Shown here in pieces: positions 1 to 64,000 of a stretch of 64,000 nucleotides of DNA (the stretch's first letter is position 1; each line of letters begins with the position of its first letter). Position numbers and translations under genes: made by a program. This DNA comes from Oscillospiraceae bacterium (lineage in GTDB: Bacteria > Bacillota > Clostridia > Oscillospirales > Oscillospiraceae): positions 41,402 through 105,401 of the forward strand of contig JAFTGD010000034.1 in NCBI GenBank assembly GCA_017458065.1, read 5' to 3'. The notes under the pieces are model-generated. The model was not told the origin of the DNA and ran no database searches. It saw nothing but the letters and a program-made list of their open reading frames with translations.

Positions 1-366
1 GCGAATCAGCGTGATATGCGGTGAGAACCTTTTCCTGTCAAACGGAATATCGGCCTCTGGCAGAGCCCTCCGCAACCGCTTCACATAGCTTTCCAGCGCG
101 TTGTTCTTTTCAATTCCCGCCCAGAGGAGATCGCCAAAGCTGCCAAAGCCGGACAAGCGGATTTCAGTGGACTGGAAGGGAACTGAGGAGAGAACGTCCA
201 GAACATCGTCCGGCTCAGGATATTCCCCGATGAAGGCCAGTGTAATGTGGAAATTCTCTTCCGGGGAGTAATTCCCCCGGACACCGCGGCGGGAAAGATA
301 ATCCTGCGTCTGTTTGAGCGCAGCTTTCATCTCTGCGGAAAGCGGGATCGCTATAAAGAGTCTCAT
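1..366 (-). CDS. thpR: RNA 2',3'-cyclic phosphodiesterase (2'-5' RNA ligase family), 3' end cut by window edge
   Basis: Open frame of 122 codons running off the left edge. It begins MRLFIAIPLS and carries both signatures of the 2H phosphoesterase superfamily: an HITLAF motif (His40) and an HITLIR motif (His117), the two His-x-Thr elements that hydrolyse 2',3'-cyclic phosphate ends of RNA. The family is about 180 residues long, so roughly a third is missing. No membrane segment or signal peptide. The next gene downstream in the window (437-1312) is on the same strand and lies upstream of it. The physiological substrate of bacterial ThpR remains uncertain; the enzyme class is secure. Confidence 0.85.
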   Translation of the reverse strand, partial: MRLFIAIPLSAEMKAALKQTQDYLSRRGVRGNYSPEENFHITLAFIGEYPEPDDVLDVLSSVPFQSTEIRLSGFGSFGDLLWAGIEKNNALESYVKRLRRALPEADIPFDRKRFSPHITLIR

Positions 367-436
367 AACGTATCGTCTTCACTGCTCCTTGTGGTATGGC
401 TGTTTGTATTGATTTGAACACACTGCCGTTCTTCCT

Positions 437-1312
437 CTATTCATTTACGGGGTCCCCTGCCGGCGATGGGTCGGCCGGCAGGACCCGCTCACGGAAGCCG
501 AGATGCAGGGCGTCGGTCGGGCAGGCCGAGACGCAGATCCCGCAGCGGATGCACTCGGCGCTGTTGGGCCTGCGGACCGGATCCGCCTGCATGGGGCAGG
601 CCCGGGTACAGCCGCCGCAGTGCACACAGCGCTGCTCGTCATGCTGCATCCGGAGAAGGCTCACGCGGTTCAGCATCCCATAGATGGCCCCCAGCGGGCA
701 GAGGTACTTGCAGAAGGGGCGGAAGACCAGCACACTCCCGATCACGACGGCCAGCAACACCAGCATCTTCCACCCGAACAGCAGCCCGAGGGCGAAGTTC
801 GTCTTCGCCCCGTGCAGCAGGACCAGAGGAATCCCACCCTCCAGGGTCCCCGCCGGACAGAGGAATTTGCAGAAAGTCGGCGTCCAGGCTGTCAGCATCG
901 GCAGTATGATAACCAGCAACAGCAGCACCAGGTATTTTCCCCACCGGAGCGGCCGGTCCAGCCGGAAGTGCTCCGGTTTTTTCTTTGGGAAGGGGATTTT
1001 GTGCAGCAGCTCCTGCACGAAGCCGAAGGGACACAGAAAACCGCACACTGCCCTCCCGAGCAGCGCGCCGAAGAACAGCAGAAAGCCCATCACGTAATAG
1101 GGGAAGCGGATCGGCCGGGACGAGAGGAAGTTCTGCAGCGCGCCGATGGGACAGGCGCCCACCGCGCCCGGGCAAGAATAGCAGTTCAGCCCGGGGACGC
1201 ATACGTTTTTTCCGGCTCCCTGATAGATCTTCCCGGTTGCAAAGCCCTTGAAATTGGCGTTCTGAATCAGCAGGGCGCAGAACTGGATCCAGCTGCGCGC
1301 CTTTTTAACCAA
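437..1312 (-). CDS. 4Fe-4S membrane polyferredoxin (NapH/YccM-like)
   Basis: Integral membrane electron-transfer protein of 291 residues. The N-terminal part holds CxxC/CP motifs (CYSCPG, ACPIG), then several membrane spans containing FLCPFG, FLCPAG and YLCPLG motifs. The C-terminus has a pair of ferredoxin-type clusters, CVHCGGCTRACP and CIRCGICVSACP. The family passes electrons across or along the membrane to periplasmic redox partners. The start is TTG (codon 1312-1310), overlapping the preceding 44-aa CXXC gene by 8 bp, with GGAG upstream; no ATG fits better. It is the last gene of a TlpA-CXXC-polyferredoxin operon, so a role in supplying electrons to the extracytoplasmic TlpA-like thioredoxin is inferred. 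Confidence 0.85.
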   Translation of the reverse strand: MVKKARSWIQFCALLIQNANFKGFATGKIYQGAGKNVCVPGLNCYSCPGAVGACPIGALQNFLSSRPIRFPYYVMGFLLFFGALLGRAVCGFLCPFGFVQELLHKIPFPKKKPEHFRLDRPLRWGKYLVLLLLVIILPMLTAWTPTFCKFLCPAGTLEGGIPLVLLHGAKTNFALGLLFGWKMLVLLAVVIGSVLVFRPFCKYLCPLGAIYGMLNRVSLLRMQHDEQRCVHCGGCTRACPMQADPVRRPNSAECIRCGICVSACPTDALHLGFRERVLPADPSPAGDPVNE

Positions 1313-1439
1313 CGCCGATGCACTCCAGGCAAATCTGCGCCGCCTTGCGCAGCACCTGCTGGTTCTGCCCCAGCCAGAGGCCGAGGCCGATCAGCCCTGC
1401 AGAGGCTGCGAGCAGCAGGCCGGGGATGCCTCTTCTCAT
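1305..1439 (-). CDS. CD1871A-type small membrane protein with CxxC motif
   Basis: A 44-residue protein: positively charged start MRRGIPG, one hydrophobic helix (about residues 7-24), then a C-terminal ICLECIGVG motif with a Cys37-x-x-Cys40 pair. This matches the short 'CD1871A family CXXC motif-containing protein' that sits between a TlpA-like gene and a 4Fe-4S membrane protein in Clostridia. Its ATG overlaps the TGA of the TlpA gene (ATGA), and its own stop overlaps the TTG start of the polyferredoxin gene, so all three are translationally coupled. It may be a redox relay between membrane clusters and the lipoprotein thioredoxin; this is inference. Confidence 0.8.
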   Translation of the reverse strand: MRRGIPGLLLAASAGLIGLGLWLGQNQQVLRKAAQICLECIGVG

Positions 1440-2050
1440 TTCAGCAGCTCCTGGATGACCGTTTCCCACTGGGCATAGCTCCGGCTGCCGCCGTACAGCT
1501 CCCCGACCAGATGGCCCTCGCCGTCCACAAAGATGGTCACCGGGATGTAGCCAGTGTTCATCACTTTGTCGATGCTCTCGGTGAGCCGCAGCGTGGGATA
1601 AGTGACGCCGAGCTCTTCCATCTTCAGGATGTTGTCCTTTTCATACTCTTCCATCGAGATCCCCAGGATCCGGAAGCCGTCCTCCTCGTATTTCTCATAG
1701 AGTTTCTGCAGGTCCGGCATCTCGCCGACGCACGGCGGGCACCAGTAGGCCCAGAGGTTCAGCATGGTGAGCTTTGCCTCCGCAAAGCAGAGATCGGTCC
1801 ACTCGTTCCCTTCCGTGTCCACGGTGGTGAAGACGATATCCGGGCTCCAGTCCTCCGGAACCGCCGCCTCTTCGCTCTCCGGCGTTTCGGTTTCCGGGGC
1901 TTCAGGGGTGCTTTCCGGGATTTCGGTTTCCTGTACCTCCGCTGAGGGAGCTGGGGTTACGGCTGACGCGGCCGCCTGTTGTCCGCAGCCGGCGAGCGCC
2001 AGGCAGCTGAGCAGCAGGGCCAGTACGCAGCATATGATCGTCTTTTTCAT
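1436..2050 (-). CDS. TlpA/ResA-family thioredoxin-like lipoprotein
   Basis: Protein of 204 residues with a lipoprotein signal peptide (lipobox ALAGC, lipidated Cys22), an acidic Pro/Glu/Thr-rich spacer (about 30-68), and a thioredoxin fold whose active site is WCPPC (Cys104, Cys107). Such proteins reduce disulfides or heme-binding cysteines outside the membrane. The promoter at 2094-2122 and coupling to the CXXC peptide and polyferredoxin genes make it the first gene of a three-gene extracytoplasmic redox operon. No cytochrome maturation gene is visible nearby, so a general thiol-reductase role is more likely than cytochrome biogenesis. Confidence 0.88.
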   Translation of the reverse strand: MKKTIICCVLALLLSCLALAGCGQQAAASAVTPAPSAEVQETEIPESTPEAPETETPESEEAAVPEDWSPDIVFTTVDTEGNEWTDLCFAEAKLTMLNLWAYWCPPCVGEMPDLQKLYEKYEEDGFRILGISMEEYEKDNILKMEELGVTYPTLRLTESIDKVMNTGYIPVTIFVDGEGHLVGELYGGSRSYAQWETVIQELLK

Positions 2051-2093
2051 TTGGTTCCTTCTTTCATGCGGTGTTTTTTCTTCCTATTGATCA

Positions 2094-2122
2094 AGTATGA
2101 AGGAGAACTTCTCTTTTGTCAA
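2094..2122 (-). promoter_or_regulatory. sigma-A promoter of the TlpA operon
   Basis: On the minus strand TTGACA (2122-2117), a 17-bp spacer and CATACT (2099-2094). The spacer contains the odd palindrome GAGAAGTTCTC, a possible operator. The rest of the 418-bp gap (2051-2468) holds no gene. Confidence 0.6.
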
Positions 2123-2370
2123 GAGTATTGCAACCGTCGAACACTCTCTTCTGCGCCGCGGCTGTGTCCGTGTTGTGCCGCACAGCCATTCTGTCATCTT
2201 GACGATAATTCTGAATCCCGCCTGAAGACAGAAATGCCGTTTCGGACACTTTGTCCGCCGGTGTCAGGACAGGGCACATTCCTGCGTTTGTTAAAACCTT
2301 GCTAAACGTGTAAAAACAACCCAATTTTTGTGCAAAAGTGCCAGTTCGTGCAGTTCTATTTGATTCTGAA

Positions 2371-2399
2371 TTGACTTTCTTATGAAATTTTTATATAAT
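2371..2399 (+). promoter_or_regulatory. sigma-A promoter of the small-protein/OYE operon
   Basis: TTGACT (2371-2376), exactly 17 bp, then TATAAT (2394-2399). Transcription would start near 2406, about 60 nt before the ATG at 2469. Confidence 0.75.
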
Positions 2400-2468
2400 A
2401 TATGGGTGCAAAACTGTGGTTTTCATAGCAGTACATCATCATACTTTTTACAGGAGGGAGTAACATCT

Positions 2469-2678
2469 ATGAAGAAAGCAGCAAAGAAGCTCTTGTTCCT
2501 CGCTTGCTTCGGCGGCTTTGCTTATCTGCTCGGTAAGCTGGCTCAGAAGGATGAAGTCCAGGAGAAGCTGTTTGAAGTCCTCGGCGAAGACACCTACCTC
2601 GCCATCCTCGACAAGGTCCGTCTCGGCGGCGACCTGCTCATGTGGCCGATCGACTACGTCAGAGCTTTGCTTCCGTGA
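2469..2678 (+). CDS. small membrane protein of unknown function
   Basis: A 69-residue protein starting MKKAAKKLLF, with an AGGAGGGA ribosome site about 10 nt before the ATG. I prefer this start to the upstream in-frame ATG at 2382, which has no ribosome site and lies on the promoter. Residues 8-20 form a short hydrophobic segment after a Lys-rich start; the remainder is an amphipathic helix-rich tail ending in YVRALLP. It precedes the flavoenzyme gene by 37 bp and shares its promoter. I do not recognise the family; membrane tethering of, or partnership with, the flavoenzyme is only a guess. Confidence 0.7.
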   Translation: MKKAAKKLLFLACFGGFAYLLGKLAQKDEVQEKLFEVLGEDTYLAILDKVRLGGDLLMWPIDYVRALLP

Positions 2679-2715
2679 TCGGTACGGAAAGTCTATTTTG
2701 AAAAGGAGTTAATCT

Positions 2716-4776
2716 ATGAATCCGAAATATGAGCCTCTATTTACTCCGTTCAAAATCGGAGAGGTAGAAATCCCCAACCGCATCGTGCAATGTTCCATGG
2801 GCGGCACGACCCTGTTCGGCTGGCTGGAGCCTTCCCACTTTGACCTGGAAGGCGCGGACTTCCTGCTCAAACGTGCGAAGGACGGCGTCGGCCTGGTCCT
2901 CCCCGGCATGCAGGTCATCCGTGACACCATGGGCCGCAAGTGGCTCGATTCCAACCGTCAGATGTACCGTGTGCTCAAGCCCTATATGGACGAGTATCAC
3001 AAGACCGGCGGTAAGCTCTTCATTCAGCTGGCAGGCGGCTTCGGCCGTTCCATGGCCGTTACCCCCTGGATGGCCGCCCTCGGCAGAAACGACCTGCTGA
3101 ACAAGATCGCCAGCCCCATCGTCGACGTGCAGTATGCCTGTGCCTCCGCCTCCGCCACTCCGAACCGCTGGGCCGACAACCTGACCTCCCGTCCCTTCAC
3201 CGTGGAAGAGATCCAGGAGATGGTCTGGCACTTCGGCGCCACCGCCAAGAAGCTGCGCGAAGCCGGTGTCGACGGCGTTGAGATCCACGCTGTACACGAA
3301 GGCTACAACCTCGACCAGTTCGCCATTGCGAACATGAACTTCCGTACCGACCAGTACGGCGGCTCTCTGGAGAACCGTCTGCGCTTCGCCACTGAGATCG
3401 TCCAGTCGATCCACGAGCAGGCCGGCGACGACTTCCCCGTCTCCCTCCGTTATTCTGTCCGCTCCTGCACCAAGGGTTGGCGCAAGGGTGCCATGCCCGG
3501 CGAAGAGTTTGAAGAGTTCGGCCGTGACCTGGCTGAGTCCGAGAAGGCCGTCAAGATCCTGCAGGATGCCGGCTATGCCTTCCTCAACTGCGACAACGGC
3601 ACCTACGACGCCTGGTACTGGGCACATCCGCCACAGTACATGCCGGATAACTGCAACCTCGCAGACGTTGAGCACATCCGTCAGTTCATCGACATCCCGG
3701 TCGCCTGCGCCGGCCGTATGGATCCGGTCAAGGCCGCGGAAGAGATTGCCGCCGGCCGTCTGGACGCCGTCGCCATCGCCCGCCAGAACCTGGTTGATGA
3801 GCACTGGGTCACCAAGATCAAAGAGGGCCGCGAAGACGAGATCCGTCCCTGCATCCGCTGCCACAACGGCTGCTTCAACTTCTCCAAGGCTGCCGGCACC
3901 GAGAACATGCAGTCCCTGGGCGACTCCCTGCACCTCGGCCGCTGCGCTCTGAACCCGCCCACCATGCAGCACAACCGCTATAAGATCGTCCCGACCAAGA
4001 AGCCCAAGAAGGTCGCCATCATCGGCGGCGGCGTCGGCGGTATGGAGTGCGCGCTGGTCCTGAAGAAGCGCGGCCACAACCCGGTCATCTTCGAGAAGGA
4101 AGATCAGCTCGGTGGTCTGTTCCTGACGGCTTCCGCGATGACCTTCAAAGAGAACGACAAGGATCTGCTCCGCTGGTACCGGGACGAGATCAAGCGTTAC
4201 AACATCGACGTCCGCTTCAACACCGAGGTCAACGACCTTGGCACCATCAAGCGCGGCTTTGACGAGATCATCGTCTGCACCGGTTCCGTTCCCAGAGCCA
4301 TGCCTCAGATCAAAGGCTTTGACAAGACCATGAGCTTCCGCGAGCTGCTCCGCGAGAAGAAGGAATGCGGCGACACGGTCGTCTTCCTCGGTGGCGGTCA
4401 GTCCTCCTGCGAGGCGGCCTACGACCTCGTCCTCGCCGGCAAGCACCCGGTCATCGTCGAGTACGGCAACGACCTGGTCGCGGCTCAGGCTACCTGCCTT
4501 GCCAACACCTCGTTCCTGCGTGACGCCATGGAGTATCACAAGGTTCCGACCTATCTGCACAGCACCATCACCGAGATCGGCGACGGCTACTGCATGATCA
4601 AGACTCCGGACGGTGAATTCAAGCAGGAGTGCGACACCGTTGTCAACGGCATCGGCTTTGTCCCGGCTCCGGTCGGCGACAAAGGCGCACATGTGCACCG
4701 CGTCGGCGACTGCGTTGCCATCGGCAACCTGCGCACCGTTATCTGGCGCGCATGGGATGTTTGCATGCGCATCTAA
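2716..4776 (+). CDS. OYE-family NADH:flavin oxidoreductase / 2-enoate reductase-like flavoenzyme
   Basis: Protein of 686 residues with the three-part architecture of 2,4-dienoyl-CoA reductase, 2-enoate reductase and BaiCD/BaiH enzymes. An N-terminal FMN TIM barrel contains the HAVHEGYNLDQF and YGGSLENR segments. A [4Fe-4S] cysteine set follows (CIRCHNGC and a later C), then a C-terminal FAD/NAD(P) dinucleotide-binding half (IIGGGVGGMECAL; VVFLGGGQSSCEAA). It probably reduces an alpha,beta-unsaturated carbonyl or acid with NADH. The C-terminal codons for RAWDVCMRI are part of a tandem repeat that also duplicates the terminator downstream. Ribosome site AAGGAG is well placed. Substrate unknown. 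Confidence 0.88.
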   Translation: MNPKYEPLFTPFKIGEVEIPNRIVQCSMGGTTLFGWLEPSHFDLEGADFLLKRAKDGVGLVLPGMQVIRDTMGRKWLDSNRQMYRVLKPYMDEYHKTGGKLFIQLAGGFGRSMAVTPWMAALGRNDLLNKIASPIVDVQYACASASATPNRWADNLTSRPFTVEEIQEMVWHFGATAKKLREAGVDGVEIHAVHEGYNLDQFAIANMNFRTDQYGGSLENRLRFATEIVQSIHEQAGDDFPVSLRYSVRSCTKGWRKGAMPGEEFEEFGRDLAESEKAVKILQDAGYAFLNCDNGTYDAWYWAHPPQYMPDNCNLADVEHIRQFIDIPVACAGRMDPVKAAEEIAAGRLDAVAIARQNLVDEHWVTKIKEGREDEIRPCIRCHNGCFNFSKAAGTENMQSLGDSLHLGRCALNPPTMQHNRYKIVPTKKPKKVAIIGGGVGGMECALVLKKRGHNPVIFEKEDQLGGLFLTASAMTFKENDKDLLRWYRDEIKRYNIDVRFNTEVNDLGTIKRGFDEIIVCTGSVPRAMPQIKGFDKTMSFRELLREKKECGDTVVFLGGGQSSCEAAYDLVLAGKHPVIVEYGNDLVAAQATCLANTSFLRDAMEYHKVPTYLHSTITEIGDGYCMIKTPDGEFKQECDTVVNGIGFVPAPVGDKGAHVHRVGDCVAIGNLRTVIWRAWDVCMRI

Positions 4777-4999
4777 AATTTGTTTGTGTCCCTCCCCCGC
4801 TGGGGGAGGGATACGTTTTTGTTCGCATGGGACGTCTGCATGTGTATCTAAAGTTTGTTTGTGTCCCTCCCCCGTTGGGGAGGGATACGGTTTTTTGTTC
4901 GCATGGGATGTCTGCATGCGTATCTAAAGTTTGTTCGTGTCCCTCCCCCGCTAGGGGAGGGATACAGTTTTCTGTTCGCATGGGATGTCTGTATGCGCC
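4749..4999. repeat. tandem repeat of gene 3' end plus terminator hairpin (3 full copies + partial 4th)
   Basis: Units start at 4749, 4824, 4900 and 4977 (periods 75, 76, 77 bp; last copy truncated at about 23 bp). Each full unit carries the last codons of the flavoenzyme (encoding AWDVCMRI-stop or a variant), then a G/C hairpin and a T-rich tail. Hairpins lie at 4790-4810 (9-bp stem), 4865-4884 (8 bp) and 4941-4961 (8 bp). Copies differ by only a few substitutions. Confidence 0.9.
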
Positions 5000-5023
5000 T
5001 TGATTTTCCCCATAATAGTTTAA

Positions 5024-5049
5024 CCCTCTCCTTTCGGAGAGGGTTTTTT
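5024..5049. terminator. intrinsic terminator between convergent genes
   Basis: Stem CCCTCTCC / GGAGAGGG (8 bp), 4-nt loop, followed by six T on the plus strand. It closes the flavoenzyme operon after the repeat array and abuts the stop of the convergent gene at 5049. Confidence 0.8.
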
Positions 5050-5417
5050 CATTTCGAAAGCAGTTCGTCCATCTTTGCCGCGGCAAAGCGGATCAGGTCG
5101 TCGCAGGGGATCTTCGCCGCTTTCAGGTCCTCGCAGCGCACCGCGCCGAACTTCTCACGGAAGGCGGCGATCAGCTCCCGGTCGACGCCGTTGATCAACG
5201 GGCGGTTCTCAGCGCCGTACTTCATCCCCGCTGCCATCACCGCGCCGGAGATCGCCCCGCACAGCTCCCTGCAGCCGGCTCCGCCGCCAAAGCCCGTGGC
5301 AACCGCCGCGGCGGTCTTTTCATCCAACCCGGAGTGCTTTTGGAGGGTCATCAGGACCGACTGCGCGCAGTTATATCCCCTGTCATGCAGGGCAGAGGCT
5401 TTTTCTTCGGTTGTCAT
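5049..5417 (-). CDS. C_GCAxxG_C_C family redox-type protein
   Basis: Protein of 122 residues with the cysteine pattern of the C_GCAxxG_C_C family: Cys17 in GYNCAQSV, the GAGCRELCGAISGAVMAAG core (Cys49, Cys53), and two C-terminal cysteines (Cys95, Cys104). These small proteins are common in anaerobes and are thought to bind metal or act in redox reactions, often alone or next to oxidoreductases; their biochemistry is not established. It has its own promoter (5498-5527) and convergently faces the flavoenzyme operon. Confidence 0.85.
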   Translation of the reverse strand: MTTEEKASALHDRGYNCAQSVLMTLQKHSGLDEKTAAAVATGFGGGAGCRELCGAISGAVMAAGMKYGAENRPLINGVDRELIAAFREKFGAVRCEDLKAAKIPCDDLIRFAAAKMDELLSK

Positions 5418-5497
5418 GGGTCGTCCTCCCGTATGGTTGTGAATTTTCTGTCCGGCCTGCGCCTCCGCAGCCCGGCAGAACCGCCTGTTATTTATGA

Positions 5498-5527
5498 ATT
5501 ATAACATATAGAAGCCATGTTTGTCAT
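5498..5527 (-). promoter_or_regulatory. promoter of the C_GCAxxG_C_C gene
   Basis: Minus strand ATGACA (5527-5522), 18-bp spacer, TATAAT (5503-5498). The aminotransferase promoter on the other strand must lie in the same 231-bp gap; a weak TGGATT-17-TATGAT candidate ends near 5577. Confidence 0.55.
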
Positions 5528-5648
5528 TGAGAACTTTTCTATTCTGTCAATGGATTTTTCCCCTTTTTTTTGCTATGATTACAGTTACTTCTTTCCTTCG
5601 CTATCAAGGCAAAGAAAGGAGCAGACAGAAAGAAAAGGAGATATTATT

Positions 5649-6845
5649 ATGCAGCTGAAACTTTCCGACAGAATTATGAAGCCCGACTTCCAGGGCGAAT
5701 TCACCGCCTCCATTCTGGCCGCGGCAGCCTCTCCTGACATTATCTCCTTCGCCGGCGGCCTGCCGAACCCCGTTTCTTTCCCCATTCCGGAGATGGAAGC
5801 TGCCACGAAGAAGGTTCTCGAAGAGAATGGCGTCACCGCCCTGCAGTACAGCTCCACCCAGGGCTGGCCCGCCCTGCGCAAGTGGATCGCCAAACGCTAT
5901 GAGACCATGGGCGTCAGCGATGTGAGCCCCGACGATATCATCGTCACCAACGGCTCCCAGCAGGCCCTCGCCATGATCGGCGCCGCCATGATCAACCCCG
6001 GCGACGAGATCATCGTCGAAGATCCCACTTACCTGGTCGCGCTGCAGTCCTTCCATGTGTTTGATCCCTCCGTCCTGACCGTCACCATGAATCCCGACGG
6101 CATCGACTGCGGTGAGCTGGCTGAGACGATCAAGAATCATCCCGAAGCCAAGTTTGCCTATCTGATCCCGAACTTCCAGAACCCGACCGGCCTGAGCTAT
6201 TCTCAGGAAGTCCATGACAAGGTCGTTGAGATCTTCAAAAACAGCAACGTGCTCCTTCTCGAGGACAACCCCTACCGCGAGATCCGCTTCGCCGGCACCG
6301 CCACCGACAGCTTCGGCAAGGAGCTGGGCGAGCAGTGCTGCATGCTGGGCACCTTCTCCAAGATCATCACCCCGGGCATGCGCATCGGCTGGATCTGTGT
6401 CCGCAACAAGGAACTGAAGGCAAAGCTTCTCAACTACAAGTCCACCGCCGACCTGCACACCAACATCTTCAGCCAGATGGTCCTGGCCCAGTACCTGGCC
6501 GACAACGATGTGGACGAGCACATCGCGAAGATCAAGGAACTCTACAAGGCCAAGTCCGACTTCATGGTCGCCTGCCTCAACAAGTACCTGCCCGAGGGCT
6601 GCGAGCTCACCCCCACTGAGGGCGGCATGTTCCTGTGGGTCACTCTGCCGAACAACCTTTCCGCGCTGCAGCTCTACTACAAAGCGCTGGAGAAGGGCGT
6701 CGCCATCTGCCCGGGCGATCCGTTCTATGAATATAAGCGCAATGTCTCAAGCTTCCGCGTCAACTACTCCAACTCCACCGACGAGGCCATCGAAAAGGGC
6801 GTCAAGATCCTCGGTGAGGCCTGCGCCGAAATGATGCAGGCGTAA
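5649..6845 (+). CDS. PLP-dependent aminotransferase (class I/II, MocR/LysN-like)
   Basis: Fold-type I aminotransferase of 398 residues. Landmarks are FAGGLPNP near the N-terminus, the QQAL helix, NFQNPTG, EDNPY and the cofactor lysine in GTFSKIITPGMRIGW (Lys238). The pattern resembles 2-aminoadipate / aromatic / branched-chain transaminases of the LysN-KAT branch, so it likely interconverts an amino acid and its 2-oxo acid using 2-oxoglutarate. The start at 5649 has AAAGGAG just upstream; the longer frame from 5517 has no ribosome site. It stands alone, ending in a strong terminator. An aromatic substrate would fit with IorAB in this window, but that is only suggestive. Confidence 0.87.
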   Translation: MQLKLSDRIMKPDFQGEFTASILAAAASPDIISFAGGLPNPVSFPIPEMEAATKKVLEENGVTALQYSSTQGWPALRKWIAKRYETMGVSDVSPDDIIVTNGSQQALAMIGAAMINPGDEIIVEDPTYLVALQSFHVFDPSVLTVTMNPDGIDCGELAETIKNHPEAKFAYLIPNFQNPTGLSYSQEVHDKVVEIFKNSNVLLLEDNPYREIRFAGTATDSFGKELGEQCCMLGTFSKIITPGMRIGWICVRNKELKAKLLNYKSTADLHTNIFSQMVLAQYLADNDVDEHIAKIKELYKAKSDFMVACLNKYLPEGCELTPTEGGMFLWVTLPNNLSALQLYYKALEKGVAICPGDPFYEYKRNVSSFRVNYSNSTDEAIEKGVKILGEACAEMMQA

Positions 6846-6876
6846 GCTGCAAAATTCAACCTGATCCAGACCTGGC

Positions 6877-6922
6877 AAAGGCCGGGAAGTATCGAATCCG
6901 TTCGGTACTCCCCGGCCTTTTT
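6877..6922 (+). terminator. intrinsic terminator of the aminotransferase gene
   Basis: Arms AAAGGCCGGG (6877-6886) and CCCGGCCTTT (6911-6920) pair perfectly and end in a T-run. Confidence 0.8.
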
Positions 6923-6954
6923 GGTTTTTGAAATTCAGCCGCTCTCCGCGCTGC

Positions 6955-8688
6955 TCAGCTCTTCAATGCGGTCTTGTTTTGATACATCCGGTTGTCCGCA
7001 CGCTCGAAGACCTGCGAGACCGTGGTGTCGCTCCCGGCGTCGTAGTCCGACATGCCGACGGCAATCACGACCTTCCCTGTCGCCATGTTCTCCCGGACCT
7101 GATCCTTCATCTGCTGCAGCAGGGCATGGCGGTTGTCATAGTCTCCGCCCTGCGGCACTACCACGAACTCGTCCCCTCCGATGCGGAACACGGGGCTGTG
7201 GGACCAGGTATGGCAGATGAGCTCGGAGGCGCTGCGGATATACGCGTCCCCCTCGATGTGGCCCAGGCCGTCGTTAATAGCCTTCAGACCGTTGACATCG
7301 CAGACGACAATGGAGAAGGGCCTGACGCTGCCCGCTTCGATCTGCTCCTGCAGGGCGTCCTCCGTCTCGGTGTAGGCGGCTTTGTTTTTGACGCCGGTCA
7401 GTCCGTCCCGATAGGCCTTCACGCTGGCCACATGCAGCTTTTCCTGGACCTCGCGCTCCCTCCGCACCTCCTGGTCGATGTTCATGACGCCGATGATCAG
7501 GTGCTTATTGTCATTGGCCCAGATGACCGACATCCTCGCGTACATGATCCCGTCGCCAACGAGCAGACGGTAGGTGTGGGTGATCATGTGCTTGCCCTGC
7601 AGCATCTGCATCATGGTTGGCTTATGCAGCAGACGCAGGACCTCGTCCCGGTCCTCGGGATAGATCACGCGCTTGATGTTGTCGATCGACTCGCGGAAGA
7701 AGTCCTCACCGGACGGCCGCACCTGCAGGCTCTTGTAGACATCCGTAGAGGAGAACTCGGTATAGTGATCCGTGAGCATATCCACATAATAGATCGTGTC
7801 GTACTGGTTGGCGAGGCTCTCCGCGATCTGCGAGAAGACCGCGTTCTCGGCGACCATCCTCTTGATCGCGTTTTCCCGCTGGATCTCGCTGTCGATGTTC
7901 ATCACGGTCATGATCAGGTGCTTCCGGTCGTTGGCCCAGAAGACCGACATGCGGGTGTAGCTGCTGCCCTCCGCCAGCAGAAGCTGATAGGTAAGGGTGA
8001 AGCTGCCGTTCTCTTCCAGCTTCCGGAGCATGGTCTTCTTGTCCAGCGCCTCGAACACGCGCTCCCGGTCCGACGGGTGAACGATCATGCCGACGTTGCG
8101 TTGGGAGGTCCCGAAAAAGTCGCTCCCGACCGGGCTGATGTTGAATTCCTTATACTCTCTTGCAGCGGTGAACTCGATATACTCGTCGGTCTCGGTATCG
8201 ATGTAGTAAATCATCCCGTACTGGTTGGCCAGGCTCTCCGCGATATGGGAGAAGATAAGGCTCCGCTCCGAGATGGTCCTGAGCTCTTCCTGATGCCGGA
8301 CCGTCTCGTCCACGTTCTGCACCCCCAGGACCATGTAGTCGCCCTCCTCGGAGGTGTCGTGGAGGATGCGCATGGCATGGAAGACGGGCTGCCCGTCGAT
8401 CATCAGGCGGTAGATCAGCGAAAAGCCCCCGTTCTCCCGGAGCCGGGAGAGCAGATTCTCTCTGCTGAGCGCTCTGGACACCATATCCCAGTCGTCGTCG
8501 CAGACGACAGCCCGGATGTCCCGCTGGCAGTCGGCGAAAAAGTCGGTCCCAGAGGACTGCAGCTCCAGCTTCTGATAACCCCGGTTGGTGCTGTAGCTCT
8601 CATAGTGATCGTTTTTCAGGTCAATAAAATATACGCTGGTATAATCGATCAGCAGGGCCATGGCGACCCTTGCAATGGTACTGTTCAT
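6955..8688 (-). CDS. diguanylate cyclase with three tandem PAS-like repeats
   Basis: Protein of 577 residues. Three related ~140-residue modules occupy about 15-150, 150-290 and 290-430. Each repeats an I(Y)YID-x-(x)TD(E/H)Y opening, a GxDFF motif and a final VxNID/E segment, as expected for PAS-like sensor folds. A GGDEF domain follows, with DGLTGVKNK and an intact GGDEF at 504-508, so it should make cyclic di-GMP. The allosteric RxxD inhibition site normally just before GGDEF is absent (the region reads HTWSHSPVF). No membrane segment is evident, so it is likely a cytosolic sensor. Monocistronic; ligand unknown. Confidence 0.88.
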   Translation of the reverse strand: MNSTIARVAMALLIDYTSVYFIDLKNDHYESYSTNRGYQKLELQSSGTDFFADCQRDIRAVVCDDDWDMVSRALSRENLLSRLRENGGFSLIYRLMIDGQPVFHAMRILHDTSEEGDYMVLGVQNVDETVRHQEELRTISERSLIFSHIAESLANQYGMIYYIDTETDEYIEFTAAREYKEFNISPVGSDFFGTSQRNVGMIVHPSDRERVFEALDKKTMLRKLEENGSFTLTYQLLLAEGSSYTRMSVFWANDRKHLIMTVMNIDSEIQRENAIKRMVAENAVFSQIAESLANQYDTIYYVDMLTDHYTEFSSTDVYKSLQVRPSGEDFFRESIDNIKRVIYPEDRDEVLRLLHKPTMMQMLQGKHMITHTYRLLVGDGIMYARMSVIWANDNKHLIIGVMNIDQEVRREREVQEKLHVASVKAYRDGLTGVKNKAAYTETEDALQEQIEAGSVRPFSIVVCDVNGLKAINDGLGHIEGDAYIRSASELICHTWSHSPVFRIGGDEFVVVPQGGDYDNRHALLQQMKDQVRENMATGKVVIAVGMSDYDAGSDTTVSQVFERADNRMYQNKTALKS

Positions 8689-8807
8689 CTGCTGCCTGCA
8701 TCCTCCTGCGTGACTTTTTCGATGATCTCATCTGCGGTCATAAGGTGCGCCTCTTGCCCGGGAAACCCGGCAGATTACGACGCGATCATACAATGTTATA
8801 GATTGCC

Positions 8808-8840
8808 CGTTAGATCCTCGCCTCCGGCGAGGATCTAACG
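8808..8840. repeat. perfect 15-bp inverted repeat (hairpin)
   Basis: Arms CGTTAGATCCTCGCC and GGCGAGGATCTAACG with a 3-nt loop. No T-run follows on either strand, so it is not a classical terminator. It lies 120 bp upstream of the diguanylate cyclase start and marks the left border of the AT-richer AbiE islet. The 434-bp gap 8689-9122 otherwise holds only the AbiE promoter. Confidence 0.8.
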
Positions 8841-9078
8841 CATGTTCCGGTCAAGCACTTTGTTTGTCAGCCTATCTTATCACGAACCCTCTGCCTGAGC
8901 AACAAAAAAACAGGCTGAAAACCGGAGATTTTGGCATTTTCGCTCTGTACGCCGATCTTCGGTGGACGAAAGTTGTATAAACGGTTGTAGAACAACAAAT
9001 TGGATTGCGGGCGATTATCGTTCGTCCATAAAAAGTAACAACTCGACTAAAAATATAAAATTCACTCTGTTTGACGCC

Positions 9079-9128
9079 TTGACAGCGCAAGTTTCATCAA
9101 ATATAATAGTTTCACCGAATCGGTGAAA
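9079..9128 (+). promoter_or_regulatory. consensus promoter with palindromic operator (AbiE autoregulation candidate)
   Basis: TTGACA (9079-9084), 17 bp, TATAAT (9102-9107): a perfect consensus promoter. Immediately after the -10 box is the perfect palindrome TTTCACCGAATCGGTGAAA (9110-9128, 9-1-9), covering the transcription start. AbiEi antitoxins repress their own promoters through inverted repeats, so this is the likely binding site. Confidence 0.75.
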
Positions 9129-9140
9129 TGGGTGATTTTA

Positions 9141-10214
9141 ATGAAACACACTTTATCTAAAAAGCAATATGTGCAGTTGGCTATTGACCAATTCTGTAGG
9201 GTGATAAACCAGGTCCCCTTCATTTCTGACACAGAAATCCAGACGAATGATCATCAAAGCTCGTCAAAGAGCCCTGACTTTTCGGTTTATACACATATCC
9301 AACAGCGCGGAGAGACTATCAAATTCAATATTGAAGTCAAATCCAGCGGAGAAAAGCGATTTGCTCGGGCTTTTGCTGATCTTGTTGCAATGCAAAACGC
9401 AAAGTCAAATTGGGTTTTTATGGCTCCCTACATTTCAGCCGAGACAGGAGAATTCCTTAAAGCGCAGAACCTGAACTTTATGGATTTGTCTGGAAACTGC
9501 TACATCTCTGCATGGTATCTTTTTATTTCGGTTTCGGGACAGCCAAATCAATATATCGAAAGAAGAGATAAGAAAGCGTATTTTTCAAAGTCTTCATCCG
9601 GTGCGTCTTCGGTAATACGTACAATGCTAAGCACGCCAACAAAATGGTGGCAGGTAAAGGAGTTAGCCGAAAAATCTGGGAAAGCGATGGGGACAGTATC
9701 TAATGTAAAATCCTATCTGCTTGAACATGACTGGCTTGAAGAAAACAACGGAAAATTCAGAGCCTCCCATATTAAAGATCTCTTACAGGCATGGGCGAAG
9801 GATTATCATTTAAAAGACTCCCTGTCGTACCAATTTTACTCGCTTGATCCTATCCCAGAGATAGAAAAAATGGTGGCGCAGTGGAGCAATTCACATGAAG
9901 GCGCCGCGCAGCTCAGTTCTATTTCTGCCGGCGCTCGATATGCACCGGTAGTACGGTATACAAAAGCCCACCTCTATGTTCAGCCGCAGTATCTTGCTGA
10001 GATTCGGCGAGATTTGAACCTGCAGGAAGTGGAATCCGGCGGAAATGTCATGATTACGATCCCGCATGACCAGACGCCCTATATAGATACACGCATCATA
10101 AACGGCGATCCTATTGTATCCCCGGTCCAAGCGATACTGGATTTGCTTGGAGAATCAAGTCGAGGTGAAGAGGCTGCTGAAGCAATCATATATAAAGAAT
10201 TTGGAGATCAGTAA
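9141..10214 (+). CDS. type IV toxin-antitoxin AbiEi-family antitoxin / repressor
   Basis: Protein of about 357 residues starting MKHTLSKKQY. An in-frame GTG at 9123 lies inside the operator, so the ATG at 9141 is preferred. The N-terminal half contains an IEVKSSG segment resembling an E-x-K restriction-like core. The middle has a winged-helix-like stretch (KWWQVKELAEKSGKAMGTVS...), and the C-terminus ends in a SPVQAILDLLG motif typical of AbiEi proteins, which neutralise the partner nucleotidyltransferase and repress transcription. It precedes the nucleotidyltransferase by 2 bp. Base composition is clearly more AT-rich than the neighbouring genes, suggesting acquisition by transfer. Confidence 0.75.
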   Translation: MKHTLSKKQYVQLAIDQFCRVINQVPFISDTEIQTNDHQSSSKSPDFSVYTHIQQRGETIKFNIEVKSSGEKRFARAFADLVAMQNAKSNWVFMAPYISAETGEFLKAQNLNFMDLSGNCYISAWYLFISVSGQPNQYIERRDKKAYFSKSSSGASSVIRTMLSTPTKWWQVKELAEKSGKAMGTVSNVKSYLLEHDWLEENNGKFRASHIKDLLQAWAKDYHLKDSLSYQFYSLDPIPEIEKMVAQWSNSHEGAAQLSSISAGARYAPVVRYTKAHLYVQPQYLAEIRRDLNLQEVESGGNVMITIPHDQTPYIDTRIINGDPIVSPVQAILDLLGESSRGEEAAEAIIYKEFGDQ

Positions 10215-10216
10215 CG

Positions 10217-11050
10217 ATGATTAGAGATGAAGATCTAAAGCACGCAATAGACTACTCAGAAGGCCAAAAGCAGGCTGCCTACGCGGTTCTCGGTGAAATC
10301 GTCAACATCTTGAATGAATTCGAGGAAGATATTCGAATCATCGGAGGCTAGGTACCGTCTCTCGTTTTCCCGGACGGCGAGCACATTGGATCGATAGACG
10401 TCGATGTGCTTCTGAATCAGGAGAAAATCAAGAAAGCCGAAAGCTATCTTACAATCAAGCGGATACTGTTGAAGAACGGATATCAGAAACACCCCGAAAA
10501 GTTCTTTACCTTTGTAAAAACCGTAATTGTCGATGGTGTCAGATATGATGTTGATGTCGATTTCCTGTCTGGTAAATATGGTGGCGATGGCGGAAATGTC
10601 AGCAAGCATGTTGATGGTATCAAAACACTTCCCGCGACTGGCGGTAATTTTGCGTTTGAATTTCCGGCCTATGACGTTACCATTCAGTACACCAGACCTG
10701 ACGGAGCATTGGACACTGGCCATGTTAAGGTGATTTCTGTTGTCCCGTATCTCGTAATGAAAGCGGCTGCACTTGGCCGGGGAAAGCCAAAAGATGCCTA
10801 TGATATTTACTATACGGTTGACCATTTTGAGGGTGGTGTAAGGGCCTTGGCCGAAGAGTTCAAGCCGTATAAAGATAAGGCCTTGGTAAAAGAGATGACA
10901 CAAAAGCTCAATGAGAAATTTGCGTCCTATCGGCATGCCGGCCCCGTGGACATTGTGTCTTTCCTTTCTATTGACGATGAGGAAGAAAGAGCGCAAATCC
11001 AGCAGGACGCTTTTCAGAAGATCCATTACTTAGTGGGACAACTCCTATAG
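10217..11050 (+). pseudogene. AbiEii-family nucleotidyltransferase toxin interrupted by an amber codon
   Basis: The reading frame starts at the ATG at 10217, two bases after the antitoxin stop, and runs to 11050 (278 codons). Codon 45 (10349-10351) is TAG. The frame is otherwise intact: before it comes ...DIRIIGG, after it VPSLVFPDG...HIGSIDVDVLLN, the GG-W and GS-x-D-x-D nucleotidyltransferase motifs. The amber codon sits where the family has Trp after GG, so one G-to-A change (TGG to TAG) explains it. A GTG at 10406 could restart translation but would lack the GG motif. Either the toxin is dead, the base is a sequencing error, or rare readthrough occurs. C-terminal features (RGKPKDAYDIYY) match the AbiEii fold. 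Confidence 0.8.
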
Positions 11051-11063
11051 AATCTTAATTCGT

Positions 11064-11114
11064 TTGCCCGTCACGCTTTTTTGCGCTATAATGATGTAAA
11101 ATATGATATTTTAC
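11064..11114 (+). promoter_or_regulatory. promoter and palindromic operator of the TetR gene
   Basis: TTGCCC (11064-11069), 17 bp, TATAAT (11087-11092), followed by the perfect palindrome GTAAAATATGATATTTTAC (11096-11114, 9-1-9) over the start region. Probably an autoregulatory TetR operator. Confidence 0.65.
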
Positions 11115-11142
11115 AACTGTTCGTCATGGAGCGTGATAAAAT

Positions 11143-11694
11143 ATGGTGCGTAAAACAACAAAAGAGATCCTTGCCGAATCTTTTATCGAACTTGCGGCAC
11201 AGAAGTCAATCAACAGAATCTCAATTCTTGACATCGTTGAAAACTGTTCTTTGACAAAACCGACTTTTTACAGATATTTCAAGGATAAATATGATCTGAT
11301 CACATGGATCTATATCCGGGAAGCGCAAAAGAATCTGAGCAAGATCGGGAAAAACGGCTATCTGTGGAAAGATACCTTGCTGGACGGTCTGCACTACTAC
11401 GAGGAAAACCGCAAATTCATGTTGAATGCCCTGAAGCACACAAGCGGCAGAGATTCTTTTATCCAGCAGATTAACAGGGTTGATGTGGAATTGATTACCT
11501 CGGAAATTCAAAAAAAGCTGGACGCTGACAGAATCCCTGCGGATCTCAACGCAATGATCCGGATTTACTGTTATGGGACCGGACAGTATCTGTGCGATTG
11601 GCTCATGGACAGCAAACCCGCTTCCTGTGAAAGCGTGGCAACAGTCATGGAAGCCTGTATTCCGGAGCAGCTGAGACCGTTTTTGTGTGAGTGA
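11143..11694 (+). CDS. TetR/AcrR-family transcriptional regulator
   Basis: Protein of 183 residues. The first 50 form a TetR helix-turn-helix (TKEILAESFIELA ... ISILDIVENCSLTKPTFYRYF), followed by a helical ligand domain of the DhaS/YxaF-like C-terminal type. It is preceded by a promoter with a 19-bp palindrome and followed by a long inverted repeat and a terminator, so it forms its own transcription unit. Codon usage is AT-richer than downstream genes, like the adjacent AbiE pair. The target is unknown; self-regulation is likely. Confidence 0.85.
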   Translation: MVRKTTKEILAESFIELAAQKSINRISILDIVENCSLTKPTFYRYFKDKYDLITWIYIREAQKNLSKIGKNGYLWKDTLLDGLHYYEENRKFMLNALKHTSGRDSFIQQINRVDVELITSEIQKKLDADRIPADLNAMIRIYCYGTGQYLCDWLMDSKPASCESVATVMEACIPEQLRPFLCE

Positions 11695-11733
11695 GCATCT
11701 TCAAAGATAAAACCACGGCTTCAAAAGAGGTCA

Positions 11734-11777
11734 GTATAGAATCAGAGTCAGGAATGTTCCTGACTCTGATTCTATAC
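11734..11777. repeat. perfect 21-bp inverted repeat
   Basis: Two 21-nt arms (11734-11754 and 11757-11777) are exact reverse complements around a 2-nt loop. It directly precedes a second, terminator-type hairpin and closes the AT-richer islet on the right. Confidence 0.85.
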
Positions 11778-11809
11778 GGCGGCTTTCGTTTATGAAGCCG
11801 CCTCTTTTT
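11778..11809 (+). terminator. intrinsic terminator between convergent genes
   Basis: Arms GGCGGCTT (11778-11785) and AAGCCGCC (11795-11802), then TCTTTTTCT. Ends the TetR transcript. Confidence 0.75.
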
Positions 11810-11818
11810 CTTTGTCCT

Positions 11819-12457
11819 TTATCTTGTCTCGACCAGGGCTTTTCCCATTGCAAATGCTTTTTTCATTTCCTGCGGGAAGACGGTTTCATGCCGTTTCTGC
11901 TTGGCCTCGCCGTCAAAATACCAGGGCCAGTCCGTCTTGCTGTAGTCCTTGAGCTGCAGCGTGTCACCGCTGATAAGAAGCTGCGTGGGGCCGACAAAGC
12001 GGCTCAGCGTCTGCTGGTAGCTTCGCATAAGGCCGGTAAAATAGGTATCGGGCGCGTTGCTGGTCATAATGAGCAGAACCGGAACAGGATTTGAGTTGCA
12101 GCATGGGACGTCGGCATTGTAAGTCAGATTCTGGAACACCAGGCGCTCATACAGTGCGCGGAAGGAAGCGCTCAGCTCCCCCAAGTAATTGGGAGAACCG
12201 ATGATCAGACCGTCTGATTCCCGGATGGCGTCCAGCACCGGCGTCAGTCCGTCGCGGCAGATGCAATGCCCCTTGTTCTTTTCACGCTTGCAGCCAAAGC
12301 AGGAAATGCAGCCGGTATACTTCTCCAGCCGGACCAGATCAAACTTCTCAACGACCGCCCCGGCGGCTTCGGCGCCCCTGGCGGCCTCGGTTACAAGGGT
12401 GTCGGTATTCCAGCCCTTGCGGGGGCTGGCGTTGACGGCGACGATTCTTTTTTCCAT
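11819..12457 (-). CDS. flavodoxin-fold NADPH-dependent FMN reductase / iron-sulfur flavoprotein
   Basis: Protein of 212 residues with the FMN-reductase fold: VNASPRKGWNTDTL (phosphate-binding loop) at the N-terminus and IIGSPNYLGELSASFRALYERL in the middle. A cluster of cysteines (CISCFGCKREKNKGHCIC, about 50-67) resembles the [4Fe-4S]-binding region of clostridial iron-sulfur flavoproteins, which transfer single electrons and can reduce O2 or peroxide. It lies 13 bp downstream of the EFR1 ferredoxin gene and is the last gene of an ohrR-bcp-EFR1-flavodoxin transcription unit, so a role in oxidative defence is inferred. Confidence 0.85.
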   Translation of the reverse strand: MEKRIVAVNASPRKGWNTDTLVTEAARGAEAAGAVVEKFDLVRLEKYTGCISCFGCKREKNKGHCICRDGLTPVLDAIRESDGLIIGSPNYLGELSASFRALYERLVFQNLTYNADVPCCNSNPVPVLLIMTSNAPDTYFTGLMRSYQQTLSRFVGPTQLLISGDTLQLKDYSKTDWPWYFDGEAKQKRHETVFPQEMKKAFAMGKALVETR

Positions 12458-12470
12458 AGATGGATCCTCC

Positions 12471-13232
12471 TTATTCGTTCGCTCCGATAATATCTTGCAG
12501 CGTCACATGTTCATTGCGAAAGCGAACGCTGTTTGCCTCCCGGCTCAGGTGGATCGCATTTCGGGGACAGTTGTGCAGGCAGGCATAGCAGACCTCGCAG
12601 TGATCGGAGAAAAGAACTCCGTTTTCTGTGACGGTAATGTTATTCGCCGGGCAGACCCGGACGCAGATCCCACAGCGGATGCAGGCGTTGTTGACGATGT
12701 AATGCTGCGCGGTGTCTTTCTTCAGAATGCTCTTTGCCAGTCGGTTGCTGAACATCGCCATCTGAAGTTTCGTCTTTGCTGTGATCACGGCCGGTCTTTG
12801 CCGTCCCGCCGCGATCTCGGCACACAGTCTTTCCAGCTGTCCATCCACATTCTTTTCGGGCAAAGTTCGGATCTGATCGGCCATATCGAAGATCGGCAGA
12901 TAATTGTCTACCATATGCACGGCGTTCACATAGTTGAGCGTCAAGCCTGCCTCCCGCGCTGCCAGTTCCGCATGCGCGAAGGCCGCGCCGCAGCTCATAC
13001 CGAAGGTGTAGACGAAGAAGAAATACTCCGTTTTGATTTTAGCCTTGGTCATGAACTCTCTGACCATCATGGGCATTTCTCCGGCATACACGGGACAGGC
13101 GATGCCCACCGCATCGTCTTCGATCTCGATCGTCTCCTGCCGCATGAGCTTAGGGATTGACAGCAGAGTTCCTCCAATACGCCGGGCTACATCCAGGCAG
13201 TTGCCTGACGCTGTAAAAAAGCAAACGGTCAT
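12471..13232 (-). CDS. EFR1-family flavodoxin-ferredoxin fusion
   Basis: Protein of 253 residues joining an N-terminal flavodoxin-like domain (FFTASGNCLDVA, then GIACPVYAGEMPMMVREF) to a C-terminal pair of [4Fe-4S] clusters (CIRCGICVRVCP and CEVCYACLHNCP). EFR1 proteins are soluble electron shuttles of anaerobes. The gene is 42 bp downstream of bcp and 13 bp upstream of the FMN-reductase gene. In this operon it may feed electrons to the peroxide-reducing enzymes. Family assignment is firm; the partner is inferred. Confidence 0.88.
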   Translation of the reverse strand: MTVCFFTASGNCLDVARRIGGTLLSIPKLMRQETIEIEDDAVGIACPVYAGEMPMMVREFMTKAKIKTEYFFFVYTFGMSCGAAFAHAELAAREAGLTLNYVNAVHMVDNYLPIFDMADQIRTLPEKNVDGQLERLCAEIAAGRQRPAVITAKTKLQMAMFSNRLAKSILKKDTAQHYIVNNACIRCGICVRVCPANNITVTENGVLFSDHCEVCYACLHNCPRNAIHLSREANSVRFRNEHVTLQDIIGANE

Positions 13233-13274
13233 ATTGTGATCCTCCGTTATCTTTTAAAGTACTGTCCTATCCCC

Positions 13275-13727
13275 TTATTCCAATGCTCCCAGCATCTGTT
13301 CGGCGTTTTCCTTCGGCTTGACGCCGCCGAAGGCCTTTACAACGATCCCGTTTTCATCGATTAGATAGGTGGAACGGATCAGGCTTTTGGTCGGCTTTCC
13401 GTCCTTGCTGGGTTTCAGAACGTCGTAGGCCGTAATAACCTCTAATTCCTCATCCGCCAGCAGCGGGAAGGGCAGTCCGTGCTTCTCTTCAAACTGCTTA
13501 TGGGACGCCACACTGTCCTTGCTCACTCCAAGCACCGCCGCGCCCTTTTCCTGAATCTGCGGATAGCGGTCGCGGAAATTGCAGGCCTGGCTGGTGCAGC
13601 CGCCGGTCATGTCCTTCGGGTAAAAATACAGGATGACCTTTTTGCCCCTGTAATCCGACAGGCTGTGCTTTTTCCCGTTCTGATCCGGCAGGGTGAATTC
13701 CGGGGCTTGAACTCCGATTTCCAGCAT
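13275..13727 (-). CDS. bcp: thioredoxin-dependent thiol peroxidase (Bcp / PrxQ)
   Basis: Peroxiredoxin of 150 residues, the normal Bcp length. The peroxidatic cysteine lies in TGGCTSQACNFRD (Cys44) with the resolving Cys49 five residues on, the alpha-2 type Bcp arrangement; APEFTLPDQNGK and the conserved PKD segment precede it. It reduces H2O2 and organic peroxides using thioredoxin. The ATG follows the ohrR stop by 1 bp with the ribosome site inside ohrR's last codons, so the two are co-translated and peroxide control by OhrR is expected. Confidence 0.92.
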   Translation of the reverse strand: MLEIGVQAPEFTLPDQNGKKHSLSDYRGKKVILYFYPKDMTGGCTSQACNFRDRYPQIQEKGAAVLGVSKDSVASHKQFEEKHGLPFPLLADEELEVITAYDVLKPSKDGKPTKSLIRSTYLIDENGIVVKAFGGVKPKENAEQMLGALE

Positions 13728-13728
13728 C

Positions 13729-14193
13729 TTAAATGCCTCCTTCCATTCTTACATCCATTCCTGCAAGCGCACGCTTCAGCAAGTCCCGCAGCAGGAGCAG
13801 CTCATCCTCTGAAAGCGGGATGCAGCCCTGCATCTGCCCAGGGACGTGTGTTGCCTTTTCCTTCAGCTTTTCTCCTTCCTCTGTGAGAGAAAGGAAGAGC
13901 TTTCGCTCGTTGTTATCCGGTCTGGTTCGATGAATATATCCCACTTTATCCAGGCGCTTCAGGAGCGGCGCGAGGGTCCCGGAATTCAGATGGATCTTTC
14001 TTCCCAATTCCCCCTCGGTCATCCCGCCGTGCTCCCAAAGGACCATCATGACCAGATACTGTGTATAGGTCAGATTCAGCGCTTCCAGAGGCTCTCTGTA
14101 TTGCCGCACGACTTCTTTGGCGCAGGCATAGAGGGGAAAGCAGAGCTGATCCTCCAGCCGTGGGCACGCCCCGTGTGTCTGTGTTCCATTCAT
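13729..14193 (-). CDS. ohrR: OhrR-like MarR-family organic-peroxide sensor
   Basis: Protein of 154 residues with the OhrR signature LCFPLYACAKEV near the N-terminus, placing the reactive cysteine at Cys18, and a MarR winged helix (TEGELGRKIHLNSGTLAPLLKRLDKVGYI). Oxidation of that cysteine releases the repressor from its operator. It heads the bcp-EFR1-flavodoxin operon. The two 31-bp operator-like palindromes at 14769-14799 and 16585-16615 are plausible targets. A decayed copy of this gene's 3' end lies at 15936-16038. Confidence 0.88.
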   Translation of the reverse strand: MNGTQTHGACPRLEDQLCFPLYACAKEVVRQYREPLEALNLTYTQYLVMMVLWEHGGMTEGELGRKIHLNSGTLAPLLKRLDKVGYIHRTRPDNNERKLFLSLTEEGEKLKEKATHVPGQMQGCIPLSEDELLLLRDLLKRALAGMDVRMEGGI

Positions 14194-14214
14194 ACTGAGA
14201 TACCGTCTCCTTTT

Positions 14215-14250
14215 GAAAAGAGACTGGCGCGCGTCATGCAGCGTCAGCCT
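14215..14250 (-). terminator. intrinsic terminator of the ferritin-like gene (framework copy A)
   Basis: On the minus strand, arms AGGCTGACGC and GCGCCAGTCT pair with two non-Watson-Crick positions, 10-nt loop, then CTTTTC. A near-copy lies at 16042-16076. Confidence 0.65.
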
Positions 14251-14283
14251 CCGTAAAAAAGATCTTCTTGGTCTGCTCCTTAA

Positions 14284-14745
14284 TTAGCCCATCTGTTCAA
14301 TCAAATAATTCTCGTATCCGATCCTTCCGATGATGCCCATATGCTTTGCCACCCAGGCACGATGCTCGGATTCACATTCGACAAAGCTTTCCACGAGTTT
14401 TCTGGTTATGGAATCATCCGTAAGAGAGGCTGCGACCTTTTCGAGCTCTTCCACACCCTTGAATTCCTTAAAACCGTCGTCCCAGTCCTTCAGGAGATCT
14501 TTGATCTCGCAGAAAATCGGCTGCTCCACACATCCGAACACAGGCTGACCGCCAAGGGCCAGGACCCTTTCCGTGCATTTTTTGGCTTCGTCCAGTTCCT
14601 CTTCCCCTTCCTCTTTGCAGAGATCTGCAAACTTCCCAAAGCCCTGCGCACGGAACGTCGCCTCGTGAATGAAGTCCGCCTGAGAGCTGGAATACCAGGA
14701 AGCTGCGTAATCGTTGAGCATCTTGATCTTTTCTTCGAGTGTCAT
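14284..14745 (-). CDS. ferritin-like (rubrerythrin/bacterioferritin-type) diiron protein
   Basis: Protein of 153 residues starting MTLEEKIKMLNDY; GGGGG precedes this ATG, while the upstream in-frame ATG at 14796 lies in the promoter/operator. It is an all-helical ferritin-like fold with regularly spaced acidic and His residues (FIHEATFRAQGF, EEGEEELDEAKKCTERVLALGGQP, CESEHRAWVAKH). The middle segment resembles bacterioferritin's ERILFLGGQP region. Such proteins oxidise Fe(II) with O2 or peroxide. Its promoter and terminator are near-copies of those of the PNPOx gene at 16097-16498, so both should respond to the same signal. Confidence 0.75.
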   Translation of the reverse strand: MTLEEKIKMLNDYAASWYSSSQADFIHEATFRAQGFGKFADLCKEEGEEELDEAKKCTERVLALGGQPVFGCVEQPIFCEIKDLLKDWDDGFKEFKGVEELEKVAASLTDDSITRKLVESFVECESEHRAWVAKHMGIIGRIGYENYLIEQMG

Positions 14746-14768
14746 GAGTATACCCCCTGATCGTTTTG

Positions 14769-14829
14769 TAGTTGCACGCTTTCTTGTCGTGCGCAACTAC
14801 ATCATAATAGATCAGGACCAGCATGTCGA
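14769..14829 (-). promoter_or_regulatory. promoter with 31-bp palindromic operator (framework copy A)
   Basis: Minus strand TCGACA (14829-14824), 17 bp, TATGAT (14806-14801). Just downstream at 14799-14769 is a dyad: TAGTTGC and GCAACTA outer arms with inner GCACG / CGTGC around CTTTCTTGT. Candidate OhrR (or other redox regulator) site. Confidence 0.65.
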
Positions 14830-14942
14830 GTTACAACTTCAGGCTTTCGTATCATGCCTTTACCTTTTCGCGAAAGAGTAAAGATTGATTCGCGCAGGAA
14901 CGTTTTTCGCTGTTCCGGGGTCCGTTCTTCTACTGCTTCGGA

Positions 14943-15884
14943 TTACGCTTTGTTGAACTTCTCTTTCCTCTGTTTGCAGCGGGGGCACTTCCAGTCGTCG
15001 GGGAGCTCTTCAAAGGCCACGCCGTCATGCTCTGCAGGATCATACACATAGCCGCAGATGGAACAGACATACTTGCCGGTGGCCTCCTGCTTCGAGAAAT
15101 CTACTTCTGCAAATACGGTCGGGACCGGATTGTCCAGATCCATCACGCGCCTGGCCTCCAGGTTCTCATAGCCCTGAGGCGTATGGGTACCCATATAGAC
15201 TGTGGGGTGATTGCGGACGAATTCCCGCACCCGATCCATGGTCTCGCGATCCGCCGCCAGGTCGTCAAACACGACTGACAGCTTGTTCTCATAAAGCGCT
15301 TCGTCCACATAGGTGATATCCCCGTGGATCATATAAAACAGACCGTCGTTCTCCACAATCACAATGCTGTTGCCGTTGGTGTGTCCTTTCGCCTTGATGA
15401 GCGTGATCCCTTCCCGGATCTTCTGGCAGGCCGGGAAATTATAGTAAGCGCCGTCTGTGAATTTCACGGGTACAAGGTTGGGAATGCCCTGCAGCTCCGG
15501 TGCGCTCATCTCGTCCTCGTTCACAAAAATCTGCGCATTGGGAAAAGATCTGAGCTCGCCTGAGTGATCGCTGTGCTTATGGGTGAGCAGGATCTTGGTC
15601 ACCTGTTCCGGCTTGTAGCCGAGGGCTGCAAAGGCTTCCATGTAGCTGCAGATATCCTTGCCGGTGTACAGGATACTCGTCTCATCCGGCACTTCCTCCG
15701 GCGTTCCGGCCGGCAGGCCTGTATCCACCAGGATCACCTCGTCCCCGGTGTCGATCAGATAGTTCTGCAGGCTGCCGCGATAACGGATCTGGGGATCGAA
15801 TTTCTCCGGTCCTTCCTCTCCGCCGAACACAAAGGGCTGTGTGTAGAATCCGCCTGTTCTGAACTTGACTGCTTTAATATCCAT
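14943..15884 (-). CDS. metallo-beta-lactamase-fold hydrolase fused to rubredoxin
   Basis: Protein of 313 residues. The N-terminal ~260 residues form an MBL fold with THKHSDH (His102, His104, Asp106, His107), later GHTNGNS and an HGD motif. The last ~42 residues are a rubredoxin ([10 protein letters not shown] ... [10 protein letters not shown], two CxxC pairs binding one Fe). The start at 15884 has AAAGGAG at proper distance; the longer frame runs back into the decayed ohrR copy. Flavorubredoxins and rubredoxin-linked MBL proteins reduce O2 or NO, but here no flavodoxin domain is present and the lactonase-like MBL type ([10 protein letters not shown]) suggests hydrolysis. A redox-controlled hydrolase is possible. 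Confidence 0.85.
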
Positions 15885-15935
15885 GATGTTTCTCCTTTCG
15901 TAAGGCTTCGGACATTTGCCCGGCCTTTTCCTCCT

Positions 15936-16038
15936 ATGCAAACTCCATTCCGGAAAGCGCACTTCAGCAAGTCCCGCAGCAGGCACAGTTCATCCGCGCC
16001 GAAAGCGGGTGCAGCCCTGCATCTGCCGCGGAACACAA
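15936..16038 (-). pseudogene. decayed copy of the ohrR 3' end
   Basis: About 100 bp closely matching the last ~45 codons of ohrR (13729-14193): shared strings include GGCAGATGCAGGGCTGCA and CTGCTGCGGGACTTGCTGAA. A one-base loss after GGCTGCA breaks the frame. The 5' two-thirds of the gene, including its ribosome site, is missing, joining the 3' end directly to the terminator-bearing upstream region. Confidence 0.75.
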
Positions 16039-16041
16039 TTT

Positions 16042-16076
16042 GAAAAGAGGCTGGCGCCGTCATGCAGCGTCAGCCT
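16042..16076 (-). terminator. intrinsic terminator of the PNPOx gene (framework copy B)
   Basis: Minus-strand arms AGGCTGACGC and GCGCCAGCCT, loop, then CTTTTC; near-identical to the hairpin at 14215-14250. Confidence 0.65.
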
Positions 16077-16096
16077 TTGTTCTTACAGCCAGCTCT

Positions 16097-16498
16097 TTAA
16101 AAAGCGACGGTTTCCGGTGCTTCGGTAAAGGAACTGAAGGTAGCGGTGGCGTTCTTGAAATACAGCATCTGCATATTGTCGTCATCCGCACTGTAGGCTC
16201 CTTTGAGGCTCGGCATCTTTTCAAGCATGGCGACTTTGACGTCATGGTTGTCGTCGTCGACAAGCTCGCCCGTGATGCGAACCCACTTGCCGTCCTTGAA
16301 CGCGCAGACCTCCACCTTGGGATTGGCCGCAATCTGACGAGAAACCGGTTTGACCTTCCCTGTCTGGATATACAGCTTCCCGTCATACAGGAGAGAAGTG
16401 CCGAAGGCTCTCACTCTCGGCTGGTCACCTTCTACTGTAGCCAGATAGTAGACGTGTGCCTCATCCAAAAACTGATAAACTTTCTCGATTCCGCTCAT
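16097..16498 (-). CDS. pyridoxamine-5'-phosphate-oxidase-fold flavoprotein
   Basis: Protein of 133 residues with the split-barrel FMN-binding fold: VYYLATVEGDQPRVRAFGT, LYIQTGKVKPVSRQIAANPKVEVCAF and WVRITGELVDD. This small branch ('pyridoxamine 5'-phosphate oxidase family') rarely makes PLP; most members bind FMN, F420 or heme and reduce diverse substrates. It is flanked by a promoter/operator and terminator nearly identical to those of the ferritin-like gene, so co-induction under oxidative stress is inferred. Confidence 0.85.
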   Translation of the reverse strand: MSGIEKVYQFLDEAHVYYLATVEGDQPRVRAFGTSLLYDGKLYIQTGKVKPVSRQIAANPKVEVCAFKDGKWVRITGELVDDDNHDVKVAMLEKMPSLKGAYSADDDNMQMLYFKNATATFSSFTEAPETVAF

Positions 16499-16584
16499 GG
16501 TTGTACCTCCTTTTTATTCGCTGATCTGTTCGATCAGATCGTTTTCATTGCCGCGCTCTTTCGACAGCACCCCTGATCGTTTGG

Positions 16585-16645
16585 TAGTCGCACGCTTTCT
16601 TGTCGTGCACAACTATATAATAGTAGATCAGGACCAGCATGTCGA
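16585..16645 (-). promoter_or_regulatory. promoter with 31-bp palindromic operator (framework copy B)
   Basis: Minus strand TCGACA (16645-16640), 17 bp, TATTAT (16622-16617), then the dyad at 16615-16585 with inner GCACG / CGTGC arms around the same CTTTCTTGT core as copy A. Confidence 0.65.
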
Positions 16646-16709
16646 GTTACAGCTTTGGGCGAGTGTATCATGACTTTACTTTTTGATGAAATCGTAAAGT
16701 TTTTCGCCG

Positions 16710-18548
16710 TTACTTTTCCCCTTCGATCTCCAGGATCTTCCGGAACTGGGTCTCGTAGAGCTCCCGGTAGGTGCCGCCGAGGGCCAGCAGCTCCTCGTGG
16801 CTGCCCTGCTCGGCGATGGTCCCGTCCTTCACAACCAAAATCTTGTCCGCCTTCAGGATGGTGGAGAGCCGGTGGGCGATGACGATGCTGGTGCGCCCTT
16901 CCATCAGGGCCTCCAGCGCCTCCTGGATGGCATTTTCGGTGATCGAGTCGAGGGCGGAGGTCGCCTCGTCCAAGATCAGGATCCGCGGGTCCTTCAGGAT
17001 GACGCGTGCGATGCTGAGGCGCTGCTTCTCGCCGCCGGAGAGCTTCAGGCCGCGGTTTCCGACCAGGGTCTCATAGCCTTCCGGCTGGGCGGCAATAAAG
17101 TCGTTAAGGTTTGCGATGTAGCAGGCGGCGTCCAGCTCCTCCTGGGTCGCATCCTCTTTGGCGTAGAGCAGGTTCTCGCGGATGGTGCCGTTGAAGAGAT
17201 AGCTGTCCTGCGTCACCACGCCGATCTGGGCGCGCAGGTAGGAAAGGTCAAAATCCCGCACATCCACGCCGGCGATCGTGACCTTGCCGCCCAGCACGTC
17301 ATAGAGCCGCGGGATCAGGTTCACGACCGTGGACTTGCCCGAGCCGCTGGGCCCCACGATGGCGTACATCTTCCCGGCCGGAACCGTGAAGTCGATATCC
17401 GTCAGAAGGGGTTTTTCCGGGTCATAGGAGAAGGCCACATGCTCGTAGACGATGTCCCCGTCCGTGACATCCGGCGTTTTCCCGTTCTCGGGGGACTGGA
17501 TGGGGTTTTCCATGTCAAAGTAATCGAAGATTCTTGTAAACAGCGCAAGGGATCTGGTGAAGTCCACATGGATGTTCAGCAGCGATTCCACCGGACGGTA
17601 GAGGCGGTTCACCAGCGACACGGTCGCCGTGATGGTACCGACGGTGAGGCCGGGGTCGGACCTTGCGATGATAAAGTAGCCGCCGGCAAAGTAGATCAGC
17701 AGCGGGCCGAGCTGGGTGAATAGCCCCATCACCACGCGGAACCAGCGGCCGCTCTGCTGCTCCTTCAGGCTCAGGCGGGTGACATCCTCGTTCACCGCCA
17801 CAAAGCGCTCGTACTCCCGCTTCTCCCGGGTGAACAGCTTCACCAGCAGCGAGCCGGAGACCGAGAGCGTCTCGTTGATGAGCTGGTTCATCTCATCCTG
17901 CTTGGCCTGGCTGTCGGTCAGCAGCTGATAGCGCTTTTTGCCGACGCTCTTGGTCGGGAGAATAAGCAGCGGCAGCACCACAATCCCCACCAGCGCCAGC
18001 TGCCAGCTCATGGTGAAGAGGGCAACCAGCGTCGTCACCACAGTGGCGATGTTGGAGACGATGCTGGAGAGCGTCCCGGAGATGACGGAGCTCACGCCGC
18101 TGATGTCGGTGTTCATGCGGGTAATGATGTCGCCCTGCTTCTCAGACGTGAAGAAGGCGTGCGGCATGTGCTGGAGATGGTCATACATCTGGTTCTTCAT
18201 GTCGAAGATGATCCGCTGGGAGATCCAGGAATTGATGTAGCTCTCCAGGACGGAGATCACCTGCGACGCACTCAGCGTCACAAAGGCCAGGATCAGCAGC
18301 CGGATCAGCAGGGCCATGTTCTTCCCTACCAGCGCCTCATCCACGATGCGCCCTGTGATGACGCTGGGCAGCAGGCCGAGGACCGCCGAAACCAGGATCG
18401 TCACAAACACCAGCAGAAACTGGGGCCAGTATGGGACCAGATAGGACAGGATCCTCCTGATCAGAGCGCTGTTTACTTTCGGCATGTTCTTTTTTTCTTC
18501 CTCGGTCAGGAACCCGCGCGGGCCCATGCTGCGTCCGGGAGGCGCCAT
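16710..18548 (-). CDS. ABC exporter, fused permease and ATPase
   Basis: Half-transporter of about 612 residues: six membrane spans in the first ~320 residues, then an ATPase with Walker A GPSGSGKST, Q-loop VVTQDSYLFNG, signature LSGGEKQR and Walker B ILILDEATSALDS. It is of the MsbA/LmrA multidrug-lipid exporter type and acts as a homodimer or with an unlinked partner. The start used here (MAPPGRSMGP, 18548) lies just after a leader hairpin; an in-frame ATG at 18623 is inside the promoter and less likely. Ribosome site AAAGG is modest. Substrate unknown. Confidence 0.87.
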   Translation of the reverse strand: MAPPGRSMGPRGFLTEEEKKNMPKVNSALIRRILSYLVPYWPQFLLVFVTILVSAVLGLLPSVITGRIVDEALVGKNMALLIRLLILAFVTLSASQVISVLESYINSWISQRIIFDMKNQMYDHLQHMPHAFFTSEKQGDIITRMNTDISGVSSVISGTLSSIVSNIATVVTTLVALFTMSWQLALVGIVVLPLLILPTKSVGKKRYQLLTDSQAKQDEMNQLINETLSVSGSLLVKLFTREKREYERFVAVNEDVTRLSLKEQQSGRWFRVVMGLFTQLGPLLIYFAGGYFIIARSDPGLTVGTITATVSLVNRLYRPVESLLNIHVDFTRSLALFTRIFDYFDMENPIQSPENGKTPDVTDGDIVYEHVAFSYDPEKPLLTDIDFTVPAGKMYAIVGPSGSGKSTVVNLIPRLYDVLGGKVTIAGVDVRDFDLSYLRAQIGVVTQDSYLFNGTIRENLLYAKEDATQEELDAACYIANLNDFIAAQPEGYETLVGNRGLKLSGGEKQRLSIARVILKDPRILILDEATSALDSITENAIQEALEALMEGRTSIVIAHRLSTILKADKILVVKDGTIAEQGSHEELLALGGTYRELYETQFRKILEIEGEK

Positions 18549-18567
18549 ATGATCACAGCCTTTCTCT

Positions 18568-18604
18568 GCGTTCGGGCCGGGAGATTTTCTCCCGGTCCGA
18601 ACGC
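18568..18604 (-). promoter_or_regulatory. leader hairpin of the ABC exporter
   Basis: A 37-nt near-perfect hairpin: GCGTTCGG-x-CCGGGAGA pairs with TCTCCCGG-x-CCGAACGC, one mismatch, 3-nt loop. It begins about 12 nt after the predicted transcription start and ends 20 nt before the ATG, without a T-run. Confidence 0.6.
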
Positions 18605-18622
18605 TGTGTAAAAAACATACCA

Positions 18623-18651
18623 ATTGTATGGTTTTTACGCGCTTCCGTCAA
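18623..18651 (-). promoter_or_regulatory. promoter of the ABC exporter
   Basis: Minus strand TTGACG (18651-18646), 17 bp, TACAAT (18628-18623). The -10 box lies in a near-palindrome CATAC-CAATT-GTATG, a possible repressor site. Confidence 0.65.
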
Positions 18652-18705
18652 GGAATAAAGCGTGAACTTTCCTGTTTTCTTCCCTATTTTTGTTGTATTT
18701 AACGA

Positions 18706-18734
18706 TTGACGCATGGTGTCAGATTCGCTATACT
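18706..18734 (+). promoter_or_regulatory. promoter of glgP
   Basis: TTGACG (18706-18711), 17 bp, TATACT (18729-18734); the ATG follows at 18801 with GGAGG upstream. Confidence 0.7.
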
Positions 18735-18800
18735 TATTTCGTTGTGCCGTAATCATCCCTTCTGGTACGCATTGATTCCCTTTTTGGAGGTTTTTATATT

Positions 18801-21203
18801 ATGTTAGGACAGATTTCACGTGACGAAATTCGCAGCGCAATCGCCGACAAGCTCTGCGCGCACTTCGGCGTCTCCCCGAACAGCGCCACAGCGGAGCAGG
18901 TCTTTCAGGCTTCCGCCATTGTCATCCGTGAGTTGATGAGCCGCTTCCTCGCCATTGAGGACCCCCACCGCGTGGAGAAGGAAGTCCACTATTTGTCGAT
19001 GGAGTTTCTGATGGGCCGCAGCCTGATGAAGAACGCCTACAACCTGGGCGTCGGCGAGGCTCTGACCGGCGCGCTGGAGGATATGGGCTTCAACGCCTCG
19101 GATATCTTTGAGGAAGAGCCGGACGCCGGTCTCGGCAACGGCGGTCTCGGCCGTCTGGCCGCCTGTTACATGGACAGCATGGCCTCCCTCGGCTATGAGG
19201 GCACCGGCTATTCCATCTGCTACGAGCTGGGCATCTTCAAGCAGCAGTTCCGTGACGGCAAGCAGACCGAGGTCGCCGACAACTGGCGCACCGCGGCCGA
19301 GAGCTGGCTGATCCCCCGCTATGAGGACCAGGTCGAGGTTCGCTTCGGCGGGCAGATTTCCCCGCACTGGGACAACCAGGGCCATTACTTTGCCGAGCAC
19401 ACCGGTTACACCTCCGTCATCGCGGTTCCCCGCGACATGCTGATTGCCGGCTACGGCGAGAACACCGTCAATACCCTGCGGCTTTGGGACGCCAAGAGCC
19501 CCAACTTCCTGGATATGTACCTCTTCTCCGAGGGCGAATATGTCAAGAGCATGGAGCAGCGCACCATGGCCGAGGTCATCACCAAGGTGCTCTACCCCGC
19601 CGACGACCACATTGAGGGCAAGACCCTCCGTCTGAAGCAGCAGTACTTCTTCGTCTCCGCGAGCGCGCAGGACATCGTCCGCAAGCACATCAAGAAGTGG
19701 GGCGATATCCAGAGCTTTTCCAGACACCACGCCATCCAGATCAACGACACCCACCCCACCATGATTATCCCTGAGCTCATGCGCATCTTCATGGACGAGT
19801 ACGGTCTCGGCTGGGACGCCGCCTGGGAGCTGGTACGCAAGAGCGTCGCCTACACCAACCACACCGTCATGTCCGAGGCGCTGGAGAAGTGGCCGCAGGA
19901 TCTGATCCAGCAGCTGCTGCCCCGTATCTGGGAGATCATGTGCGAGATCAACCGCCGCTGGTGCGACTATCTGGTCCAGTCCTTCGGCTGGGACGAGCGT
20001 GTCGGCCGCAACCTGATCATCCGCGACGGCCAGGTCCACATGGCCAACCTCTGCCTCGCCACCTGCCGCATGGTCAACGGCGTCTCCCGCCTGCACGGCG
20101 AGATCCTCCGCAACGACCTGTTCCGGGATATCTGCAGTCTCCGCCCGGACCGCTTCACCTATGTCACCAACGGCATCGACCACCGCCGCTGGCTCGCTCA
20201 GATCAACCCCGAGCTTCACAAGCTGATTGTCGAACTGCTGGGTGACGACGACTATCTGATGAATCCCGACGCGCTTTCCGGACTGCGCGCTTTCGAGCTG
20301 GACAATGAGGTCCTCACGCGCATCAACGCCATCAAGCGCGACAACCGCGAGCGCTTCACCCAGTTCCTCAAGCGCAACGGCAGCGACGTAGTCCTGAATC
20401 CGGACGCTCTGATGGACGTCCAGATCAAGCGTCTGCACGAGTACAAGCGCCAGCTGCTCTGCGCCATGAGCATCGCCAGCCTCCAGATGCAGCTGCATGA
20501 CAATCCGAACCGCGACTTTGCTCCGCGGAGCTTCGTCTTCGGCGCCAAGTCTGCGGCCGGCTACAAGACCGCCAAGCGCATCATCGAGCTGCTGCTCTCC
20601 ATGCAGCAGGACATCAACAACGACCCCGTCTGCAAGGACCGCCTGCAGATCTGCTTTGTGGAGAACTACCGTGTGTCGGCCGCCGAGGCCATTGTCCCCG
20701 CCGCCGATATCTCCGAGCAGATTTCTACCGCCGGCAAGGAGGCCTCCGGTACCGGCTGTATGAAGCTGATGATGAACGGCGCCGTGACCATCGGCACGTT
20801 GGACGGCGCCAACGTCGAGATGTATGAGCGCCTCGGCGACGCGAACATGTTCCTCTTCGGTCTGCACACCGACGAGATCGAGTCCTGGCGCCGCAATGGC
20901 TACGACCCGGCCGGCATTGCCAACAACGACCCGGAGATCAACCGTGTGATGCAGCGCTTCAGCCAGGGTTTCTCCGACGGCAAGAGCTATTCTGACCTCG
21001 TGTCCGGCCTGCTCTACGGCGGCGACCCCTACATGCTGATTGCCGACTACCGCTCCTATGTCGAGTGCCGCGACAGGCTCTATGCCCGCCTCGCCGACGA
21101 CAAAGAGCGTGCCCGTCTCGCACTGGTGAACACCGCGGAGAGCGGCTTCTTCGCCGCCGACCGCGCCATCAAAGAGTACGCCGAAAAGATCTGGAAGCTG
21201 TAA
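18801..21203 (+). CDS. glgP: glycogen / alpha-glucan phosphorylase
   Basis: Protein of 800 residues, normal for bacterial GT35 phosphorylases. Recognisable blocks are EFLMGRSL, DAGLGNGGLGRLAACYMDS, NDTHPT, the RLHEYKRQL phosphate-site segment and EASGTGCMKLMMNGA, whose lysine carries pyridoxal phosphate. It releases glucose-1-phosphate from glycogen or maltodextrins. It stands alone here with its own promoter and terminator; no other glg gene is in the window. Start ATG 18801 follows TTGGAGG. Confidence 0.96.
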   Translation: MLGQISRDEIRSAIADKLCAHFGVSPNSATAEQVFQASAIVIRELMSRFLAIEDPHRVEKEVHYLSMEFLMGRSLMKNAYNLGVGEALTGALEDMGFNASDIFEEEPDAGLGNGGLGRLAACYMDSMASLGYEGTGYSICYELGIFKQQFRDGKQTEVADNWRTAAESWLIPRYEDQVEVRFGGQISPHWDNQGHYFAEHTGYTSVIAVPRDMLIAGYGENTVNTLRLWDAKSPNFLDMYLFSEGEYVKSMEQRTMAEVITKVLYPADDHIEGKTLRLKQQYFFVSASAQDIVRKHIKKWGDIQSFSRHHAIQINDTHPTMIIPELMRIFMDEYGLGWDAAWELVRKSVAYTNHTVMSEALEKWPQDLIQQLLPRIWEIMCEINRRWCDYLVQSFGWDERVGRNLIIRDGQVHMANLCLATCRMVNGVSRLHGEILRNDLFRDICSLRPDRFTYVTNGIDHRRWLAQINPELHKLIVELLGDDDYLMNPDALSGLRAFELDNEVLTRINAIKRDNRERFTQFLKRNGSDVVLNPDALMDVQIKRLHEYKRQLLCAMSIASLQMQLHDNPNRDFAPRSFVFGAKSAAGYKTAKRIIELLLSMQQDINNDPVCKDRLQICFVENYRVSAAEAIVPAADISEQISTAGKEASGTGCMKLMMNGAVTIGTLDGANVEMYERLGDANMFLFGLHTDEIESWRRNGYDPAGIANNDPEINRVMQRFSQGFSDGKSYSDLVSGLLYGGDPYMLIADYRSYVECRDRLYARLADDKERARLALVNTAESGFFAADRAIKEYAEKIWKL

Positions 21204-21224
21204 GCTTTTCCAAAATGAAAAACG

Positions 21225-21256
21225 CAGCGCCCTGAGAAATCAGGGCGCTGACTGTT
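21225..21256 (+). terminator. intrinsic terminator of glgP
   Basis: 11-bp stem CAGCGCCCTGA / TCAGGGCGCTG, GAAA loop, then a short T-rich tail. Confidence 0.75.
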
Positions 21257-21268
21257 TTATATCCCGTC

Positions 21269-21297
21269 TTGCCACCCGCTCCCATTTGAAGTATAAT
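21269..21297 (+). promoter_or_regulatory. promoter of the MBL hydrolase gene
   Basis: TTGCCA (21269-21274), 17 bp, TATAAT (21292-21297). Confidence 0.65.
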
Positions 21298-21332
21298 CTC
21301 GTGTACATGAACCAAAACAGGAGTGAACCAAT

Positions 21333-22298
21333 CTGCAAAACATCGCTGAAAATATCTATTCTTTTTCCATCCAACTTCCGGATAATCCTCTAAAATGGCT
21401 CAACTGCTATGTCATAAAAGGCCTGCCCGGTGAGCGGAATCTTCTGATCGATACCGGCTTTCGGCGTCCGGAGTGCCTGTCTGACCTGCTGGCCGGGATG
21501 GAGGCGCTCTCACTGGCGCCGGAAGAGACGGATGTCTTCCTGACCCATCTCCATTCTGACCACACCGGTAATGCAAAAGAACTGCAGGATCTCGGCTGCC
21601 GCCTTCTGATGGGGGAAAAGGACATGAACTACCTTCATAGGATGGATCCTTCGATCCGCAATTCCCGCATGCTTCGGGAGGGTATGCCGCAGGAGATTCT
21701 TACCGAAGTGATCAGCAACAACCCGGGAAGGCGCTATGCCCCCGTCCCCTTTGACGCGGAAACCGTACAGGACGGCGACCGTCTCAGCTATGGCGGATAC
21801 CATCTGACCTGCCTTTCGACTCCCGGTCACACACCCGGTCACTTCTGCCTGTACGACCGGGAGCGGGAGCTTATCTTCCTGGGCGATCACGTCCTCTTTG
21901 ATATTACGCCGAACATCAGCTTCTGGGATGGCATGGAGGATGCGCTGGGAACCTATCTGGAGAGTCTGAAGAGCATGATGGATCTTCCGGTCAAATATGC
22001 GCTTCCCGGTCACCGGCATATGGGCGGCATCTCCATGCGGGATCGCATCATTGAGCTTCTTGCCCACCATGACGCCCGCCTCGACGAAGCTGAGAGGATT
22101 GTCTGCGAGCACCCCGGGATCAACGCATACGACCTGGCGGGAATGATGACCTGGCGGATCCGTTCCAGGAACTGGGCGGAGTTCCCTCCCGGTCAGAAAT
22201 GGTTCGCTGTCTGTGAAGCTTTGGCCCACTTGGATCATCTGGTTCTGACCGGGCGGATAACACGTGCGGATCATGGCGATATCCGATATTATAAATAA
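21333..22298 (+). CDS. metallo-beta-lactamase-fold hydrolase with a probable CTG start
   Basis: Protein of about 321 residues. The MBL metal motif is THLHSDHTGN, followed by GHTPGHFCLYD and LPGHRHMGG. The first ATG in frame is 21498, but the conserved N-terminal strands (IYSFSIQLPDNP..NCYVIKG..LLIDTGF) are encoded upstream of it. In-frame stop TGA lies at 21324-21326 and no ATG, GTG or TTG occurs between it and 21498. AGGAG (21319-21323) sits 9 nt before CTG at 21333, making CTG the best start. The C-terminal part resembles the winged extension of LACTB2/glyoxalase-II-like hydrolases. Substrate unknown. Confidence 0.8.
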   Translation: MQNIAENIYSFSIQLPDNPLKWLNCYVIKGLPGERNLLIDTGFRRPECLSDLLAGMEALSLAPEETDVFLTHLHSDHTGNAKELQDLGCRLLMGEKDMNYLHRMDPSIRNSRMLREGMPQEILTEVISNNPGRRYAPVPFDAETVQDGDRLSYGGYHLTCLSTPGHTPGHFCLYDRERELIFLGDHVLFDITPNISFWDGMEDALGTYLESLKSMMDLPVKYALPGHRHMGGISMRDRIIELLAHHDARLDEAERIVCEHPGINAYDLAGMMTWRIRSRNWAEFPPGQKWFAVCEALAHLDHLVLTGRITRADHGDIRYYK

Positions 22299-22299
22299 G

Positions 22300-22327
22300 G
22301 GCAGGTCCTTCGGGGCCTGCCGTTTTC
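22300..22327 (+). terminator. intrinsic terminator of the MBL hydrolase gene
   Basis: Stem GGCAGGTCC / GGGCCTGCC with a TTCG loop, then GTTTTC. Confidence 0.75.
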
Positions 22328-22445
22328 ATTCCATCACACAACGTTCATTATTCTGTTTCTTGCTTCAACGACTTTTCCATGTTCTTATCCTTTCGTAAAT
22401 ACTGTCCGGGAACTTTCCCTCCGTCTATTTTTTCAGGCTCTTTTC

Positions 22446-22474
22446 TTGCGCTGCTCTTGTTCCTGTGGTACTAT
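22446..22474 (+). promoter_or_regulatory. candidate promoter of the GNAT gene
   Basis: TTGCGC (22446-22451), 17 bp, TACTAT (22469-22474). Confidence 0.45.
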
Positions 22475-22506
22475 CATTTCATCTTTCAGTCCTGGAGGCT
22501 ATCATC

Positions 22507-22752
22507 ATGCTCATCCAATATGAACCTTCCCTCTTCCGTTCCGCTGCCTATGACGGCGCTCAAGAGATCGGTGAATGCTGCTATTCCGTATCCGGCAATA
22601 TCTGGACCATCTATCACACGGAGGTTGATCCGGCATATGGCGGTCAGGGGATCGCAAGGAAACTGGTACTTGCCGTGAAAGAGGCCGCAGATGAGGCCGG
22701 TGCGGATGTTACATCCACATGCAGCTACGCATATAAGGTACTGGGAAGATAA
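22507..22752 (+). CDS. GNAT-fold N-acetyltransferase, YjdJ/NAT_SF_4 type
   Basis: Small protein of 81 residues beginning MLIQYEPSLF after a GGAGG site. The acetyl-CoA loop VDPAYGGQGIARKLV is intact, and the ending TSTCSYAYKVLGR matches the short one-domain GNAT branch in which a Cys-Ser-Tyr motif closes the protein. It presumably acetylates a small amine or protein; the substrate of this branch is unknown. The 287 bp after it contain no gene, only a hairpin at 22985-23020. Confidence 0.8.
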   Translation: MLIQYEPSLFRSAAYDGAQEIGECCYSVSGNIWTIYHTEVDPAYGGQGIARKLVLAVKEAADEAGADVTSTCSYAYKVLGR

Positions 22753-22984
22753 GCGCGAGTTAAGAGGAGTCACACCGCCTCAAAGCAGTATGATGTTTTC
22801 TATACCCGTTCGGGGATAATGTCTTCTCGAATTCAATTATTATACCTGATCAGATATAATTTCCGAAAATCATCTTGACTATTAACCCCGGACGGGACCG
22901 CTTTTCATGCCCCATTCGATCTTAATTCACGACATGGATCGGCCGTTCTTCTGCCGCGATATGTCGCACGTTTTCCAGAACAGA

Positions 22985-23020
22985 CGAAGCTCCGAAGGAT
23001 TTTTATCCTCCGGAGCTTCG
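22985..23020. terminator. hairpin terminator between the GNAT gene and iorB
   Basis: Arms CGAAGCTCCG / CGGAGCTTCG extended by AGGAT / ATCCT with one A-C mismatch; TTTTATTTT follows on the plus strand. It serves convergent transcripts. Confidence 0.65.
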
Positions 23021-23039
23021 CTTTGATATTTTTATTTTC

Positions 23040-23633
23040 TCAGGCGATTTCCTTGGCCAGCTTCATGCCGGCATCCAGGCAGCGGAGGTTGCCCTCCACA
23101 AACTGGGGCTTGACATTCGCCTTCAGGGCCGCAGGCCAGTCGACATTGGTGATGCCGAGGAACTGGATCAGCGCGCCCAGCAGCACGACGTTCATGCCGC
23201 GGGGGTTGCCGTTTTCTTTGGCGACCTTTGCCGCGTCCAGCGCAAGGGTCGGGCCCTTGCTCTTGAGCTCGTCAATGATCCCGTCGGGATATTCCTTTTC
23301 CCCGCTCAGGACCGGAAGAGACGGCATCTGATAGTCGTTTACGACGATCTTTCCGCCGGGCTTCAGGCCGTCGAGATAACGGAGCGCTTCCATCGTCTCA
23401 AAGGAGACCAGTACGTCGGCCTCACCCTTGCCGATGATGGGAGAATAGACCTTGCTGCCGTAGCGGACCTGCGTGGAGACAGAGCCGCCGCGCTGGCTCA
23501 TGCCGTGGACCTCGCTCATCTTGACGTCATATCCGGCCGCAATCAGACCGGTGGTGAGGATCTTGCTTGCGAGGATGGTTCCCTGCCCGCCGACGCCGAC
23601 GAGAAGGACACTTCTGGTTTCGGTCTTTTTCAT
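23040..23633 (-). CDS. iorB: indolepyruvate ferredoxin oxidoreductase, beta subunit
   Basis: Protein of 197 residues starting MKKTETRSVLLVGVGGQGT, the glycine-rich start of the gamma-type subunit of 2-oxoacid:ferredoxin oxidoreductases; EVHGMSQRGGSVSTQVRYG is also diagnostic. With IorA it decarboxylates arylpyruvates (from Trp, Phe, Tyr) to arylacetyl-CoA and reduces ferredoxin. Its ATG overlaps the IorA stop by 4 bp (ATGA), so the two subunits are coupled. Confidence 0.95.
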   Translation of the reverse strand: MKKTETRSVLLVGVGGQGTILASKILTTGLIAAGYDVKMSEVHGMSQRGGSVSTQVRYGSKVYSPIIGKGEADVLVSFETMEALRYLDGLKPGGKIVVNDYQMPSLPVLSGEKEYPDGIIDELKSKGPTLALDAAKVAKENGNPRGMNVVLLGALIQFLGITNVDWPAALKANVKPQFVEGNLRCLDAGMKLAKEIA

Positions 23634-25420
23634 TTTCTCGCTCCTTTCGTGATCGCCTGCTTCGGGCAGACCTGGGCGCAGACCGTGCAGCCTACGCACT
23701 GCATCCTGTCGATGGAGACCTTGCGCTCGTACTTGTCAAAGCTCAGGGCCGGGCAGCCGGTGGTGAGGCATCTCTTGCAGCCGATGCACTTGTCGTGGTT
23801 GACGCTGCACTGGGCCGGGACCTGGCGGAACTCGCGGCGGTCCTCGGTGGAGAGCTTCTTCAGCACGCAGGGCCAGCGGGTGACCAGGACGACCGGTCCT
23901 TCGCGGACTTCCTGATAGGCCCAGTCAAGGGCGGCTTTCATCTCGTCAAGCTTGAGGGGATTGACCGTGCGGATGCGGGTGACGCCGAGGGCGCGGACGA
24001 TGGTCTCGATGTCCATGATGGTGGCCGGCTCGCCCTTCAGGTTGTAGCCGGTGCCGGGGTTCTCCTGGTGGCCGGTCATACCGGTGATGCGGTTGTCCAG
24101 GATGCAGCAGATGACGTGGGAGTCGTTATAGATGACCTCTTCCAGAGCGTTGATGCCGGTGTGGAAGAAGGTGGAGTCGCCCATGCAGGCAACCAGCGTC
24201 TTCTCCTGTCCGCTGACCTTGAAGGCCTTGTCCATGCCGTGGGCCAGAGAGAAGGCGGAGCCCATGCAGATGGCCATGTCTTTGGCGTTCAGAGGCTCGC
24301 TGCCGCCGAGAGCGTAGCAGCCGATGTCGCCCACCATGACGGTGTCTTTGCGCTTGGAACATTCATAGAAGAAGCCGCGGTGCGGGCAGCCGGCGCAGAG
24401 TGCGGGGGGACGGTCCACAACCAGATTCTCGTTGTACTCGATGCTCTCGACCTTCTCGCCCAGCAGCGCCTCGCGGATGATGTTGGGGTTGAGCTCGCCC
24501 ACCAGGGGGATCTTGTCCTTGCCGATGCAGTCGATGCCGGCAGCGCGGATCTGCTCTTCCATGTAGGGATCCAGCTCTTCGATGACGTACATGGTCTCCA
24601 CATTGCTGCGGAACTCGCGGATCAGATCCAGCGGCATGGGGTTGGTCATGCCGACCTTCAGGTAAGAAGCGTTGTCGCCGAAGACTTCCTTTGCATACTC
24701 ATAGGAGACGCCGTTTGCCACGATGCCGACCTTCTTGCTGCCGTTGTACTCGGCATAGTTATAATCGCAGTCGTTGGAGAAGGCCTGAAGTCTGCGGTCG
24801 CGGTCCAGCATCTTAACGCGCAGCTGGCGGGAGATGGCGGGGACCGGGTCGTTCTTCATGCGGTTCTTGACATAGGGGATGGCGTCAAACTCTTTGCGCT
24901 CGCCCAGCTCGACAAGGGACTTGGAGTGACAGACGCGGGTGGTCATGCGGAACATGACGGGGGTGTCAAAGCGCTCGGAGATGTCGAAGGCCGCACGGAA
25001 CATGTCCTTGGCTTCCTGTGAGTCGGAGGGCTCCAGCATGGGGACCTTCATGAAGCGGGCATAGTTGCGGTTGTCCTGCTCGTTCTGGGAGGAGTGCATG
25101 CCCGGGTCGTCGGCGGAGACAAAGACCATGCCGCCGTTGACGCCCATATACGCGAAGGTAAAGATGGGGTCGGCCGCAACATTCAGGCCGACGTGCTTCA
25201 TGGCTGCCATGGAGCGTACGCCGCCCATGGACGCGCCGATGGCCGCTTCCATGGCGACCTTCTCATTGGGCGCCCATTCCGCGGTGATTTCCTTGTAATT
25301 GCCTACATTTTCCAGGATCTCGGTGCTGGGGGTGCCGGGGTAAGCGGAGGCAAAACAGACGCCTGCCTCATACGCGCCTCTGGCAACGGCTTCGTCGCCG
25401 GTCATGAGAATTTTGCTCAT
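23630..25420 (-). CDS. iorA: indolepyruvate ferredoxin oxidoreductase, alpha subunit
   Basis: Protein of 596 residues starting MSKILMTGDEAVARG (ATG 25420 with GAAAGGTGG upstream, preferred over GTG 25432). The N-terminal pyrimidine-binding domain, the thiamine-pyrophosphate domain (GDSTFFHTGINAL ... DNRITGMTGHQENPGTG) and two C-terminal [4Fe-4S] sets (CIGCKRCLTTGCP, CVGCTVCAQVCP) give the canonical IorA order. It acts with IorB in oxidative breakdown of aromatic amino acids, giving reduced ferredoxin. A LysR gene is divergent upstream and may control it; the minus-strand -10 TATAAT lies at 25482-25477 with a poor -35, consistent with activation. Confidence 0.95.
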   Translation of the reverse strand: MSKILMTGDEAVARGAYEAGVCFASAYPGTPSTEILENVGNYKEITAEWAPNEKVAMEAAIGASMGGVRSMAAMKHVGLNVAADPIFTFAYMGVNGGMVFVSADDPGMHSSQNEQDNRNYARFMKVPMLEPSDSQEAKDMFRAAFDISERFDTPVMFRMTTRVCHSKSLVELGERKEFDAIPYVKNRMKNDPVPAISRQLRVKMLDRDRRLQAFSNDCDYNYAEYNGSKKVGIVANGVSYEYAKEVFGDNASYLKVGMTNPMPLDLIREFRSNVETMYVIEELDPYMEEQIRAAGIDCIGKDKIPLVGELNPNIIREALLGEKVESIEYNENLVVDRPPALCAGCPHRGFFYECSKRKDTVMVGDIGCYALGGSEPLNAKDMAICMGSAFSLAHGMDKAFKVSGQEKTLVACMGDSTFFHTGINALEEVIYNDSHVICCILDNRITGMTGHQENPGTGYNLKGEPATIMDIETIVRALGVTRIRTVNPLKLDEMKAALDWAYQEVREGPVVLVTRWPCVLKKLSTEDRREFRQVPAQCSVNHDKCIGCKRCLTTGCPALSFDKYERKVSIDRMQCVGCTVCAQVCPKQAITKGARK

Positions 25421-25627
25421 GGGGTATTCCACCTTTCCAATCCGGGCTCTTGTGTCAGATACCCTTTGTTTCCTTTATTATATAAGAAGTCCGCATGAAT
25501 GGGAAATACTTATCCATGATCATTTTATAAGCTTTGATTATAACCAATTTCATCAGGTCTTTTTCTCTCAATATAGCCCTTATTTCGAGGTGTTTGATAA
25601 ATGCTCCCTGAATGATCGGAAAGATAC

Positions 25628-25656
25628 TTGCCTTTTCTCTCTCGGTATTCTATAAT
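25628..25656 (+). promoter_or_regulatory. promoter of the LysR gene divergent from iorAB
   Basis: TTGCCT (25628-25633), 17 bp, TATAAT (25651-25656); a second TATAAT follows at 25662. Confidence 0.55.
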
Positions 25657-25694
25657 CTGTTTATAATCGGTACTTATTTTCAGGGTGATGCAGC

Positions 25695-26621
25695 ATGACA
25701 ATCACGCAGATTCTCTATGCACTCGCTGTCGCAGAGCACAAGAATTTTTCCCGCGCGGCGGAGAGCCAGTTTGTCTCGCAGCCGGCGCTCTCCCAGCAGA
25801 TCCGTCTGCTGGAAAAGGAGCTGGGCTATCCCCTTTTTATTCGCAGTACCCATGCGGTTCAGCTCACCGACGCAGGCAGAAGCTTCTGCCTCAAAGCCCG
25901 CAGTCTTGAAACCGCCTGGCTGCAGTTCATCGACGGGATCTCCGCTCTCCCGCGGGAGGTCCGGCGTCTGCGGATCGGCATGGGCTCACGCGTTTACTCC
26001 AACCATCTTTTTGAACCGGTCGTGCAGTTTTATGACGCGCATCCGGAACTGGAGGTCACCTTTGTCACCGAGGCGGGGCACGACTTTCTCGCCGGTCTGA
26101 GAGACGGAGAATTGGACCTGGCGCTGGACCGTATGCCGCCGATCCCCCTTCTGACCACGGCCGAAGACCTTGTGGCCGAACCTCTGATTTTTGAGCGTCA
26201 GTGTGTCCTCACATCGAGATCCGACCCGAAAGCGGCACAGCAAGAACTGCGCATCGAGGATCTCAGGGGCTGCACGGTGATGACCGGTCTGGAAAACTCG
26301 ATGGAAGACCGGGTTCTGCGTTACGACCTGCGCAACACCGGCATGGTGTTTAACCGGATTTACCGATCGGACAGCATTGAGACCAACATGAGCCTCATCC
26401 GGGCCGGAAAAGGCATCCTGATCGGGCCGGAATCCTTTGCGGATTATTACGGCGTTGCCGCTGTCCCGCTGAATCCAAAGCGCATTGCCTCTCTGGACTT
26501 TATCTGTCTGCAGCGGAATGCCCTGCGCCCCGCCGTTGCCGAGCTGCGCACCTTCCTCCGGGAGCTTTGCCATCCGGCGTCACTGCCTGATGCCGGAGAA
26601 TCAGGTTCTCTTCATTCTTGA
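25695..26621 (+). CDS. LysR-family transcriptional regulator (divergent from iorAB)
   Basis: Protein of 308 residues with an N-terminal LysR helix-turn-helix (LAVAEHKNFSRAAESQFVSQPALSQQIRLLEKELG) and a periplasmic-binding-like effector domain. It is divergent from iorA across a 270-bp gap, the usual geometry for a LysR activator and its target, so control of arylpyruvate oxidation is a fair inference. No other candidate target is adjacent. Confidence 0.9.
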   Translation: MTITQILYALAVAEHKNFSRAAESQFVSQPALSQQIRLLEKELGYPLFIRSTHAVQLTDAGRSFCLKARSLETAWLQFIDGISALPREVRRLRIGMGSRVYSNHLFEPVVQFYDAHPELEVTFVTEAGHDFLAGLRDGELDLALDRMPPIPLLTTAEDLVAEPLIFERQCVLTSRSDPKAAQQELRIEDLRGCTVMTGLENSMEDRVLRYDLRNTGMVFNRIYRSDSIETNMSLIRAGKGILIGPESFADYYGVAAVPLNPKRIASLDFICLQRNALRPAVAELRTFLRELCHPASLPDAGESGSLHS

Positions 26622-26646
26622 CGATATAAAGAAATTATAGTATAAT
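26618..26646 (+). promoter_or_regulatory. promoter of the Phd/RelE module
   Basis: TTGACG (26618-26623), 17 bp, TATAAT (26641-26646), overlapping the stop of the LysR gene by a few bases. Confidence 0.7.
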
Positions 26647-26675
26647 TTTGTTATCTCATATAGGAGGAACCCATC

Positions 26676-26939
26676 ATGCCCAACATTCGCTCCAGCGCCG
26701 ATTTGCGCAATAACTACAATGACATTTCCACTTTCTGTCATCAGTATTCAGAACCGGTTTTCATCACCAAGAACGGCAAGGGCGATCTTGCCGTGATGAG
26801 TATTGAGACTTATGAACAGCTGATGGGAAGATTTGACCTGTACGGTCTTCTCCAGGAAGGACTCAACGATGTAAAAGAAGGAAAAAGTCGTCCTTTCTCT
26901 GAAGCAATGGCCGAAATCCGCGCCAAAAGGCAAAAATGA
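26676..26939 (+). CDS. type II antitoxin, Phd/YefM family
   Basis: Protein of 87 residues: MPNIRSSADLRNNYNDIS is the DNA-binding Phd/YefM opening, EPVFITKNGKGDLAVMSIETYEQL the conserved core, and the C-terminal tail is charged, as expected for toxin binding. It overlaps the toxin gene by 4 bp (ATGA), the usual coupling, and should autoregulate the promoter at 26618-26646. Confidence 0.92.
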   Translation: MPNIRSSADLRNNYNDISTFCHQYSEPVFITKNGKGDLAVMSIETYEQLMGRFDLYGLLQEGLNDVKEGKSRPFSEAMAEIRAKRQK

Positions 26940-27268
26940 GCTACGACATCCATATTACAAGGACCGCAGAAGAAGATCTCTCCGAAGCGGTTTCTTATAT
27001 TGACAATGTTTTACTCAATCCCGAGGCATCGGATGCTCTTCTCAACGCGCTCGACATCCAGGCTGCCGATCTCGCGGATTCACCTGAAAAGTATATGCTG
27101 GTTGATGATCCTGTTCTTCATTCATGGGGCGTTCGTTTTACGCTGGTTAAAAACTATCTCGCTTTCTACGTGATTGAAGAAGAATCGAAAACCGTCCATA
27201 TCATTCGGTTTTTATATGGAAAACGTGACTGGATCACCATTCTCAGGCACGGTTTTTCACTTGATTGA
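26936..27268 (+). CDS. type II toxin, RelE/ParE family
   Basis: Protein of 110 residues with the RelE/ParE fold: IHITRTAEEDLSEAVSYI at the start, then a C-terminal strand pair with VHIIRFLYGKRDW. RelE-like members cut mRNA in the ribosome; ParE-like members poison gyrase; the sequence alone does not decide. Both toxin and antitoxin look intact. Confidence 0.9.
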   Translation: MSYDIHITRTAEEDLSEAVSYIDNVLLNPEASDALLNALDIQAADLADSPEKYMLVDDPVLHSWGVRFTLVKNYLAFYVIEEESKTVHIIRFLYGKRDWITILRHGFSLD

Positions 27269-27319
27269 GTTCTTTATCGAAGAATCGAACTTTGACCCTT
27301 AACCACAGGCGCACAAGCC

Positions 27320-27360
27320 GAACCGGGGAGACTCCGCAGCAAGCGGTTTCTCCCCGGTTC
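27320..27360. terminator. bidirectional terminator between the RelE gene and a LysR gene
   Basis: Arms GAACCGGGGAGA and TCTCCCCGGTTC with a 17-nt loop; separates convergent units. Confidence 0.7.
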
Positions 27361-27376
27361 TTTATCGTGAATCCTG

Positions 27377-28276
27377 TTATTCAAAGTCTCCCACTTTGCG
27401 CTTGAAGTTCTGGCGGATATAGTCCGCGAGCACCCTGACGCAGGGGTTGGGATTGTTCCTGTTCCACAGGAAGGCCAGCTCCACAGTGCTCTCGTCCGCA
27501 AGCGGGACAAAGCATAGCCTTTTGCACGCGAGAGCCTGGTAGTTCTCGGAGAGGACGGTGATATAGCGCCCTGTCGCGACAAGCGCCAGCAGATGTGCGA
27601 CGCTGTCCGCCTCTTCTTCAATCATCGGGTCAAAGCCGGCAGCATGTGCTTTGTTCTTCACCTGGTCATACCCACGCGCGGCAAGCTTCCGGGATATCAC
27701 CATAAACCGTTCCTCTTTCAGTTCTCCAAAAGAGATTTCCTCCCGGTCGGCCATCGGATGACTGGGAGGCAAAACGGCACAGTCCCTGTATTTTTTCAAA
27801 ACCACGCGCTCAATATCCCTGCTGGCCGAACGGCCGGTACACACGCCGCAGTCAATCAGCCCTTCGTTGAGATCATGGATCATATGCTCGGTATCACTGC
27901 TTGAGATCTTCAGCAGAATCTCAGGTTTTTTTGCCTGAAAGCCGCTGATGATGTCATACACCACGCCATTCACAAAGTGCTGGTGGGCGGAGAAATGCAC
28001 GGTACCTACGCTTCCGTCTCTGGCATAGCGGGCCTGTTCGACCGTCGTGCCGTAGGCCTCGAGTACAGCTCCGCTCTGTTCGTAGAAGCGCTTCCCGGCG
28101 GCGGTCAACGAGACGGAACGCCTGTTCCGGTCAAACAGCTGGAATCCCAGCTCCTCCTCCATCTGCTGGATGGTGCGGGTCAGAGACGACTGGGTCAGGT
28201 ACATCCGGTTCGCGGCGTTGGTATAGCTCAGGGTCTCCGCAAGGACACGGAAGACCTCGATATCTTCGATGCGCAT
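27377..28276 (-). CDS. LysR-family regulator of the HMG/CoA-transferase module
   Basis: Protein of 299 residues starting MRIEDIEVFRVLAE after AGGAGG. Helix-turn-helix YTNAANRMYLTQSSLTRTIQQMEEELG, then an effector domain. It is the last gene on the minus strand after the transporter, lyase and CoA-transferase genes and has its own promoter overlapping a 13-bp inverted repeat, suggesting autoregulation and control of that operon by a pathway acid or CoA ester. The effector is unknown. Confidence 0.88.
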   Translation of the reverse strand: MRIEDIEVFRVLAETLSYTNAANRMYLTQSSLTRTIQQMEEELGFQLFDRNRRSVSLTAAGKRFYEQSGAVLEAYGTTVEQARYARDGSVGTVHFSAHQHFVNGVVYDIISGFQAKKPEILLKISSSDTEHMIHDLNEGLIDCGVCTGRSASRDIERVVLKKYRDCAVLPPSHPMADREEISFGELKEERFMVISRKLAARGYDQVKNKAHAAGFDPMIEEEADSVAHLLALVATGRYITVLSENYQALACKRLCFVPLADESTVELAFLWNRNNPNPCVRVLADYIRQNFKRKVGDFE

Positions 28277-28289
28277 GGCAGCCTCCTGT

Positions 28290-28338
28290 ATAATACGGGT
28301 TTTGCCGGGTTTTGTCATAGTTTACGACAAAACCCGGC
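28290..28338 (-). promoter_or_regulatory. promoter and inverted-repeat operator of the LysR gene
   Basis: Minus strand ATGACA (28318-28313), 17 bp, TATTAT (28295-28290). The -35 sits in a perfect 13-bp inverted repeat (28304-28316 and 28326-28338, arms GCCGGGTTTTGTC / GACAAAACCCGGC). Confidence 0.6.
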
Positions 28339-28388
28339 TGTTTTCAAGGACTATTGTTTTGGAGTGTGCGGATTGCTTTATACTCGGA

Positions 28389-29675
28389 TCAGAGCGCCGA
28401 GGGGCTCAGGACGTTGGCAACCGGTCCATAGATGAGCCAGGCCACCACAAACAGCAGCACAAGAGAGAGCACAGAGATGATGAGCAGCTGTACGAAGATC
28501 TTGTTCTCGCCTTCCTTTGTGAGGCCGACGCCCTTGTCGCCGGCGATGGCCGCGATAATCAGCGCGCCGCCCGTGGACATCGGGGAGATGCCGCTGGCTG
28601 CACCGGCTGCTGCAACTGCGGACATCAGGGCCGCAGGGTTCACGCCGCCGATCTGCTTTGCGATGTCGATGCTCATGGGCATCATGGTCGGGTAAACCAC
28701 ACCGAGGGCGGAGCTCACAAGGCTCAGGAGGCCCGCGGAGAGGCTCATCAGCGGTGTAGCAGTGCTGCTGTTCATAATCTTGCTAAGGCCGTCGCTCATA
28801 AGCGAGATGCCTCCGGCCTTGTTGACAACTTCAAGCAGAGCTCCGACGCCCAAAACCATGACGATGGTGTTCCAGGGGATGGCCTTGATGCACTGGCTGT
28901 CGTCCGCCACATGGAAGACCAGAAGGACCGCCGCGACAGCGAGAGCGGAGAGGCCGATGTTGACATTGCAGAAGATGATGAGCACCAGCATTACAACAAT
29001 GCTCAGCAGGGCGACGATCTGCTTGCCGCTGAACTTCTCAGTCTGCTTTACTTCGGCATCGGGTGCAGCCTTGACCTTGTAGCCTTTGAAGACCACATAG
29101 ATGATGAGCGCGAGAATCATGTTGTAGATAACCGCGTTGACCCAGATAGCCGGGGTGACGTTGCCTGCATATCCGGCCTCATTCACAGCATTGAGGATAA
29201 TGGAGGACTCCGGAGTGATGGGAGAGAAGCGGCCTGAGGTCATGCCGGAGATGCCGATAAGCGCCAGCATCAGAGGGTTATAGCCGACTTCTACCGCGAT
29301 TGCGACGGCAAGGGGCGGGATGATGGCCAAAGCAGGCACACCGCCGGGTCCGACTGCAACAATGGTAAAGCCCGCGAGGAACATCAGGATGGGAATGAGC
29401 CAGATGCGCTTGCCTGCCAGGGCGATGATCTTACGGGCCAGCAGGTCCAGCGCGCCGGTGCTGGTGATAATGGCAAACAGCAGGGTAATGCCGACCAGGG
29501 TGGTGAACAGGGAGGAACTGACAGCGCCGATCAAGGTCTTATCGTTCATGCCAAAGAGGCGGACTGCGATCACGCCGATCGCGAGAGCCAGAACGCCGAT
29601 GTTGTTCTTACGGAAGAACGCCAGGGCGATGACCGCGATAAAGAGAATCAGAGAGACAACGTCCATGTGCTGCAT
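28389..29675 (-). CDS. SLC13/MatC-like dicarboxylate transporter
   Basis: Integral membrane protein of 428 residues with about 12 hydrophobic segments and two related halves. The N-terminal half resembles the MatC dicarboxylate-carrier domain (FFRKNNIGVLALAIGVIAVRLFG; MTSGRFSPITPESS). Members import C3-C6 dicarboxylates. The gene follows the lyase gene by 18 bp in the CoA-transferase/lyase operon, so it likely imports the acid those enzymes use, for example 3-hydroxy-3-methylglutarate or a citramalate-like acid. Confidence 0.8.
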   Translation of the reverse strand: MQHMDVVSLILFIAVIALAFFRKNNIGVLALAIGVIAVRLFGMNDKTLIGAVSSSLFTTLVGITLLFAIITSTGALDLLARKIIALAGKRIWLIPILMFLAGFTIVAVGPGGVPALAIIPPLAVAIAVEVGYNPLMLALIGISGMTSGRFSPITPESSIILNAVNEAGYAGNVTPAIWVNAVIYNMILALIIYVVFKGYKVKAAPDAEVKQTEKFSGKQIVALLSIVVMLVLIIFCNVNIGLSALAVAAVLLVFHVADDSQCIKAIPWNTIVMVLGVGALLEVVNKAGGISLMSDGLSKIMNSSTATPLMSLSAGLLSLVSSALGVVYPTMMPMSIDIAKQIGGVNPAALMSAVAAAGAASGISPMSTGGALIIAAIAGDKGVGLTKEGENKIFVQLLIISVLSLVLLFVVAWLIYGPVANVLSPSAL

Positions 29676-29693
29676 GTTTTTACGTCCTTTCTT

Positions 29694-30596
29694 TTATTCG
29701 TGTTTGCAGGCAGCCCCCTGAGAGCTGACAATGCTTGCCTGGATTTCTTCCGCCATCTCGGCGGCCGTCTCATTGAGTTTGCTCAGGTCATATCCGGTCC
29801 CGATGCCCATCTGTTCACACATGTAGACCAGATCTTCGGTGGCGATGTTGCCCTTGGCCCCTGGGGCGAAGGGGCAGCCGCCCATGCCGGCGAGGGAGGC
29901 GTCCATCATGGTGATGCCCTCTTCCATCGCCACATAGCAGTTGGCGAGGCCCATGCCGTAGGTGTCGTGCATGTGCAGGGAGACGCTGTTGAGATCCGTG
30001 TACTCGCGGATGGCGCGGACGATGCGGCGGGTGTTCTCCGGGGTGCTGATGCCGGCGGTATCGGCGATGCCGAACTCTGCGACGCCGACGCTCTTGGCCT
30101 CGTCGATGAGCCACTTGATCCTGTCCAGAGGCACATCGTCGCCGAAGGGCGAACCGAAGACACAGGGCATGGCCAGAATGATGTGCAAGCCGTCCGCCTC
30201 CGCCGCCAGCGCCTTAAAGGCGTCCAGGGACTCCTGGATCGTGCGGCGGGAATTGCGGAGGTTGTGCTCCTCGGAAGCGGAGAGGACAAACTCCACATGG
30301 GTGAAGCCGGCTTCTCTGGCATTGTCCACACCCTTCTTGTTCAGGGTCAGGGCAAAGGCGGTCACATCGTTTTCCTTCAGGTAGTCCTGCACGCCCTGAA
30401 AGACCTCTTTGGCGTCGCCCATCTGGGGGACATACTTGGGGTTGACGAAGGAGGTGATTTCCATCTTCCGAGCGCCGCACTCAACCATCTTCTTGATGTA
30501 TTTGATCTTGGTCTCGGTGGAGATGGGAACCGGGTGGTTCTGCCATCCGTCACGGGGTCCGACTTCGGAGATCAGTACTTTTTTCGGTAGTGCCAT
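29694..30596 (-). CDS. hydroxymethylglutaryl-CoA lyase-like aldolase
   Basis: Protein of 300 residues of the DRE-TIM lyase family: SEVGPRDGWQN carries the catalytic Arg-Asp, VSLHMHDTYGMG the metal-binding His pair, and GGCPFAPGAKGN the catalytic cysteine loop of HMG-CoA lyase. It would split 3-hydroxy-3-methylglutaryl-CoA to acetoacetate and acetyl-CoA, or a related hydroxyacyl-CoA. It is flanked by a type III CoA transferase 21 bp upstream and a dicarboxylate carrier downstream, forming a take-up, activate, cleave set. Confidence 0.88.
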   Translation of the reverse strand: MALPKKVLISEVGPRDGWQNHPVPISTETKIKYIKKMVECGARKMEITSFVNPKYVPQMGDAKEVFQGVQDYLKENDVTAFALTLNKKGVDNAREAGFTHVEFVLSASEEHNLRNSRRTIQESLDAFKALAAEADGLHIILAMPCVFGSPFGDDVPLDRIKWLIDEAKSVGVAEFGIADTAGISTPENTRRIVRAIREYTDLNSVSLHMHDTYGMGLANCYVAMEEGITMMDASLAGMGGCPFAPGAKGNIATEDLVYMCEQMGIGTGYDLSKLNETAAEMAEEIQASIVSSQGAACKHE

Positions 30597-30617
30597 TGTT
30601 CTCTCCTCCTGCTTCTC

Positions 30618-31829
30618 TCAGTTGATTGCGCCCATCTCGCGGTAGGCGGCAAGCTGCTCTGCGCTGAAGCCCAGTGCGCTGAAGACGGCGTCGTTGTCCT
30701 CGCCCAGCATCGGGGGACCCTTGACATACTGGCAGGGATACTCGTTCATCTTGATGGGGTTGCCGAGCACGGTGAGCTCACCCTCGTGACCGTCGTTGGG
30801 ACGGGGCACCTTCACCAGCATCTCGCGGACTTCGGTGATGTTCTTGTCGTTGCAGACGTCTTCGCAGTCGTTGATCTTGGCGGCCGGGATACCCCAGCTG
30901 TCGATGGCCGCGACGCACTCCGCAGCGGTCTTGTCGGCGCCCCACTCGTTGATGATCTCTTTGAGCTCCGCCCAGTTCTTGTTGCGGCTCGGCGTATCGC
31001 AGAAACGTGGATCCTCGGCCAGCTCCGGACGGCCGATACCGGCGGAGAACTTGATGAAGTGGGCGTCGGTGCCGCTGGCGATGACGTAGTAGTCGTCCTT
31101 GGCCTTGTAGGAGTCATAGGGGGCGGAGGTGATGTAGCGGTTGCCGGTCTTCTCGACCTTCTTGCCGGAGTAGAGGTAGCTCATGATCTTGTTCTCCATG
31201 CCGGAGACGATGGAATCCACCAGCGCGACGTCGACCTGCTGGCCCTTGCCGGTTTCACGACGCTTGTAGAGGGAGGCGAGAATGCCGATGCAGGCGTTCA
31301 TACCGGCCATCAGGTCGCCGATTGCCATGCCGGCGCGGGTGGGCTCGCTTCCGGGCCAGCCGGTGATAGACATCGAGCCGCCCTGAGCCTGTGCGATCAG
31401 GTCGTAGCCGGGCTTGTAGGAGTTGGGGCCGTACTGGCCGAAGCCTGAGACCGAGGCGTAGATGAGGCCGGGGTTGAGCTTCTTGCACTCCTCATAGCTG
31501 AAGCCGAGCTTCGCCATGACGCCGGGACGCATGTTCTCCATCAGGACGTCGGCGGACTTGATGAGCTCGGCAAAGAGCTGCTTGCCTTCGTCGGTCTTAA
31601 GATCCAGGGCGACGCCCTTCTTGTTGCGGTTCAGGTTGCCGAAATACATCGAGAATCCGCCGACCTTCTCCTTCGGCTGCGCATTGCGGACGAAGTCGCC
31701 CTTCTGGCGCAGGTTTTCAACCTTGATGACCTCGGCGCCCATGTCGGCGAGGTACTGGCAGCAGTAGGGGCCTGCCAGAAACTGGGTGAAGTCCAAAACG
31801 CGGATTCCGGATAAAAGCTGCTCTGCCAT
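30618..31829 (-). CDS. type III CoA transferase (CaiB/BaiF family)
   Basis: Protein of 403 residues starting MAEQLLSGIRVLDFTQFLAGPYC after GGAGGAG; an upstream frame reaches 31958 but lacks a ribosome site. Family landmarks are LADMGAEVIKVE, NRNKKGVALDLK, SGFGQYGP and the catalytic aspartate in IGDLMAG. These enzymes move CoA between carboxylates by a ping-pong mechanism. As first gene of the operon it probably activates the imported acid to the CoA ester cleaved by the HMG-CoA-lyase-like enzyme, as the human succinyl-CoA:hydroxymethylglutarate transferase does. Confidence 0.88.
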   Translation of the reverse strand: MAEQLLSGIRVLDFTQFLAGPYCCQYLADMGAEVIKVENLRQKGDFVRNAQPKEKVGGFSMYFGNLNRNKKGVALDLKTDEGKQLFAELIKSADVLMENMRPGVMAKLGFSYEECKKLNPGLIYASVSGFGQYGPNSYKPGYDLIAQAQGGSMSITGWPGSEPTRAGMAIGDLMAGMNACIGILASLYKRRETGKGQQVDVALVDSIVSGMENKIMSYLYSGKKVEKTGNRYITSAPYDSYKAKDDYYVIASGTDAHFIKFSAGIGRPELAEDPRFCDTPSRNKNWAELKEIINEWGADKTAAECVAAIDSWGIPAAKINDCEDVCNDKNITEVREMLVKVPRPNDGHEGELTVLGNPIKMNEYPCQYVKGPPMLGEDNDAVFSALGFSAEQLAAYREMGAIN

Positions 31830-31913
31830 GATTTTTGCTCCTCCTTCAAATGTGTGTCTGGATTGTTTTGATTGCTCTGACTGGTTCAGATTCACTTCTG
31901 AATTTCTGGCCTT

Positions 31914-31943
31914 ATCATAACAGACGGAGACCAACGGAATCAA
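31914..31943 (-). promoter_or_regulatory. promoter of the CoA-transferase/lyase/transporter operon
   Basis: Minus strand TTGATT (31943-31938), 18 bp, TATGAT (31919-31914), with an 85-nt leader. The rest of the 461-bp gap to 32290 is AT-rich with no gene; a weak plus-strand TTGACT-17-TATCGT (32154-32182) may serve the MFS gene. Confidence 0.55.
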
Positions 31944-32290
31944 ACCGCATTTCGGCACACTGTCATGTGCGAAAGCTTTGACAATCTTTTTTCTTCCGCT
32001 TTTTTATCCCTCCTGCAGAAGCCTTTTTCTCCCCTCTCGGGATTGCTTTTGTGCGTTTGTACCAAAAAACGCCCTCTACATTTGCCATTTTCGACAAAAT
32101 GCCTTTTTCAGTTTCTGCAACAGTCTTTTGCAATTTTTGCATGCTTCGTCTGCTTGACTTTCTTTCATAATGCGATTATCGTTTTTATGATATCGGCTTA
32201 CGTAAAGATTTGCCCGCTGCACGGTCTCTCGCTGACGGAGGCAGCGGCATGTCTTTCCGTCCGCGGATCAGGCTGAAAGGTGTTGACACG

Positions 32291-33640
32291 ATGACGGAAA
32301 AACAGGACAGAAGAATCATCCTGACGCTGATGCTGGCCGGCTTTATCGGCAGTCTGAGTCAGAATATGCTGAGCTCGGCGCTGCCGGCGATCATGCAGAC
32401 TTTTGACGTCAGCGCCGCCATCGGACAGTGGCTGACCACCAGCTATATTCTGGTCATGGGCATCATCACCGCTGTGAGCGCCTTTCTGTTTTACCGTTTT
32501 CACACCCGGCTGCTAGTCCAGGTCTCGCTGGGGCTTTTCTCCCTCGGCTGTATCCTCGCCCTCCTGGCGCAGTCCTTCCCCATGCTGCTGGCTGCGCGTA
32601 TTCTTCAGGCCGTCGGGGCCGGTCCTCTGATCCCGCTCCTGCAGATCGTCGTGCTGCACCTCTATCCCCCGGAGCGGCAGGGCTTTGCTCTTGGCCTCAC
32701 AGGGATCATTGTGGGCTTTGCGCCGGCGGTGGGGCCGACGCTCTCCGGTCTGCTGGTGGACGCCTTCGGCTGGCGCAGTATTTTTGTTTTTCTGCTGGTC
32801 ATCTCCGGGGTTGTCCTGCTGCTGGGCCAACTCAGCCTGCGCAGCATCGGCGAGCGGGTTCTGCAGCCGCTGGATCTGTTCTCCATTGTGCTCTACACGG
32901 TCGGGTTTTCCGCGGTCATGCTGGGTGTGACCTTTTTGCGCTCGGGTTCCTTCCTGCAGGCTGACGTGCTGCTGAGCTTTGCGGTCGGTATCGGCGCGCT
33001 CTGGCTCTTTGTCCGGCGGCAGAACCGTCTGGAGACGCCCTTCCTTCGGCTCCGGCTGCTCGCACAGTACAGGACGCTGGTCTACGGCTGTATCCTGCTG
33101 GGCGCCGCCTATGTGCTCAACATGGCGGGGACCATCCTGGTCCCGCTCTTCAACCAGACGCTGTGCGGCTACAGCGCAACTGCCTCGGGTCTGCTCCTGC
33201 TCCCCGGGTCTCTGGTGATCGCGGTTTTCAGCCCCATCAGCGGAAAGCTGACGGACCGCTTCGGCGCAAAGCGCGTCTGTATCGGCGGCATGCTGGCCAA
33301 CGCCGTCGGAAACCTGATGTTCTTTTTTGCCGGGACTGACGCGGGCGCCGCGCTCATCCTGCTTTCCTATGCCTTCCGCGGCCTTGGCATGGCGATGGTC
33401 ATGACGCCCAGCACCTCCCTGGCTGTGCAGGAGATCCGGCTTTCCGAAAAGCCGCATGCCATGGCGATCCTCAATTCCTTCCGGCAGATGAGCGGCTCGC
33501 TGTTTTCCACCGTCCTGGTGATCCTTGCAACCGTAGCTTCTCTCCCCTCGAGCGCGATCAATCTGTTCGGGATGCACGCAGCTTTCCTCGCCATGGCCGG
33601 GCTCTCGGTTCTTGGCATTGTGATCTCCATCCTGATGTAA
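32291..33640 (+). CDS. MFS drug/proton antiporter (DHA2-like)
   Basis: Membrane protein of 449 residues with 12-14 spans. It opens LTLMLAGFIGSLSQNMLSSALPAIMQTF, contains the motif-C region LTGIIVGFAPAVGPTLSGLL typical of proton-driven exporters, and LTDRFGAKRVCIGG, the motif-A repeat between halves. The start at 32291 has AAAGGTG upstream; an extended frame begins at 32210. Probably a multidrug or metabolite exporter; substrate not inferable. Monocistronic. Confidence 0.88.
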   Translation: MTEKQDRRIILTLMLAGFIGSLSQNMLSSALPAIMQTFDVSAAIGQWLTTSYILVMGIITAVSAFLFYRFHTRLLVQVSLGLFSLGCILALLAQSFPMLLAARILQAVGAGPLIPLLQIVVLHLYPPERQGFALGLTGIIVGFAPAVGPTLSGLLVDAFGWRSIFVFLLVISGVVLLLGQLSLRSIGERVLQPLDLFSIVLYTVGFSAVMLGVTFLRSGSFLQADVLLSFAVGIGALWLFVRRQNRLETPFLRLRLLAQYRTLVYGCILLGAAYVLNMAGTILVPLFNQTLCGYSATASGLLLLPGSLVIAVFSPISGKLTDRFGAKRVCIGGMLANAVGNLMFFFAGTDAGAALILLSYAFRGLGMAMVMTPSTSLAVQEIRLSEKPHAMAILNSFRQMSGSLFSTVLVILATVASLPSSAINLFGMHAAFLAMAGLSVLGIVISILM

Positions 33641-33716
33641 ACCCGCCCTTCCCTGCAGCAGCGCAACAGGTCTGCCGGAAAAGGCCGCGCCTGTCAATCT
33701 TCAAAATCCGCAGCAA

Positions 33717-33768
33717 AGCAGAGCTGTGAAGCACCGGAGATTTCTCTCCCATGTTTCACAGCTCTGCT
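33717..33768 (+). terminator. terminator-type hairpin after the MFS gene
   Basis: 14-bp perfect arms AGCAGAGCTGTGAA and TTCACAGCTCTGCT around a 24-nt loop; T-rich only weakly after it. Confidence 0.6.
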
Positions 33769-33829
33769 GTCTATTTGGGTCATATCATACAATCCATATT
33801 GCAACATCAGCAAGCTCTGATATTTATAG

Positions 33830-33858
33830 TGGTCAGCACTGGCAGCTTGTGCTATACT
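33830..33858 (+). promoter_or_regulatory. candidate promoter of the hydroxyacid-oxidising enzyme gene
   Basis: TGGTCA (33830-33835), 17 bp, TATACT (33853-33858). Confidence 0.45.
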
Positions 33859-33926
33859 GATACAGAAAGATTCACCCGCTGTGCTGCGCTTGCTGCGGCA
33901 GGATTAAAACGGAAGGAGCAATGACG

Positions 33927-34952
33927 ATGATGGATTACACGGAAGTGCTGGAAAACGCCAGAAAGACGATCCTCAACTGCAAGGTCTGTCCCGAATGCAA
34001 CGGACTGGCCTGCGGGAACACCCTCCCCGGCCCCGGTTCCAAGGCTCCGGGCAACGGAGCCCATGACAACTGGAAGGGCTGGAAAGCCATCAAACTCAAC
34101 ATGGACACCTTTGCACCGGATATCCCGGTGAACACGGAAAGCGTTCTGTTCGGCCGGACCTGCAGCCTCCCCCTGCTGACCGGGCCCATCGGCTCCTTGA
34201 CACAGTACAGCAGGGAAGACGTCACAGTCGCGTTCAACGACGGCGTCATACAGGCGGCTTTTGAGACCGGGATCATTGACTGCTTCGGCGACGGGCTCGC
34301 GCCGGCCGTGCTCAGCGGCGCCCGGGATTCCGCCGACAAGTACCCCGGCTGTGCCGTCCCGGTCCTCAATCCTCTGCCCAATGAGGAGATCCGGAAGAAG
34401 ATTGAGCTTTTGGAGGACAGCGCAACTCTCGCGCTCTCCGTCGTCGTGGACAGCGCCGGGCTGAGCCACTGGAAGTCCAAAGGCTTCGGACCCGGTTCGA
34501 AGACCGTGGAGGACCTGAAGTACCTGAAGTCCTTTACCAAAAAGCCTTTTATCATCAAAGGCATCATGACGCCAAAGGCAGCGGAACAGGCGGTTGAAGC
34601 CGGGGCCGACGCCATCATCGTCTCCAACCACGGCGGACGCGCGCTGCCCGAGACGCCCGCAACGGCCGAAGTGCTCCCTGAGATTGTCCGGGCTGTCAAG
34701 GGCCAGACGACCATCATCGTAGACGGCGGGATCCGCCACGGATCGGACATGGTAAAGGCGCTCGCCATCGGCGCGGACGCGGTGCTCATCTGCCGCCCCT
34801 TTGCCGTCGCATGGTTCGGCGGCGGGGCTGAGGGCGTGAAGACCTATGTTGAAAAGCTGCGCGGCGAGTTCATCGACGCTATGTATATGGTCGGCGCCCG
34901 CAGCCTGAGCGACCTCAACCCGGACATGGTCCGCCTGCCTCGTCTGTCATGA
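33927..34952 (+). CDS. FMN-dependent alpha-hydroxy-acid dehydrogenase
   Basis: Protein of about 341 residues. ATGs at 33921, 33927 and 33930 are all in frame; 33927 is best spaced from AGGAG. It is an FMN TIM barrel: KPFIIKGIMTPKAAEQAVEAGADAIIVSNHGGR holds the FMN lysine, the catalytic His and the substrate Arg, and TTIIVDGGIRHGSDMVKALAIGADAV the phosphate site. An N-terminal CKVCPECNGLAC segment with three cysteines is unusual for classical lactate oxidases and typical of the anaerobe branch. It oxidises a 2-hydroxyacid such as lactate; acceptor unknown. Coupled by ATGA overlap to the next small membrane gene. Confidence 0.85.
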   Translation: MMDYTEVLENARKTILNCKVCPECNGLACGNTLPGPGSKAPGNGAHDNWKGWKAIKLNMDTFAPDIPVNTESVLFGRTCSLPLLTGPIGSLTQYSREDVTVAFNDGVIQAAFETGIIDCFGDGLAPAVLSGARDSADKYPGCAVPVLNPLPNEEIRKKIELLEDSATLALSVVVDSAGLSHWKSKGFGPGSKTVEDLKYLKSFTKKPFIIKGIMTPKAAEQAVEAGADAIIVSNHGGRALPETPATAEVLPEIVRAVKGQTTIIVDGGIRHGSDMVKALAIGADAVLICRPFAVAWFGGGAEGVKTYVEKLRGEFIDAMYMVGARSLSDLNPDMVRLPRLS

Positions 34953-35173
34953 CGGAGCAGATCATCGTCTGTGCGTTTCTGGCCGCATACGCTGTTCTTG
35001 TGGATCTGACCGCGGCGACGCTCCGCAGTCAGGGTGACATCTACCAGACCGGTCCCATGACGGTCTGGGGCGCAATCATAAGCGCGGTCGCCGTCGTACA
35101 GATCCTGCTGGTGTTCCGCGCCCGGATCAGGAAAGAAGCCGGACGGCTGAAAAGCCGTGTCCGGAAAAAATAA
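34949..35173 (+). CDS. small two-span membrane protein coupled to the hydroxyacid dehydrogenase
   Basis: A 74-residue protein with two hydrophobic helices (about 4-24 and 37-56) and a strongly basic tail (RARIRKEAGRLKSRVRKK). Its ATG overlaps the stop of the FMN enzyme by 4 bp, so the two are made together. I do not recognise the family; a membrane anchor or electron-acceptor link for the FMN enzyme is a guess. Confidence 0.65.
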   Translation: MTEQIIVCAFLAAYAVLVDLTAATLRSQGDIYQTGPMTVWGAIISAVAVVQILLVFRARIRKEAGRLKSRVRKK

Positions 35174-35191
35174 AAACTGACATAAAAAGAT

Positions 35192-35235
35192 GCGGCCAAA
35201 TCCGAGGTTTTTCACCGGGATTTGGCCGCTTTCTT
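35192..35235 (+). terminator. intrinsic terminator of the hydroxyacid dehydrogenase operon
   Basis: 12-bp arms GCGGCCAAATCC and GGATTTGGCCGC, then TTTCTT; adjacent to the convergent TIR gene end. Confidence 0.8.
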
Positions 35236-35247
35236 CTGCATGATTGC

Positions 35248-36759
35248 CTATGGCTCTTCCGCCGGGACAAGCGTCACGGCAGTTCCTTCCAGCACAGGGC
35301 GGAGCACAGCTTCCATGCTCTCATTCGCATAGACGGTCTTCAGCGCTGGCAGCTTTGCCAGACCGGACCAGTCAAGGTTCTCGCCCGTGCGCTCCAGCCG
35401 CAGGGTGGTGAGGCCTGTAAAGTCCCCCAGGTTTTCGGTGGAGTTGAGCTTGCAGTCAATCAGAGACAGACTCACAATGTCGTATTCGTTGTCAAAGGCC
35501 TTGAAGAAGCTGCCCCGCAGATCACAGTCATAAAACGTCACGTCCGTCAGGCTGCTCAACCGCATCGGGACCCGCAGCTGGTTGATGCCGCAGTTGGAGA
35601 CCGCGATCTCGGCCAGACGGGTCAGGGGCTTGAGCGCGGAAAAATCGGTGATGTTGGCGCCCAGCAGGCTGATGCGCCGCAGCTGCAGACAGTACTGCAG
35701 GTCGCCCAGATCCCGCAGCGGGCATCCGTCCGTGCAGATTTCCCGCAGGTTTGGGAGATTGGCAACACCTTTGAGGCTGGTCACTTTACAGCCGGAGAGA
35801 TCCAGGTATTCGATGCCGCAGAGCGGCAGGCTTTCCAGTGAGCGCAGCGGCTGCGCTGTCAGGCTGAGCTTATCCAGGTCGGTAAAATACCGGAGGTCGT
35901 TCAGGCTCTCGATCCCACCTTCGGTCCCGGAAGCCTCTTCCGGTTCTGAGAACGAATACCGGTCACCGCTGATGAAGAGCTCGGTCAGGCCTGCCAGATC
36001 GCCGACATGCAGCTCGCCCTCCTCAATGCTGGCATATTCCCTCGCCGCCTGCTCCAGGATCGGGTTCTCCAGCTGCACGACGGTGTCGTCGGGCAGCGCT
36101 TCCGGCATCGTCTGCTGCCGTTTGATGAAGAGCCGCTGTGCAAGCCCTGTGGAGTAGGCGATGATCCCCAGCGTCACACAGGCGACCAGCGCCAGAAGCA
36201 GAATCGAAAGACGGACGATCCGGCGGACCTTCCGCTTTTTCTTCTTCCTGGCCTCTACGGTCAGGTCCACCGGGACCTTTTTGCGTTTTTGCGGCCGCTG
36301 CCTCCGCCGGTCCTTCCGCTCCCCGTCTGACTGCAGAAGCGGGTCCAGCTGCGGCGCGGCAAAGAGCTTATCGTAGAACACATCGTCATTCATGGTGTAC
36401 TTCATCAGCGCGAAGAGATTGCCGACCTGCATCTCCATGCCCGGCGTCATCTGTGTCTCTTCCAGGAAAATGTTGACGATGGGAATGCGCTTGGAGAGCG
36501 CATAATGCATCTCCCTGCGGCAGTTGTCCGAGCGCATGTAGGCGTTGGAGAGGAAGGCGATCATCAGTCCGGCAGAAGCCAGATGCTTCGCGATGTACTC
36601 CGGCCATTCGCTTCCGACTTCGATGCCCTCGTCATACCAGATGCGGTATCCCTGATCGCTCAGCTCCTGAACGACTTCCATAACGGCCGGGGAATTGGCG
36701 TGGGCGTAGCTGATAAAAATATATGGCTGATCCCCTTCATAGGGCGTGAGGTAGCTCAT
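35248..36759 (-). CDS. TIR - transmembrane - leucine-rich-repeat receptor-like protein
   Basis: Protein of 503 residues. Residues 11-135 are a TIR domain: YIFISYAHANS (box 1), YRIWYDEGIEVGSEW (BB loop), and FLSNAYMRSDNCRRE, matching the S-x5-S-x2-C-x2-E pattern with Glu83 as candidate NAD-cleaving residue. A very basic linker (144-182) precedes one membrane helix (183-202). From about 225 the chain is leucine-rich, with five or more LRR-like units (LxxLxLxx...L). The positive-inside rule puts TIR in the cytosol and the LRRs outside, the mirror order of animal Toll-like receptors. Own promoter; no effector gene adjacent. The ligand and function are unknown. Confidence 0.87.
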   Translation of the reverse strand: MSYLTPYEGDQPYIFISYAHANSPAVMEVVQELSDQGYRIWYDEGIEVGSEWPEYIAKHLASAGLMIAFLSNAYMRSDNCRREMHYALSKRIPIVNIFLEETQMTPGMEMQVGNLFALMKYTMNDDVFYDKLFAAPQLDPLLQSDGERKDRRRQRPQKRKKVPVDLTVEARKKKKRKVRRIVRLSILLLALVACVTLGIIAYSTGLAQRLFIKRQQTMPEALPDDTVVQLENPILEQAAREYASIEEGELHVGDLAGLTELFISGDRYSFSEPEEASGTEGGIESLNDLRYFTDLDKLSLTAQPLRSLESLPLCGIEYLDLSGCKVTSLKGVANLPNLREICTDGCPLRDLGDLQYCLQLRRISLLGANITDFSALKPLTRLAEIAVSNCGINQLRVPMRLSSLTDVTFYDCDLRGSFFKAFDNEYDIVSLSLIDCKLNSTENLGDFTGLTTLRLERTGENLDWSGLAKLPALKTVYANESMEAVLRPVLEGTAVTLVPAEEP

Positions 36760-36790
36760 GGTGTTTCATCCGCTCCTTTGTACGCCGCAC

Positions 36791-36819
36791 AGTATACCAC
36801 ACGGGGCGGTGCCCGACAA
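36791..36819 (-). promoter_or_regulatory. promoter of the TIR-LRR gene
   Basis: Minus strand TTGTCG (36819-36814), 17 bp, TATACT (36796-36791), then AAAGGAG before the ATG. The remaining 290 bp to 37110 hold no gene I can see. Confidence 0.65.
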
Positions 36820-37110
36820 GCGCATTTGCCTGACGGCGCCGAAAACCGGCGGCCCGTTTGAATGGCGGGAATCCGTTTTGGGCTTCCGTCAGTTTTGTTA
36901 TCCTGTTGTTTTTGACTCTGTTGTTCGCCTCTGCCGGCAACCCACAACTGCGGCTGCATCACAAAAAATACAGCCGGGTCAGAAGGACCTGACCGGCCGG
37001 AGATTCGGGAAGCCGGTATGTCTGTTTCCCGGTCCCGTGACGAGCAACGGGAATGTCGGACTTTCAGTGGGCAGATAATAGGGAGAATCAAATGATAGAT
37101 CCTCCGGCTT

Positions 37111-37164
37111 TTTCGGCAAAAACGACATTCAAATGTTGATTTTGCCGAAATTCAGCGTTATAAT
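37111..37164 (+). promoter_or_regulatory. promoter overlapped by an inverted repeat, DUF4143 ATPase gene
   Basis: TTGATT (37136-37141), 17 bp, TATAAT (37159-37164). Perfect 11-bp arms TTTCGGCAAAA (37111-37121) and TTTTGCCGAAA (37140-37150) straddle the -35, so a dimeric regulator probably binds here. Confidence 0.65.
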
Positions 37165-37205
37165 ATACCTTGTCAAAAAACAGAGACAGGTTTGAGGTGC
37201 ATGCA

Positions 37206-38453
37206 ATGTATTATCACAGGCAGTTGGAGCGAAAAATCATTGAACTTACGGAGGAATATGCTTGCCTGACTTTATTCGGTGCCAGGCAGACAGGGAAGTC
37301 TACAATGATCAGGAATTTATTTCCTGAATATGAGTATGTTACTTTGGACAGCAGCAGAGAACGGATTCTGGCCACAGATGATCCTGAGCTTTTTCTCAGC
37401 GCACACGGTACGCCGCTCATTATTGATGAGATCCAGAAAGCGCCGGGACTTATGGAAAACATTAAGATTCGGATTGATGAGGCAAAGCTAAAACGGGTAA
37501 ACGAGGACGTATCTCTGCCGATTATGTACATTCTTACGGGCTCCAATACCCATGAAATACGGGAAGGGGCCTCGGAATCGCTGGCCGGCAGAACTGCGCT
37601 GATTGAGGTCAGCTCGCTTTCTGAGTGTGAAAAGCTTGAAAAAAAAGGCTGTGCATTTATCCCGGACATCGAAGTGCTAAAACGGAAGCAGACCGGGCTG
37701 ATCCCTAAGAACAGGTATGAGGTGTTTGATGAGATATTCCTAGGCGGCATGCCTGAGTATTGGACGCTCAGGCTGAACCGCGACACCTTTTTCGAAAGCT
37801 ATATCGCAACGTATCTTGAGAAAGATGTCAGCAGGATGGTCAACGTCGGAAGACTTGATGACTTCAGAAAGTTTATGCGGGTAGTTGCCCTGCGAACCTC
37901 CCAGCAGCTTGATTACACAGAAATTGGAAACGCAGTTGGAATTGATGCAAGAACCGCAAAAAACTGGATATCCATACTGGAATCCTCCGGTATTGTCATG
38001 ATCCTTCAACCCTATGCAAACAACCTGGCAAAGCGTATCATAAAAACGCCTAAAATCTATTTTATGGATACGGGCTTATGCGCCTTTCTCTGCGGCTGGA
38101 CGGACGCCGGGATCCTGGAGGCATCCTCTATGGCCGGCGCGTTCTTTGAAACCTATGTTGTCAGCGAGATTGTAAAGAGCATACGCAATGACGGAAAACG
38201 GGTTGAAAACACTCTGTATTATTACCGGGATCGGGACCAGAAGGAAGTCGACCTCATTTTTGAAATAGACCAGACGCTCTATCCTGTTGAGATAAAAAAA
38301 GGTATCGGAAAAGATAAAGCAAACAAAAATTTCAGTATCTTGGAACAGTATAAGATGCCCATTGCGACAGGCTTGGTTATTGACACATCAGACAGACTTT
38401 ACCCTTTGAGCAAGGATGCATACTATTGTCCCGTGGGAATGATCGGCATATAA
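37206..38453 (+). CDS. P-loop ATPase with C-terminal DUF4143 nuclease-like domain
   Basis: Protein of about 415 residues starting MYYHRQLERKI after GAGGTG. Walker A GARQTGKSTMI, Walker B PLIIDEIQKAP and the sensor-like YILTGSN mark an AAA-type ATPase. A winged-helix region (QQLDYTEIGNAVGIDARTAKNWI) follows, then DUF4143 ending in QKEVDLIFEIDQTLYPVEIKKG, an E/D...ExK pattern of PD-(D/E)XK nucleases. These ATPases are widespread, often mobile, and of unknown function. Codon use is AT-richer than its neighbours. Monocistronic. Confidence 0.88.
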   Translation: MYYHRQLERKIIELTEEYACLTLFGARQTGKSTMIRNLFPEYEYVTLDSSRERILATDDPELFLSAHGTPLIIDEIQKAPGLMENIKIRIDEAKLKRVNEDVSLPIMYILTGSNTHEIREGASESLAGRTALIEVSSLSECEKLEKKGCAFIPDIEVLKRKQTGLIPKNRYEVFDEIFLGGMPEYWTLRLNRDTFFESYIATYLEKDVSRMVNVGRLDDFRKFMRVVALRTSQQLDYTEIGNAVGIDARTAKNWISILESSGIVMILQPYANNLAKRIIKTPKIYFMDTGLCAFLCGWTDAGILEASSMAGAFFETYVVSEIVKSIRNDGKRVENTLYYYRDRDQKEVDLIFEIDQTLYPVEIKKGIGKDKANKNFSILEQYKMPIATGLVIDTSDRLYPLSKDAYYCPVGMIGI

Positions 38454-38527
38454 CGAAAACGGACTGACACGAAGCAGGATGATACCCCGCCCCACGCAAC
38501 GAGACCGTGTGCTCGGTTTTTACGCCG

Positions 38528-38740
38528 TCACGGGAGCTGATCCACACGGCTTCGGATGCGTTCGATAAACCGTCTGCTTGCCATTGGGAGAGACGCCCTG
38601 TCCTTATAGCCGATGGCGACGCTGCGGTAGATCGGCGGATCGGTCGGGACACGGGCAATCCGATAATTTGTCCGGTACAGGATCAGGTCGGCAACGATTA
38701 CTTGACACATACCCGCTATCTTGCGCTCGAGTTGCTCGTC
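38528..38740 (-). pseudogene. remnant of a LysR-family regulator (C-terminal end)
   Basis: About 71 codons in one frame, reading DEQLERKIAGMCQVIVADL...VPTDPPIYRSVAIGYKDR...MASRRFIERI, matching the last part of a LysR effector domain. The frame closes upstream at TGA just beyond 38767 and no DNA-binding domain exists in the gap, so this is a gene fragment. The rest of 38454-38796 has no gene. Confidence 0.6.
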
Positions 38741-38748
38741 TTGACATG

Positions 38749-38766
38749 ATACCGATATATCGGTAT
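38749..38766. promoter_or_regulatory. 18-bp perfect palindrome
   Basis: ATACCGATATATCGGTAT, immediately after a plus-strand TTGACA (38741-38746). It looks like a repressor site left from the truncated regulator locus; no gene now depends on it visibly. Confidence 0.5.
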
Positions 38767-38775
38767 ATCAAAGTA

Positions 38776-38798
38776 CGCCGGGCTTCCGGCGCTTTTTT
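38776..38798 (+). terminator. intrinsic terminator before the convergent methyltransferase gene
   Basis: Stem CGCCGG / CCGGCG, loop GCTT, then six T; overlaps the stop of the gene ending at 38797. Confidence 0.6.
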
Positions 38799-39612
38799 AA
38801 GTTCTTTCGAATATGTGGATGCGGAACTGTGCTGTCACTGTGAGTTCTGTCAGCGCCTGCAGGCGCTCCGCCCCTTCCTTCGGGGTCTTCCAGGTGTAGG
38901 GCGTCATGTGATACAACGCCCGGATTGCCTCCGGCTCTCTCAGGGCGGCGAAGGTCTCGACCGGTATGATCTCCCTGAGACGAAAGCCCGGATATTCCTC
39001 CTGCTTTTCTTCGTTCTCATAGGGGCGGTCATAGAGGACCTCCTTGAGCTCCCACAGGTGTCTCGGGCCCGGGACGACATAGAGGAAGCGCCCGCCTGGC
39101 TTCAGCACCCGGCGGAATTCCTCCGCTGCCAGCGGCGAGAAGCAGTTGACCAGCAGGTCCAGCGAGGCGTCGGCCAGCGGCAAACGATAGACCGAGGCGA
39201 CCGCGATCTCCACCGCGGGGCAGCGCTTTGCTGCGCGCCTGACCGCCGCCTTGGAGAGGTCGATCCCGGCTGCACGCCCGCCGCGGCGCTGGACCGCTTC
39301 ACAGAGCGCGGCCGTATAATAGCCCTCGCCGCAGCCGACATCCAGGAGCGCGGGCTTCTCTGCGGCGGTTTCCGTAAGCTGACAGAGGCGCTCGCGCAGC
39401 GGCTCATACCAGCCCCCGTCCAGAAACCGGGTCCGCGCCGCCACCATCTGACGGTCGTCCCCGGGCGAGGCGGAATGGCGGAAGTTTGCCGGCAGAAGAT
39501 TGACATAGCCCTCTCTGGCAAGGTCATAGCTGTGTCCCCTTCCGCAGCGGCAGTTCCGCTCTTCTCTGTACAGGCGCTCCCCGCAGACCGGGCAGCAAAA
39601 CAGGCTCTCCAT
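38797..39612 (-). CDS. RlmA-like rRNA (guanine-N1) methyltransferase
   Basis: Protein of about 271 residues starting MESLFCCPVCGERL (ATG 39612 with GGAGG). The N-terminal cysteine/histidine set (CPVC ... CRCGRGHSYD) forms the zinc site of RlmA, followed by the typical LAREGYVNLLP segment and GDDRQMVAARTRFLDGGWY. A Rossmann domain with LLDVGCGEGYYTA binds S-adenosylmethionine. RlmA(I)/(II) methylate G745 or G748 in 23S rRNA; the II branch gives macrolide tolerance in Gram-positives. Which base is hit cannot be told here. Monocistronic. Confidence 0.85.
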   Translation of the reverse strand: MESLFCCPVCGERLYREERNCRCGRGHSYDLAREGYVNLLPANFRHSASPGDDRQMVAARTRFLDGGWYEPLRERLCQLTETAAEKPALLDVGCGEGYYTAALCEAVQRRGGRAAGIDLSKAAVRRAAKRCPAVEIAVASVYRLPLADASLDLLVNCFSPLAAEEFRRVLKPGGRFLYVVPGPRHLWELKEVLYDRPYENEEKQEEYPGFRLREIIPVETFAALREPEAIRALYHMTPYTWKTPKEGAERLQALTELTVTAQFRIHIFERT

Positions 39613-39775
39613 GGCTTCCTCCGTATGTGTGATCATCCGCGATTCCGCCTCAGACTATACCACATTTTCCCGCTCGCTTCAACGGCCGGCAGAGGAGCTC
39701 TCCAAATCTTCAGGCACAGCAAAGAGGGCTGCCGAAGCAGCCCTCTTTGAACCATGGTAAAAATCGGATGGCAGA

Positions 39776-41032
39776 TCAGATGAGTTTCTTCTCCTTCAGA
39801 TCGGCAATCTTGGCTTCGTCGTAGCCGAGGATGGTCTTGAGGATGTTTTCGGTGTCCTGACCCATGGACGGAGCGCCGCGCCAGACCTTGCCCGGGGTGA
39901 CGCTCATCTTCGGCGCGATACCGAAAGCTTCGATCTCGGTGCCGGTGGTCTGATCCTCGTACTTGATCCAGTCGCCGCGGGAGCGGAAGTGCTCGTTCTC
40001 ATAGGCGCTCTTGGCAGTGTTGACGGTCGCGCACGGGACGCGGGCGCCTTCCATGATGCTCTCGATCTCCTGGGCGGTGTGGGAAGCGGCCCAGTCGATG
40101 ACGGCCTGGTTCAGTTCCTGGCCCTTCGGGGAAGCGACGGCAGCGGGGCCGGCGGAGCAATCCTTGAAGTTGAAGTACTCGACATCAAGACCCATGGCCG
40201 GGATGCAGCGGTTGTAGACGCCGGGGCCGAACGCGCCGATGGCAACCAGGAAGCCGTCCTTGGACTTGAAGAGGTTGTAGGGCTGGAAGTTGGGCTGATA
40301 GTTGCCGGTGCGCTCGGTGTTCTTGCCGGTCATGGTGTAGGTGGTGTAGACGCCGCACATATACTGTGCCATGGCCTCAAACTGGGCGACATCAACGACC
40401 TGGCCCTTGCCGGTCTTCTGCGCATAGGTGTAGCCGGCGAGCGCGGCAAACAGGCAGGCAAACGCGGAGACATAGTCATTGGTGTAGGGCTTTGCAATGG
40501 ACGGATCCTTATCCGCATCGCCCTGCAGGTACAGCCAGCCGGAGAAGGCCTGGCCGATCATGTCGTAAGAGGCGCGGTTGCAGGTAGAGGGGATACCGCC
40601 GAACTCTTTGTGGCCCATGCCGGAAACGTGGACGATGACCAGCTTCGGGTTGACCTTCAGCAGCTCTTCATCATAGATGCCCAGCTTGTCCAGCCATACC
40701 ATGTTCTCCATGAAGATGTCGGCTTCCTTGATGAGGCCGTAGAAGATCTCCTTGACCTCTTCATGCTTGAGGTTCAGCTCGAGGGCCATGGCCAGCTTGT
40801 TGCGGGCGTTCTGTGCCCATGCGGTGGAGACTTTCTTGTCGCCGACGGTGGCCATCGGGGCCAGGCCGCGGAGCGTGTCGCCGACGCCGGGACGCTCGAT
40901 CTGGATGACCTCAGCGCCGAAGTCTGCCAGCATGGTGGCGGCAAAAGGCATGGCCACGAGGGAGCCGGAGCAGACAACGCGCATACCGGCAAAGGGACCA
41001 AACTCGGGAACAATGAATTTACGATCGCTCAT
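39776..41032 (-). CDS. CaiB-like type III CoA transferase
   Basis: Protein of 418 residues close in layout to L-carnitine CoA-transferase CaiB: FGPFAGMRVVCSG near the start, NPKLVIVHVSGMG, IGQAFSGWLY, the TNDYVSA segment with the catalytic aspartate, and WRGAPSMGQDT...LGYDE at the end. It is last in an operon with an acyl-CoA dehydrogenase, EtfB and EtfA, the set needed to activate an enoic acid to its CoA ester and reduce the double bond with ETF. Carnitine/crotonobetaine is one option; other enoates are equally possible, since CaiD/CaiC/CaiT are absent. Confidence 0.87.
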   Translation of the reverse strand: MSDRKFIVPEFGPFAGMRVVCSGSLVAMPFAATMLADFGAEVIQIERPGVGDTLRGLAPMATVGDKKVSTAWAQNARNKLAMALELNLKHEEVKEIFYGLIKEADIFMENMVWLDKLGIYDEELLKVNPKLVIVHVSGMGHKEFGGIPSTCNRASYDMIGQAFSGWLYLQGDADKDPSIAKPYTNDYVSAFACLFAALAGYTYAQKTGKGQVVDVAQFEAMAQYMCGVYTTYTMTGKNTERTGNYQPNFQPYNLFKSKDGFLVAIGAFGPGVYNRCIPAMGLDVEYFNFKDCSAGPAAVASPKGQELNQAVIDWAASHTAQEIESIMEGARVPCATVNTAKSAYENEHFRSRGDWIKYEDQTTGTEIEAFGIAPKMSVTPGKVWRGAPSMGQDTENILKTILGYDEAKIADLKEKKLI

Positions 41033-41085
41033 GATTCTTCTCCTTTTTTATAAATAAATTGTATTGAATACGGGAATCGATTCGC

Positions 41086-42084
41086 TCAGGCCTTGCGGTT
41101 CTTGATTTCTTCCACCAGGGCCGGGATCACGCTCTTGTAATCCCCGATGACGCCGTAATGGGAGATGTCGAAGATCGGGGCGCCCTTGGTGTGGTTGACG
41201 GAGATCACGCAGCCGGCATTCTGCATACCGACCTGATACTGCACGGAACCGGAGATCGCCACGTTGAAGATGAACTTGGGCTTGACGGTGGTGCCGCTCT
41301 GGCCGATCTGCTTCTCATGCGGCAGCCAGCCGTTGTCCACCAGCGGACGGGAGGCAGCAAGCTTGCCGTCCAGGAGAGAGGCCAGTTCCTTCAGAGGGGC
41401 GAGGTCCGCCTCTTCCTTGATGCCCCGGCCGCCGGCTACGATCACAGCGGCCCCTTCGATGGCATCGCCGGTATCCTGCTTGGGCGCTGTCTCCAGAACC
41501 TCATAGTCAGGGTCTGCTTTGACATCGACGGTCTCGGTGATCAGTTTGCCGGTGGCGCCCGTCCGGGGTTCAATGGGTTCAAACATCATCGGCCGTACAG
41601 TGGCCATCTGGGGACGGGCCTCCAGGATGACGATGTGCGCCAGGATGCTTCCGCCATAGGCGGGCGTCGTCTGATAGAACACCTCATCCCTGTCGAAGCC
41701 CAGGTCGATCGCATCGGCGGTCAGGCCGGTCTTCAGCGTCACCATCAGGCGCGGTGCGAGATCGCGGCCGAGGGAGGTGGCGGCATAGAGGATGATGGAC
41801 GGTTTGTACTTTTCCGCCAGCTGGGTCAGCGCTGCCTCATAGGGTCTGGCGCTGTAAGAGGCGAGGGCTTTGTCCTCGGCGAGGATCACCTGGTCGGCGC
41901 CGTAGGCAAAGAGCGTCTCCGCCAGGCTGCCGACACAGTCGCCCAGCAGGACTGCGGTCAGTTCTTCCCCGGTATGCGCCTTCAGCTCCAGCGCCTTTGC
42001 GAGGATCTCCAGCACGGCGGGGTTGAGAACGCCGTTCTGCTGCTCGGCAAACACCCATATTCCCTTATAATCTTCTTTTGCCAT
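41086..42084 (-). CDS. etfA: electron transfer flavoprotein, alpha subunit
   Basis: Protein of 332 residues. The N-terminal Rossmann-like half is followed by the FAD-binding C-terminal block (SRPLVDNGWLPHEKQIGQSGTTVKPKFIFNVAISGSVQYQVGM), where SG and QIG contact FAD. It pairs with EtfB 19 bp upstream and should exchange electrons with the co-transcribed acyl-CoA dehydrogenase. Operon order acd-etfB-etfA-CoA transferase. Confidence 0.94.
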   Translation of the reverse strand: MAKEDYKGIWVFAEQQNGVLNPAVLEILAKALELKAHTGEELTAVLLGDCVGSLAETLFAYGADQVILAEDKALASYSARPYEAALTQLAEKYKPSIILYAATSLGRDLAPRLMVTLKTGLTADAIDLGFDRDEVFYQTTPAYGGSILAHIVILEARPQMATVRPMMFEPIEPRTGATGKLITETVDVKADPDYEVLETAPKQDTGDAIEGAAVIVAGGRGIKEEADLAPLKELASLLDGKLAASRPLVDNGWLPHEKQIGQSGTTVKPKFIFNVAISGSVQYQVGMQNAGCVISVNHTKGAPIFDISHYGVIGDYKSVIPALVEEIKNRKA

Positions 42085-42103
42085 ATCAGATGTTCGCCTC
42101 CTC

Positions 42104-42889
42104 TTAAATCAGGTGCTCTTCATGCAGCATATCTGCAAGCTGAGCGGCAATTTCTTCGGCGGAGCCGGAGAAGTACTTGGTATTGGCGTTGCGCTTGGGC
42201 GGCTCCAGAACCTCCTTGGTGGACGAAGGAGAACCGGGGATGCCGGTCTGGGTCTTGTCCGCAGCGAGGTCCTCCGCGTTCCAGACGAAGCGGGGCTTCT
42301 TCAGCGCTTTCATGATGTTGATGGGCTTGGGATAGCGCGGCGTGTTGATCTCCGCCGTGACGGTGACCAGCGCCGGAAGCTTTGCCCGGACCTTCTGCGT
42401 GCTGTCCTCGAGGACGCGGTCGCAGTACACATAGCCGTCCTTTACATCGATGGAAGAGGCCAGCGTGATCTGCGGGATGCCGAGCTGGGCCGCCGTCGCG
42501 GGGCCGGTCTGCGCGGTATCGCCGTCCACGGCGTGCCTGCCGAAGAGCAGCAGGTCAAAATCGCCGATCTTCTTTGCCGCCATCGCAAGCGTATAGGAGG
42601 TCGCAAGCGTATCCGCGCCGCCGAAGGCGCGGTCGGAGAGCAGATATGCCTCGTCGCAGCCGAGCGCCAGAGCCTTCTTCAGCACATCCTCCGCCTGCGG
42701 GGGACCCATGCTGATGGCGCAGACCTGAGCGCCGTATTTTTCCTTCAGCTGAATGGCGGCTTCCACGGCATTGGCGTCCAGAGGATTGAGCTTGCTGGCG
42801 ACGCCCTCGCGCATGATGTTGCCGGTCTTCGGATCCAGCTTGACATCATCCGTGTCCGGGACCTGTTTGACAAATACCAGAATCTTCAT
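42104..42889 (-). CDS. etfB: electron transfer flavoprotein, beta subunit
   Basis: Protein of 261 residues opening MKILVFVKQVPDTDDVKLD, with LNPLDANAVEAAIQLKE and GRHAVDGDTAQTGPATAAQLG. The latter DGDT-Q segment is the nucleotide site that in bifurcating ETFs holds a second FAD, so flavin-based electron bifurcation (NADH to enoyl-CoA and ferredoxin) is possible. Forms a dimer with the EtfA encoded downstream. Confidence 0.94.
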   Translation of the reverse strand: MKILVFVKQVPDTDDVKLDPKTGNIMREGVASKLNPLDANAVEAAIQLKEKYGAQVCAISMGPPQAEDVLKKALALGCDEAYLLSDRAFGGADTLATSYTLAMAAKKIGDFDLLLFGRHAVDGDTAQTGPATAAQLGIPQITLASSIDVKDGYVYCDRVLEDSTQKVRAKLPALVTVTAEINTPRYPKPINIMKALKKPRFVWNAEDLAADKTQTGIPGSPSSTKEVLEPPKRNANTKYFSGSAEEIAAQLADMLHEEHLI

Positions 42890-42930
42890 AGAAGGAAGAG
42901 TCTCCTTTGCTTTGATGAATTGGGGAACGC

Positions 42931-44064
42931 TTATCTGCCGATCACGGCTCCGCTGATGACCATGCGGAGAATCTCGCTGGTGCCTTCGCCGATCTCCAGA
43001 AGTTTCGCATCGCGATAGAAGCGCTCGACGTCAAACTCGCGGCTGTAGCCGTTGCCGCCGTGAACCTGAATGCAGTCGTCGCAGACTTCGCAGGCCCAGC
43101 GGGAGGAGAGGAGCTTCAGCTCGGCGGCCTCGACGGAAATGCGCTTGCCCTCGTCCTTCATCTGGCAGGTATCCCAGATCATCAGATCGGTGGCGCGGAT
43201 CTTTGCCGCCATATCGGCAAACTTGAAGCCGACTGCCTGATACTTGTAGATGGGCTTGCCGAAGGTGGTGCGCTCTTTGGCATACTTGACCGCCTTGTCC
43301 ATGGCATGCTGCATCAGACCGGAAGCAATAGCGCCGATGGATACGCGGGCGCCGTCCAGAGCCTGCATGGCGATCATAAAGCCTCTGCCTTCTGCGCCGA
43401 CGCGGTCCTCTGCCGGGATCTTGATGTTGTCAAAGCTGAGCTCGCAGGTACCGGTGCCGCGCATGCCCATCTTCTTCTCAAACTTGCCGACCGTGAGGCC
43501 TTCGGCATCCTTGGGAACGACGAACACGGAAATGCCCTTGTTGCCGGCTTCCGGATCTGTCTTGGCCATGATCAGATAATAGTCCGCCACACCGGAGTTG
43601 GTGATCCAGGCCTTGCCGCCGTTGAGAATATAGCTGCCGTCCGCCTGTTTCTCGGCAACGGACTTGATGGCTGCCGCGTCGGAGCCCGCGTTGGACTCGG
43701 TCAGACCGAATGCAAAAACCTTGCCTTCGGCAACCAGGGGCAGATACTTGGCCTTCTGCTCGTCGGTGCCATGGTGGAGGATCATGTCGGCTGCCAGCCA
43801 GTGGGCGTCGAGGAACAGAGCGACAGAAGCGCTGCCCTTGGCGATCTCGTTGATGACAATCTCACTGGTCACGGTGTCGCCGCCGCCACCGCCGTACTCT
43901 TCGGGCAGATGGATCGCCATCAGGCCTGCGTCGACCAGCTTCGGGATCAGGTCAAAATCAAAACCGTTTTCATCCATGTCTCTGTCGCGGGGTTCCACTT
44001 CGTTTGCGGTGAACTCCTTCACCATATCGCGGATCATCAGTTGCTCTTCGGTAAACTTGAACAT
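42931..44064 (-). CDS. acyl-CoA dehydrogenase (first gene of the ETF/CoA-transferase operon)
   Basis: Protein of 377 residues with standard ACAD motifs: AFGLTESNAGSDAAAIKS, a tryptophan-containing ITNSGVADYYLIMAKT strand, and YSREFDVERFYRDAKLLEIGEGTSEILRMVI at the end. The catalytic base region is the EIGEGTSE segment. In anaerobes such enzymes with co-encoded EtfAB run in the reducing direction (enoyl-CoA to acyl-CoA), as Bcd and CaiA do. First gene of the operon; GGAGG precedes ATG. Confidence 0.94.
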   Translation of the reverse strand: MFKFTEEQLMIRDMVKEFTANEVEPRDRDMDENGFDFDLIPKLVDAGLMAIHLPEEYGGGGGDTVTSEIVINEIAKGSASVALFLDAHWLAADMILHHGTDEQKAKYLPLVAEGKVFAFGLTESNAGSDAAAIKSVAEKQADGSYILNGGKAWITNSGVADYYLIMAKTDPEAGNKGISVFVVPKDAEGLTVGKFEKKMGMRGTGTCELSFDNIKIPAEDRVGAEGRGFMIAMQALDGARVSIGAIASGLMQHAMDKAVKYAKERTTFGKPIYKYQAVGFKFADMAAKIRATDLMIWDTCQMKDEGKRISVEAAELKLLSSRWACEVCDDCIQVHGGNGYSREFDVERFYRDAKLLEIGEGTSEILRMVISGAVIGR

Positions 44065-44378
44065 TGTTTTCCCTCCATTTTATTTTTTTAGTACAGTTTG
44101 AAAAATATCTTGCATTTTGCTTCCAATCTGTTATAATACAGTTAAGATTTCAATTGCACGATATTCCTCAAATCTGCCTTTTTATAGTTAAATCATAAAC
44201 AAGATTAAGACAGAAGTCAACAGAATTCCTTTTGTCTTCCCCATTTTCAGAGCTTTCCACAAATCTGCTGTTTCATTTTTGCAAAAGAATCCGTTTCTTG
44301 TAATACACTTTTGCCTGAATTTGACGCATTGTTTATTAATTGTTTAGCACTGTATTATTTTTTGAGGGGGCGAACGCC
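44065..44378. other. 314-bp divergent regulatory gap between two acyl-CoA dehydrogenase units
   Basis: AT-rich, no gene. On the plus strand TTGCAT-16-TATAAT lies at about 44113-44138 and TTGTTT-18-TATTAT at 44329-44358, the latter leaving almost no leader. On the minus strand only weak boxes (TCGTGC-17-TATTAT) are visible, as expected if the operon needs an activator such as the divergent SpxR-like protein. Confidence 0.4.
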
Positions 44379-45692
44379 ATTTCCATAAAGAACGACCTGG
44401 TCCTGGACTATATTGAGAATCTGCCGGATGGAACACGTGTTTCGGTACGCGAGCTCTCCGCGCAGCTGCATGTCAGCGAAGGCACCGCATATAAAGCGGT
44501 AAAGGAAGCCGAGCAGCGGGGGCTGGTTCTGGTGAAGCCAAAGGCCGGGACCGTCCGTGTCAGCAGCGAACAGTCGACCTTCGAGAACGCGGTCTCCGCT
44601 TCTGAAGTGATTCGCCTGCTGGGTCTGGCTGTCTACGCCGGAAAGGATCAGATGAACCGGCAGATCCGCAAGCTTATCATCTGTGACGGGACGGAACAGA
44701 GTCTCAGCCGCCAGCTGGCAGGGCAAAACCCCGAAGCGTGTCTCTGCCTCTGCGGGGACCGCCCTGAGATGCAGACCGCGGTTCTGGAACAGGGTGCAAA
44801 CCTCTTGCTCACTTCCGGGGCGAAAGCCAACTGGATTCAAGTCAACCTGGCGGAGCGCAGCAATCTGCTGATCCTCGCCTCAGCACAGAGCACCTATTCG
44901 CTTGTGCGGCTTTTTGACGCGGAGTTTGCAGACCGGTCGGATTATTCCGACAGCGGACAGGTGGCCGCCTGGATGCAGACGCCGGATTACCTCTACTATA
45001 ATGACATTCTGGCTGACTGGCAGCGTCTCTACACCGACAGCAGCCTCGCCAAGGAATACCCCGTCGTGGACGACGACCTTGGCTTATACGGCGGATTGGA
45101 CCTCTGGCAGGCCGGCGGCGCGATCCCCTCTCAAAAAATACGATCCGTAATGGCAGACCGGTCTCAACTGGTCAGGGTTTCCGGGCATGACAGTCTGACC
45201 GATGTTGCAAAGCGGTTTATCACGGAGAACGAATCGCTCGCGGCGGTGATGGATGGCGACACCGTCCAGGGAATCATCACCTCCAACGACCTGCTGCGGT
45301 ATTATATGTATACCGAACCGAACAGTTATGAATACGCCGCGGACTCCTTCCTCTCCCGGGATCAGACGGTATCCGACACGGATTCTGCCGTTTATCATGT
45401 GCGTATTCCAAACACCGAGCTGAAGAACATCGGCCACATCGAGATGGACCTGCTTTTATCCGCCGCAGGAAGTCTTCTGCAGCAGGCAGGCTGCGGCAGC
45501 TTTAAACTGGAAAGCGGGACCTTCTTCGCCCCAAAGCATATCGTCTCTTCCGAAGGCCTGATTCTGACCTGCCATCTGCAGCGGAGCAGCCGGGCAAGTT
45601 ATGTTGTAGAAGCGGAGATTAACGACGACACCGCGTCCTATGCCAAGGTGGTTCTGATCGCCTCGGCACTCGACGGAGAGGAGAATTTATAA
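44379..45692 (+). CDS. SpxR/YtoI-like HTH-DRTGG-CBS-HotDog regulator with a probable ATT start
   Basis: Protein of about 437 residues. Order: winged helix (DLVLDYIENLPDGTRVSVRELSAQLHVSEGTAYKAVKEAE), DRTGG domain (~80-190), two CBS motifs (~195-310, including LAAVMDGDTVQGIITSNDLL), and a C-terminal HotDog thioesterase-like fold (~325-437). This is the layout of SpxR and YtoI. No ATG/GTG gives the conserved N-terminus: a TTG at 44340 lies upstream of the ribosome site, whereas GAGGGGG (44364-44370) is 8 nt before ATT 44379, giving M-SIKNDLVLDYIE. The HotDog domain may sense an acyl-CoA, fitting its place between two acyl-CoA dehydrogenase units. Confidence 0.82.
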   Translation: MSIKNDLVLDYIENLPDGTRVSVRELSAQLHVSEGTAYKAVKEAEQRGLVLVKPKAGTVRVSSEQSTFENAVSASEVIRLLGLAVYAGKDQMNRQIRKLIICDGTEQSLSRQLAGQNPEACLCLCGDRPEMQTAVLEQGANLLLTSGAKANWIQVNLAERSNLLILASAQSTYSLVRLFDAEFADRSDYSDSGQVAAWMQTPDYLYYNDILADWQRLYTDSSLAKEYPVVDDDLGLYGGLDLWQAGGAIPSQKIRSVMADRSQLVRVSGHDSLTDVAKRFITENESLAAVMDGDTVQGIITSNDLLRYYMYTEPNSYEYAADSFLSRDQTVSDTDSAVYHVRIPNTELKNIGHIEMDLLLSAAGSLLQQAGCGSFKLESGTFFAPKHIVSSEGLILTCHLQRSSRASYVVEAEINDDTASYAKVVLIASALDGEENL

Positions 45693-46843
45693 TGTATCAA
45701 ATAACAGAAGAACAGAGGATGCTGCGGAAAAAACTGCGGGAATTCGTTGACCGTGAAGTTCTGCCTATGGCTCAAAGCTATGAACAGAGCCGCGCTTTCC
45801 CCCGCGCGCTGTTCTCCCAGCTGGGCGATCTGGGCTATCTGGATATGAATTACTTCAACCGGCGCCCGGACGCCCGCTATGAAGGCATTGACAGCGCAAT
45901 CATCCTGGAGGAGCTGGCAAGGGGTCTGCCATCCATGGCATTGAGCATGAGTCCTCACGTGCAGTGTATGAATCTTATCGCGCTGGAAGGGACGGAGAGT
46001 CTGCGCAGCCGTGTTGTCCCCGCCGCTTTGCGGGGAGAGCACGTCCTCGCCTTTGCCATCACAGAGGCCAGCGGCGGGTCGGACGCGCTGGGAATCGATA
46101 CCACAGCGGCTTTTGACGGGGACGGCTGGATTCTCAACGGCGAGAAGTGCTGGATCACCAGCGCAGGCTCTGCGGACGGATATGTTGTCAGCGCCAAAAG
46201 CGCGACCTCAGGGCGCTATCGGGATGTGAGCCTCTTCTATGTCGATGCCAATACTCCCGGACTGGACGCCAGCTTCCGGGCGGAACTGATCGGGATGCGC
46301 AATTCCCCCACCGGGTCGGTCCGGATGAGAAACTGCAAGGTCCCGATCGACTGCCTCATCGGGCATGAAAACAGCGCCTACGGCCAGATGAAGGTGCTGC
46401 TGAACGAAGGCCGCTTTGACATGGCCGCGCTCGCCGTCGGCATCGCGCAGGGCGCTTTGGAGAACACCGTCCGCCACACCAGCAGAAGCGGCCACTTCGG
46501 CAGAACGCTTGCCACCTATCAGGGCGTCTCTTTTCAGGTCGCACGGATGTATGAGAAGATCTTTGTCGCACGGAACTCGCTCTACACAGTGGCCGAGATG
46601 TTCCGCGATCAGCAGCGGGCGACGATGGAGGTCGCCGCGCTGAAGCTCTTCGCTTCCGAGATGTGTGTGGAGGTCTGCCGCACCGCCGTCCAGCTTCACG
46701 GCGCCAAGGGGCTCAGTCAGTATACGGATGCCGACCGGTACTTCCGGGATGCGCAGATGCTGACCATCGGCGAAGGCAGCAGCGAGGTCTGCCAGATCGT
46801 GATCTCCGGCAAACTCTATCATACGGATCTCGAGAACTATTGA
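45692..46843 (+). CDS. acyl-CoA dehydrogenase (second)
   Basis: Protein of 383 residues: LRKKLREFVDREVLPMAQ at the start, AFAITEASGGSDALGIDT, WILNGEKCWITSAGSADGYVV, and RYFRDAQMLTIGEGSSEVCQIVISGKL at the end. Start ATG overlaps the regulator's TAA (TAATG), so it is coupled to the SpxR-like gene. It diverges from the first acyl-CoA dehydrogenase in the GIGEGTSE-type region only slightly. Substrate unknown; may draw on the same ETF encoded across the divergent promoter. Confidence 0.92.
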   Translation: MYQITEEQRMLRKKLREFVDREVLPMAQSYEQSRAFPRALFSQLGDLGYLDMNYFNRRPDARYEGIDSAIILEELARGLPSMALSMSPHVQCMNLIALEGTESLRSRVVPAALRGEHVLAFAITEASGGSDALGIDTTAAFDGDGWILNGEKCWITSAGSADGYVVSAKSATSGRYRDVSLFYVDANTPGLDASFRAELIGMRNSPTGSVRMRNCKVPIDCLIGHENSAYGQMKVLLNEGRFDMAALAVGIAQGALENTVRHTSRSGHFGRTLATYQGVSFQVARMYEKIFVARNSLYTVAEMFRDQQRATMEVAALKLFASEMCVEVCRTAVQLHGAKGLSQYTDADRYFRDAQMLTIGEGSSEVCQIVISGKLYHTDLENY

Positions 46844-46862
46844 TCCTTGATCCGCTTTCTTG

Positions 46863-46919
46863 ATTGTCAACCTCATTAAAATCATTTCGGTTGACAATCG
46901 GCTCTCAAAATGCTATACT
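46863..46919 (+). promoter_or_regulatory. BirA operator overlapping the bioY promoter
   Basis: Half-sites ATTGTCAACC (46863-46872) and GGTTGACAAT (46889-46898) separated by 16 bp fit the BirA box. TTGACA (46891-46896), 17 bp, TATACT (46914-46919) places the -35 inside the right half-site, so biotin-loaded BirA would block transcription. A short leader hairpin then includes the ribosome site AGGGAG. Confidence 0.85.
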
Positions 46920-46967
46920 CCCCCTGTGTCCGGCGGAAAGTCCGGCACAGAGGGAGTATGGTTTTTT

Positions 46968-47507
46968 ATGAACAAACAGTTCCGTGTGGTTGATCTGGCC
47001 TATATGGCCGTCTGCGCAGCGCTCATCGCCGTCTGCGCCTGGATCACGGTCCCCGCCGCAGTGCCTTTCACGCTTCAGACCTTCGCGGTGTTCTGCGTGC
47101 TGGGTCTGCTGGGCGGCAAGAGAGGTACGGTCGCCATCCTGGTGTATATTCTCCTCGGCGCCGTCGGGCTGCCGGTATTCTCCGGCTTTAACGGCGGGAT
47201 CGGCGCGCTGCTGGGGACAACCGGCGGCTACATCATCGGCTTTATCTTCATCGGCCTGATCTACTGGGCGGCGGAGAAGCTCTTCGGCACAAAGCTTGCC
47301 GTGCGCATCGCCGCCATGGTGATAGGCCTTCTCGTGTGCTATGTCTTTGGGACCGCGTGGTTCATGCTGGTCTATGCCCGCAGAAGCGGCGCCATCGCTC
47401 TGGGGACCGCTCTCGGCTGGTGCGTGCTGCCCTTCATCGTCCCGGACCTGGTAAAGATGGCCCTGGCCGTCCTTCTGTCCGACCGGCTCCGGAAGTTTCT
47501 GCATTGA
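46968..47507 (+). CDS. bioY: biotin transporter S component BioY
   Basis: Membrane protein of 179 residues starting MNKQFRVVDLAYMAV; six hydrophobic segments. It contains the BioY landmarks VPFTLQTFAVFCVLGLLGGKRG and VGLPVFSGFNGGIGALLGTTGGYIIGF. It is the substrate-binding part of an ECF transporter and here is under BirA control, so biotin uptake is well supported. No other bio gene is in the window, pointing to biotin scavenging. Confidence 0.95.
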   Translation: MNKQFRVVDLAYMAVCAALIAVCAWITVPAAVPFTLQTFAVFCVLGLLGGKRGTVAILVYILLGAVGLPVFSGFNGGIGALLGTTGGYIIGFIFIGLIYWAAEKLFGTKLAVRIAAMVIGLLVCYVFGTAWFMLVYARRSGAIALGTALGWCVLPFIVPDLVKMALAVLLSDRLRKFLH

Positions 47508-47534
47508 TTTTTCCACTGATTTTTCCTGTTGATC

Positions 47535-47566
47535 TCCCCTGCTGTATGCAGGGGGGATTTTTTATA
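47535..47566 (+). terminator. intrinsic terminator of bioY
   Basis: Stem TCCCCTGC / GCAGGGGG, loop TGTAT, then ATTTTTT. Confidence 0.75.
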
Positions 47567-47586
47567 GGGCGCCATGAGAATCGCTC

Positions 47587-47615
47587 TTCAAAAAACGGTG
47601 CTCCCGTGGTATACT
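47587..47615 (+). promoter_or_regulatory. promoter of the desulfoferrodoxin operon
   Basis: TTCAAA (47587-47592), 17 bp, TATACT (47610-47615); AGGAGG follows before the ATG. Confidence 0.55.
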
Positions 47616-47646
47616 GTCTGTATCAAAATAACAGGAGGTACTCAAT

Positions 47647-48009
47647 ATGAAATTCTTCAAATGTCCCGATTGCGGCACGATCCTGATCCCCGATCGCTCC
47701 GATGATTTTGAGCCGAAAAAGCTGGTGGAGCTGATCCCCAACACCACCGATGCCGCCGGCGAAAAGCATGTCCCCGTGATCACCGTGGATGGCAGCAAGG
47801 TTACGGTAGCGGTCGGCGCTGTCGCGCACCCCATGCTGGAGGCCCACTACATCACCTTCATCGTTCTGGAGACCACCCAGGGCTACCAGAAGAAGGATCT
47901 GAAGCCCGGTGAGAAACCGGAAGCAGTCTTCGCGCTGGCGGAGGGCGAGGCGGTTGTCGCAGCCTATGAGTACTGCAACCTCCACGGTCTCTGGAAAGCG
48001 GAAGCCTGA
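47647..48009 (+). CDS. desulfoferrodoxin-family superoxide reductase
   Basis: Protein of 120 residues. The catalytic iron ligands of superoxide reductase are all present: His41 in EKHVP, His61, His67 in EAHYI, Cys110 in YEYCNLHG and His113. The N-terminus has a CPDC pair (Cys6, Cys9), but the second cysteine pair of the desulfoforedoxin centre is missing, so the electron-relay iron is probably absent or altered (class II/III-like). It reduces superoxide to peroxide, fitting the peroxide enzymes elsewhere in the window. First gene of a likely three-gene unit. Confidence 0.9.
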   Translation: MKFFKCPDCGTILIPDRSDDFEPKKLVELIPNTTDAAGEKHVPVITVDGSKVTVAVGAVAHPMLEAHYITFIVLETTQGYQKKDLKPGEKPEAVFALAEGEAVVAAYEYCNLHGLWKAEA

Positions 48010-48035
48010 GCCGCAGCCCTGAGCCGACTGCCCTT

Positions 48036-48860
48036 ATGAGCAAGGACAAGTTCAGCCTCGCGGTCTGTCAGCTGCGCACCGAGGTCGTCTATGAGGAGAC
48101 CATGGCCAAGGCCGAGGCCATGATCCGGGACGCCGCCACTGCCGGCGCACAGGTCGTCGTCCTGCCGGAGATGTTCTCCTGCCCTTATAACAAGAAGTAT
48201 TTCCGCGTCTTCGCCGAGCGCGGCCATGAGGAAACCTGCCGCCGCCTGGCCGCATGGGCCAGAGACAACCGCGTTCTGCTGATCGGCGGTTCCGTGCCGG
48301 AGACGGAGGGAGAGCTGCTGTACAACACCAGCTTTGTCTTTGACGCCGACGGGCGGCAGCTTGCCCGGCACCGCAAAGTGCATCTCTTCGACGTCGACCT
48401 GCCCGGCATGCGTTTTCACGAGTCCCACACCTTCACGCCCGGCTCCGAGATCACGGTCTTTGACACGGCCTTCGGGCGCTTTGGCGTGGCCGTGTGCTTT
48501 GATGTGCGCTTTCCGGAGCTCTTCCGGGCCATGGCGCGCCGCGGCGCAGAGGTCATCTGCCTGCCGGCCCAGTTCAACATGACCACGGGACCAGCACACT
48601 GGGAGTCCACGCTGCGCACGCGCGCAGTCGACAACGAGGTCTTTTTTGTCGCGGCATCCGCCGCGCGGTACGAGGGCTTCTCCTACGAGTGCTGGGGACA
48701 TTCCATGATCCTCGACCCTTACGGCACGGCGCTGGCCGCCGCGGACGAAAAGGAGCAGACTCTTCTGGCTGAAATCGACCTCGCCCGGATCGCCGAGGTC
48801 CGCGCACAGCTGCCCACCTTCCTGCATCTGCGGGAAGAACTCTATTCCGTCGCCAACTGA
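48036..48860 (+). CDS. nitrilase-superfamily carbon-nitrogen hydrolase (omega-amidase-like)
   Basis: Protein of 274 residues with the full catalytic triad: Glu45 (VVLPEMFSCPY), Lys114 (RHRKVHLFDVD) and Cys154 (VAVCFDVRFPELFR). Segment VHLFDVDLPG and the length match Nit2/omega-amidase, which hydrolyses 2-oxoglutaramate, a product of glutamine transamination. The gene follows the superoxide reductase gene by 26 bp with a weak ribosome site, suggesting coupled translation. Confidence 0.88.
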   Translation: MSKDKFSLAVCQLRTEVVYEETMAKAEAMIRDAATAGAQVVVLPEMFSCPYNKKYFRVFAERGHEETCRRLAAWARDNRVLLIGGSVPETEGELLYNTSFVFDADGRQLARHRKVHLFDVDLPGMRFHESHTFTPGSEITVFDTAFGRFGVAVCFDVRFPELFRAMARRGAEVICLPAQFNMTTGPAHWESTLRTRAVDNEVFFVAASAARYEGFSYECWGHSMILDPYGTALAAADEKEQTLLAEIDLARIAEVRAQLPTFLHLREELYSVAN

Positions 48861-48876
48861 AAGGAATCACGCGATT

Positions 48877-49110
48877 ATGAATCTGAACCCGAAAAACCTG
48901 CTGAAAGCCAAGAGCGCCTGGGGCGCCTTCCGCTCCAATCATCCGAACGTCCTCCCCTTCCTGAAGGACGTGCTGCAGAAGGGCATCAAAGAGGATGTCC
49001 AGGTTGAAGTCCTGGTCCACTATCCCGACGGTACGGACAAGAACCTCGGTCTGCGCCTCAAGCAGAGCGACGTGGACTTCTTTGACGTCCTGCAGAACAC
49101 CCTGCTGTGA
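48877..49110 (+). CDS. small conserved-looking protein of unknown function
   Basis: A 77-residue soluble protein (MNLNPKNLLKAKSAWGAF ... FFDVLQNTLL), 16 bp after the amidase gene with GGAATC upstream. It has an amphipathic N-terminal half and a central beta-strand pair (VQVEVLVHYPDG), no cysteines and no membrane segment. I do not recognise a family. A terminator follows. Confidence 0.65.
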   Translation: MNLNPKNLLKAKSAWGAFRSNHPNVLPFLKDVLQKGIKEDVQVEVLVHYPDGTDKNLGLRLKQSDVDFFDVLQNTLL

Positions 49111-49151
49111 CCGTATTCACTCAGAAGAACCTCAGACTGTTTTTAACCGGA

Positions 49152-49191
49152 AATGCCCGGCGGAGAGAAGCGTCTCCCTGCCGGGCATTTC
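49152..49191. terminator. bidirectional terminator
   Basis: 11-bp arms AAATGCCCGGC / GCCGGGCATTT with an inner GGAGA / TCTCC stem; lies between convergent units. Confidence 0.8.
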
Positions 49192-49204
49192 TGTGCTTTT
49201 TTCT

Positions 49205-50389
49205 TTATGGTTTCCGTCCGATCTCCTCGATGAAGTCCGCGGCTCCCTTCGGGCCGGAGCATGCGAGGAAGTCCTCGCGCATGGCCGCGGCGGCCTGTCT
49301 GACCGCCCGGTCCGCAAGCAGGGCCGTCACGGCCTCGCGGATTGCGTCAGGGCTGTCGGCTTCCGCCCTGGTCAGGATTCTTCCCGCTCCCATCTCGGTC
49401 ACGCGGCGCGCGACCGCCTGCTGCTCGCCGGAGAGCGGGAACAGCAGCTCGGGCACGCCCATGTACAGGCCCTCGGAGGCGCTGTTCATCCCACAGTGGG
49501 TGATAAACAGATCGGTCTCCGCCAGGACCTGCATCTGGTCCACATAGGCCTCCACCCGCACGTTCTGCGGAAGGGGCTCCAGCTGCTCCGCGTCAAAGGC
49601 CTTGCCGCAGGAGATCAGCACCTCTACCTGCTCGTTCTGCAGGGCCCGGATGCAATTGCGGTAAAACTCGGGATGAGAATTGATCACCGTCCCGAGAGAG
49701 ATGTAGATCTTCGGCCGGGCGTTCTCTTCCCGGCGGGGCTCCACGGCTTTCACCGAGGGCCCGACAAAGCGGTAATGCGTTTTGTCGAAGGTTTCGGCGC
49801 AGGGCTGAAAGCGCTCGGAGGTATAGACGATGGTATCGGTGTCGTTCTTGTTCTGGACAATGTCCAGCGCGCTCTTCACTTGGTAGCCCAGGGGGCGCAG
49901 CTTCCGCATCGAGGCGTTCAGCAGGGGCAGCCCCAGGATCATATCCGCCATCTCGGCGGCGCTGTACTTCATATACTTGCTGGAATACTGGTTGAAGGCA
50001 AAAGTCGTCGTGGAGCAGACCATGGGGAGATGGTGCTTTTGCGCCGTCAGCTTGCCCCAGAAGCAGGCGGAATCTGACACCAGCAGGTCCGGCCGAAACG
50101 AACGGACATCCTCCGTCAGCATCCCGTCCATCCGGCCGGTGGTCTCAAAGGACTGGATCGACATCTCCGTCGTGGAGACTTTGCGGAGCTTTTTTTCACT
50201 TCTGGCGCTCAGCGGCGGAAGAAAGCGGTCGCAGGGGGCAAACACCGCGCCCGTGTCTTCTATTTTACCACGGAATTCCTCAAAGGAATAATAACGGATT
50301 TCATGACCGCGGCGGACCAGCTCCCGTACCACCTCGACGGTCGGGTTGGTGTGTCCGTACGCCGGGATGCAAAACCACATGATTCTCAT
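49205..50389 (-). CDS. macrolide-family (MGT/YjiC-like) glycosyltransferase
   Basis: GT1-family protein of 394 residues. It opens WFCIPAYGHTNPTVEVVRELVRRGHE, and its donor-binding half has YISLGTV, FITHCGMNSASEGLYMGVPELLFPLSGEQQAVA, the GT1 HCG...E..Q signature for UDP-sugar. Members attach sugars to macrolides, flavonoids or lipids. The XRE-AbrB regulator gene overlaps its start by 4 bp, so it is likely under that regulator. Acceptor unknown; drug inactivation is one possibility. Confidence 0.88.
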   Translation of the reverse strand: MRIMWFCIPAYGHTNPTVEVVRELVRRGHEIRYYSFEEFRGKIEDTGAVFAPCDRFLPPLSARSEKKLRKVSTTEMSIQSFETTGRMDGMLTEDVRSFRPDLLVSDSACFWGKLTAQKHHLPMVCSTTTFAFNQYSSKYMKYSAAEMADMILGLPLLNASMRKLRPLGYQVKSALDIVQNKNDTDTIVYTSERFQPCAETFDKTHYRFVGPSVKAVEPRREENARPKIYISLGTVINSHPEFYRNCIRALQNEQVEVLISCGKAFDAEQLEPLPQNVRVEAYVDQMQVLAETDLFITHCGMNSASEGLYMGVPELLFPLSGEQQAVARRVTEMGAGRILTRAEADSPDAIREAVTALLADRAVRQAAAAMREDFLACSGPKGAADFIEEIGRKP

Positions 50390-50802
50390 TCTGTCTTCCC
50401 CTCCTGCATCTGGTTTGCCACTTCAAGAAAGAATTTGGCGTCCACCAGCGCCAGACCCCGCTGTTCATCGCCCAACACCATCAGGCTGTCGCCCGGTCGG
50501 ATGCCGAAAATGCGCCTGGCCTTGACCGGGATCACGATCTGGCCCTTCTCCCCGACGGTAACCGTACCGAACACATATTTCCCCTTCATCGGCTCCGGTA
50601 CCGCCTGCAGATCGGTGTGGAGCAGGTCGTCCAGGCTGATCTCAAAGAGCTCGGCGATCTGGTCACAGTGCAGCACATCAGGGATGCTCTCCCCGTTCTC
50701 CCACTTGGCCAGGGTCTGGCGGCTGACTTTGATTTTCTCCGCCAGCGCCTCCTGCGAGAGGTTCGCCTTCCTGCGCAAAAACATCAGGTTCTTACTGATC
50801 AT
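50386..50802 (-). CDS. XRE helix-turn-helix + SpoVT/AbrB-like regulator
   Basis: Protein of 138 residues starting MISKNLMFLRRK. Residues 1-60 form an XRE domain (NLSQEALAEKIKVSRQTLAKWENGESIPD); residues 75-115 form a swapped-hairpin AbrB domain (VTVGEKGQIVIPVKARRIFGIRPGDSLMVLGDE). The combination of two DNA-binding folds in one chain is a known clostridial layout. It overlaps the glycosyltransferase gene (ATGA) and probably autoregulates the pair. Confidence 0.9.
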   Translation of the reverse strand: MISKNLMFLRRKANLSQEALAEKIKVSRQTLAKWENGESIPDVLHCDQIAELFEISLDDLLHTDLQAVPEPMKGKYVFGTVTVGEKGQIVIPVKARRIFGIRPGDSLMVLGDEQRGLALVDAKFFLEVANQMQEGKTE

Positions 50803-50873
50803 ACTTTTCCCACCTTTCCTACTTGCTGCATTATACCAGCGCACCGGGCAGAGTGCCAGCAAGCTCCTTTAAC

Positions 50874-50911
50874 AAAAATGCCGCGATCCGGTAAAAGATC
50901 GTGGCATTTTT
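50874..50911. terminator. terminator of the YkvA-family gene
   Basis: 15-nt arms AAAAATGCCGCGATC / GATCGTGGCATTTTT with one G-T type mismatch and T-runs at both ends. Confidence 0.75.
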
Positions 50912-50938
50912 CAATTACATATCTTGTTTTGCCTTCGC

Positions 50939-51346
50939 TCAGACGGTTTCCTCCGGCTTTCCGTTCTCCGCGCGCCACTGGGCGTAGGCGTTGAGTTCCG
51001 GCTCGTCGATCAGGAAAGCGGCGGCAAACACCGCGAGATCGTCGGCATATCCCACAACCGGGATATCGTCCGGGATGAGATCCTTGCCTTTCAGGAGATA
51101 GATGATGGCGGCCACAAGGGATGCGATCACTTTGGGGGAGACCGCGGTATACTCTCTTGTGATGTAGCTGCGGATCATGGAGATCATCAGCGGCACTCTG
51201 GAGAGGGCTTCCCCGGCGACCGGGATTTCCTTGATTTTTGCTTCAAACTGCCGGAGCAGTTCCTCCAGCTTGCCCGGGTCCCTGATCAGCTGTTCCGCCT
51301 GTTCGGTAAACGCCTGAAGCGCTTCTTTTGCTTTTTCAAGATCCAT
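50939..51346 (-). CDS. YkvA-family (DUF1232) membrane protein
   Basis: Protein of 135 residues starting MDLEKAKEALQAF. An N-terminal helical part precedes the DUF1232 core AAIIYLLKGKDLIPDDIPVVGYADDLAVFAAAF, with its invariant P-D-x-IP-x-x-GY-x-DD pattern. Function of the family is unknown. Monocistronic with its own terminator at 50874-50911. Confidence 0.88.
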   Translation of the reverse strand: MDLEKAKEALQAFTEQAEQLIRDPGKLEELLRQFEAKIKEIPVAGEALSRVPLMISMIRSYITREYTAVSPKVIASLVAAIIYLLKGKDLIPDDIPVVGYADDLAVFAAAFLIDEPELNAYAQWRAENGKPEETV

Positions 51347-51490
51347 ACTGCACAATCCTTTCTAACGTCTTTTATTGCTCTGGTATGATCTATTATACCA
51401 AAAAAGGCCGCTGTATCCAAGAGCCTTTTGAAAACACGCTGTGAACAATGCCGGCACTCCGGACGGAATGCCGACAAGTTGCGTCTTTAT

Positions 51491-52279
51491 TCAGTGCAGG
51501 GCCGGCTTCACCGCCCGCACAAGGAAGAGCGGCGTCGAGGAGAAGTTGAGCTTTTCCTCCTCGGACCAGACCTGCTCCCAGATGCGCTCGTCTGCCGAAG
51601 CCTGCAGCCCCAGCCGTCCCAGTTGCTCCAGATCCCAGGCCGGACGCCGGACATTGGAGAGCGGCATCTGCCGCGCGATCTCTTCCATGGTGTCAAAATT
51701 CTCTCCGATGTTCTCGTCTTTGACGCCCATCCGGGCGGTGTTCTCGCGGTCCCGTTCATAGGCAGCCTGCGCCTGGTCGTCATAGAGATACGCATACCAG
51801 TTGGCGTCAAAGTTGACCATCAGGCCTCCCGGCTTCAGGACCCGCGTCCACTCCGCATAGGCCTGTTCCGGGTGAGGCAGATTCCAGGTCAGGTTGCGGC
51901 TGACGACCGCGTCGAAGCTGCCGTCCGGGAAGACCAGTTCTTCCGCGTTCATCTCCAGAAAGCGGATCTTGTCCGCCAGCGGTCCGGCGTTCTTCCGTGC
52001 CTCGTCCAGCATGGCGGGCGTCAGATCGACCGCCATTACCTCATAGCCAAGCTCGCACAGGAGAATGGCAAAGAAGCCCGGCCCGGTTCCTACTTCGAGG
52101 ACGCGGAGCTTCTCCCCCGCATCGGCAGGAAGGGCCTTTTGGATTTCGTTCTGTAGAACACTTTTCCACTTCTGCCGCTGCCCGGTGGCAAGCTCGATCT
52201 GATTCACTTCCGAATACCCAGGGGCCCTCCCGGTCCAGTACGTTCTGTTTTCGTGTAATAGCCCTTTATGTTCTGCCAT
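51491..52279 (-). CDS. class I SAM-dependent methyltransferase
   Basis: Protein of 262 residues with LRVLEVGTGPGFFAILLCELGYEVMAVDLTPAMLDEAR (motif I and the acidic loop), then SFDAVVSRNLTWNLPHPEQAYAEWTRVLKPGGLMV (motifs II-III). It is of the UbiE/Methyltransf_11 type acting on a small molecule. The N-terminal RTYWTGRAPGYS segment is typical of this branch. The substrate is not inferable; no linked pathway gene. Confidence 0.88.
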   Translation of the reverse strand: MAEHKGLLHENRTYWTGRAPGYSEVNQIELATGQRQKWKSVLQNEIQKALPADAGEKLRVLEVGTGPGFFAILLCELGYEVMAVDLTPAMLDEARKNAGPLADKIRFLEMNAEELVFPDGSFDAVVSRNLTWNLPHPEQAYAEWTRVLKPGGLMVNFDANWYAYLYDDQAQAAYERDRENTARMGVKDENIGENFDTMEEIARQMPLSNVRRPAWDLEQLGRLGLQASADERIWEQVWSEEEKLNFSSTPLFLVRAVKPALH

Positions 52280-52763
52280 ATGTCACGGTTTCGCTTTCCC
52301 GACGGCCCTGAACATCTGATCGTTTGAGATCTCGGTCGTCAATATTTTATCGACAGTACTCTTATTGGAATATCATAATCCCTTCGGCGGGAGCGCACAA
52401 GCCCCCTGGAGATCAAATTTTCCTGATTTCATAAAATGAAAGCCCGCCGAAAGACCAAAACGGCGGGCCTTCAAGGAGAGGTGTTGGCTGCAGGTTTGTC
52501 TCCTGAGGGGAAGAAGACAATCGGATTGAGGGGAATCCGTGCAGCCTCAAAGCATCTGATCTGTGCACAGGATAACAGATTGTTTTCCCGGGCACAAGCC
52601 CCCCGGGGGGATAAAATTTTTCTACGCAGCAGCTTTGCGCGTGATCCCCCAGGTTTTTCAGCCGAAATACGCAAAAAACTGCCGGGAATCCGGCTTTCCC
52701 GCCCCTTGCGCCGGGACAAAATCGCGCGTATAATGGGCAAAACAACAGTCTGTGAGGCAACGT
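52280..52763. other. 484-bp gap with hairpin and paired short repeat upstream of the CARF nuclease
   Basis: No gene. A perfect 8-bp hairpin GCCCGCCG / CGGCGGGC lies at 52442-52468, T-rich on the minus-strand side. Two similar ~27-bp copies (52395-52421 and 52592-52620) share GCACAAGCCCCC followed by a G/A-rich step and AAATTTT, 197 bp apart. Confidence 0.5.
52706..52734 (+). promoter_or_regulatory. promoter of the CARF nuclease gene
   Basis: TTGCGC (52706-52711), 17 bp, TATAAT (52729-52734); start codon at 52764, so a leader of only about 22 nt. Confidence 0.6.
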
Positions 52764-53945
52764 ATGGAAACTTTGATCGAACTCTATGACGAGCGGCCGC
52801 TGGAGAACGTCCTCGGGGTCGAGATGTTTCATCCCCGGCGAGTGGTCTATATCTGTCCCGACACCGTCTCCTCCGACCAGGTGCTGCAGCGGAAAATGCG
52901 CGCGTATTTCCGTCACCGCGGTGAGAAGGTCGAGCTGGTGTTCCTCCGCACCAGCGTGTATGATACCGAGGCGATCCTGCGTGTCCTGCGCAAGGCGGTG
53001 AGCCAGTATCCCGACTGCGCCCTGGATATCACCGGCGGGACGGATGCGGTGCTGTTTGCAGCAGGACTTGTCAGCGCCGAGACCGCGATCCCGGTCTTCA
53101 CCTACAGCCGCAAGCAAAACCGCTTCTACAGCATCCGGAACGCCGATTTCGCCTCCAACATTCTATGCGACGTGACCTACAGCGTTGAGGACTGCTTCCT
53201 GATGGCAGGCGGCTCGATGCGGCAGGGGCGCGTGGACAACAGCATCCTCGCCCGCTATCTGGACGACATTGATCCCTTCTTTCAGCTCTATCTGCGAAAC
53301 CGCCGTCCGTGGACCAACATCGTGACCTATATCCAGCGCGTCTCTCCGGCGGATGCAAACGGGGTCTTCTCTCTGGAGGTCTCGGGCGCCTATACGGTGA
53401 AGGGCGAGCGCGCTTCCCGTATCTCCGCCCCGGAGCAGGCCCTGCGGGATCTGGAAGAAATCGGCTTTCTGTCGGAGCTCCGGATCGATCCGGAGCAGTC
53501 GGTGTCCTTCCGCTTTCGGGATGCCCAGATCCGGGCCTGGCTCCGTGATGTCGGCAGCGTTCTGGAGCTGTATGTCTACAAGGCCTGTCTGGACTCCGGT
53601 CTTTTCCACGACGTGATCACCAGCGCCGTCGTCGACTGGGAAGCCAGCGGCAAGCAGAACGCCGTGACCAATGAGCTGGATGTCATGTGTACCCGCGGCG
53701 TCACGCCGGTCTTCATCAGCTGCAAGACCTGTGACGTCAAGACCGAGGCGCTCAACGAGCTTGCCATCCTGCGCGACCGCTTCGGCGGCAAGATTGCCAA
53801 AGCCGCCATCGTCACCGCCGAAAAGGGCGGCGCCGCCATGCGCAACCGCGCTTCCGAGCTCGGCATCGACGTCATCGACCTGAACGATCTCATCCATGAC
53901 CGGACCGCCATGCGCCTGCGCAACCTGATGCGGAGTGTGAAGTAA
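52764..53945 (+). CDS. Card1/Can2-like DUF1887 CARF-domain nuclease
   Basis: Protein of 393 residues. Residues 1-145 form a CARF Rossmann domain with the ligand motif DITGGTDAVLFAAG (88-101); the middle (150-260) is a winged-helix-like linker. The C-terminus (264-376) is a PD-(D/E)XK nuclease: Glu268 (GSVLELYVY), Asp306 (NELDVM) and Lys321 (VFISCKTC), then ELAILRDRFGGK, the same order as the cyclic-oligoadenylate-activated nuclease Card1. In type III CRISPR systems such enzymes are switched on by cyclic oligoadenylate, but no Cas10, Cas7 or repeat array is in this window. Start ATG 52764 preferred to GTG 52752. Complete, single gene. Confidence 0.85.
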   Translation: METLIELYDERPLENVLGVEMFHPRRVVYICPDTVSSDQVLQRKMRAYFRHRGEKVELVFLRTSVYDTEAILRVLRKAVSQYPDCALDITGGTDAVLFAAGLVSAETAIPVFTYSRKQNRFYSIRNADFASNILCDVTYSVEDCFLMAGGSMRQGRVDNSILARYLDDIDPFFQLYLRNRRPWTNIVTYIQRVSPADANGVFSLEVSGAYTVKGERASRISAPEQALRDLEEIGFLSELRIDPEQSVSFRFRDAQIRAWLRDVGSVLELYVYKACLDSGLFHDVITSAVVDWEASGKQNAVTNELDVMCTRGVTPVFISCKTCDVKTEALNELAILRDRFGGKIAKAAIVTAEKGGAAMRNRASELGIDVIDLNDLIHDRTAMRLRNLMRSVK

Positions 53946-53974
53946 TCCGTTTTCAAACCCTGCAGAGGAATTGA

Positions 53975-54020
53975 AAAACAGTGTGGAGCAGTGATCAAAA
54001 TGCGCTCCACACTGTTTTTT
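53975..54020 (+). terminator. intrinsic terminator of the CARF nuclease gene
   Basis: 15-bp perfect arms AAAACAGTGTGGAGC and GCTCCACACTGTTTT, then more T. Confidence 0.85.
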
Positions 54021-54051
54021 TGGTCTTGGGGTCTGTTCTGTTCTTCCTTTT

Positions 54052-54642
54052 TTACTTCAGAGGCAAAACCGGCTTCTGCATTGCGGTGTTCAGCAGGATG
54101 GCCAGACCGGAATACAGCAGATACACGCCGAGGATCACGAGCCCGATGGAACCGATCAGACCGAAGAGCTGGCCGAAGCCCGCGTTCATGGCCGCGAGAG
54201 CCAGGAAACCGACAGCGCCGCACCAGACGCCTGTGGCCGCCATTTTGCTCTGAAAGTGCGCCAGCCAGCCTGCAAAAAGAAGAATCACGCCGGCGGCCAG
54301 ATAGACCCACTTGTCGATGGCATAACTGCTCATGAGAAGCTCAGGGGACGCAGCGCTTCCGGCGTTGAGCATGGTGAGAGCAATGATGCCGCGTACAAAG
54401 TTCTGACCCATGAGCACACCGCTCAAGATAGAATTGAGCGTGGCGTCTACAAACTCGCCGTTCTTGAACATGAAAACGATGCAGATCAAGAGCACGGGGA
54501 ACGCAGCCAGCAGCCAGGGCAGAGCATAAATGATCGCATCGGAGGAGGCCTTCCCGAACATGATGGGGATCTGCGCAAAAATGAGAAGCGCAATGATCAT
54601 ATTGCAGGCCGGAATAGAGGAGGCAATCGGTTTGTTTTCCAT
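54052..54642 (-). CDS. six-span membrane protein, weakly GPR1/FUN34/YaaH-like
   Basis: Protein of 196 residues with six hydrophobic helices and short loops, the size and topology of acetate/succinate channels of the YaaH family, but the diagnostic N-P-A-P-L-G-L-x-x-F motif is not evident. It follows the OYE-type gene by 11 bp as the last member of the decarboxylase-flavoenzyme operon, so it may move a small carboxylate substrate or product. Function unproven. Confidence 0.6.
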   Translation of the reverse strand: MENKPIASSIPACNMIIALLIFAQIPIMFGKASSDAIIYALPWLLAAFPVLLICIVFMFKNGEFVDATLNSILSGVLMGQNFVRGIIALTMLNAGSAASPELLMSSYAIDKWVYLAAGVILLFAGWLAHFQSKMAATGVWCGAVGFLALAAMNAGFGQLFGLIGSIGLVILGVYLLYSGLAILLNTAMQKPVLPLK

Positions 54643-54653
54643 AAGGCTCTCCT

Positions 54654-56627
54654 TTACTGCAGCTTGTAAGCCGCTTCGAAAGCCGGATGCAGCGCCTGAG
54701 GTACTCGCTGACCGGCCTTGTCCGCCTCGCCGAGCACGATCACATTGGGCAGATCGGCCAGCTCTTCCTTCAGCGCGTTGACTGAACGCACGCCGAGGCT
54801 CATGACCACCGCGTCGCAGGGCAGCTCGATCTGATAACCGGCGGTATCCTCGATCAGCACGCTGTCCTTGCGGATCTCCGCCAGCTTGTGACCGGGCATC
54901 GGGCGGACGCCGGACTGAGCGGTGAGCGCTTCCTCGTCCATCAGCAGCAGCTGGAACGCACCGAAACCGACGGCGGGCATCATGTCGATGTTGGTGACCT
55001 CGTTGCCGTGCTCCTGCAGGAACTCGGCCGTCTCCATGCCGGTGAGCCCGGCGCCTGCCACGACCACCTTTTTCCCACTGAGCTTCACCTGCTCGCGCAG
55101 GATCTGCGGAACGGTGTACACGTTATCCCCGTCGATGCCCTTGATGCTGCGGGGCATGATCGGTGCAGAACCGGTGCAGAGGAAGACGGTATAAGGATTC
55201 ATGGCGCGGATCTCATCGGCGGTAACCTCGGTGTTCAGGCGAATATCCACGTTCAGATCCTTGAGCTGCTTTTCCGCCCAGTGCTTGAAGTTTGCCATCT
55301 TGCCGCGCTTGGGGGGCAGAGAGGCCAGGTACATCTGACCGCCCAGCTGGTCGCCCTTCTCGAAGAGCGTCACGTCGAACTCGCGCTGGGCCAGGATCAG
55401 AGCCGCTTCCATGCCGGCGGGGCCTCCGCCGACCACAACAGCCTTGCGGCCCGCGCCGTCCTTCTTCGGCTCGCCGTACAGTGTCTCCTGACCCATGTAA
55501 GGGTTAATGGAGCAGAAGGCATGGCTCTCGCCGGTGCAGAGGGTGTTGCCTGCGGTCTCGAAGCAGTACATGCAGCCGGTGCACTTGCGGATATCGTCAC
55601 AGCGGCCTTCCAGCGCCTTGACGCCCCACTCGGGATCGGCCAGCCAGGAGCGGCCCATGGAGATGAAATCGATCTTGCCCTCGGCGATCGTCTGATCACA
55701 GAACTCCGGATCGCGGAACACGGAGGTCGCCGCCACGGGGATGGAGACATGCTTTTTGATCTCGGCGGCCAGGGGCAGCTTCCAGCCCTGCTGGTAGGAG
55801 GTGGGCTCCACGATGGTGTTGCCTGTGAAGTGGGTGCCGGAGGAGACGTTGATGAGGTTGACGCCCGCCTTCTCACAGGCTGCTGCGATCTGGGAGGATT
55901 CCTCAACGGTAGTTCCCTTGCGGATGCCCACAACATCCAGGAATTCGCTGCTGCTCAAGCGGACGGAGATGGGATAATCCGGACCGCAGGCATCACGGAT
56001 GGCGGCGATGATCTCCAGCAGGAAGCGCATGCGGTTCTCCAGACTCCCGCCGTACTCGTCGGTACGGAAATTGTCGTTGGCGCTGAGGAACTGATGGATC
56101 AGATAGCCGTGTCCGGCGTGGATTTCCACACCGTCCATACCGGCCTTCTGTGCGCGGACGGCGCCGGCCGCGAAGTCCTTCACCAGAGAATGGATCTCGT
56201 CAACCGTCAGGGCGCGGGTGGGCTCCGGCGCGATCCGGCTGGGGCCCGCGACAGAGGACACCAGCATGTCCGTGTTGGGGTTGATGACCAGATGGGCCTC
56301 ACGGCCGGGGTGATGGAGCTGGGCAAAAATCTTTGTGCCGTACTGATGGATGGTGTCGGCGAGCTTTTTAAAGCTGGGGATCATGTCGTCATTGGACAGA
56401 GAGAGCTGATCGTACTCGCAGACGCCATGGACGTCGTTGACGCGGGTGACTTCCGTAATGATAAGGCCCGCCCCGCCGGCTGCCCGCTGACGGTAGAACT
56501 CGATGAACTCATCGGAGGCGATACCGCTGTGATCGCCCACGCCTACGCCCATGGCCGTCATGACCAGACGGTTTTTGATTTCCAGATTGCCGATACGGCC
56601 TTTTGCACCAATATGTTCAAATGCCAT
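54654..56627 (-). CDS. OYE-family NADH:flavin oxidoreductase / 2-enoate reductase-like flavoenzyme (second)
   Basis: Protein of 657 residues with the same three-part plan as the enzyme at 2716-4776. FMN barrel: VEIHAGHGYLIHQFLS and YGGSLENRM. [4Fe-4S] set: CTGCMYCFETAG and a later CSINP. FAD/NAD half: VVVGGGPAGMEAALIL, VVVAGAGLTGMETAEFL. It lies 3 bp after the decarboxylase-family gene and shares its promoter. Likely reduces an enone or enoate intermediate. The two paralogues are clearly different enzymes. Confidence 0.88.
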   Translation of the reverse strand: MAFEHIGAKGRIGNLEIKNRLVMTAMGVGVGDHSGIASDEFIEFYRQRAAGGAGLIITEVTRVNDVHGVCEYDQLSLSNDDMIPSFKKLADTIHQYGTKIFAQLHHPGREAHLVINPNTDMLVSSVAGPSRIAPEPTRALTVDEIHSLVKDFAAGAVRAQKAGMDGVEIHAGHGYLIHQFLSANDNFRTDEYGGSLENRMRFLLEIIAAIRDACGPDYPISVRLSSSEFLDVVGIRKGTTVEESSQIAAACEKAGVNLINVSSGTHFTGNTIVEPTSYQQGWKLPLAAEIKKHVSIPVAATSVFRDPEFCDQTIAEGKIDFISMGRSWLADPEWGVKALEGRCDDIRKCTGCMYCFETAGNTLCTGESHAFCSINPYMGQETLYGEPKKDGAGRKAVVVGGGPAGMEAALILAQREFDVTLFEKGDQLGGQMYLASLPPKRGKMANFKHWAEKQLKDLNVDIRLNTEVTADEIRAMNPYTVFLCTGSAPIMPRSIKGIDGDNVYTVPQILREQVKLSGKKVVVAGAGLTGMETAEFLQEHGNEVTNIDMMPAVGFGAFQLLLMDEEALTAQSGVRPMPGHKLAEIRKDSVLIEDTAGYQIELPCDAVVMSLGVRSVNALKEELADLPNVIVLGEADKAGQRVPQALHPAFEAAYKLQ

Positions 56628-56630
56628 TTT

Positions 56631-57470
56631 TTAACCCTCCTGAATCAGACTCATGTTGTCATAGCGGGTGACCAGCAGCTTCTCAATGTTCCCGGCGGCG
56701 GGAATGACCTCCGCCAGCTGCAGATCTTTGATCTCAATGTCGTTTTCGCTGAACGCGCCGCCCATGTTCTCAAAGACCGGGAAGTGGCCCCAGGCGTCGT
56801 TTTCGGAGGACTGGAGGCGCACCGTGACCTCGCCCTGCTCCCAAGTGCGGTAGGTGTACTCGGCAATGTTCGTGTAGAGATTGATCTGCCGGAACACGTC
56901 GTAGCCGCTGCCGTCCGGGGCGATCACGGGCTGGGCGTAGAAGCTCATACCGCCGGACCTTCCGCCGGGTTCATTGCCCTGGTAGCACATACCTGCCATG
57001 GGATTGTTGTACTGGCCCAGCTTGATGGACACGTCCAGCAGCGTCACGCCATAGCGGCTGACCGTGGCGCGGGCGCGATCGCCGTCGCGCTCAATGCGGA
57101 TGCAGTCGTCGCTCTCGCAGATTTTCTTGGGCAGACCGAAGCGCTCCCGGCCGCCCACGGTAGCGTCCACCGCTCCCGGGCCGCTGAGCAGGAAGGCCAC
57201 GGGGAACAGACCGATCTGGCCGTTGTAGTTAGCGTAGACGCCGATCATCGCTTCCTTATAGGGCGCGCAGAAGGCGGGCTTGTTGATCTCGACCACATAG
57301 CCGGAGACCAGCGGGAAAGCCGGCTCCAGCGGTTCGGGCAGCACCTGGGCGATCGCGGCCAGGTCGCTGCGGAAGGTGAAGTAAAGGCCCTTCTCATCCC
57401 CCATCAGGGAGACGGGATTCAGGACGGCCTTTTCCGGCGGGAGAAGAATTTTTGCTTTTTCCATCATCAT
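56631..57470 (-). CDS. acetoacetate-decarboxylase-family enzyme
   Basis: Protein of 279 residues; three ATGs in a row at 57470, 57467 and 57464 follow AGAAAGGAAC. The Schiff-base lysine pair sits at Lys115-Lys116 in RFGLPKKICES, the same numbering as clostridial acetoacetate decarboxylase, with an acidic residue in EAMIGVYANY (Glu73) nearby. Members decarboxylate beta-keto acids or act as aldolase/dehydratases. First gene of the operon decarboxylase-flavoenzyme-membrane protein, controlled by the promoter/operator at 57515-57598. Confidence 0.88.
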   Translation of the reverse strand: MMMEKAKILLPPEKAVLNPVSLMGDEKGLYFTFRSDLAAIAQVLPEPLEPAFPLVSGYVVEINKPAFCAPYKEAMIGVYANYNGQIGLFPVAFLLSGPGAVDATVGGRERFGLPKKICESDDCIRIERDGDRARATVSRYGVTLLDVSIKLGQYNNPMAGMCYQGNEPGGRSGGMSFYAQPVIAPDGSGYDVFRQINLYTNIAEYTYRTWEQGEVTVRLQSSENDAWGHFPVFENMGGAFSENDIEIKDLQLAEVIPAAGNIEKLLVTRYDNMSLIQEG

Positions 57471-57514
57471 GTTCCTTTCTGCTGTTGCGTTCATTCTGGC
57501 TTGTCGTTGCAATC

Positions 57515-57598
57515 TGTAACGGATTGTGCTATTATTTTAGCAAATCCAAGCCATTCATCAAGACGGTGTAACGTATCAGATGGACGGATTTTGTAACG
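57515..57598 (-). promoter_or_regulatory. promoter with 25-bp-spaced CGTTACA direct repeats (regulon copy 1)
   Basis: Minus strand TTGATG (57561-57556), 16 bp, TAAAAT (57539-57534). Upstream of the -35 two CGTTACA boxes lie at 57598-57592 and 57573-57567, exactly 25 bp apart; a third (57521-57515) lies beyond the -10. The first pair and the spacing to -10 are repeated at 61664-61728. Confidence 0.7.
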
Positions 57599-57622
57599 GC
57601 GATCTATCAGGGGGGATTTTTC

Positions 57623-58147
57623 ATGGATAAACGCGTGGAAGAGAATACCCGCGTCAAAAAAGCGATTACCAGAGCCTTCTTTGCCCTGCTGGAGAACAAA
57701 TCCTTTGAGGAGATCGCCGTCACAGAGATCACAAACAAAGCCAAGGTCTCCCGCATGGCCTATTACCGCAATTTCAATTCCAAGCTGGAGATCCTGGAAT
57801 ACTTCCTTGCGCAGATCTTTGAAATCATGGCCAAAGAGCTGGGCGAGGAGATAGAGTTCTGGACGCTGGAATATGGGCGCGTCTATTACCGCGTCATGAA
57901 AGAGCATCGCGATTCCATTCTCCTTCTGGACAGGCTGGGTTTCTCCGGCCTGATCCTGAACGCCTTCAACGCCACCAACGAGGAGATCGCCGGGGACATG
58001 CCGCGAAGCTCCATTGAGCGCTACAGGCTCTACTACGCGGCCGGCGCGTCGTATAATGCCATGATCTACTGGCTCAAAGGCGGCTGCAAAGAGAGCGCCG
58101 ATGAAATGTCGCGTCACTTCCTGGAGTTTATCGGGATCAAAGAATAG
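57623..58147 (+). CDS. TetR-family regulator, divergent from the decarboxylase operon
   Basis: Protein of 174 residues: TRAFFALLENKSFEEIAVTEITNKAKVSRMAYYRNF is the helix-turn-helix, followed by a TetR_C_33-like ligand domain. Its gene is divergent from the decarboxylase operon, and the shared gap carries the CGTTACA repeats also found before the beta-helix gene, so it is the natural candidate to control both operons. CAGGGGGG precedes the ATG. Confidence 0.88.
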   Translation: MDKRVEENTRVKKAITRAFFALLENKSFEEIAVTEITNKAKVSRMAYYRNFNSKLEILEYFLAQIFEIMAKELGEEIEFWTLEYGRVYYRVMKEHRDSILLLDRLGFSGLILNAFNATNEEIAGDMPRSSIERYRLYYAAGASYNAMIYWLKGGCKESADEMSRHFLEFIGIKE

Positions 58148-58164
58148 ACAGGACGCATCAAAAG

Positions 58165-58192
58165 ACGCAGGTCACACGGCCTGCGTTTTTTT
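58165..58192. terminator. terminator between the TetR gene and the GPH symporter gene
   Basis: Stem ACGCAGG / CCTGCGT, 8-nt loop, then seven T. Confidence 0.8.
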
Positions 58193-58201
58193 GATACGTT
58201 T

Positions 58202-59554
58202 TTAGTTTTCGCTGGCTCTGGCGGCCAGGTCTTTCTGTATGGTGGGATAGATCTTGTCCAGGTTACAGGCGGCCATGATCACGGTGCCGATGATGATGAG
58301 GATCATGGGGACCCAGGTGTACAGGGCCTTGATGGCGAAGAGGGCAGAAGCGCTCTGCACAGCGGCGTCACCCGCGTAGCCGCCCAGCTCCAGGCCCCAG
58401 CCGACAACGGCGCTGCCGATACCGGTACCGACCTTCATGCCGAAGGAGGCGGCGGAGTAGGTCATGCCCTCGATGCGCTTGCCGAACTTCCAGTCGCCGT
58501 AGTCAATGACGTCGGCGATCATGGCGAAGAGGCCCGCGGAGTGGGGAACGCGGCCAATGCCGACCAGCGCAAGACCGACGATCAGCATGGCAAAGCTGGT
58601 CGGGAAAGCAAGGATCACGATGTAACCGATGATCTGCATCACGAAGCCGACCATCAGGCAGACCCATTTGCCAAACTTCGCCGCGATCTTGGGGAAGAAA
58701 GGCAGCAGGATGATGGAGGGCAGGAAGCCCATGGTGTTTACAGTGCCGTAGGCGCCCATGTTGCCGAGGATGTCACGGACATAGTAGATGACGATGCCGT
58801 TGGTGAGGTTCAGTGCGGCGTAGTTGATGATGAAAAGCAGCGCAACATAGATGAAGTACTTGTTCTTGAAGAGAAGCTTGAGGGCTTGCCCGGCGGGGAC
58901 GTCGTCTTTCTTCTGCTCGGCATCGCCGGTGGTGCGCTCTTTGGTGAAGAAGAAGGTGACCAGGATCAGGATAGTGCCGATGATGCCGTAGAGGATGGAC
59001 ATGCCGCGATAGCCGATCTTTTCGATCATGCTTGGGGCGGTGTAGATGATGACCAGCACAGCCAGCCATGTGCAGAAGAAACGGACAGAGCTCAGTGTAG
59101 TGCAGTCTTGCTGATCGGGTGCCATGTAGCTCATCAGCGTACCGTAGGAGAGGTTACAGGCGGTGTAGATCACGACGGCCAATAAAACGTAGGTAACAGA
59201 GGCGTAGGCGATCTTGCCGCCGCCGGAAAGCGTACCGGGGACATTGAACAGCAGGATCAGACCGAGGCCCATGAAGGGAGCCATCAGGCCGACCCAGGGG
59301 CGGGCTTTGCCCCAGCGGGTGTGAGTGTGGTCAACGATGTTGCCCATGATCAGATCAGAGACGCCGTCCAGCAGACGGGTCAGCAGCATGATGGTGCCGA
59401 CGACGCCCGCAGCAATGCCGACGCTGTCCGTGTAGTACACAGTCAGGAACATGCCGACGGTGGTCCAGATGAAGTTGCAGCCGGCGTCGCCGAGGCCGTA
59501 GGCTATTTTTTCGCGAAATGGTACTTTTTCCAGAGTAACGCTGTTTTCGTTCAT
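58202..59554 (-). CDS. GPH-family glycoside/uronide:cation symporter
   Basis: Protein of 450 residues with 12 spans, starting MNENSVTLEK after AAAGGAGGATC. The opening FREKIAYGLGDAGCNFIWTTVGMFL, and DGVSDLIMGNIVDHTHTRWGKARPW (motif of MelB/GusB/XynB) define the family. It imports oligosaccharides, glycosides or glucuronides with Na+ or H+. It follows the beta-helix gene by 26 bp in one operon, so it probably imports what that protein acts on. Confidence 0.9.
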   Translation of the reverse strand: MNENSVTLEKVPFREKIAYGLGDAGCNFIWTTVGMFLTVYYTDSVGIAAGVVGTIMLLTRLLDGVSDLIMGNIVDHTHTRWGKARPWVGLMAPFMGLGLILLFNVPGTLSGGGKIAYASVTYVLLAVVIYTACNLSYGTLMSYMAPDQQDCTTLSSVRFFCTWLAVLVIIYTAPSMIEKIGYRGMSILYGIIGTILILVTFFFTKERTTGDAEQKKDDVPAGQALKLLFKNKYFIYVALLFIINYAALNLTNGIVIYYVRDILGNMGAYGTVNTMGFLPSIILLPFFPKIAAKFGKWVCLMVGFVMQIIGYIVILAFPTSFAMLIVGLALVGIGRVPHSAGLFAMIADVIDYGDWKFGKRIEGMTYSAASFGMKVGTGIGSAVVGWGLELGGYAGDAAVQSASALFAIKALYTWVPMILIIIGTVIMAACNLDKIYPTIQKDLAARASEN

Positions 59555-59580
59555 GATGATCCTCCTTTTTTTATTCTCTT

Positions 59581-61620
59581 TCAAAAGAGCTTGCGCTCTG
59601 CTTCCGACTTGCTTGCGAAGGGCCCTGCGATGCAGGCATTTTCCCGATGTTCACCGAAGTAATCCTCGTCAAAGCGGATATCGCTGCCATCCGGGTTTTC
59701 AAAGCGCTGCTCCGGTTCGAAGGCCATGCCAAGAGCCTCCGTGTCTATCACGGGGAACGCCTTTGCCGCGAGAACTTCATAGAGATTCGTCTCAAGATAC
59801 CAGCCGTCTTCGCACTCTTTTACCGCAATCGTTATCTCATGGGCGGTATCCTCTAAAAAATTGCCTTCCTTCTCCCATGGCTTTGCGCCGTTGAAGAAAA
59901 CGTTTCCGCCGGTCCAGACCGGGAGATGGATATAATACCGATCACTCGGCTCGGAGCCCATGCCGCAGTAGCCTTCAAACTCTTTATCCCATTCCTCAAA
60001 GGTCTGGTAGCCGTTGTAGCGGTGGGTACCGACCTTGTAATTCCCGTCGTCCCAGCCGCTGCCGTCGCCGCCCATGGCGTCCATAACGGGTTTCAGTGCC
60101 GGACGGATCTGCTGTTGAACGAAGATATTATTGTAAAAGCGGGCGTCACCGTGCAGGAAGGTCATGAAGCCTGCCACCTCGGTCCGGTGCGGCAGATGAT
60201 AGGGGGTATAGCGGGGCGAATCCATGGTCTTGGCACCGTTGTTGGTGCCGATGCCGATATCCACCAGACTTCCTGCCACAAGGTTATGTACCACGGCCAC
60301 GCCCTGACAGGCCAGCTTCAGCGCCCGCTCGGAGAGCAGAATGTTGTTGTCGATGAGCGTCGGCCCGTGGGAGACCTCCACGAACACGTCCTCGCCCACG
60401 CCGGAGAACAGGGAGGGATCAAGCACTTCCGGGACCTCTGTCAGTTGGGGAGCGGTGTTGTCGTGGAAGAAGTTCCGTGTCACGCGGGTGCCCTGGGCCT
60501 GCCAGTCCAGCCAGATGCCGCGGGTGCAGTGATGGATGTGGTTGCGGCGGATGATTACGTCGATGGCCGCGTGCATCTTGATGCCGCCGATCTCAGCTCC
60601 CGCCATATTCTGTTTGTTGTTGATGTGGTGGATGTGGCAGTCCTCGATAACGGAGAACACGCCGCCCAGATGGCCCACGATGCCGGTCTGCCCGCAGTCG
60701 TGGATGTTGCAGCGCCGCACAATATGGGAGCCGATGGTCTCCTTGCTCCAGCCCTCCGCCTGCGCCTGGCAGATACACTCGCGCTCCGTCTGGGTGCCGT
60801 CCTTATACTTCCAATGCAGCCACTTGTTGTCGTTGCCCTTCTGCCGGTACTTGCCCAGGGAGATGCCGCTGCACTTGGACTCATAGACCTCACAGTCCTC
60901 GATGATCCAGCCCTTGGACCAGTGGGGCGCGATCATGCCCTCCTGATAGGCGGTGGGCGGCGCCCACTGGGTCGCAGCCTTGCAGACCGTGAAGCCGGAG
61001 AGCGTGATATAGCCGACACCCTCTTTCTCCGGCGCAAAGCATGCGGACCGCAGGGTGAACTCCACATTTTCACTGTTGGGGTCCTTGTCGTGGAAGTTTG
61101 CGTAAAACACAGTCTCGCGTGCTGCCTCGTCCTGCTCGGTGTACCAGACCCAGGTGGAAAACGCCGGGTCCCAGGACACCGGGGAGGCTGCGGGATGCTT
61201 CACCGCGTCCAGGCTCGTCACCTCGTAAAGGGACTTGCCGTTTAGGAAGACGTCGCCGGTATGCGCAACGAAGAAAGCGATGAACCAGTCGCCGGAGACA
61301 CGGGTGGCGTAGGGATTCCTCTCCTTGAATACTTCGTTGGACACGCGGACGGACCACACGCCCTGGCCCTCGTCCTTCCAGCCGGTGAGGGTCTCGGCCC
61401 CGGTGATGACCGCGCCAAGCGGCTCAACCGAGCGATAGACGATCCGCTGTTCAGGAGTACCCGCGTTTTTGGGGTTTACGTTCTCCCGGTAAACGCCGGG
61501 GGAAACCAGCACCTCGTCGCCCGGGGCCGCGATGTCGGCCGCCGCCTGGATGCTGACAAAGGGCCGCTCCTTAGAGCCGTCGCCGCCAGGTTTTGCATGC
61601 GAATCTACATACAGAATCAT
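59581..61620 (-). CDS. cytoplasmic right-handed beta-helix carbohydrate-active protein (DUF1565-type)
   Basis: Protein of 679 residues starting MILYVDSHAKPGGDGS after GGGAGG. The DUF1565 opening ERPFVSIQAAADIAAPGDEVLVSPGVYRENV begins a parallel beta-helix; repeats around 330-420 read IVRRCNIHDCGQTGIVGHLGG, VIEDCHIHHINN and VIIRRNHIHHCTRGIWLD. No signal peptide, so it works inside the cell, unlike most pectate lyases. Size and layout resemble GH141/PL-like beta-helix enzymes. Linked to a GPH symporter, it likely processes imported glycosides or uronides. Activity unproven. Confidence 0.75.
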   Translation of the reverse strand: MILYVDSHAKPGGDGSKERPFVSIQAAADIAAPGDEVLVSPGVYRENVNPKNAGTPEQRIVYRSVEPLGAVITGAETLTGWKDEGQGVWSVRVSNEVFKERNPYATRVSGDWFIAFFVAHTGDVFLNGKSLYEVTSLDAVKHPAASPVSWDPAFSTWVWYTEQDEAARETVFYANFHDKDPNSENVEFTLRSACFAPEKEGVGYITLSGFTVCKAATQWAPPTAYQEGMIAPHWSKGWIIEDCEVYESKCSGISLGKYRQKGNDNKWLHWKYKDGTQTERECICQAQAEGWSKETIGSHIVRRCNIHDCGQTGIVGHLGGVFSVIEDCHIHHINNKQNMAGAEIGGIKMHAAIDVIIRRNHIHHCTRGIWLDWQAQGTRVTRNFFHDNTAPQLTEVPEVLDPSLFSGVGEDVFVEVSHGPTLIDNNILLSERALKLACQGVAVVHNLVAGSLVDIGIGTNNGAKTMDSPRYTPYHLPHRTEVAGFMTFLHGDARFYNNIFVQQQIRPALKPVMDAMGGDGSGWDDGNYKVGTHRYNGYQTFEEWDKEFEGYCGMGSEPSDRYYIHLPVWTGGNVFFNGAKPWEKEGNFLEDTAHEITIAVKECEDGWYLETNLYEVLAAKAFPVIDTEALGMAFEPEQRFENPDGSDIRFDEDYFGEHRENACIAGPFASKSEAERKLF

Positions 61621-61663
61621 ACTTCGTCCTCCCTGTTCGTTTCTCGTTTGATCTTCTGTTATT

Positions 61664-61728
61664 ATTGTAGCAAAACCATCCATTCAGACAAGGCCGTGTA
61701 ACGTATCAAAGCCTTCTCTTTTGTAACG
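61664..61728 (-). promoter_or_regulatory. promoter with 25-bp-spaced CGTTACA direct repeats (regulon copy 2)
   Basis: Minus strand TTGTCT (61691-61686), 16 bp, TACAAT (61669-61664); CGTTACA boxes at 61728-61722 and 61703-61697. Spacer length, box spacing and distance to -10 equal those of the copy at 57515-57598. Confidence 0.7.
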
Positions 61729-61743
61729 GATCGGCGTAAAAAG

Positions 61744-61784
61744 AGAACAGACGCATGACCCAAACAGGATTATGCGTCTGTTCT
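61744..61784 (-). terminator. terminator of the FMN/FAD reductase gene
   Basis: 13-bp arms AGAACAGACGCAT / ATGCGTCTGTTCT; on the minus strand CTCTTTTT follows. Confidence 0.75.
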
Positions 61785-61844
61785 TTCAAATCGTCTCGAT
61801 CATGCCCTACGTGCCGTCAGCTGACATAACGGAAAAGGATTCCT

Positions 61845-63812
61845 TTATTCCTGCGCAGCCAGCAGGCCTGCATAACGGCCAAATGTCGCGCTTCGTCCGG
61901 CAGCACAGCCGGCCAGCAGGTTGGGATAGCTCCCATGGAAATAGCTGCCCGAGTTGTCGCCGCAGACATAGAGCCCTTCAATTTGTGTTCCGTCTTCCCG
62001 AATGGCATGCATCGTTTCGTTGATCCGGATACCGTCCATCGTGCAGATCAGATAGCCGCCGGCCTGTCGGATCCCATAGTATGGCGCCGTGTCCAGTGTA
62101 GACAGACGGTAACTCTCTTTGCCGAAATCTTCGTCAACACCCTTGGCGGCCAGATCATTATACCGCTTCACGGTGGCAAGGAAAGCCTCGGCCGGGAGAC
62201 CCAGTTTTTCAGCCAATTCTTCCAGCGTATCGGCGCTGACAATATACCCCCGCTCCATCAAATCATAGTTCATATAATCGATGTATTCCAGCGGGAATAC
62301 AGGATCCGCTCCGTTCACATGGGGATAGAGACGGCTGCAGCCATGCGTGGCAAAGCGCTCAACGTCGGAAGCGTAGGTGCTGTCCCAGATCATGCAGTAA
62401 GTGTGATCCGGCTGCTGGGAAGCCGCGTGGAGGGCGTAATCATAGGGCATGTATTCATTCATAAAACGCTCGCCCTTGAGATTCACTTTCAGGAACGGCT
62501 GACTGCCCATCCAGAACAGCTGCCCATCCTCAACAACGCCTGTTTCGTTGGGTTTGATGCCGCCCCGCTCAAAGATCATGGCGCTGTGTGTGCTGTCCAT
62601 GGAGGCGCCTGCCCACAGGCAGGCCTTGATGCCGTCCCCTTTATCGCCGGGCTTCGAATAGTTGATGCAGCACTGCTCTAAGCTCCAGGGCTGGAGCGCT
62701 CTCATCATTGTCTCGTTTCCGGAGTAACCGCCTGCACAGAGAATAACGCCTTTACTGGCATTGATCCGGATATAATCACCGGCGGCATTTTTCGCGATAA
62801 CACCTGTGACGCGCTCCCCGGTTTTAAGCAGCTTGACCATCGGCGTCTCATAAAGAACTTCAAGGCCAAGTCCAATGGCATAGTCTAACAGCACATCCAT
62901 TGTGAGCTGCTCATAGTAGGCCTCGCCGTACTGGATGGAATGGCCTACATCATAGGTGGGATAATTGTCCTCTGGATTGTGCTCGTCCACTTCATGGCGA
63001 AAGCCGCGAAGAAGCTCTGCATTGGCAAAGCGTTCCGTCAGCCAGTCCATCGTTTCGCCGCTCCGATCTGCCCAGACGCTGACCAGAGAACGCTTCGCAT
63101 ATCCTTGGCTCCAATCACAGATATAACGGATCACTTCATCGCGGTCGGGGTTGTCATCGTTCTCAATCTGCTGTTTGGAATTGACCGCAGCCAGAGTGTC
63201 CCGCATGCCGGACGCCAGGTCATGGGTCATCTTCTCGATCAAAAGGGTTTTCGCTCCGTTCTCCACAGCGCTGCAGGCTGCGAAGGTTCCAGCATGGCCT
63301 GCGCCGATTACAAGTACCTCAGTGTCGATCTCCTCGACGATCTCACTTTCGGCAATTTCCGGCTCTTCGCCCAGCCAATCCTCTGCGGCAATCGGTTCGT
63401 CGCCCGCACGCAACAGCGCAACATCGATGCCTTTTGCCTGCGCCAGCGCTTCTTCGGCGGCCCGCTTTACCGCGCCGGAGGTCACGGACGCGCCGGTTAC
63501 GCCGTCAATATTCTGTGACTGAGCGGCCAGAATCTGCTCCGCCAGCGTGTCGGCGGCAGCCGCTCCGATCTCGGCAGTCTCGCCGGAAGCGTCAACAACG
63601 CAGGAGAGAATACTGGTTTCATCCACCGTAATCGTCACGGTCACATCGCTGTTCAACCCGGTTGCTTTTCCCGTGTAAGTACCCGGGGTGAAGACAGAGC
63701 CGCCTTCGGCGGAAGCCTTGATGGGCGTGCCAATACCAACAAACGCAAGACCTGCCGCCGCAGCGGCAGCACTTTTCAGGAACTCGCGCCGGGATAGTGT
63801 TTCTTTTGCCAT
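61845..63812 (-). CDS. Tat-exported FMN/FAD reductase (urocanate/fumarate reductase-like)
   Basis: Protein of 655 residues. A twin-arginine signal (SRREFLKSAAAAAAGLAF) starts it. Residues ~40-120 are an FMN_bind domain with the flavinylation motif TGASVTSG, where ApbE would attach FMN to Thr. Then comes a FAD_binding_2 domain (DTEVLVIGAGHAGTFAAC; LKGERFMNEY with the likely proton-donor Arg). This fits extracellular reductases of small unsaturated acids such as urocanate, fumarate or methacrylate used as terminal acceptors. The substrate-specific residue cannot be set without alignment. A LysR gene diverges upstream; minus-strand -10 TATAAT at 63859-63854. Confidence 0.88.
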   Translation of the reverse strand: MAKETLSRREFLKSAAAAAAGLAFVGIGTPIKASAEGGSVFTPGTYTGKATGLNSDVTVTITVDETSILSCVVDASGETAEIGAAAADTLAEQILAAQSQNIDGVTGASVTSGAVKRAAEEALAQAKGIDVALLRAGDEPIAAEDWLGEEPEIAESEIVEEIDTEVLVIGAGHAGTFAACSAVENGAKTLLIEKMTHDLASGMRDTLAAVNSKQQIENDDNPDRDEVIRYICDWSQGYAKRSLVSVWADRSGETMDWLTERFANAELLRGFRHEVDEHNPEDNYPTYDVGHSIQYGEAYYEQLTMDVLLDYAIGLGLEVLYETPMVKLLKTGERVTGVIAKNAAGDYIRINASKGVILCAGGYSGNETMMRALQPWSLEQCCINYSKPGDKGDGIKACLWAGASMDSTHSAMIFERGGIKPNETGVVEDGQLFWMGSQPFLKVNLKGERFMNEYMPYDYALHAASQQPDHTYCMIWDSTYASDVERFATHGCSRLYPHVNGADPVFPLEYIDYMNYDLMERGYIVSADTLEELAEKLGLPAEAFLATVKRYNDLAAKGVDEDFGKESYRLSTLDTAPYYGIRQAGGYLICTMDGIRINETMHAIREDGTQIEGLYVCGDNSGSYFHGSYPNLLAGCAAGRSATFGRYAGLLAAQE

Positions 63813-63943
63813 AAGATCATTCCTTTCTGGTTGTATAAAAAATAGAAATATCGATTATAAAATTAACATATTTACTTTTATTGGAAAAGGAGATATTATT
63901 ATCTCATCCTGCAAGTTCAGCTTGCGTTTTGGATGTGAAACTT

Positions 63944-64000
63944 ATGGAACTTCATCATATTCGGTACTTCTGTGTCCTGGCAAGAGAGCTCAACTATTCA
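63944..64000 (+). CDS. LysR-family regulator, cut by window edge
   Basis: Nineteen codons to the edge: MELHHIRYFCVLARELNYS, the standard LysR N-terminus. It is divergent from the FMN/FAD reductase across a 131-bp gap and probably its regulator. Confidence 0.75.
   Translation, partial: MELHHIRYFCVLARELNYS

Follow-up and report, generated by a model that had tools for sequence, protein, structure and literature searches.

In the window, the 64,000-nucleotide stretch of Oscillospiraceae DNA analyzed here, one minus-strand gene encodes, from the N-terminus onwards, a TIR domain, a Lys/Arg-rich linker, a membrane helix and a leucine-rich repeat (LRR) region, an arrangement that we abbreviate as TIR-TM-LRR (Table 1). 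An earlier note had called this open reading frame and its parts from the sequence; its coordinates (35248-36759) were exact, and the TIR domain, the linker, the single helix and the LRR were all found again. A consensus promoter scan of the region gave 3 sites against 0.7 expected. The hairpin directly past the stop codon folds at -32.2 kcal/mol (z -5.4 vs shuffles; fold of 35170-35247), and it is not listed by the consensus terminator scan, which allows loops of 3-8. Based on the promoter-like site, the Shine-Dalgarno-like AAAGGAG and this strong terminator-like hairpin, the receptor gene is probably transcribed on its own. Repeats around the gene consisted of short pairs only and were taken for chance.

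Table 1. Features of the TIR-TM-LRR receptor gene in the window, and tandem gene pairs in related loci (locus coordinates).
Feature	Position	Strand	Remarks
TIR-TM-LRR receptor gene	35248..36759	-	503 aa + stop, ATG start
TIR_2 domain	36340..36732	-	residues 10-140, own boundaries; Pfam PF13676 gives 14-106
Ser17 codon	36709..36711	-	aligned with AbTir Ser140
Asp43 codon	36631..36633	-	aligned with AbTir Asp167
Asn79 codon	36523..36525	-	occupies AbTir Trp204 position
Glu83 codon	36511..36513	-	aligned with AbTir Glu208 and Glu of solved TIR NADases
Lys/Arg-rich linker	36211..36339	-	residues 141-183
Single membrane helix	36154..36210	-	residues 184-202
Juxtamembrane and LRR cap region (inferred)	35989..36153	-	residues 203-257, from sequence
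Predicted external LRR domain	35269..35988	-	residues 258-497, ten units
Ribosome-binding-site-like AAAGGAG	36773..36779	-	Shine-Dalgarno-like, read from sequence
Sigma-70-like promoter TTGTCG-17-TATACT, TG ahead of second hexamer	36791..36819	-	consensus scan
Terminator-like hairpin directly past stop codon	35192..35229	-	RNA fold of 35170-35247
Tandem pairs, intact TIR-TM-LRR + degenerate TIR-like-TM-LRR	L053 ~900-5100; L055 ~3200-5970; L056 ~7970-12170		
Further such tandem pairs	L062 ~770-3550; L068 ~4030-6960		second gene without catalytic Asp, Glu

Pfam assigned the N-terminal domain to TIR_2 (residues 14-106, E 1.5e-20, 74.4 bits vs a cut-off of 28), and a profile of 52 TIRs (alignment A2) matched Cat1, AbTir, TLR and SARM1 chains in the PDB. 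The S-x5-S-x2-C-x2-E pattern pointed out in the earlier note is present as SNAYMRSDNCRRE, with its Glu at residue 83. This Glu is kept in 22/22 distinct full-length TIR-TM-LRR proteins and in all 58 TIRs of the subfamily (the 52 rows of A2 and 6 added later), among which Asp43 is kept in 58 and Ser17 in 57; the three residues are retained jointly across 29-86% identity to the window's TIR. Equivalences to AbTir residues were read off the TIR profile alignment. In AbTir, S140, D167 and E208 are among the residues required for NADase activity, which is abolished by S140A and D167A, and Arg151 and Trp204 are also required, according to the passages of PMC11374754 cited here. The window TIR therefore has the catalytic Glu together with the Ser and Asp required in AbTir, and has Met27 and Asn79 in the positions of Arg151 and Trp204. 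The Trp204 position is Asn in 22/22 full-length proteins and 51/52 rows of A2, and in 1/6 of the later rows. Among 20 more distant TIRs, the Glu is present in 19 and an equivalent of Asp43 in 4, with Pro standing there in most; in these alignments, Asp43 is a feature of the subfamily. Glu at the catalytic position is also frequent in some TLRs, as stated in the cited part of PMC7075850, and by itself is no proof of NADase activity.

Manik 2022, as cited in PMC11374754, ties 2'cADPR to Trp204 of AbTir and describes this residue as required for it, and TcpC tolerates loss of the Trp, again in the passages of PMC11374754 cited here. The proposal made in the earlier note that the protein might signal with cyclic ADP-ribose is weakened by the Asn found at this position in every full-length protein, which argues against 2'cADPR and is a better fit for ADP-ribose or NAD loss. 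Instead of 2'cADPR, we would thus expect ADP-ribose, a simple loss of NAD, or no activity at all.

The window protein contains one hydrophobic helix, whose best 19-mer is 184-202 with a Kyte-Doolittle mean of 2.6. There are 13 Lys/Arg in the 25 residues preceding it vs 3 in the 25 following, in keeping with the basic stretch ahead of a single helix that had been described before. The same holds for the 22 full-length proteins, the window's included, all of which have one helix with 5-14 Lys/Arg before and 1-4 after (25 residues each) and an acidic ectodomain with a net charge of -4 to -21. Because Lys/Arg lie on the TIR side and the LRR side is acidic in 22/22 proteins, the predicted topology places the TIR in the cytosol and the LRR outside the cell membrane, and the earlier proposal of a cytosolic TIR with an external LRR is to this extent supported by prediction. 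A census of TIRs in one GTDB family (120 genomes, 31 of them with TIR_2; 52 places and 50 ORFs, the window and four orthologs included) found a helix after the TIR in 20/50 ORFs, 19 with the same charge bias and one with a tie; eight of the 50 were TIR-TM-LRR, one of these being assigned by Pfam. A hydrophobic stretch near the N-terminus was present in 12/16 LRR-only relatives. The PASTA, C-type lectin and PepSY parts that follow the helix in some relatives are of kinds that are generally directed towards the cell wall. Also found after the helix are TPR, Sel1, beta-propeller, FGE-sulfatase and DUF6273 parts, which by themselves are no argument for an outside location. The ectodomains of the 22 full-length proteins have 5-10 cysteines, some of them conserved (8 in the window protein, 35251-36153). 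Several cysteines are unusual for exported proteins of many Gram-positives, and they count against the reading of the protein as a receptor with an outside LRR.

Ten LRR units extend from residue 258 to the end of the protein, eight of them 21-24 aa long and the first carrying a 15-residue insertion. The description of the region after the helix as nothing but leucine-rich units thus holds up to the C-terminus, but not for residues 203-257, which we read as a juxtamembrane and cap region. Pfam recognized LRR_4 at residues 317-355 (E 2.6e-10, 40.6 bits vs a cut-off of 27), and a profile of 8 ectodomains matched internalin chains at E 1.8e-28 as the nearest solved relatives. Mean pairwise identity across the 22 proteins is highest in the TIR (69%), intermediate in the LRR (49%) and lowest in the linker (31% over 141-183 in 22 rows; 28% over 141-180 in 11 rows). 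Within LRR units 1-8 of the same proteins, mean pairwise identity was 0.35 at exposed concave positions, 0.62 in the core and 0.57 on the convex side (p 8e-5, concave vs convex), giving a concave/convex ratio of 0.61 (95% 0.49-0.80). The ratio was 0.90 (95% 0.78-1.05; concave 0.58 vs convex 0.65, p 0.09) in a control comprising 12 other LRR proteins of the genus, a single family that has a higher LRR identity (0.67 vs 0.49) and in which 1 of 13 units was misregistered by the pattern. The low identity of the exposed concave positions would fit a diversifying ligand face.

The same domain order occurs in other genomes. A pattern scan of GTDB contigs returned 74 stretches, among which 50 loci encode a relative; with further genomes added, the distinct full-length TIR-TM-LRR proteins numbered 22 with the window's included. 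In the genus, the query has a match in 99/101 genomes, counting the window's own and many that are incomplete, but for the most part this match is confined to the LRR or the TIR; near-full-length orthologs, counted at E < 1e-140, are found in 16 of these 101 often incomplete genomes. Across the class, TIR profile A2 matches in 55/391 genomes. The window genome itself has 4 TIR_2 proteins, all with a helix; the three besides the window's (L147:2245-3651, L147:5171-6217 and L091:7643-8374) are distinguished by Sel1 repeats in one case, an acidic Pro-rich tail in another and a short tail in the third.

Other C-terminal parts take the place of, or accompany, the LRR in relatives. Locus L072 (20-2566) encodes a TIR-TM-PASTA-LRR protein, L158 (1480-2979) a TIR-TM-PASTA-C-type lectin protein whose PASTA scores 21.2 bits, below the cut-off of 23.2, and L010, from the same genus, a TIR-TM-PepSY protein. 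In L072 and L158 the TIR sits where PASTA receptor kinases have the kinase. We built a tree of 71 TIRs, which retained 82 of 110 TIR matches (28 that were low-scoring, short or cut were left out) minus 11 long-branch rows; LRR-bearing rows were labeled from a pattern match, except for 13 loci that were labeled manually, in most cases according to Pfam. The window's 12-row clade has a support of 100/99 (bootstrap/SH-aLRT), and L010 is nested in the window's TIR-TM-LRR clade, with enclosing forks supported at 98/87 to 100/99. The TIR-TM-LRR label changes 6 times (gains or losses) on the tree, at least 4 of these changes being forced by well-supported branches. The label changes and the PepSY form inside a TIR-TM-LRR clade indicate that C-terminal parts have been swapped on a conserved core of TIR and helix, and on this tree the window protein is the LRR version of a family with the same TIR and helix and exchangeable C-terminal parts. 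TIR-TM-LRR proteins are also found in a distant TIR subgroup (L163, L165 and L166), with L135 standing apart from these. By Pfam, L043 (8001-9437) encodes a TIR followed by BspA-type LRR_5 and no helix, so the combination of a TIR with an LRR need not denote a membrane receptor. L153 (1501-2961) was assigned as a soluble TIR-LRR_5 by its likeness to L043.

A cousin TIR-TM-LRR protein in the same genus, 388 aa long and ~45% identical in the TIR, is encoded within a conserved operon of 4-7 genes, which we read in six loci (L207-L212). All six contain the TIR-TM-LRR gene, an HD-like gene of ~700 aa (Pfam E 0.015-0.019 in the two members run), a helix-bearing pseudo-TIR of 267-280 aa, and 1-3 copies of a 1,007-1,039-aa protein with a degenerate TIR-like N-terminus and a helix, for which LRR was found in the one member run through Pfam. 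Profile comparison with the TIR profile gave a probability of 98.8 for the pseudo-TIR and 74 for the N-terminus of the large protein. Four of the six loci further contain a protein with 3-4 helices (in the three members measured) and with weak matches to SLOG (E 0.016, in 1 of 2 members run) and to DUF4231 (E 3e-4 and 1e-3, under the cut-off), a domain that we take to belong with SLATT; the two loci that lack it stop close to where their contig ends. Upstream in 2/6 loci are an HTH-like gene and a kinase gene, and in L211, the one case with Pfam assignments, the latter encodes Pkinase and LRR with a helix between them. In firmicute phages, TIR genes lie beside SLATT genes, and SLATT is a predicted effector of membrane permeability regulated by ADPr derivatives, according to the cited part of PMC9503650. 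A RyR domain, initially suspected in the HD-like gene, was not listed by Pfam at E 0.1 and was dropped. Relatives of the HD-like gene also lie directly before a helix-less TIR gene in other Clostridia (L154:37-2349 and L157:36-2376), which hints at a recurring pair.

Tandem pairs of related genes were compared at seven loci, two of the sister-operon type (L015 and L017) and five on contigs labeled Lachnospiraceae (3), Firmicutes (1) and Oscillospiraceae (1). The two genes are separated by -4 to 30 nt, and in 7/7 pairs, three of which are near-copies, the active member keeps the Asp and the Glu and its partner has lost both. Such a split, with the residues present in only one of the two TIRs, is what an enzyme accompanied by a regulatory partner would be expected to show. 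The window gene stands alone, and to that extent the earlier idea of a one-gene system holds; it does not extend to the sister TIR-TM-LRR of the same genus, with its 4-7 gene operon and pseudo-TIR membrane partners. In the window's own genome, the pseudo-TIR query had just two matches, the window gene and a further TIR-TM gene (E 5e-8 and 5e-7), and a search for the SLOG/DUF4231 protein, run without a positive control, gave no match.

By Pfam, the ten neighbors examined around the window gene comprise a LysR regulator, citrate-type and MFS transporters, an HMGL-like protein, two CoA-transferases, an FMN dehydrogenase, an AAA/DUF4143 protein, an RlmA-like methyltransferase and ETF alpha, and none of them is a defense gene. 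A search for a shared partner gene across 12 loci, one of them the PepSY variant, returned generic matches only: LysR-type regulators in 4 loci (the pair in L086/L087 being 69% alike), isolated pairs at 25-42%, and ORFs running antisense to the gene for the receptor. Across 16 genus loci, several cut by contig ends, no neighbor was shared by more than 8, and that one, presumably amylomaltase-like, reflects local synteny; other neighbors reached at most 6. These comparisons agree with the remark that there is no obvious effector partner. No gene for ThsA adjoins the receptor gene, as it adjoins ThsB in Thoeris, and PADLOC matched the receptor in its TIR part only, with PDC-S66 as the best match (28.7 bits, E 2e-7) and ThsB at 17.4 bits. 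No relative was confirmed by a pattern scan of IMG/VR, which reaches close relatives only. A set of 50,697 phage records gave three matches, one to the TIR part and two to the LRR part; the latter two and a Listeria plasmid record, the sole plasmid match, are LRR-only matches at 29% identity. The former, MT836178.1 (8086-8412, from human feces), is 40% identical to the TIR part over query residues 7-115. A phage or plasmid origin of the gene was accordingly rejected, as plasmid and phage records match the LRR alone or the TIR alone. The phage role raised in the earlier note thus has no direct support from neighbors that are metabolic, transport and regulatory genes plus AAA/DUF4143, or from IMG/VR, and a defense role for the receptor is possible but unsupported.

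Drawing on the domains and their conservation, the charge bias, the modularity of the family and the tandem pseudo-TIR cousins, we lean slightly towards a single-pass membrane receptor with an enzymatic TIR, that is, a ligand-gated membrane NAD hydrolase. The LRR, predicted to lie outside, would bind a ligand through its concave face; binding would bring chains together, so that the cytosolic TIR domains assemble; the assembled TIRs, judging from the kept catalytic residues, would cleave NAD+; and ADP-ribose-type products, local NAD loss or both would lead to cell arrest or a signal. Counting against this reading are the missing equivalents of Arg151 and Trp204 of AbTir, the restriction of Asp43 to the subfamily, and the frequency of the Glu in some TLRs. 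The first and the last of these points would suit a non-enzymatic scaffold receptor as in animal TLRs, in which the external LRR senses and the TIR recruits another TIR or signaling protein without cleaving NAD+, since a Glu at the catalytic position does not prove activity and the three other TIR-TM proteins of the genome could serve as partners. However, the joint retention of Ser17, Asp43 and Glu83 over 29-86% identity, and tandem pairs in which one TIR has the catalytic residues and the other does not, argue against such a scaffold, and we consider it unlikely. That the protein is a host-directed TIR effector blocking animal TLR signaling seems highly improbable: several relatives do come from rumen or gut samples, but the TIR is predicted to lie inside the bacterial cell behind a membrane helix.

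The ligand-gated NAD hydrolase could take either of two forms. As an anti-phage abortive-infection receptor, its LRR would recognize a phage as it adsorbs, or a change that the phage causes at the surface, whereupon its TIR would drain NAD+. This would follow the logic of the TIR defense proteins of Thoeris, SPARTA and TIR-STING (in the cited part of PMC11249213), and both the patchy presence of near-full-length orthologs, noted above with many genomes incomplete, and the variable concave LRR face are consistent with it. The absence of a defense gene by Pfam among the ten neighbors, the lack of any shared neighbor beyond local synteny in 8/16 loci, the confinement of PADLOC matches to the TIR part and the lack of a confirmed IMG/VR relative point the other way, leaving this form rather doubtful. 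As a sensor of the cell envelope, nutrients or competitors, the hydrolase would instead be a TIR counterpart of receptor kinases bearing PASTA or LRR, with peptidoglycan, a glycan or a surface protein as ligand and regulation, not cell death, as output. The PASTA, PepSY and C-type lectin parts of relatives, the kinase-TM-LRR gene heading the sister operon in 2/6 loci (by Pfam for L211 only) and the metabolic gene context favor this form. Known TIR outputs are mostly toxic or immune, which weighs against it, and we regard it as a reasonable possibility to be held tentatively. The likelihood that the ligand is a cue from the cell wall or surface is no lower than that of a phage ligand.

By its sequence, the window protein is a bacterial TIR-TM-LRR protein with a layout like that of Toll-like receptors in reversed order, and a member of a family with exchangeable C-terminal parts. 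As in animal Toll-like receptors, TIR and LRR are predicted to lie on opposite sides of one helix, inside and outside. In contrast to their LRR-TM-TIR order, the order here is TIR-TM-LRR, the NADase residues are kept, the LRR is of internalin type with about ten units, and the TIR is of a bacterial subfamily. Box 2 RDxxPG and Box 3 FW, which are boxes of metazoan receptor TIRs in the cited part of PMC7075850, are absent; the sequence of the BB region is WYDEGIEVG, and the TIR lacks an FW. The protein shares the TIR family and the Ser, Asp and Glu positions required in AbTir with the bacterial TIR NADases AbTir, TcpC, SpbK and Cat1, but differs from these in its added membrane helix and LRR and in the Asn at the Trp204 position. 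With Thoeris (ThsB TIR and ThsA SLOG) it has a TIR domain in common, and a weakly matched SLOG protein occurs in 4/6 sister loci, but no ThsA adjoins the window gene and ThsB is not known to have a membrane-LRR part. PASTA receptor kinases (PknB/PrkC) likewise have a signaling enzyme inside, one helix and ligand-binding repeats outside, and PASTA occurs in relatives of the window's TIR, which stands in place of their kinase. Internalin-family proteins are the closest LRR sequence relatives with solved structures; their members are displayed on the surface or secreted, and are not known to carry a TIR.

Among the matches listed in our literature search, which covered little of the subscription literature, no paper described a bacterial TIR-TM-LRR receptor. 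One candidate, the PSP paper PMC11237479, was set aside, as "Tir" in the part cited refers to CesT/Tir chaperones. To our knowledge, the events sensed by those bacterial TIR proteins that have been studied take place within the cell. Coupled across the membrane to an external LRR, a TIR enzyme would represent the counterpart of Toll-like receptors in bacteria. More broadly, we put forward, at a confidence somewhat short of even, that a reversed Toll-like receptor system is native to Clostridia, in which single-pass receptors combine an enzymatic TIR inside with exchangeable ligand-binding domains on the outside (LRR, PASTA, C-type lectin or PepSY), sometimes with dead-TIR co-receptors and a SLOG-type membrane effector, to turn extracellular recognition into an NAD-derived signal. 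With such a receptor, the way in which recognition outside the cell can drive NAD+ cleavage by a TIR could be tested directly in simple hosts, and its existence would show that the plan of Toll-like receptors can emerge repeatedly. If the proposal is true, the plan of Toll-like receptors with the LRR outside and the TIR inside arose in bacteria independently, more than once.
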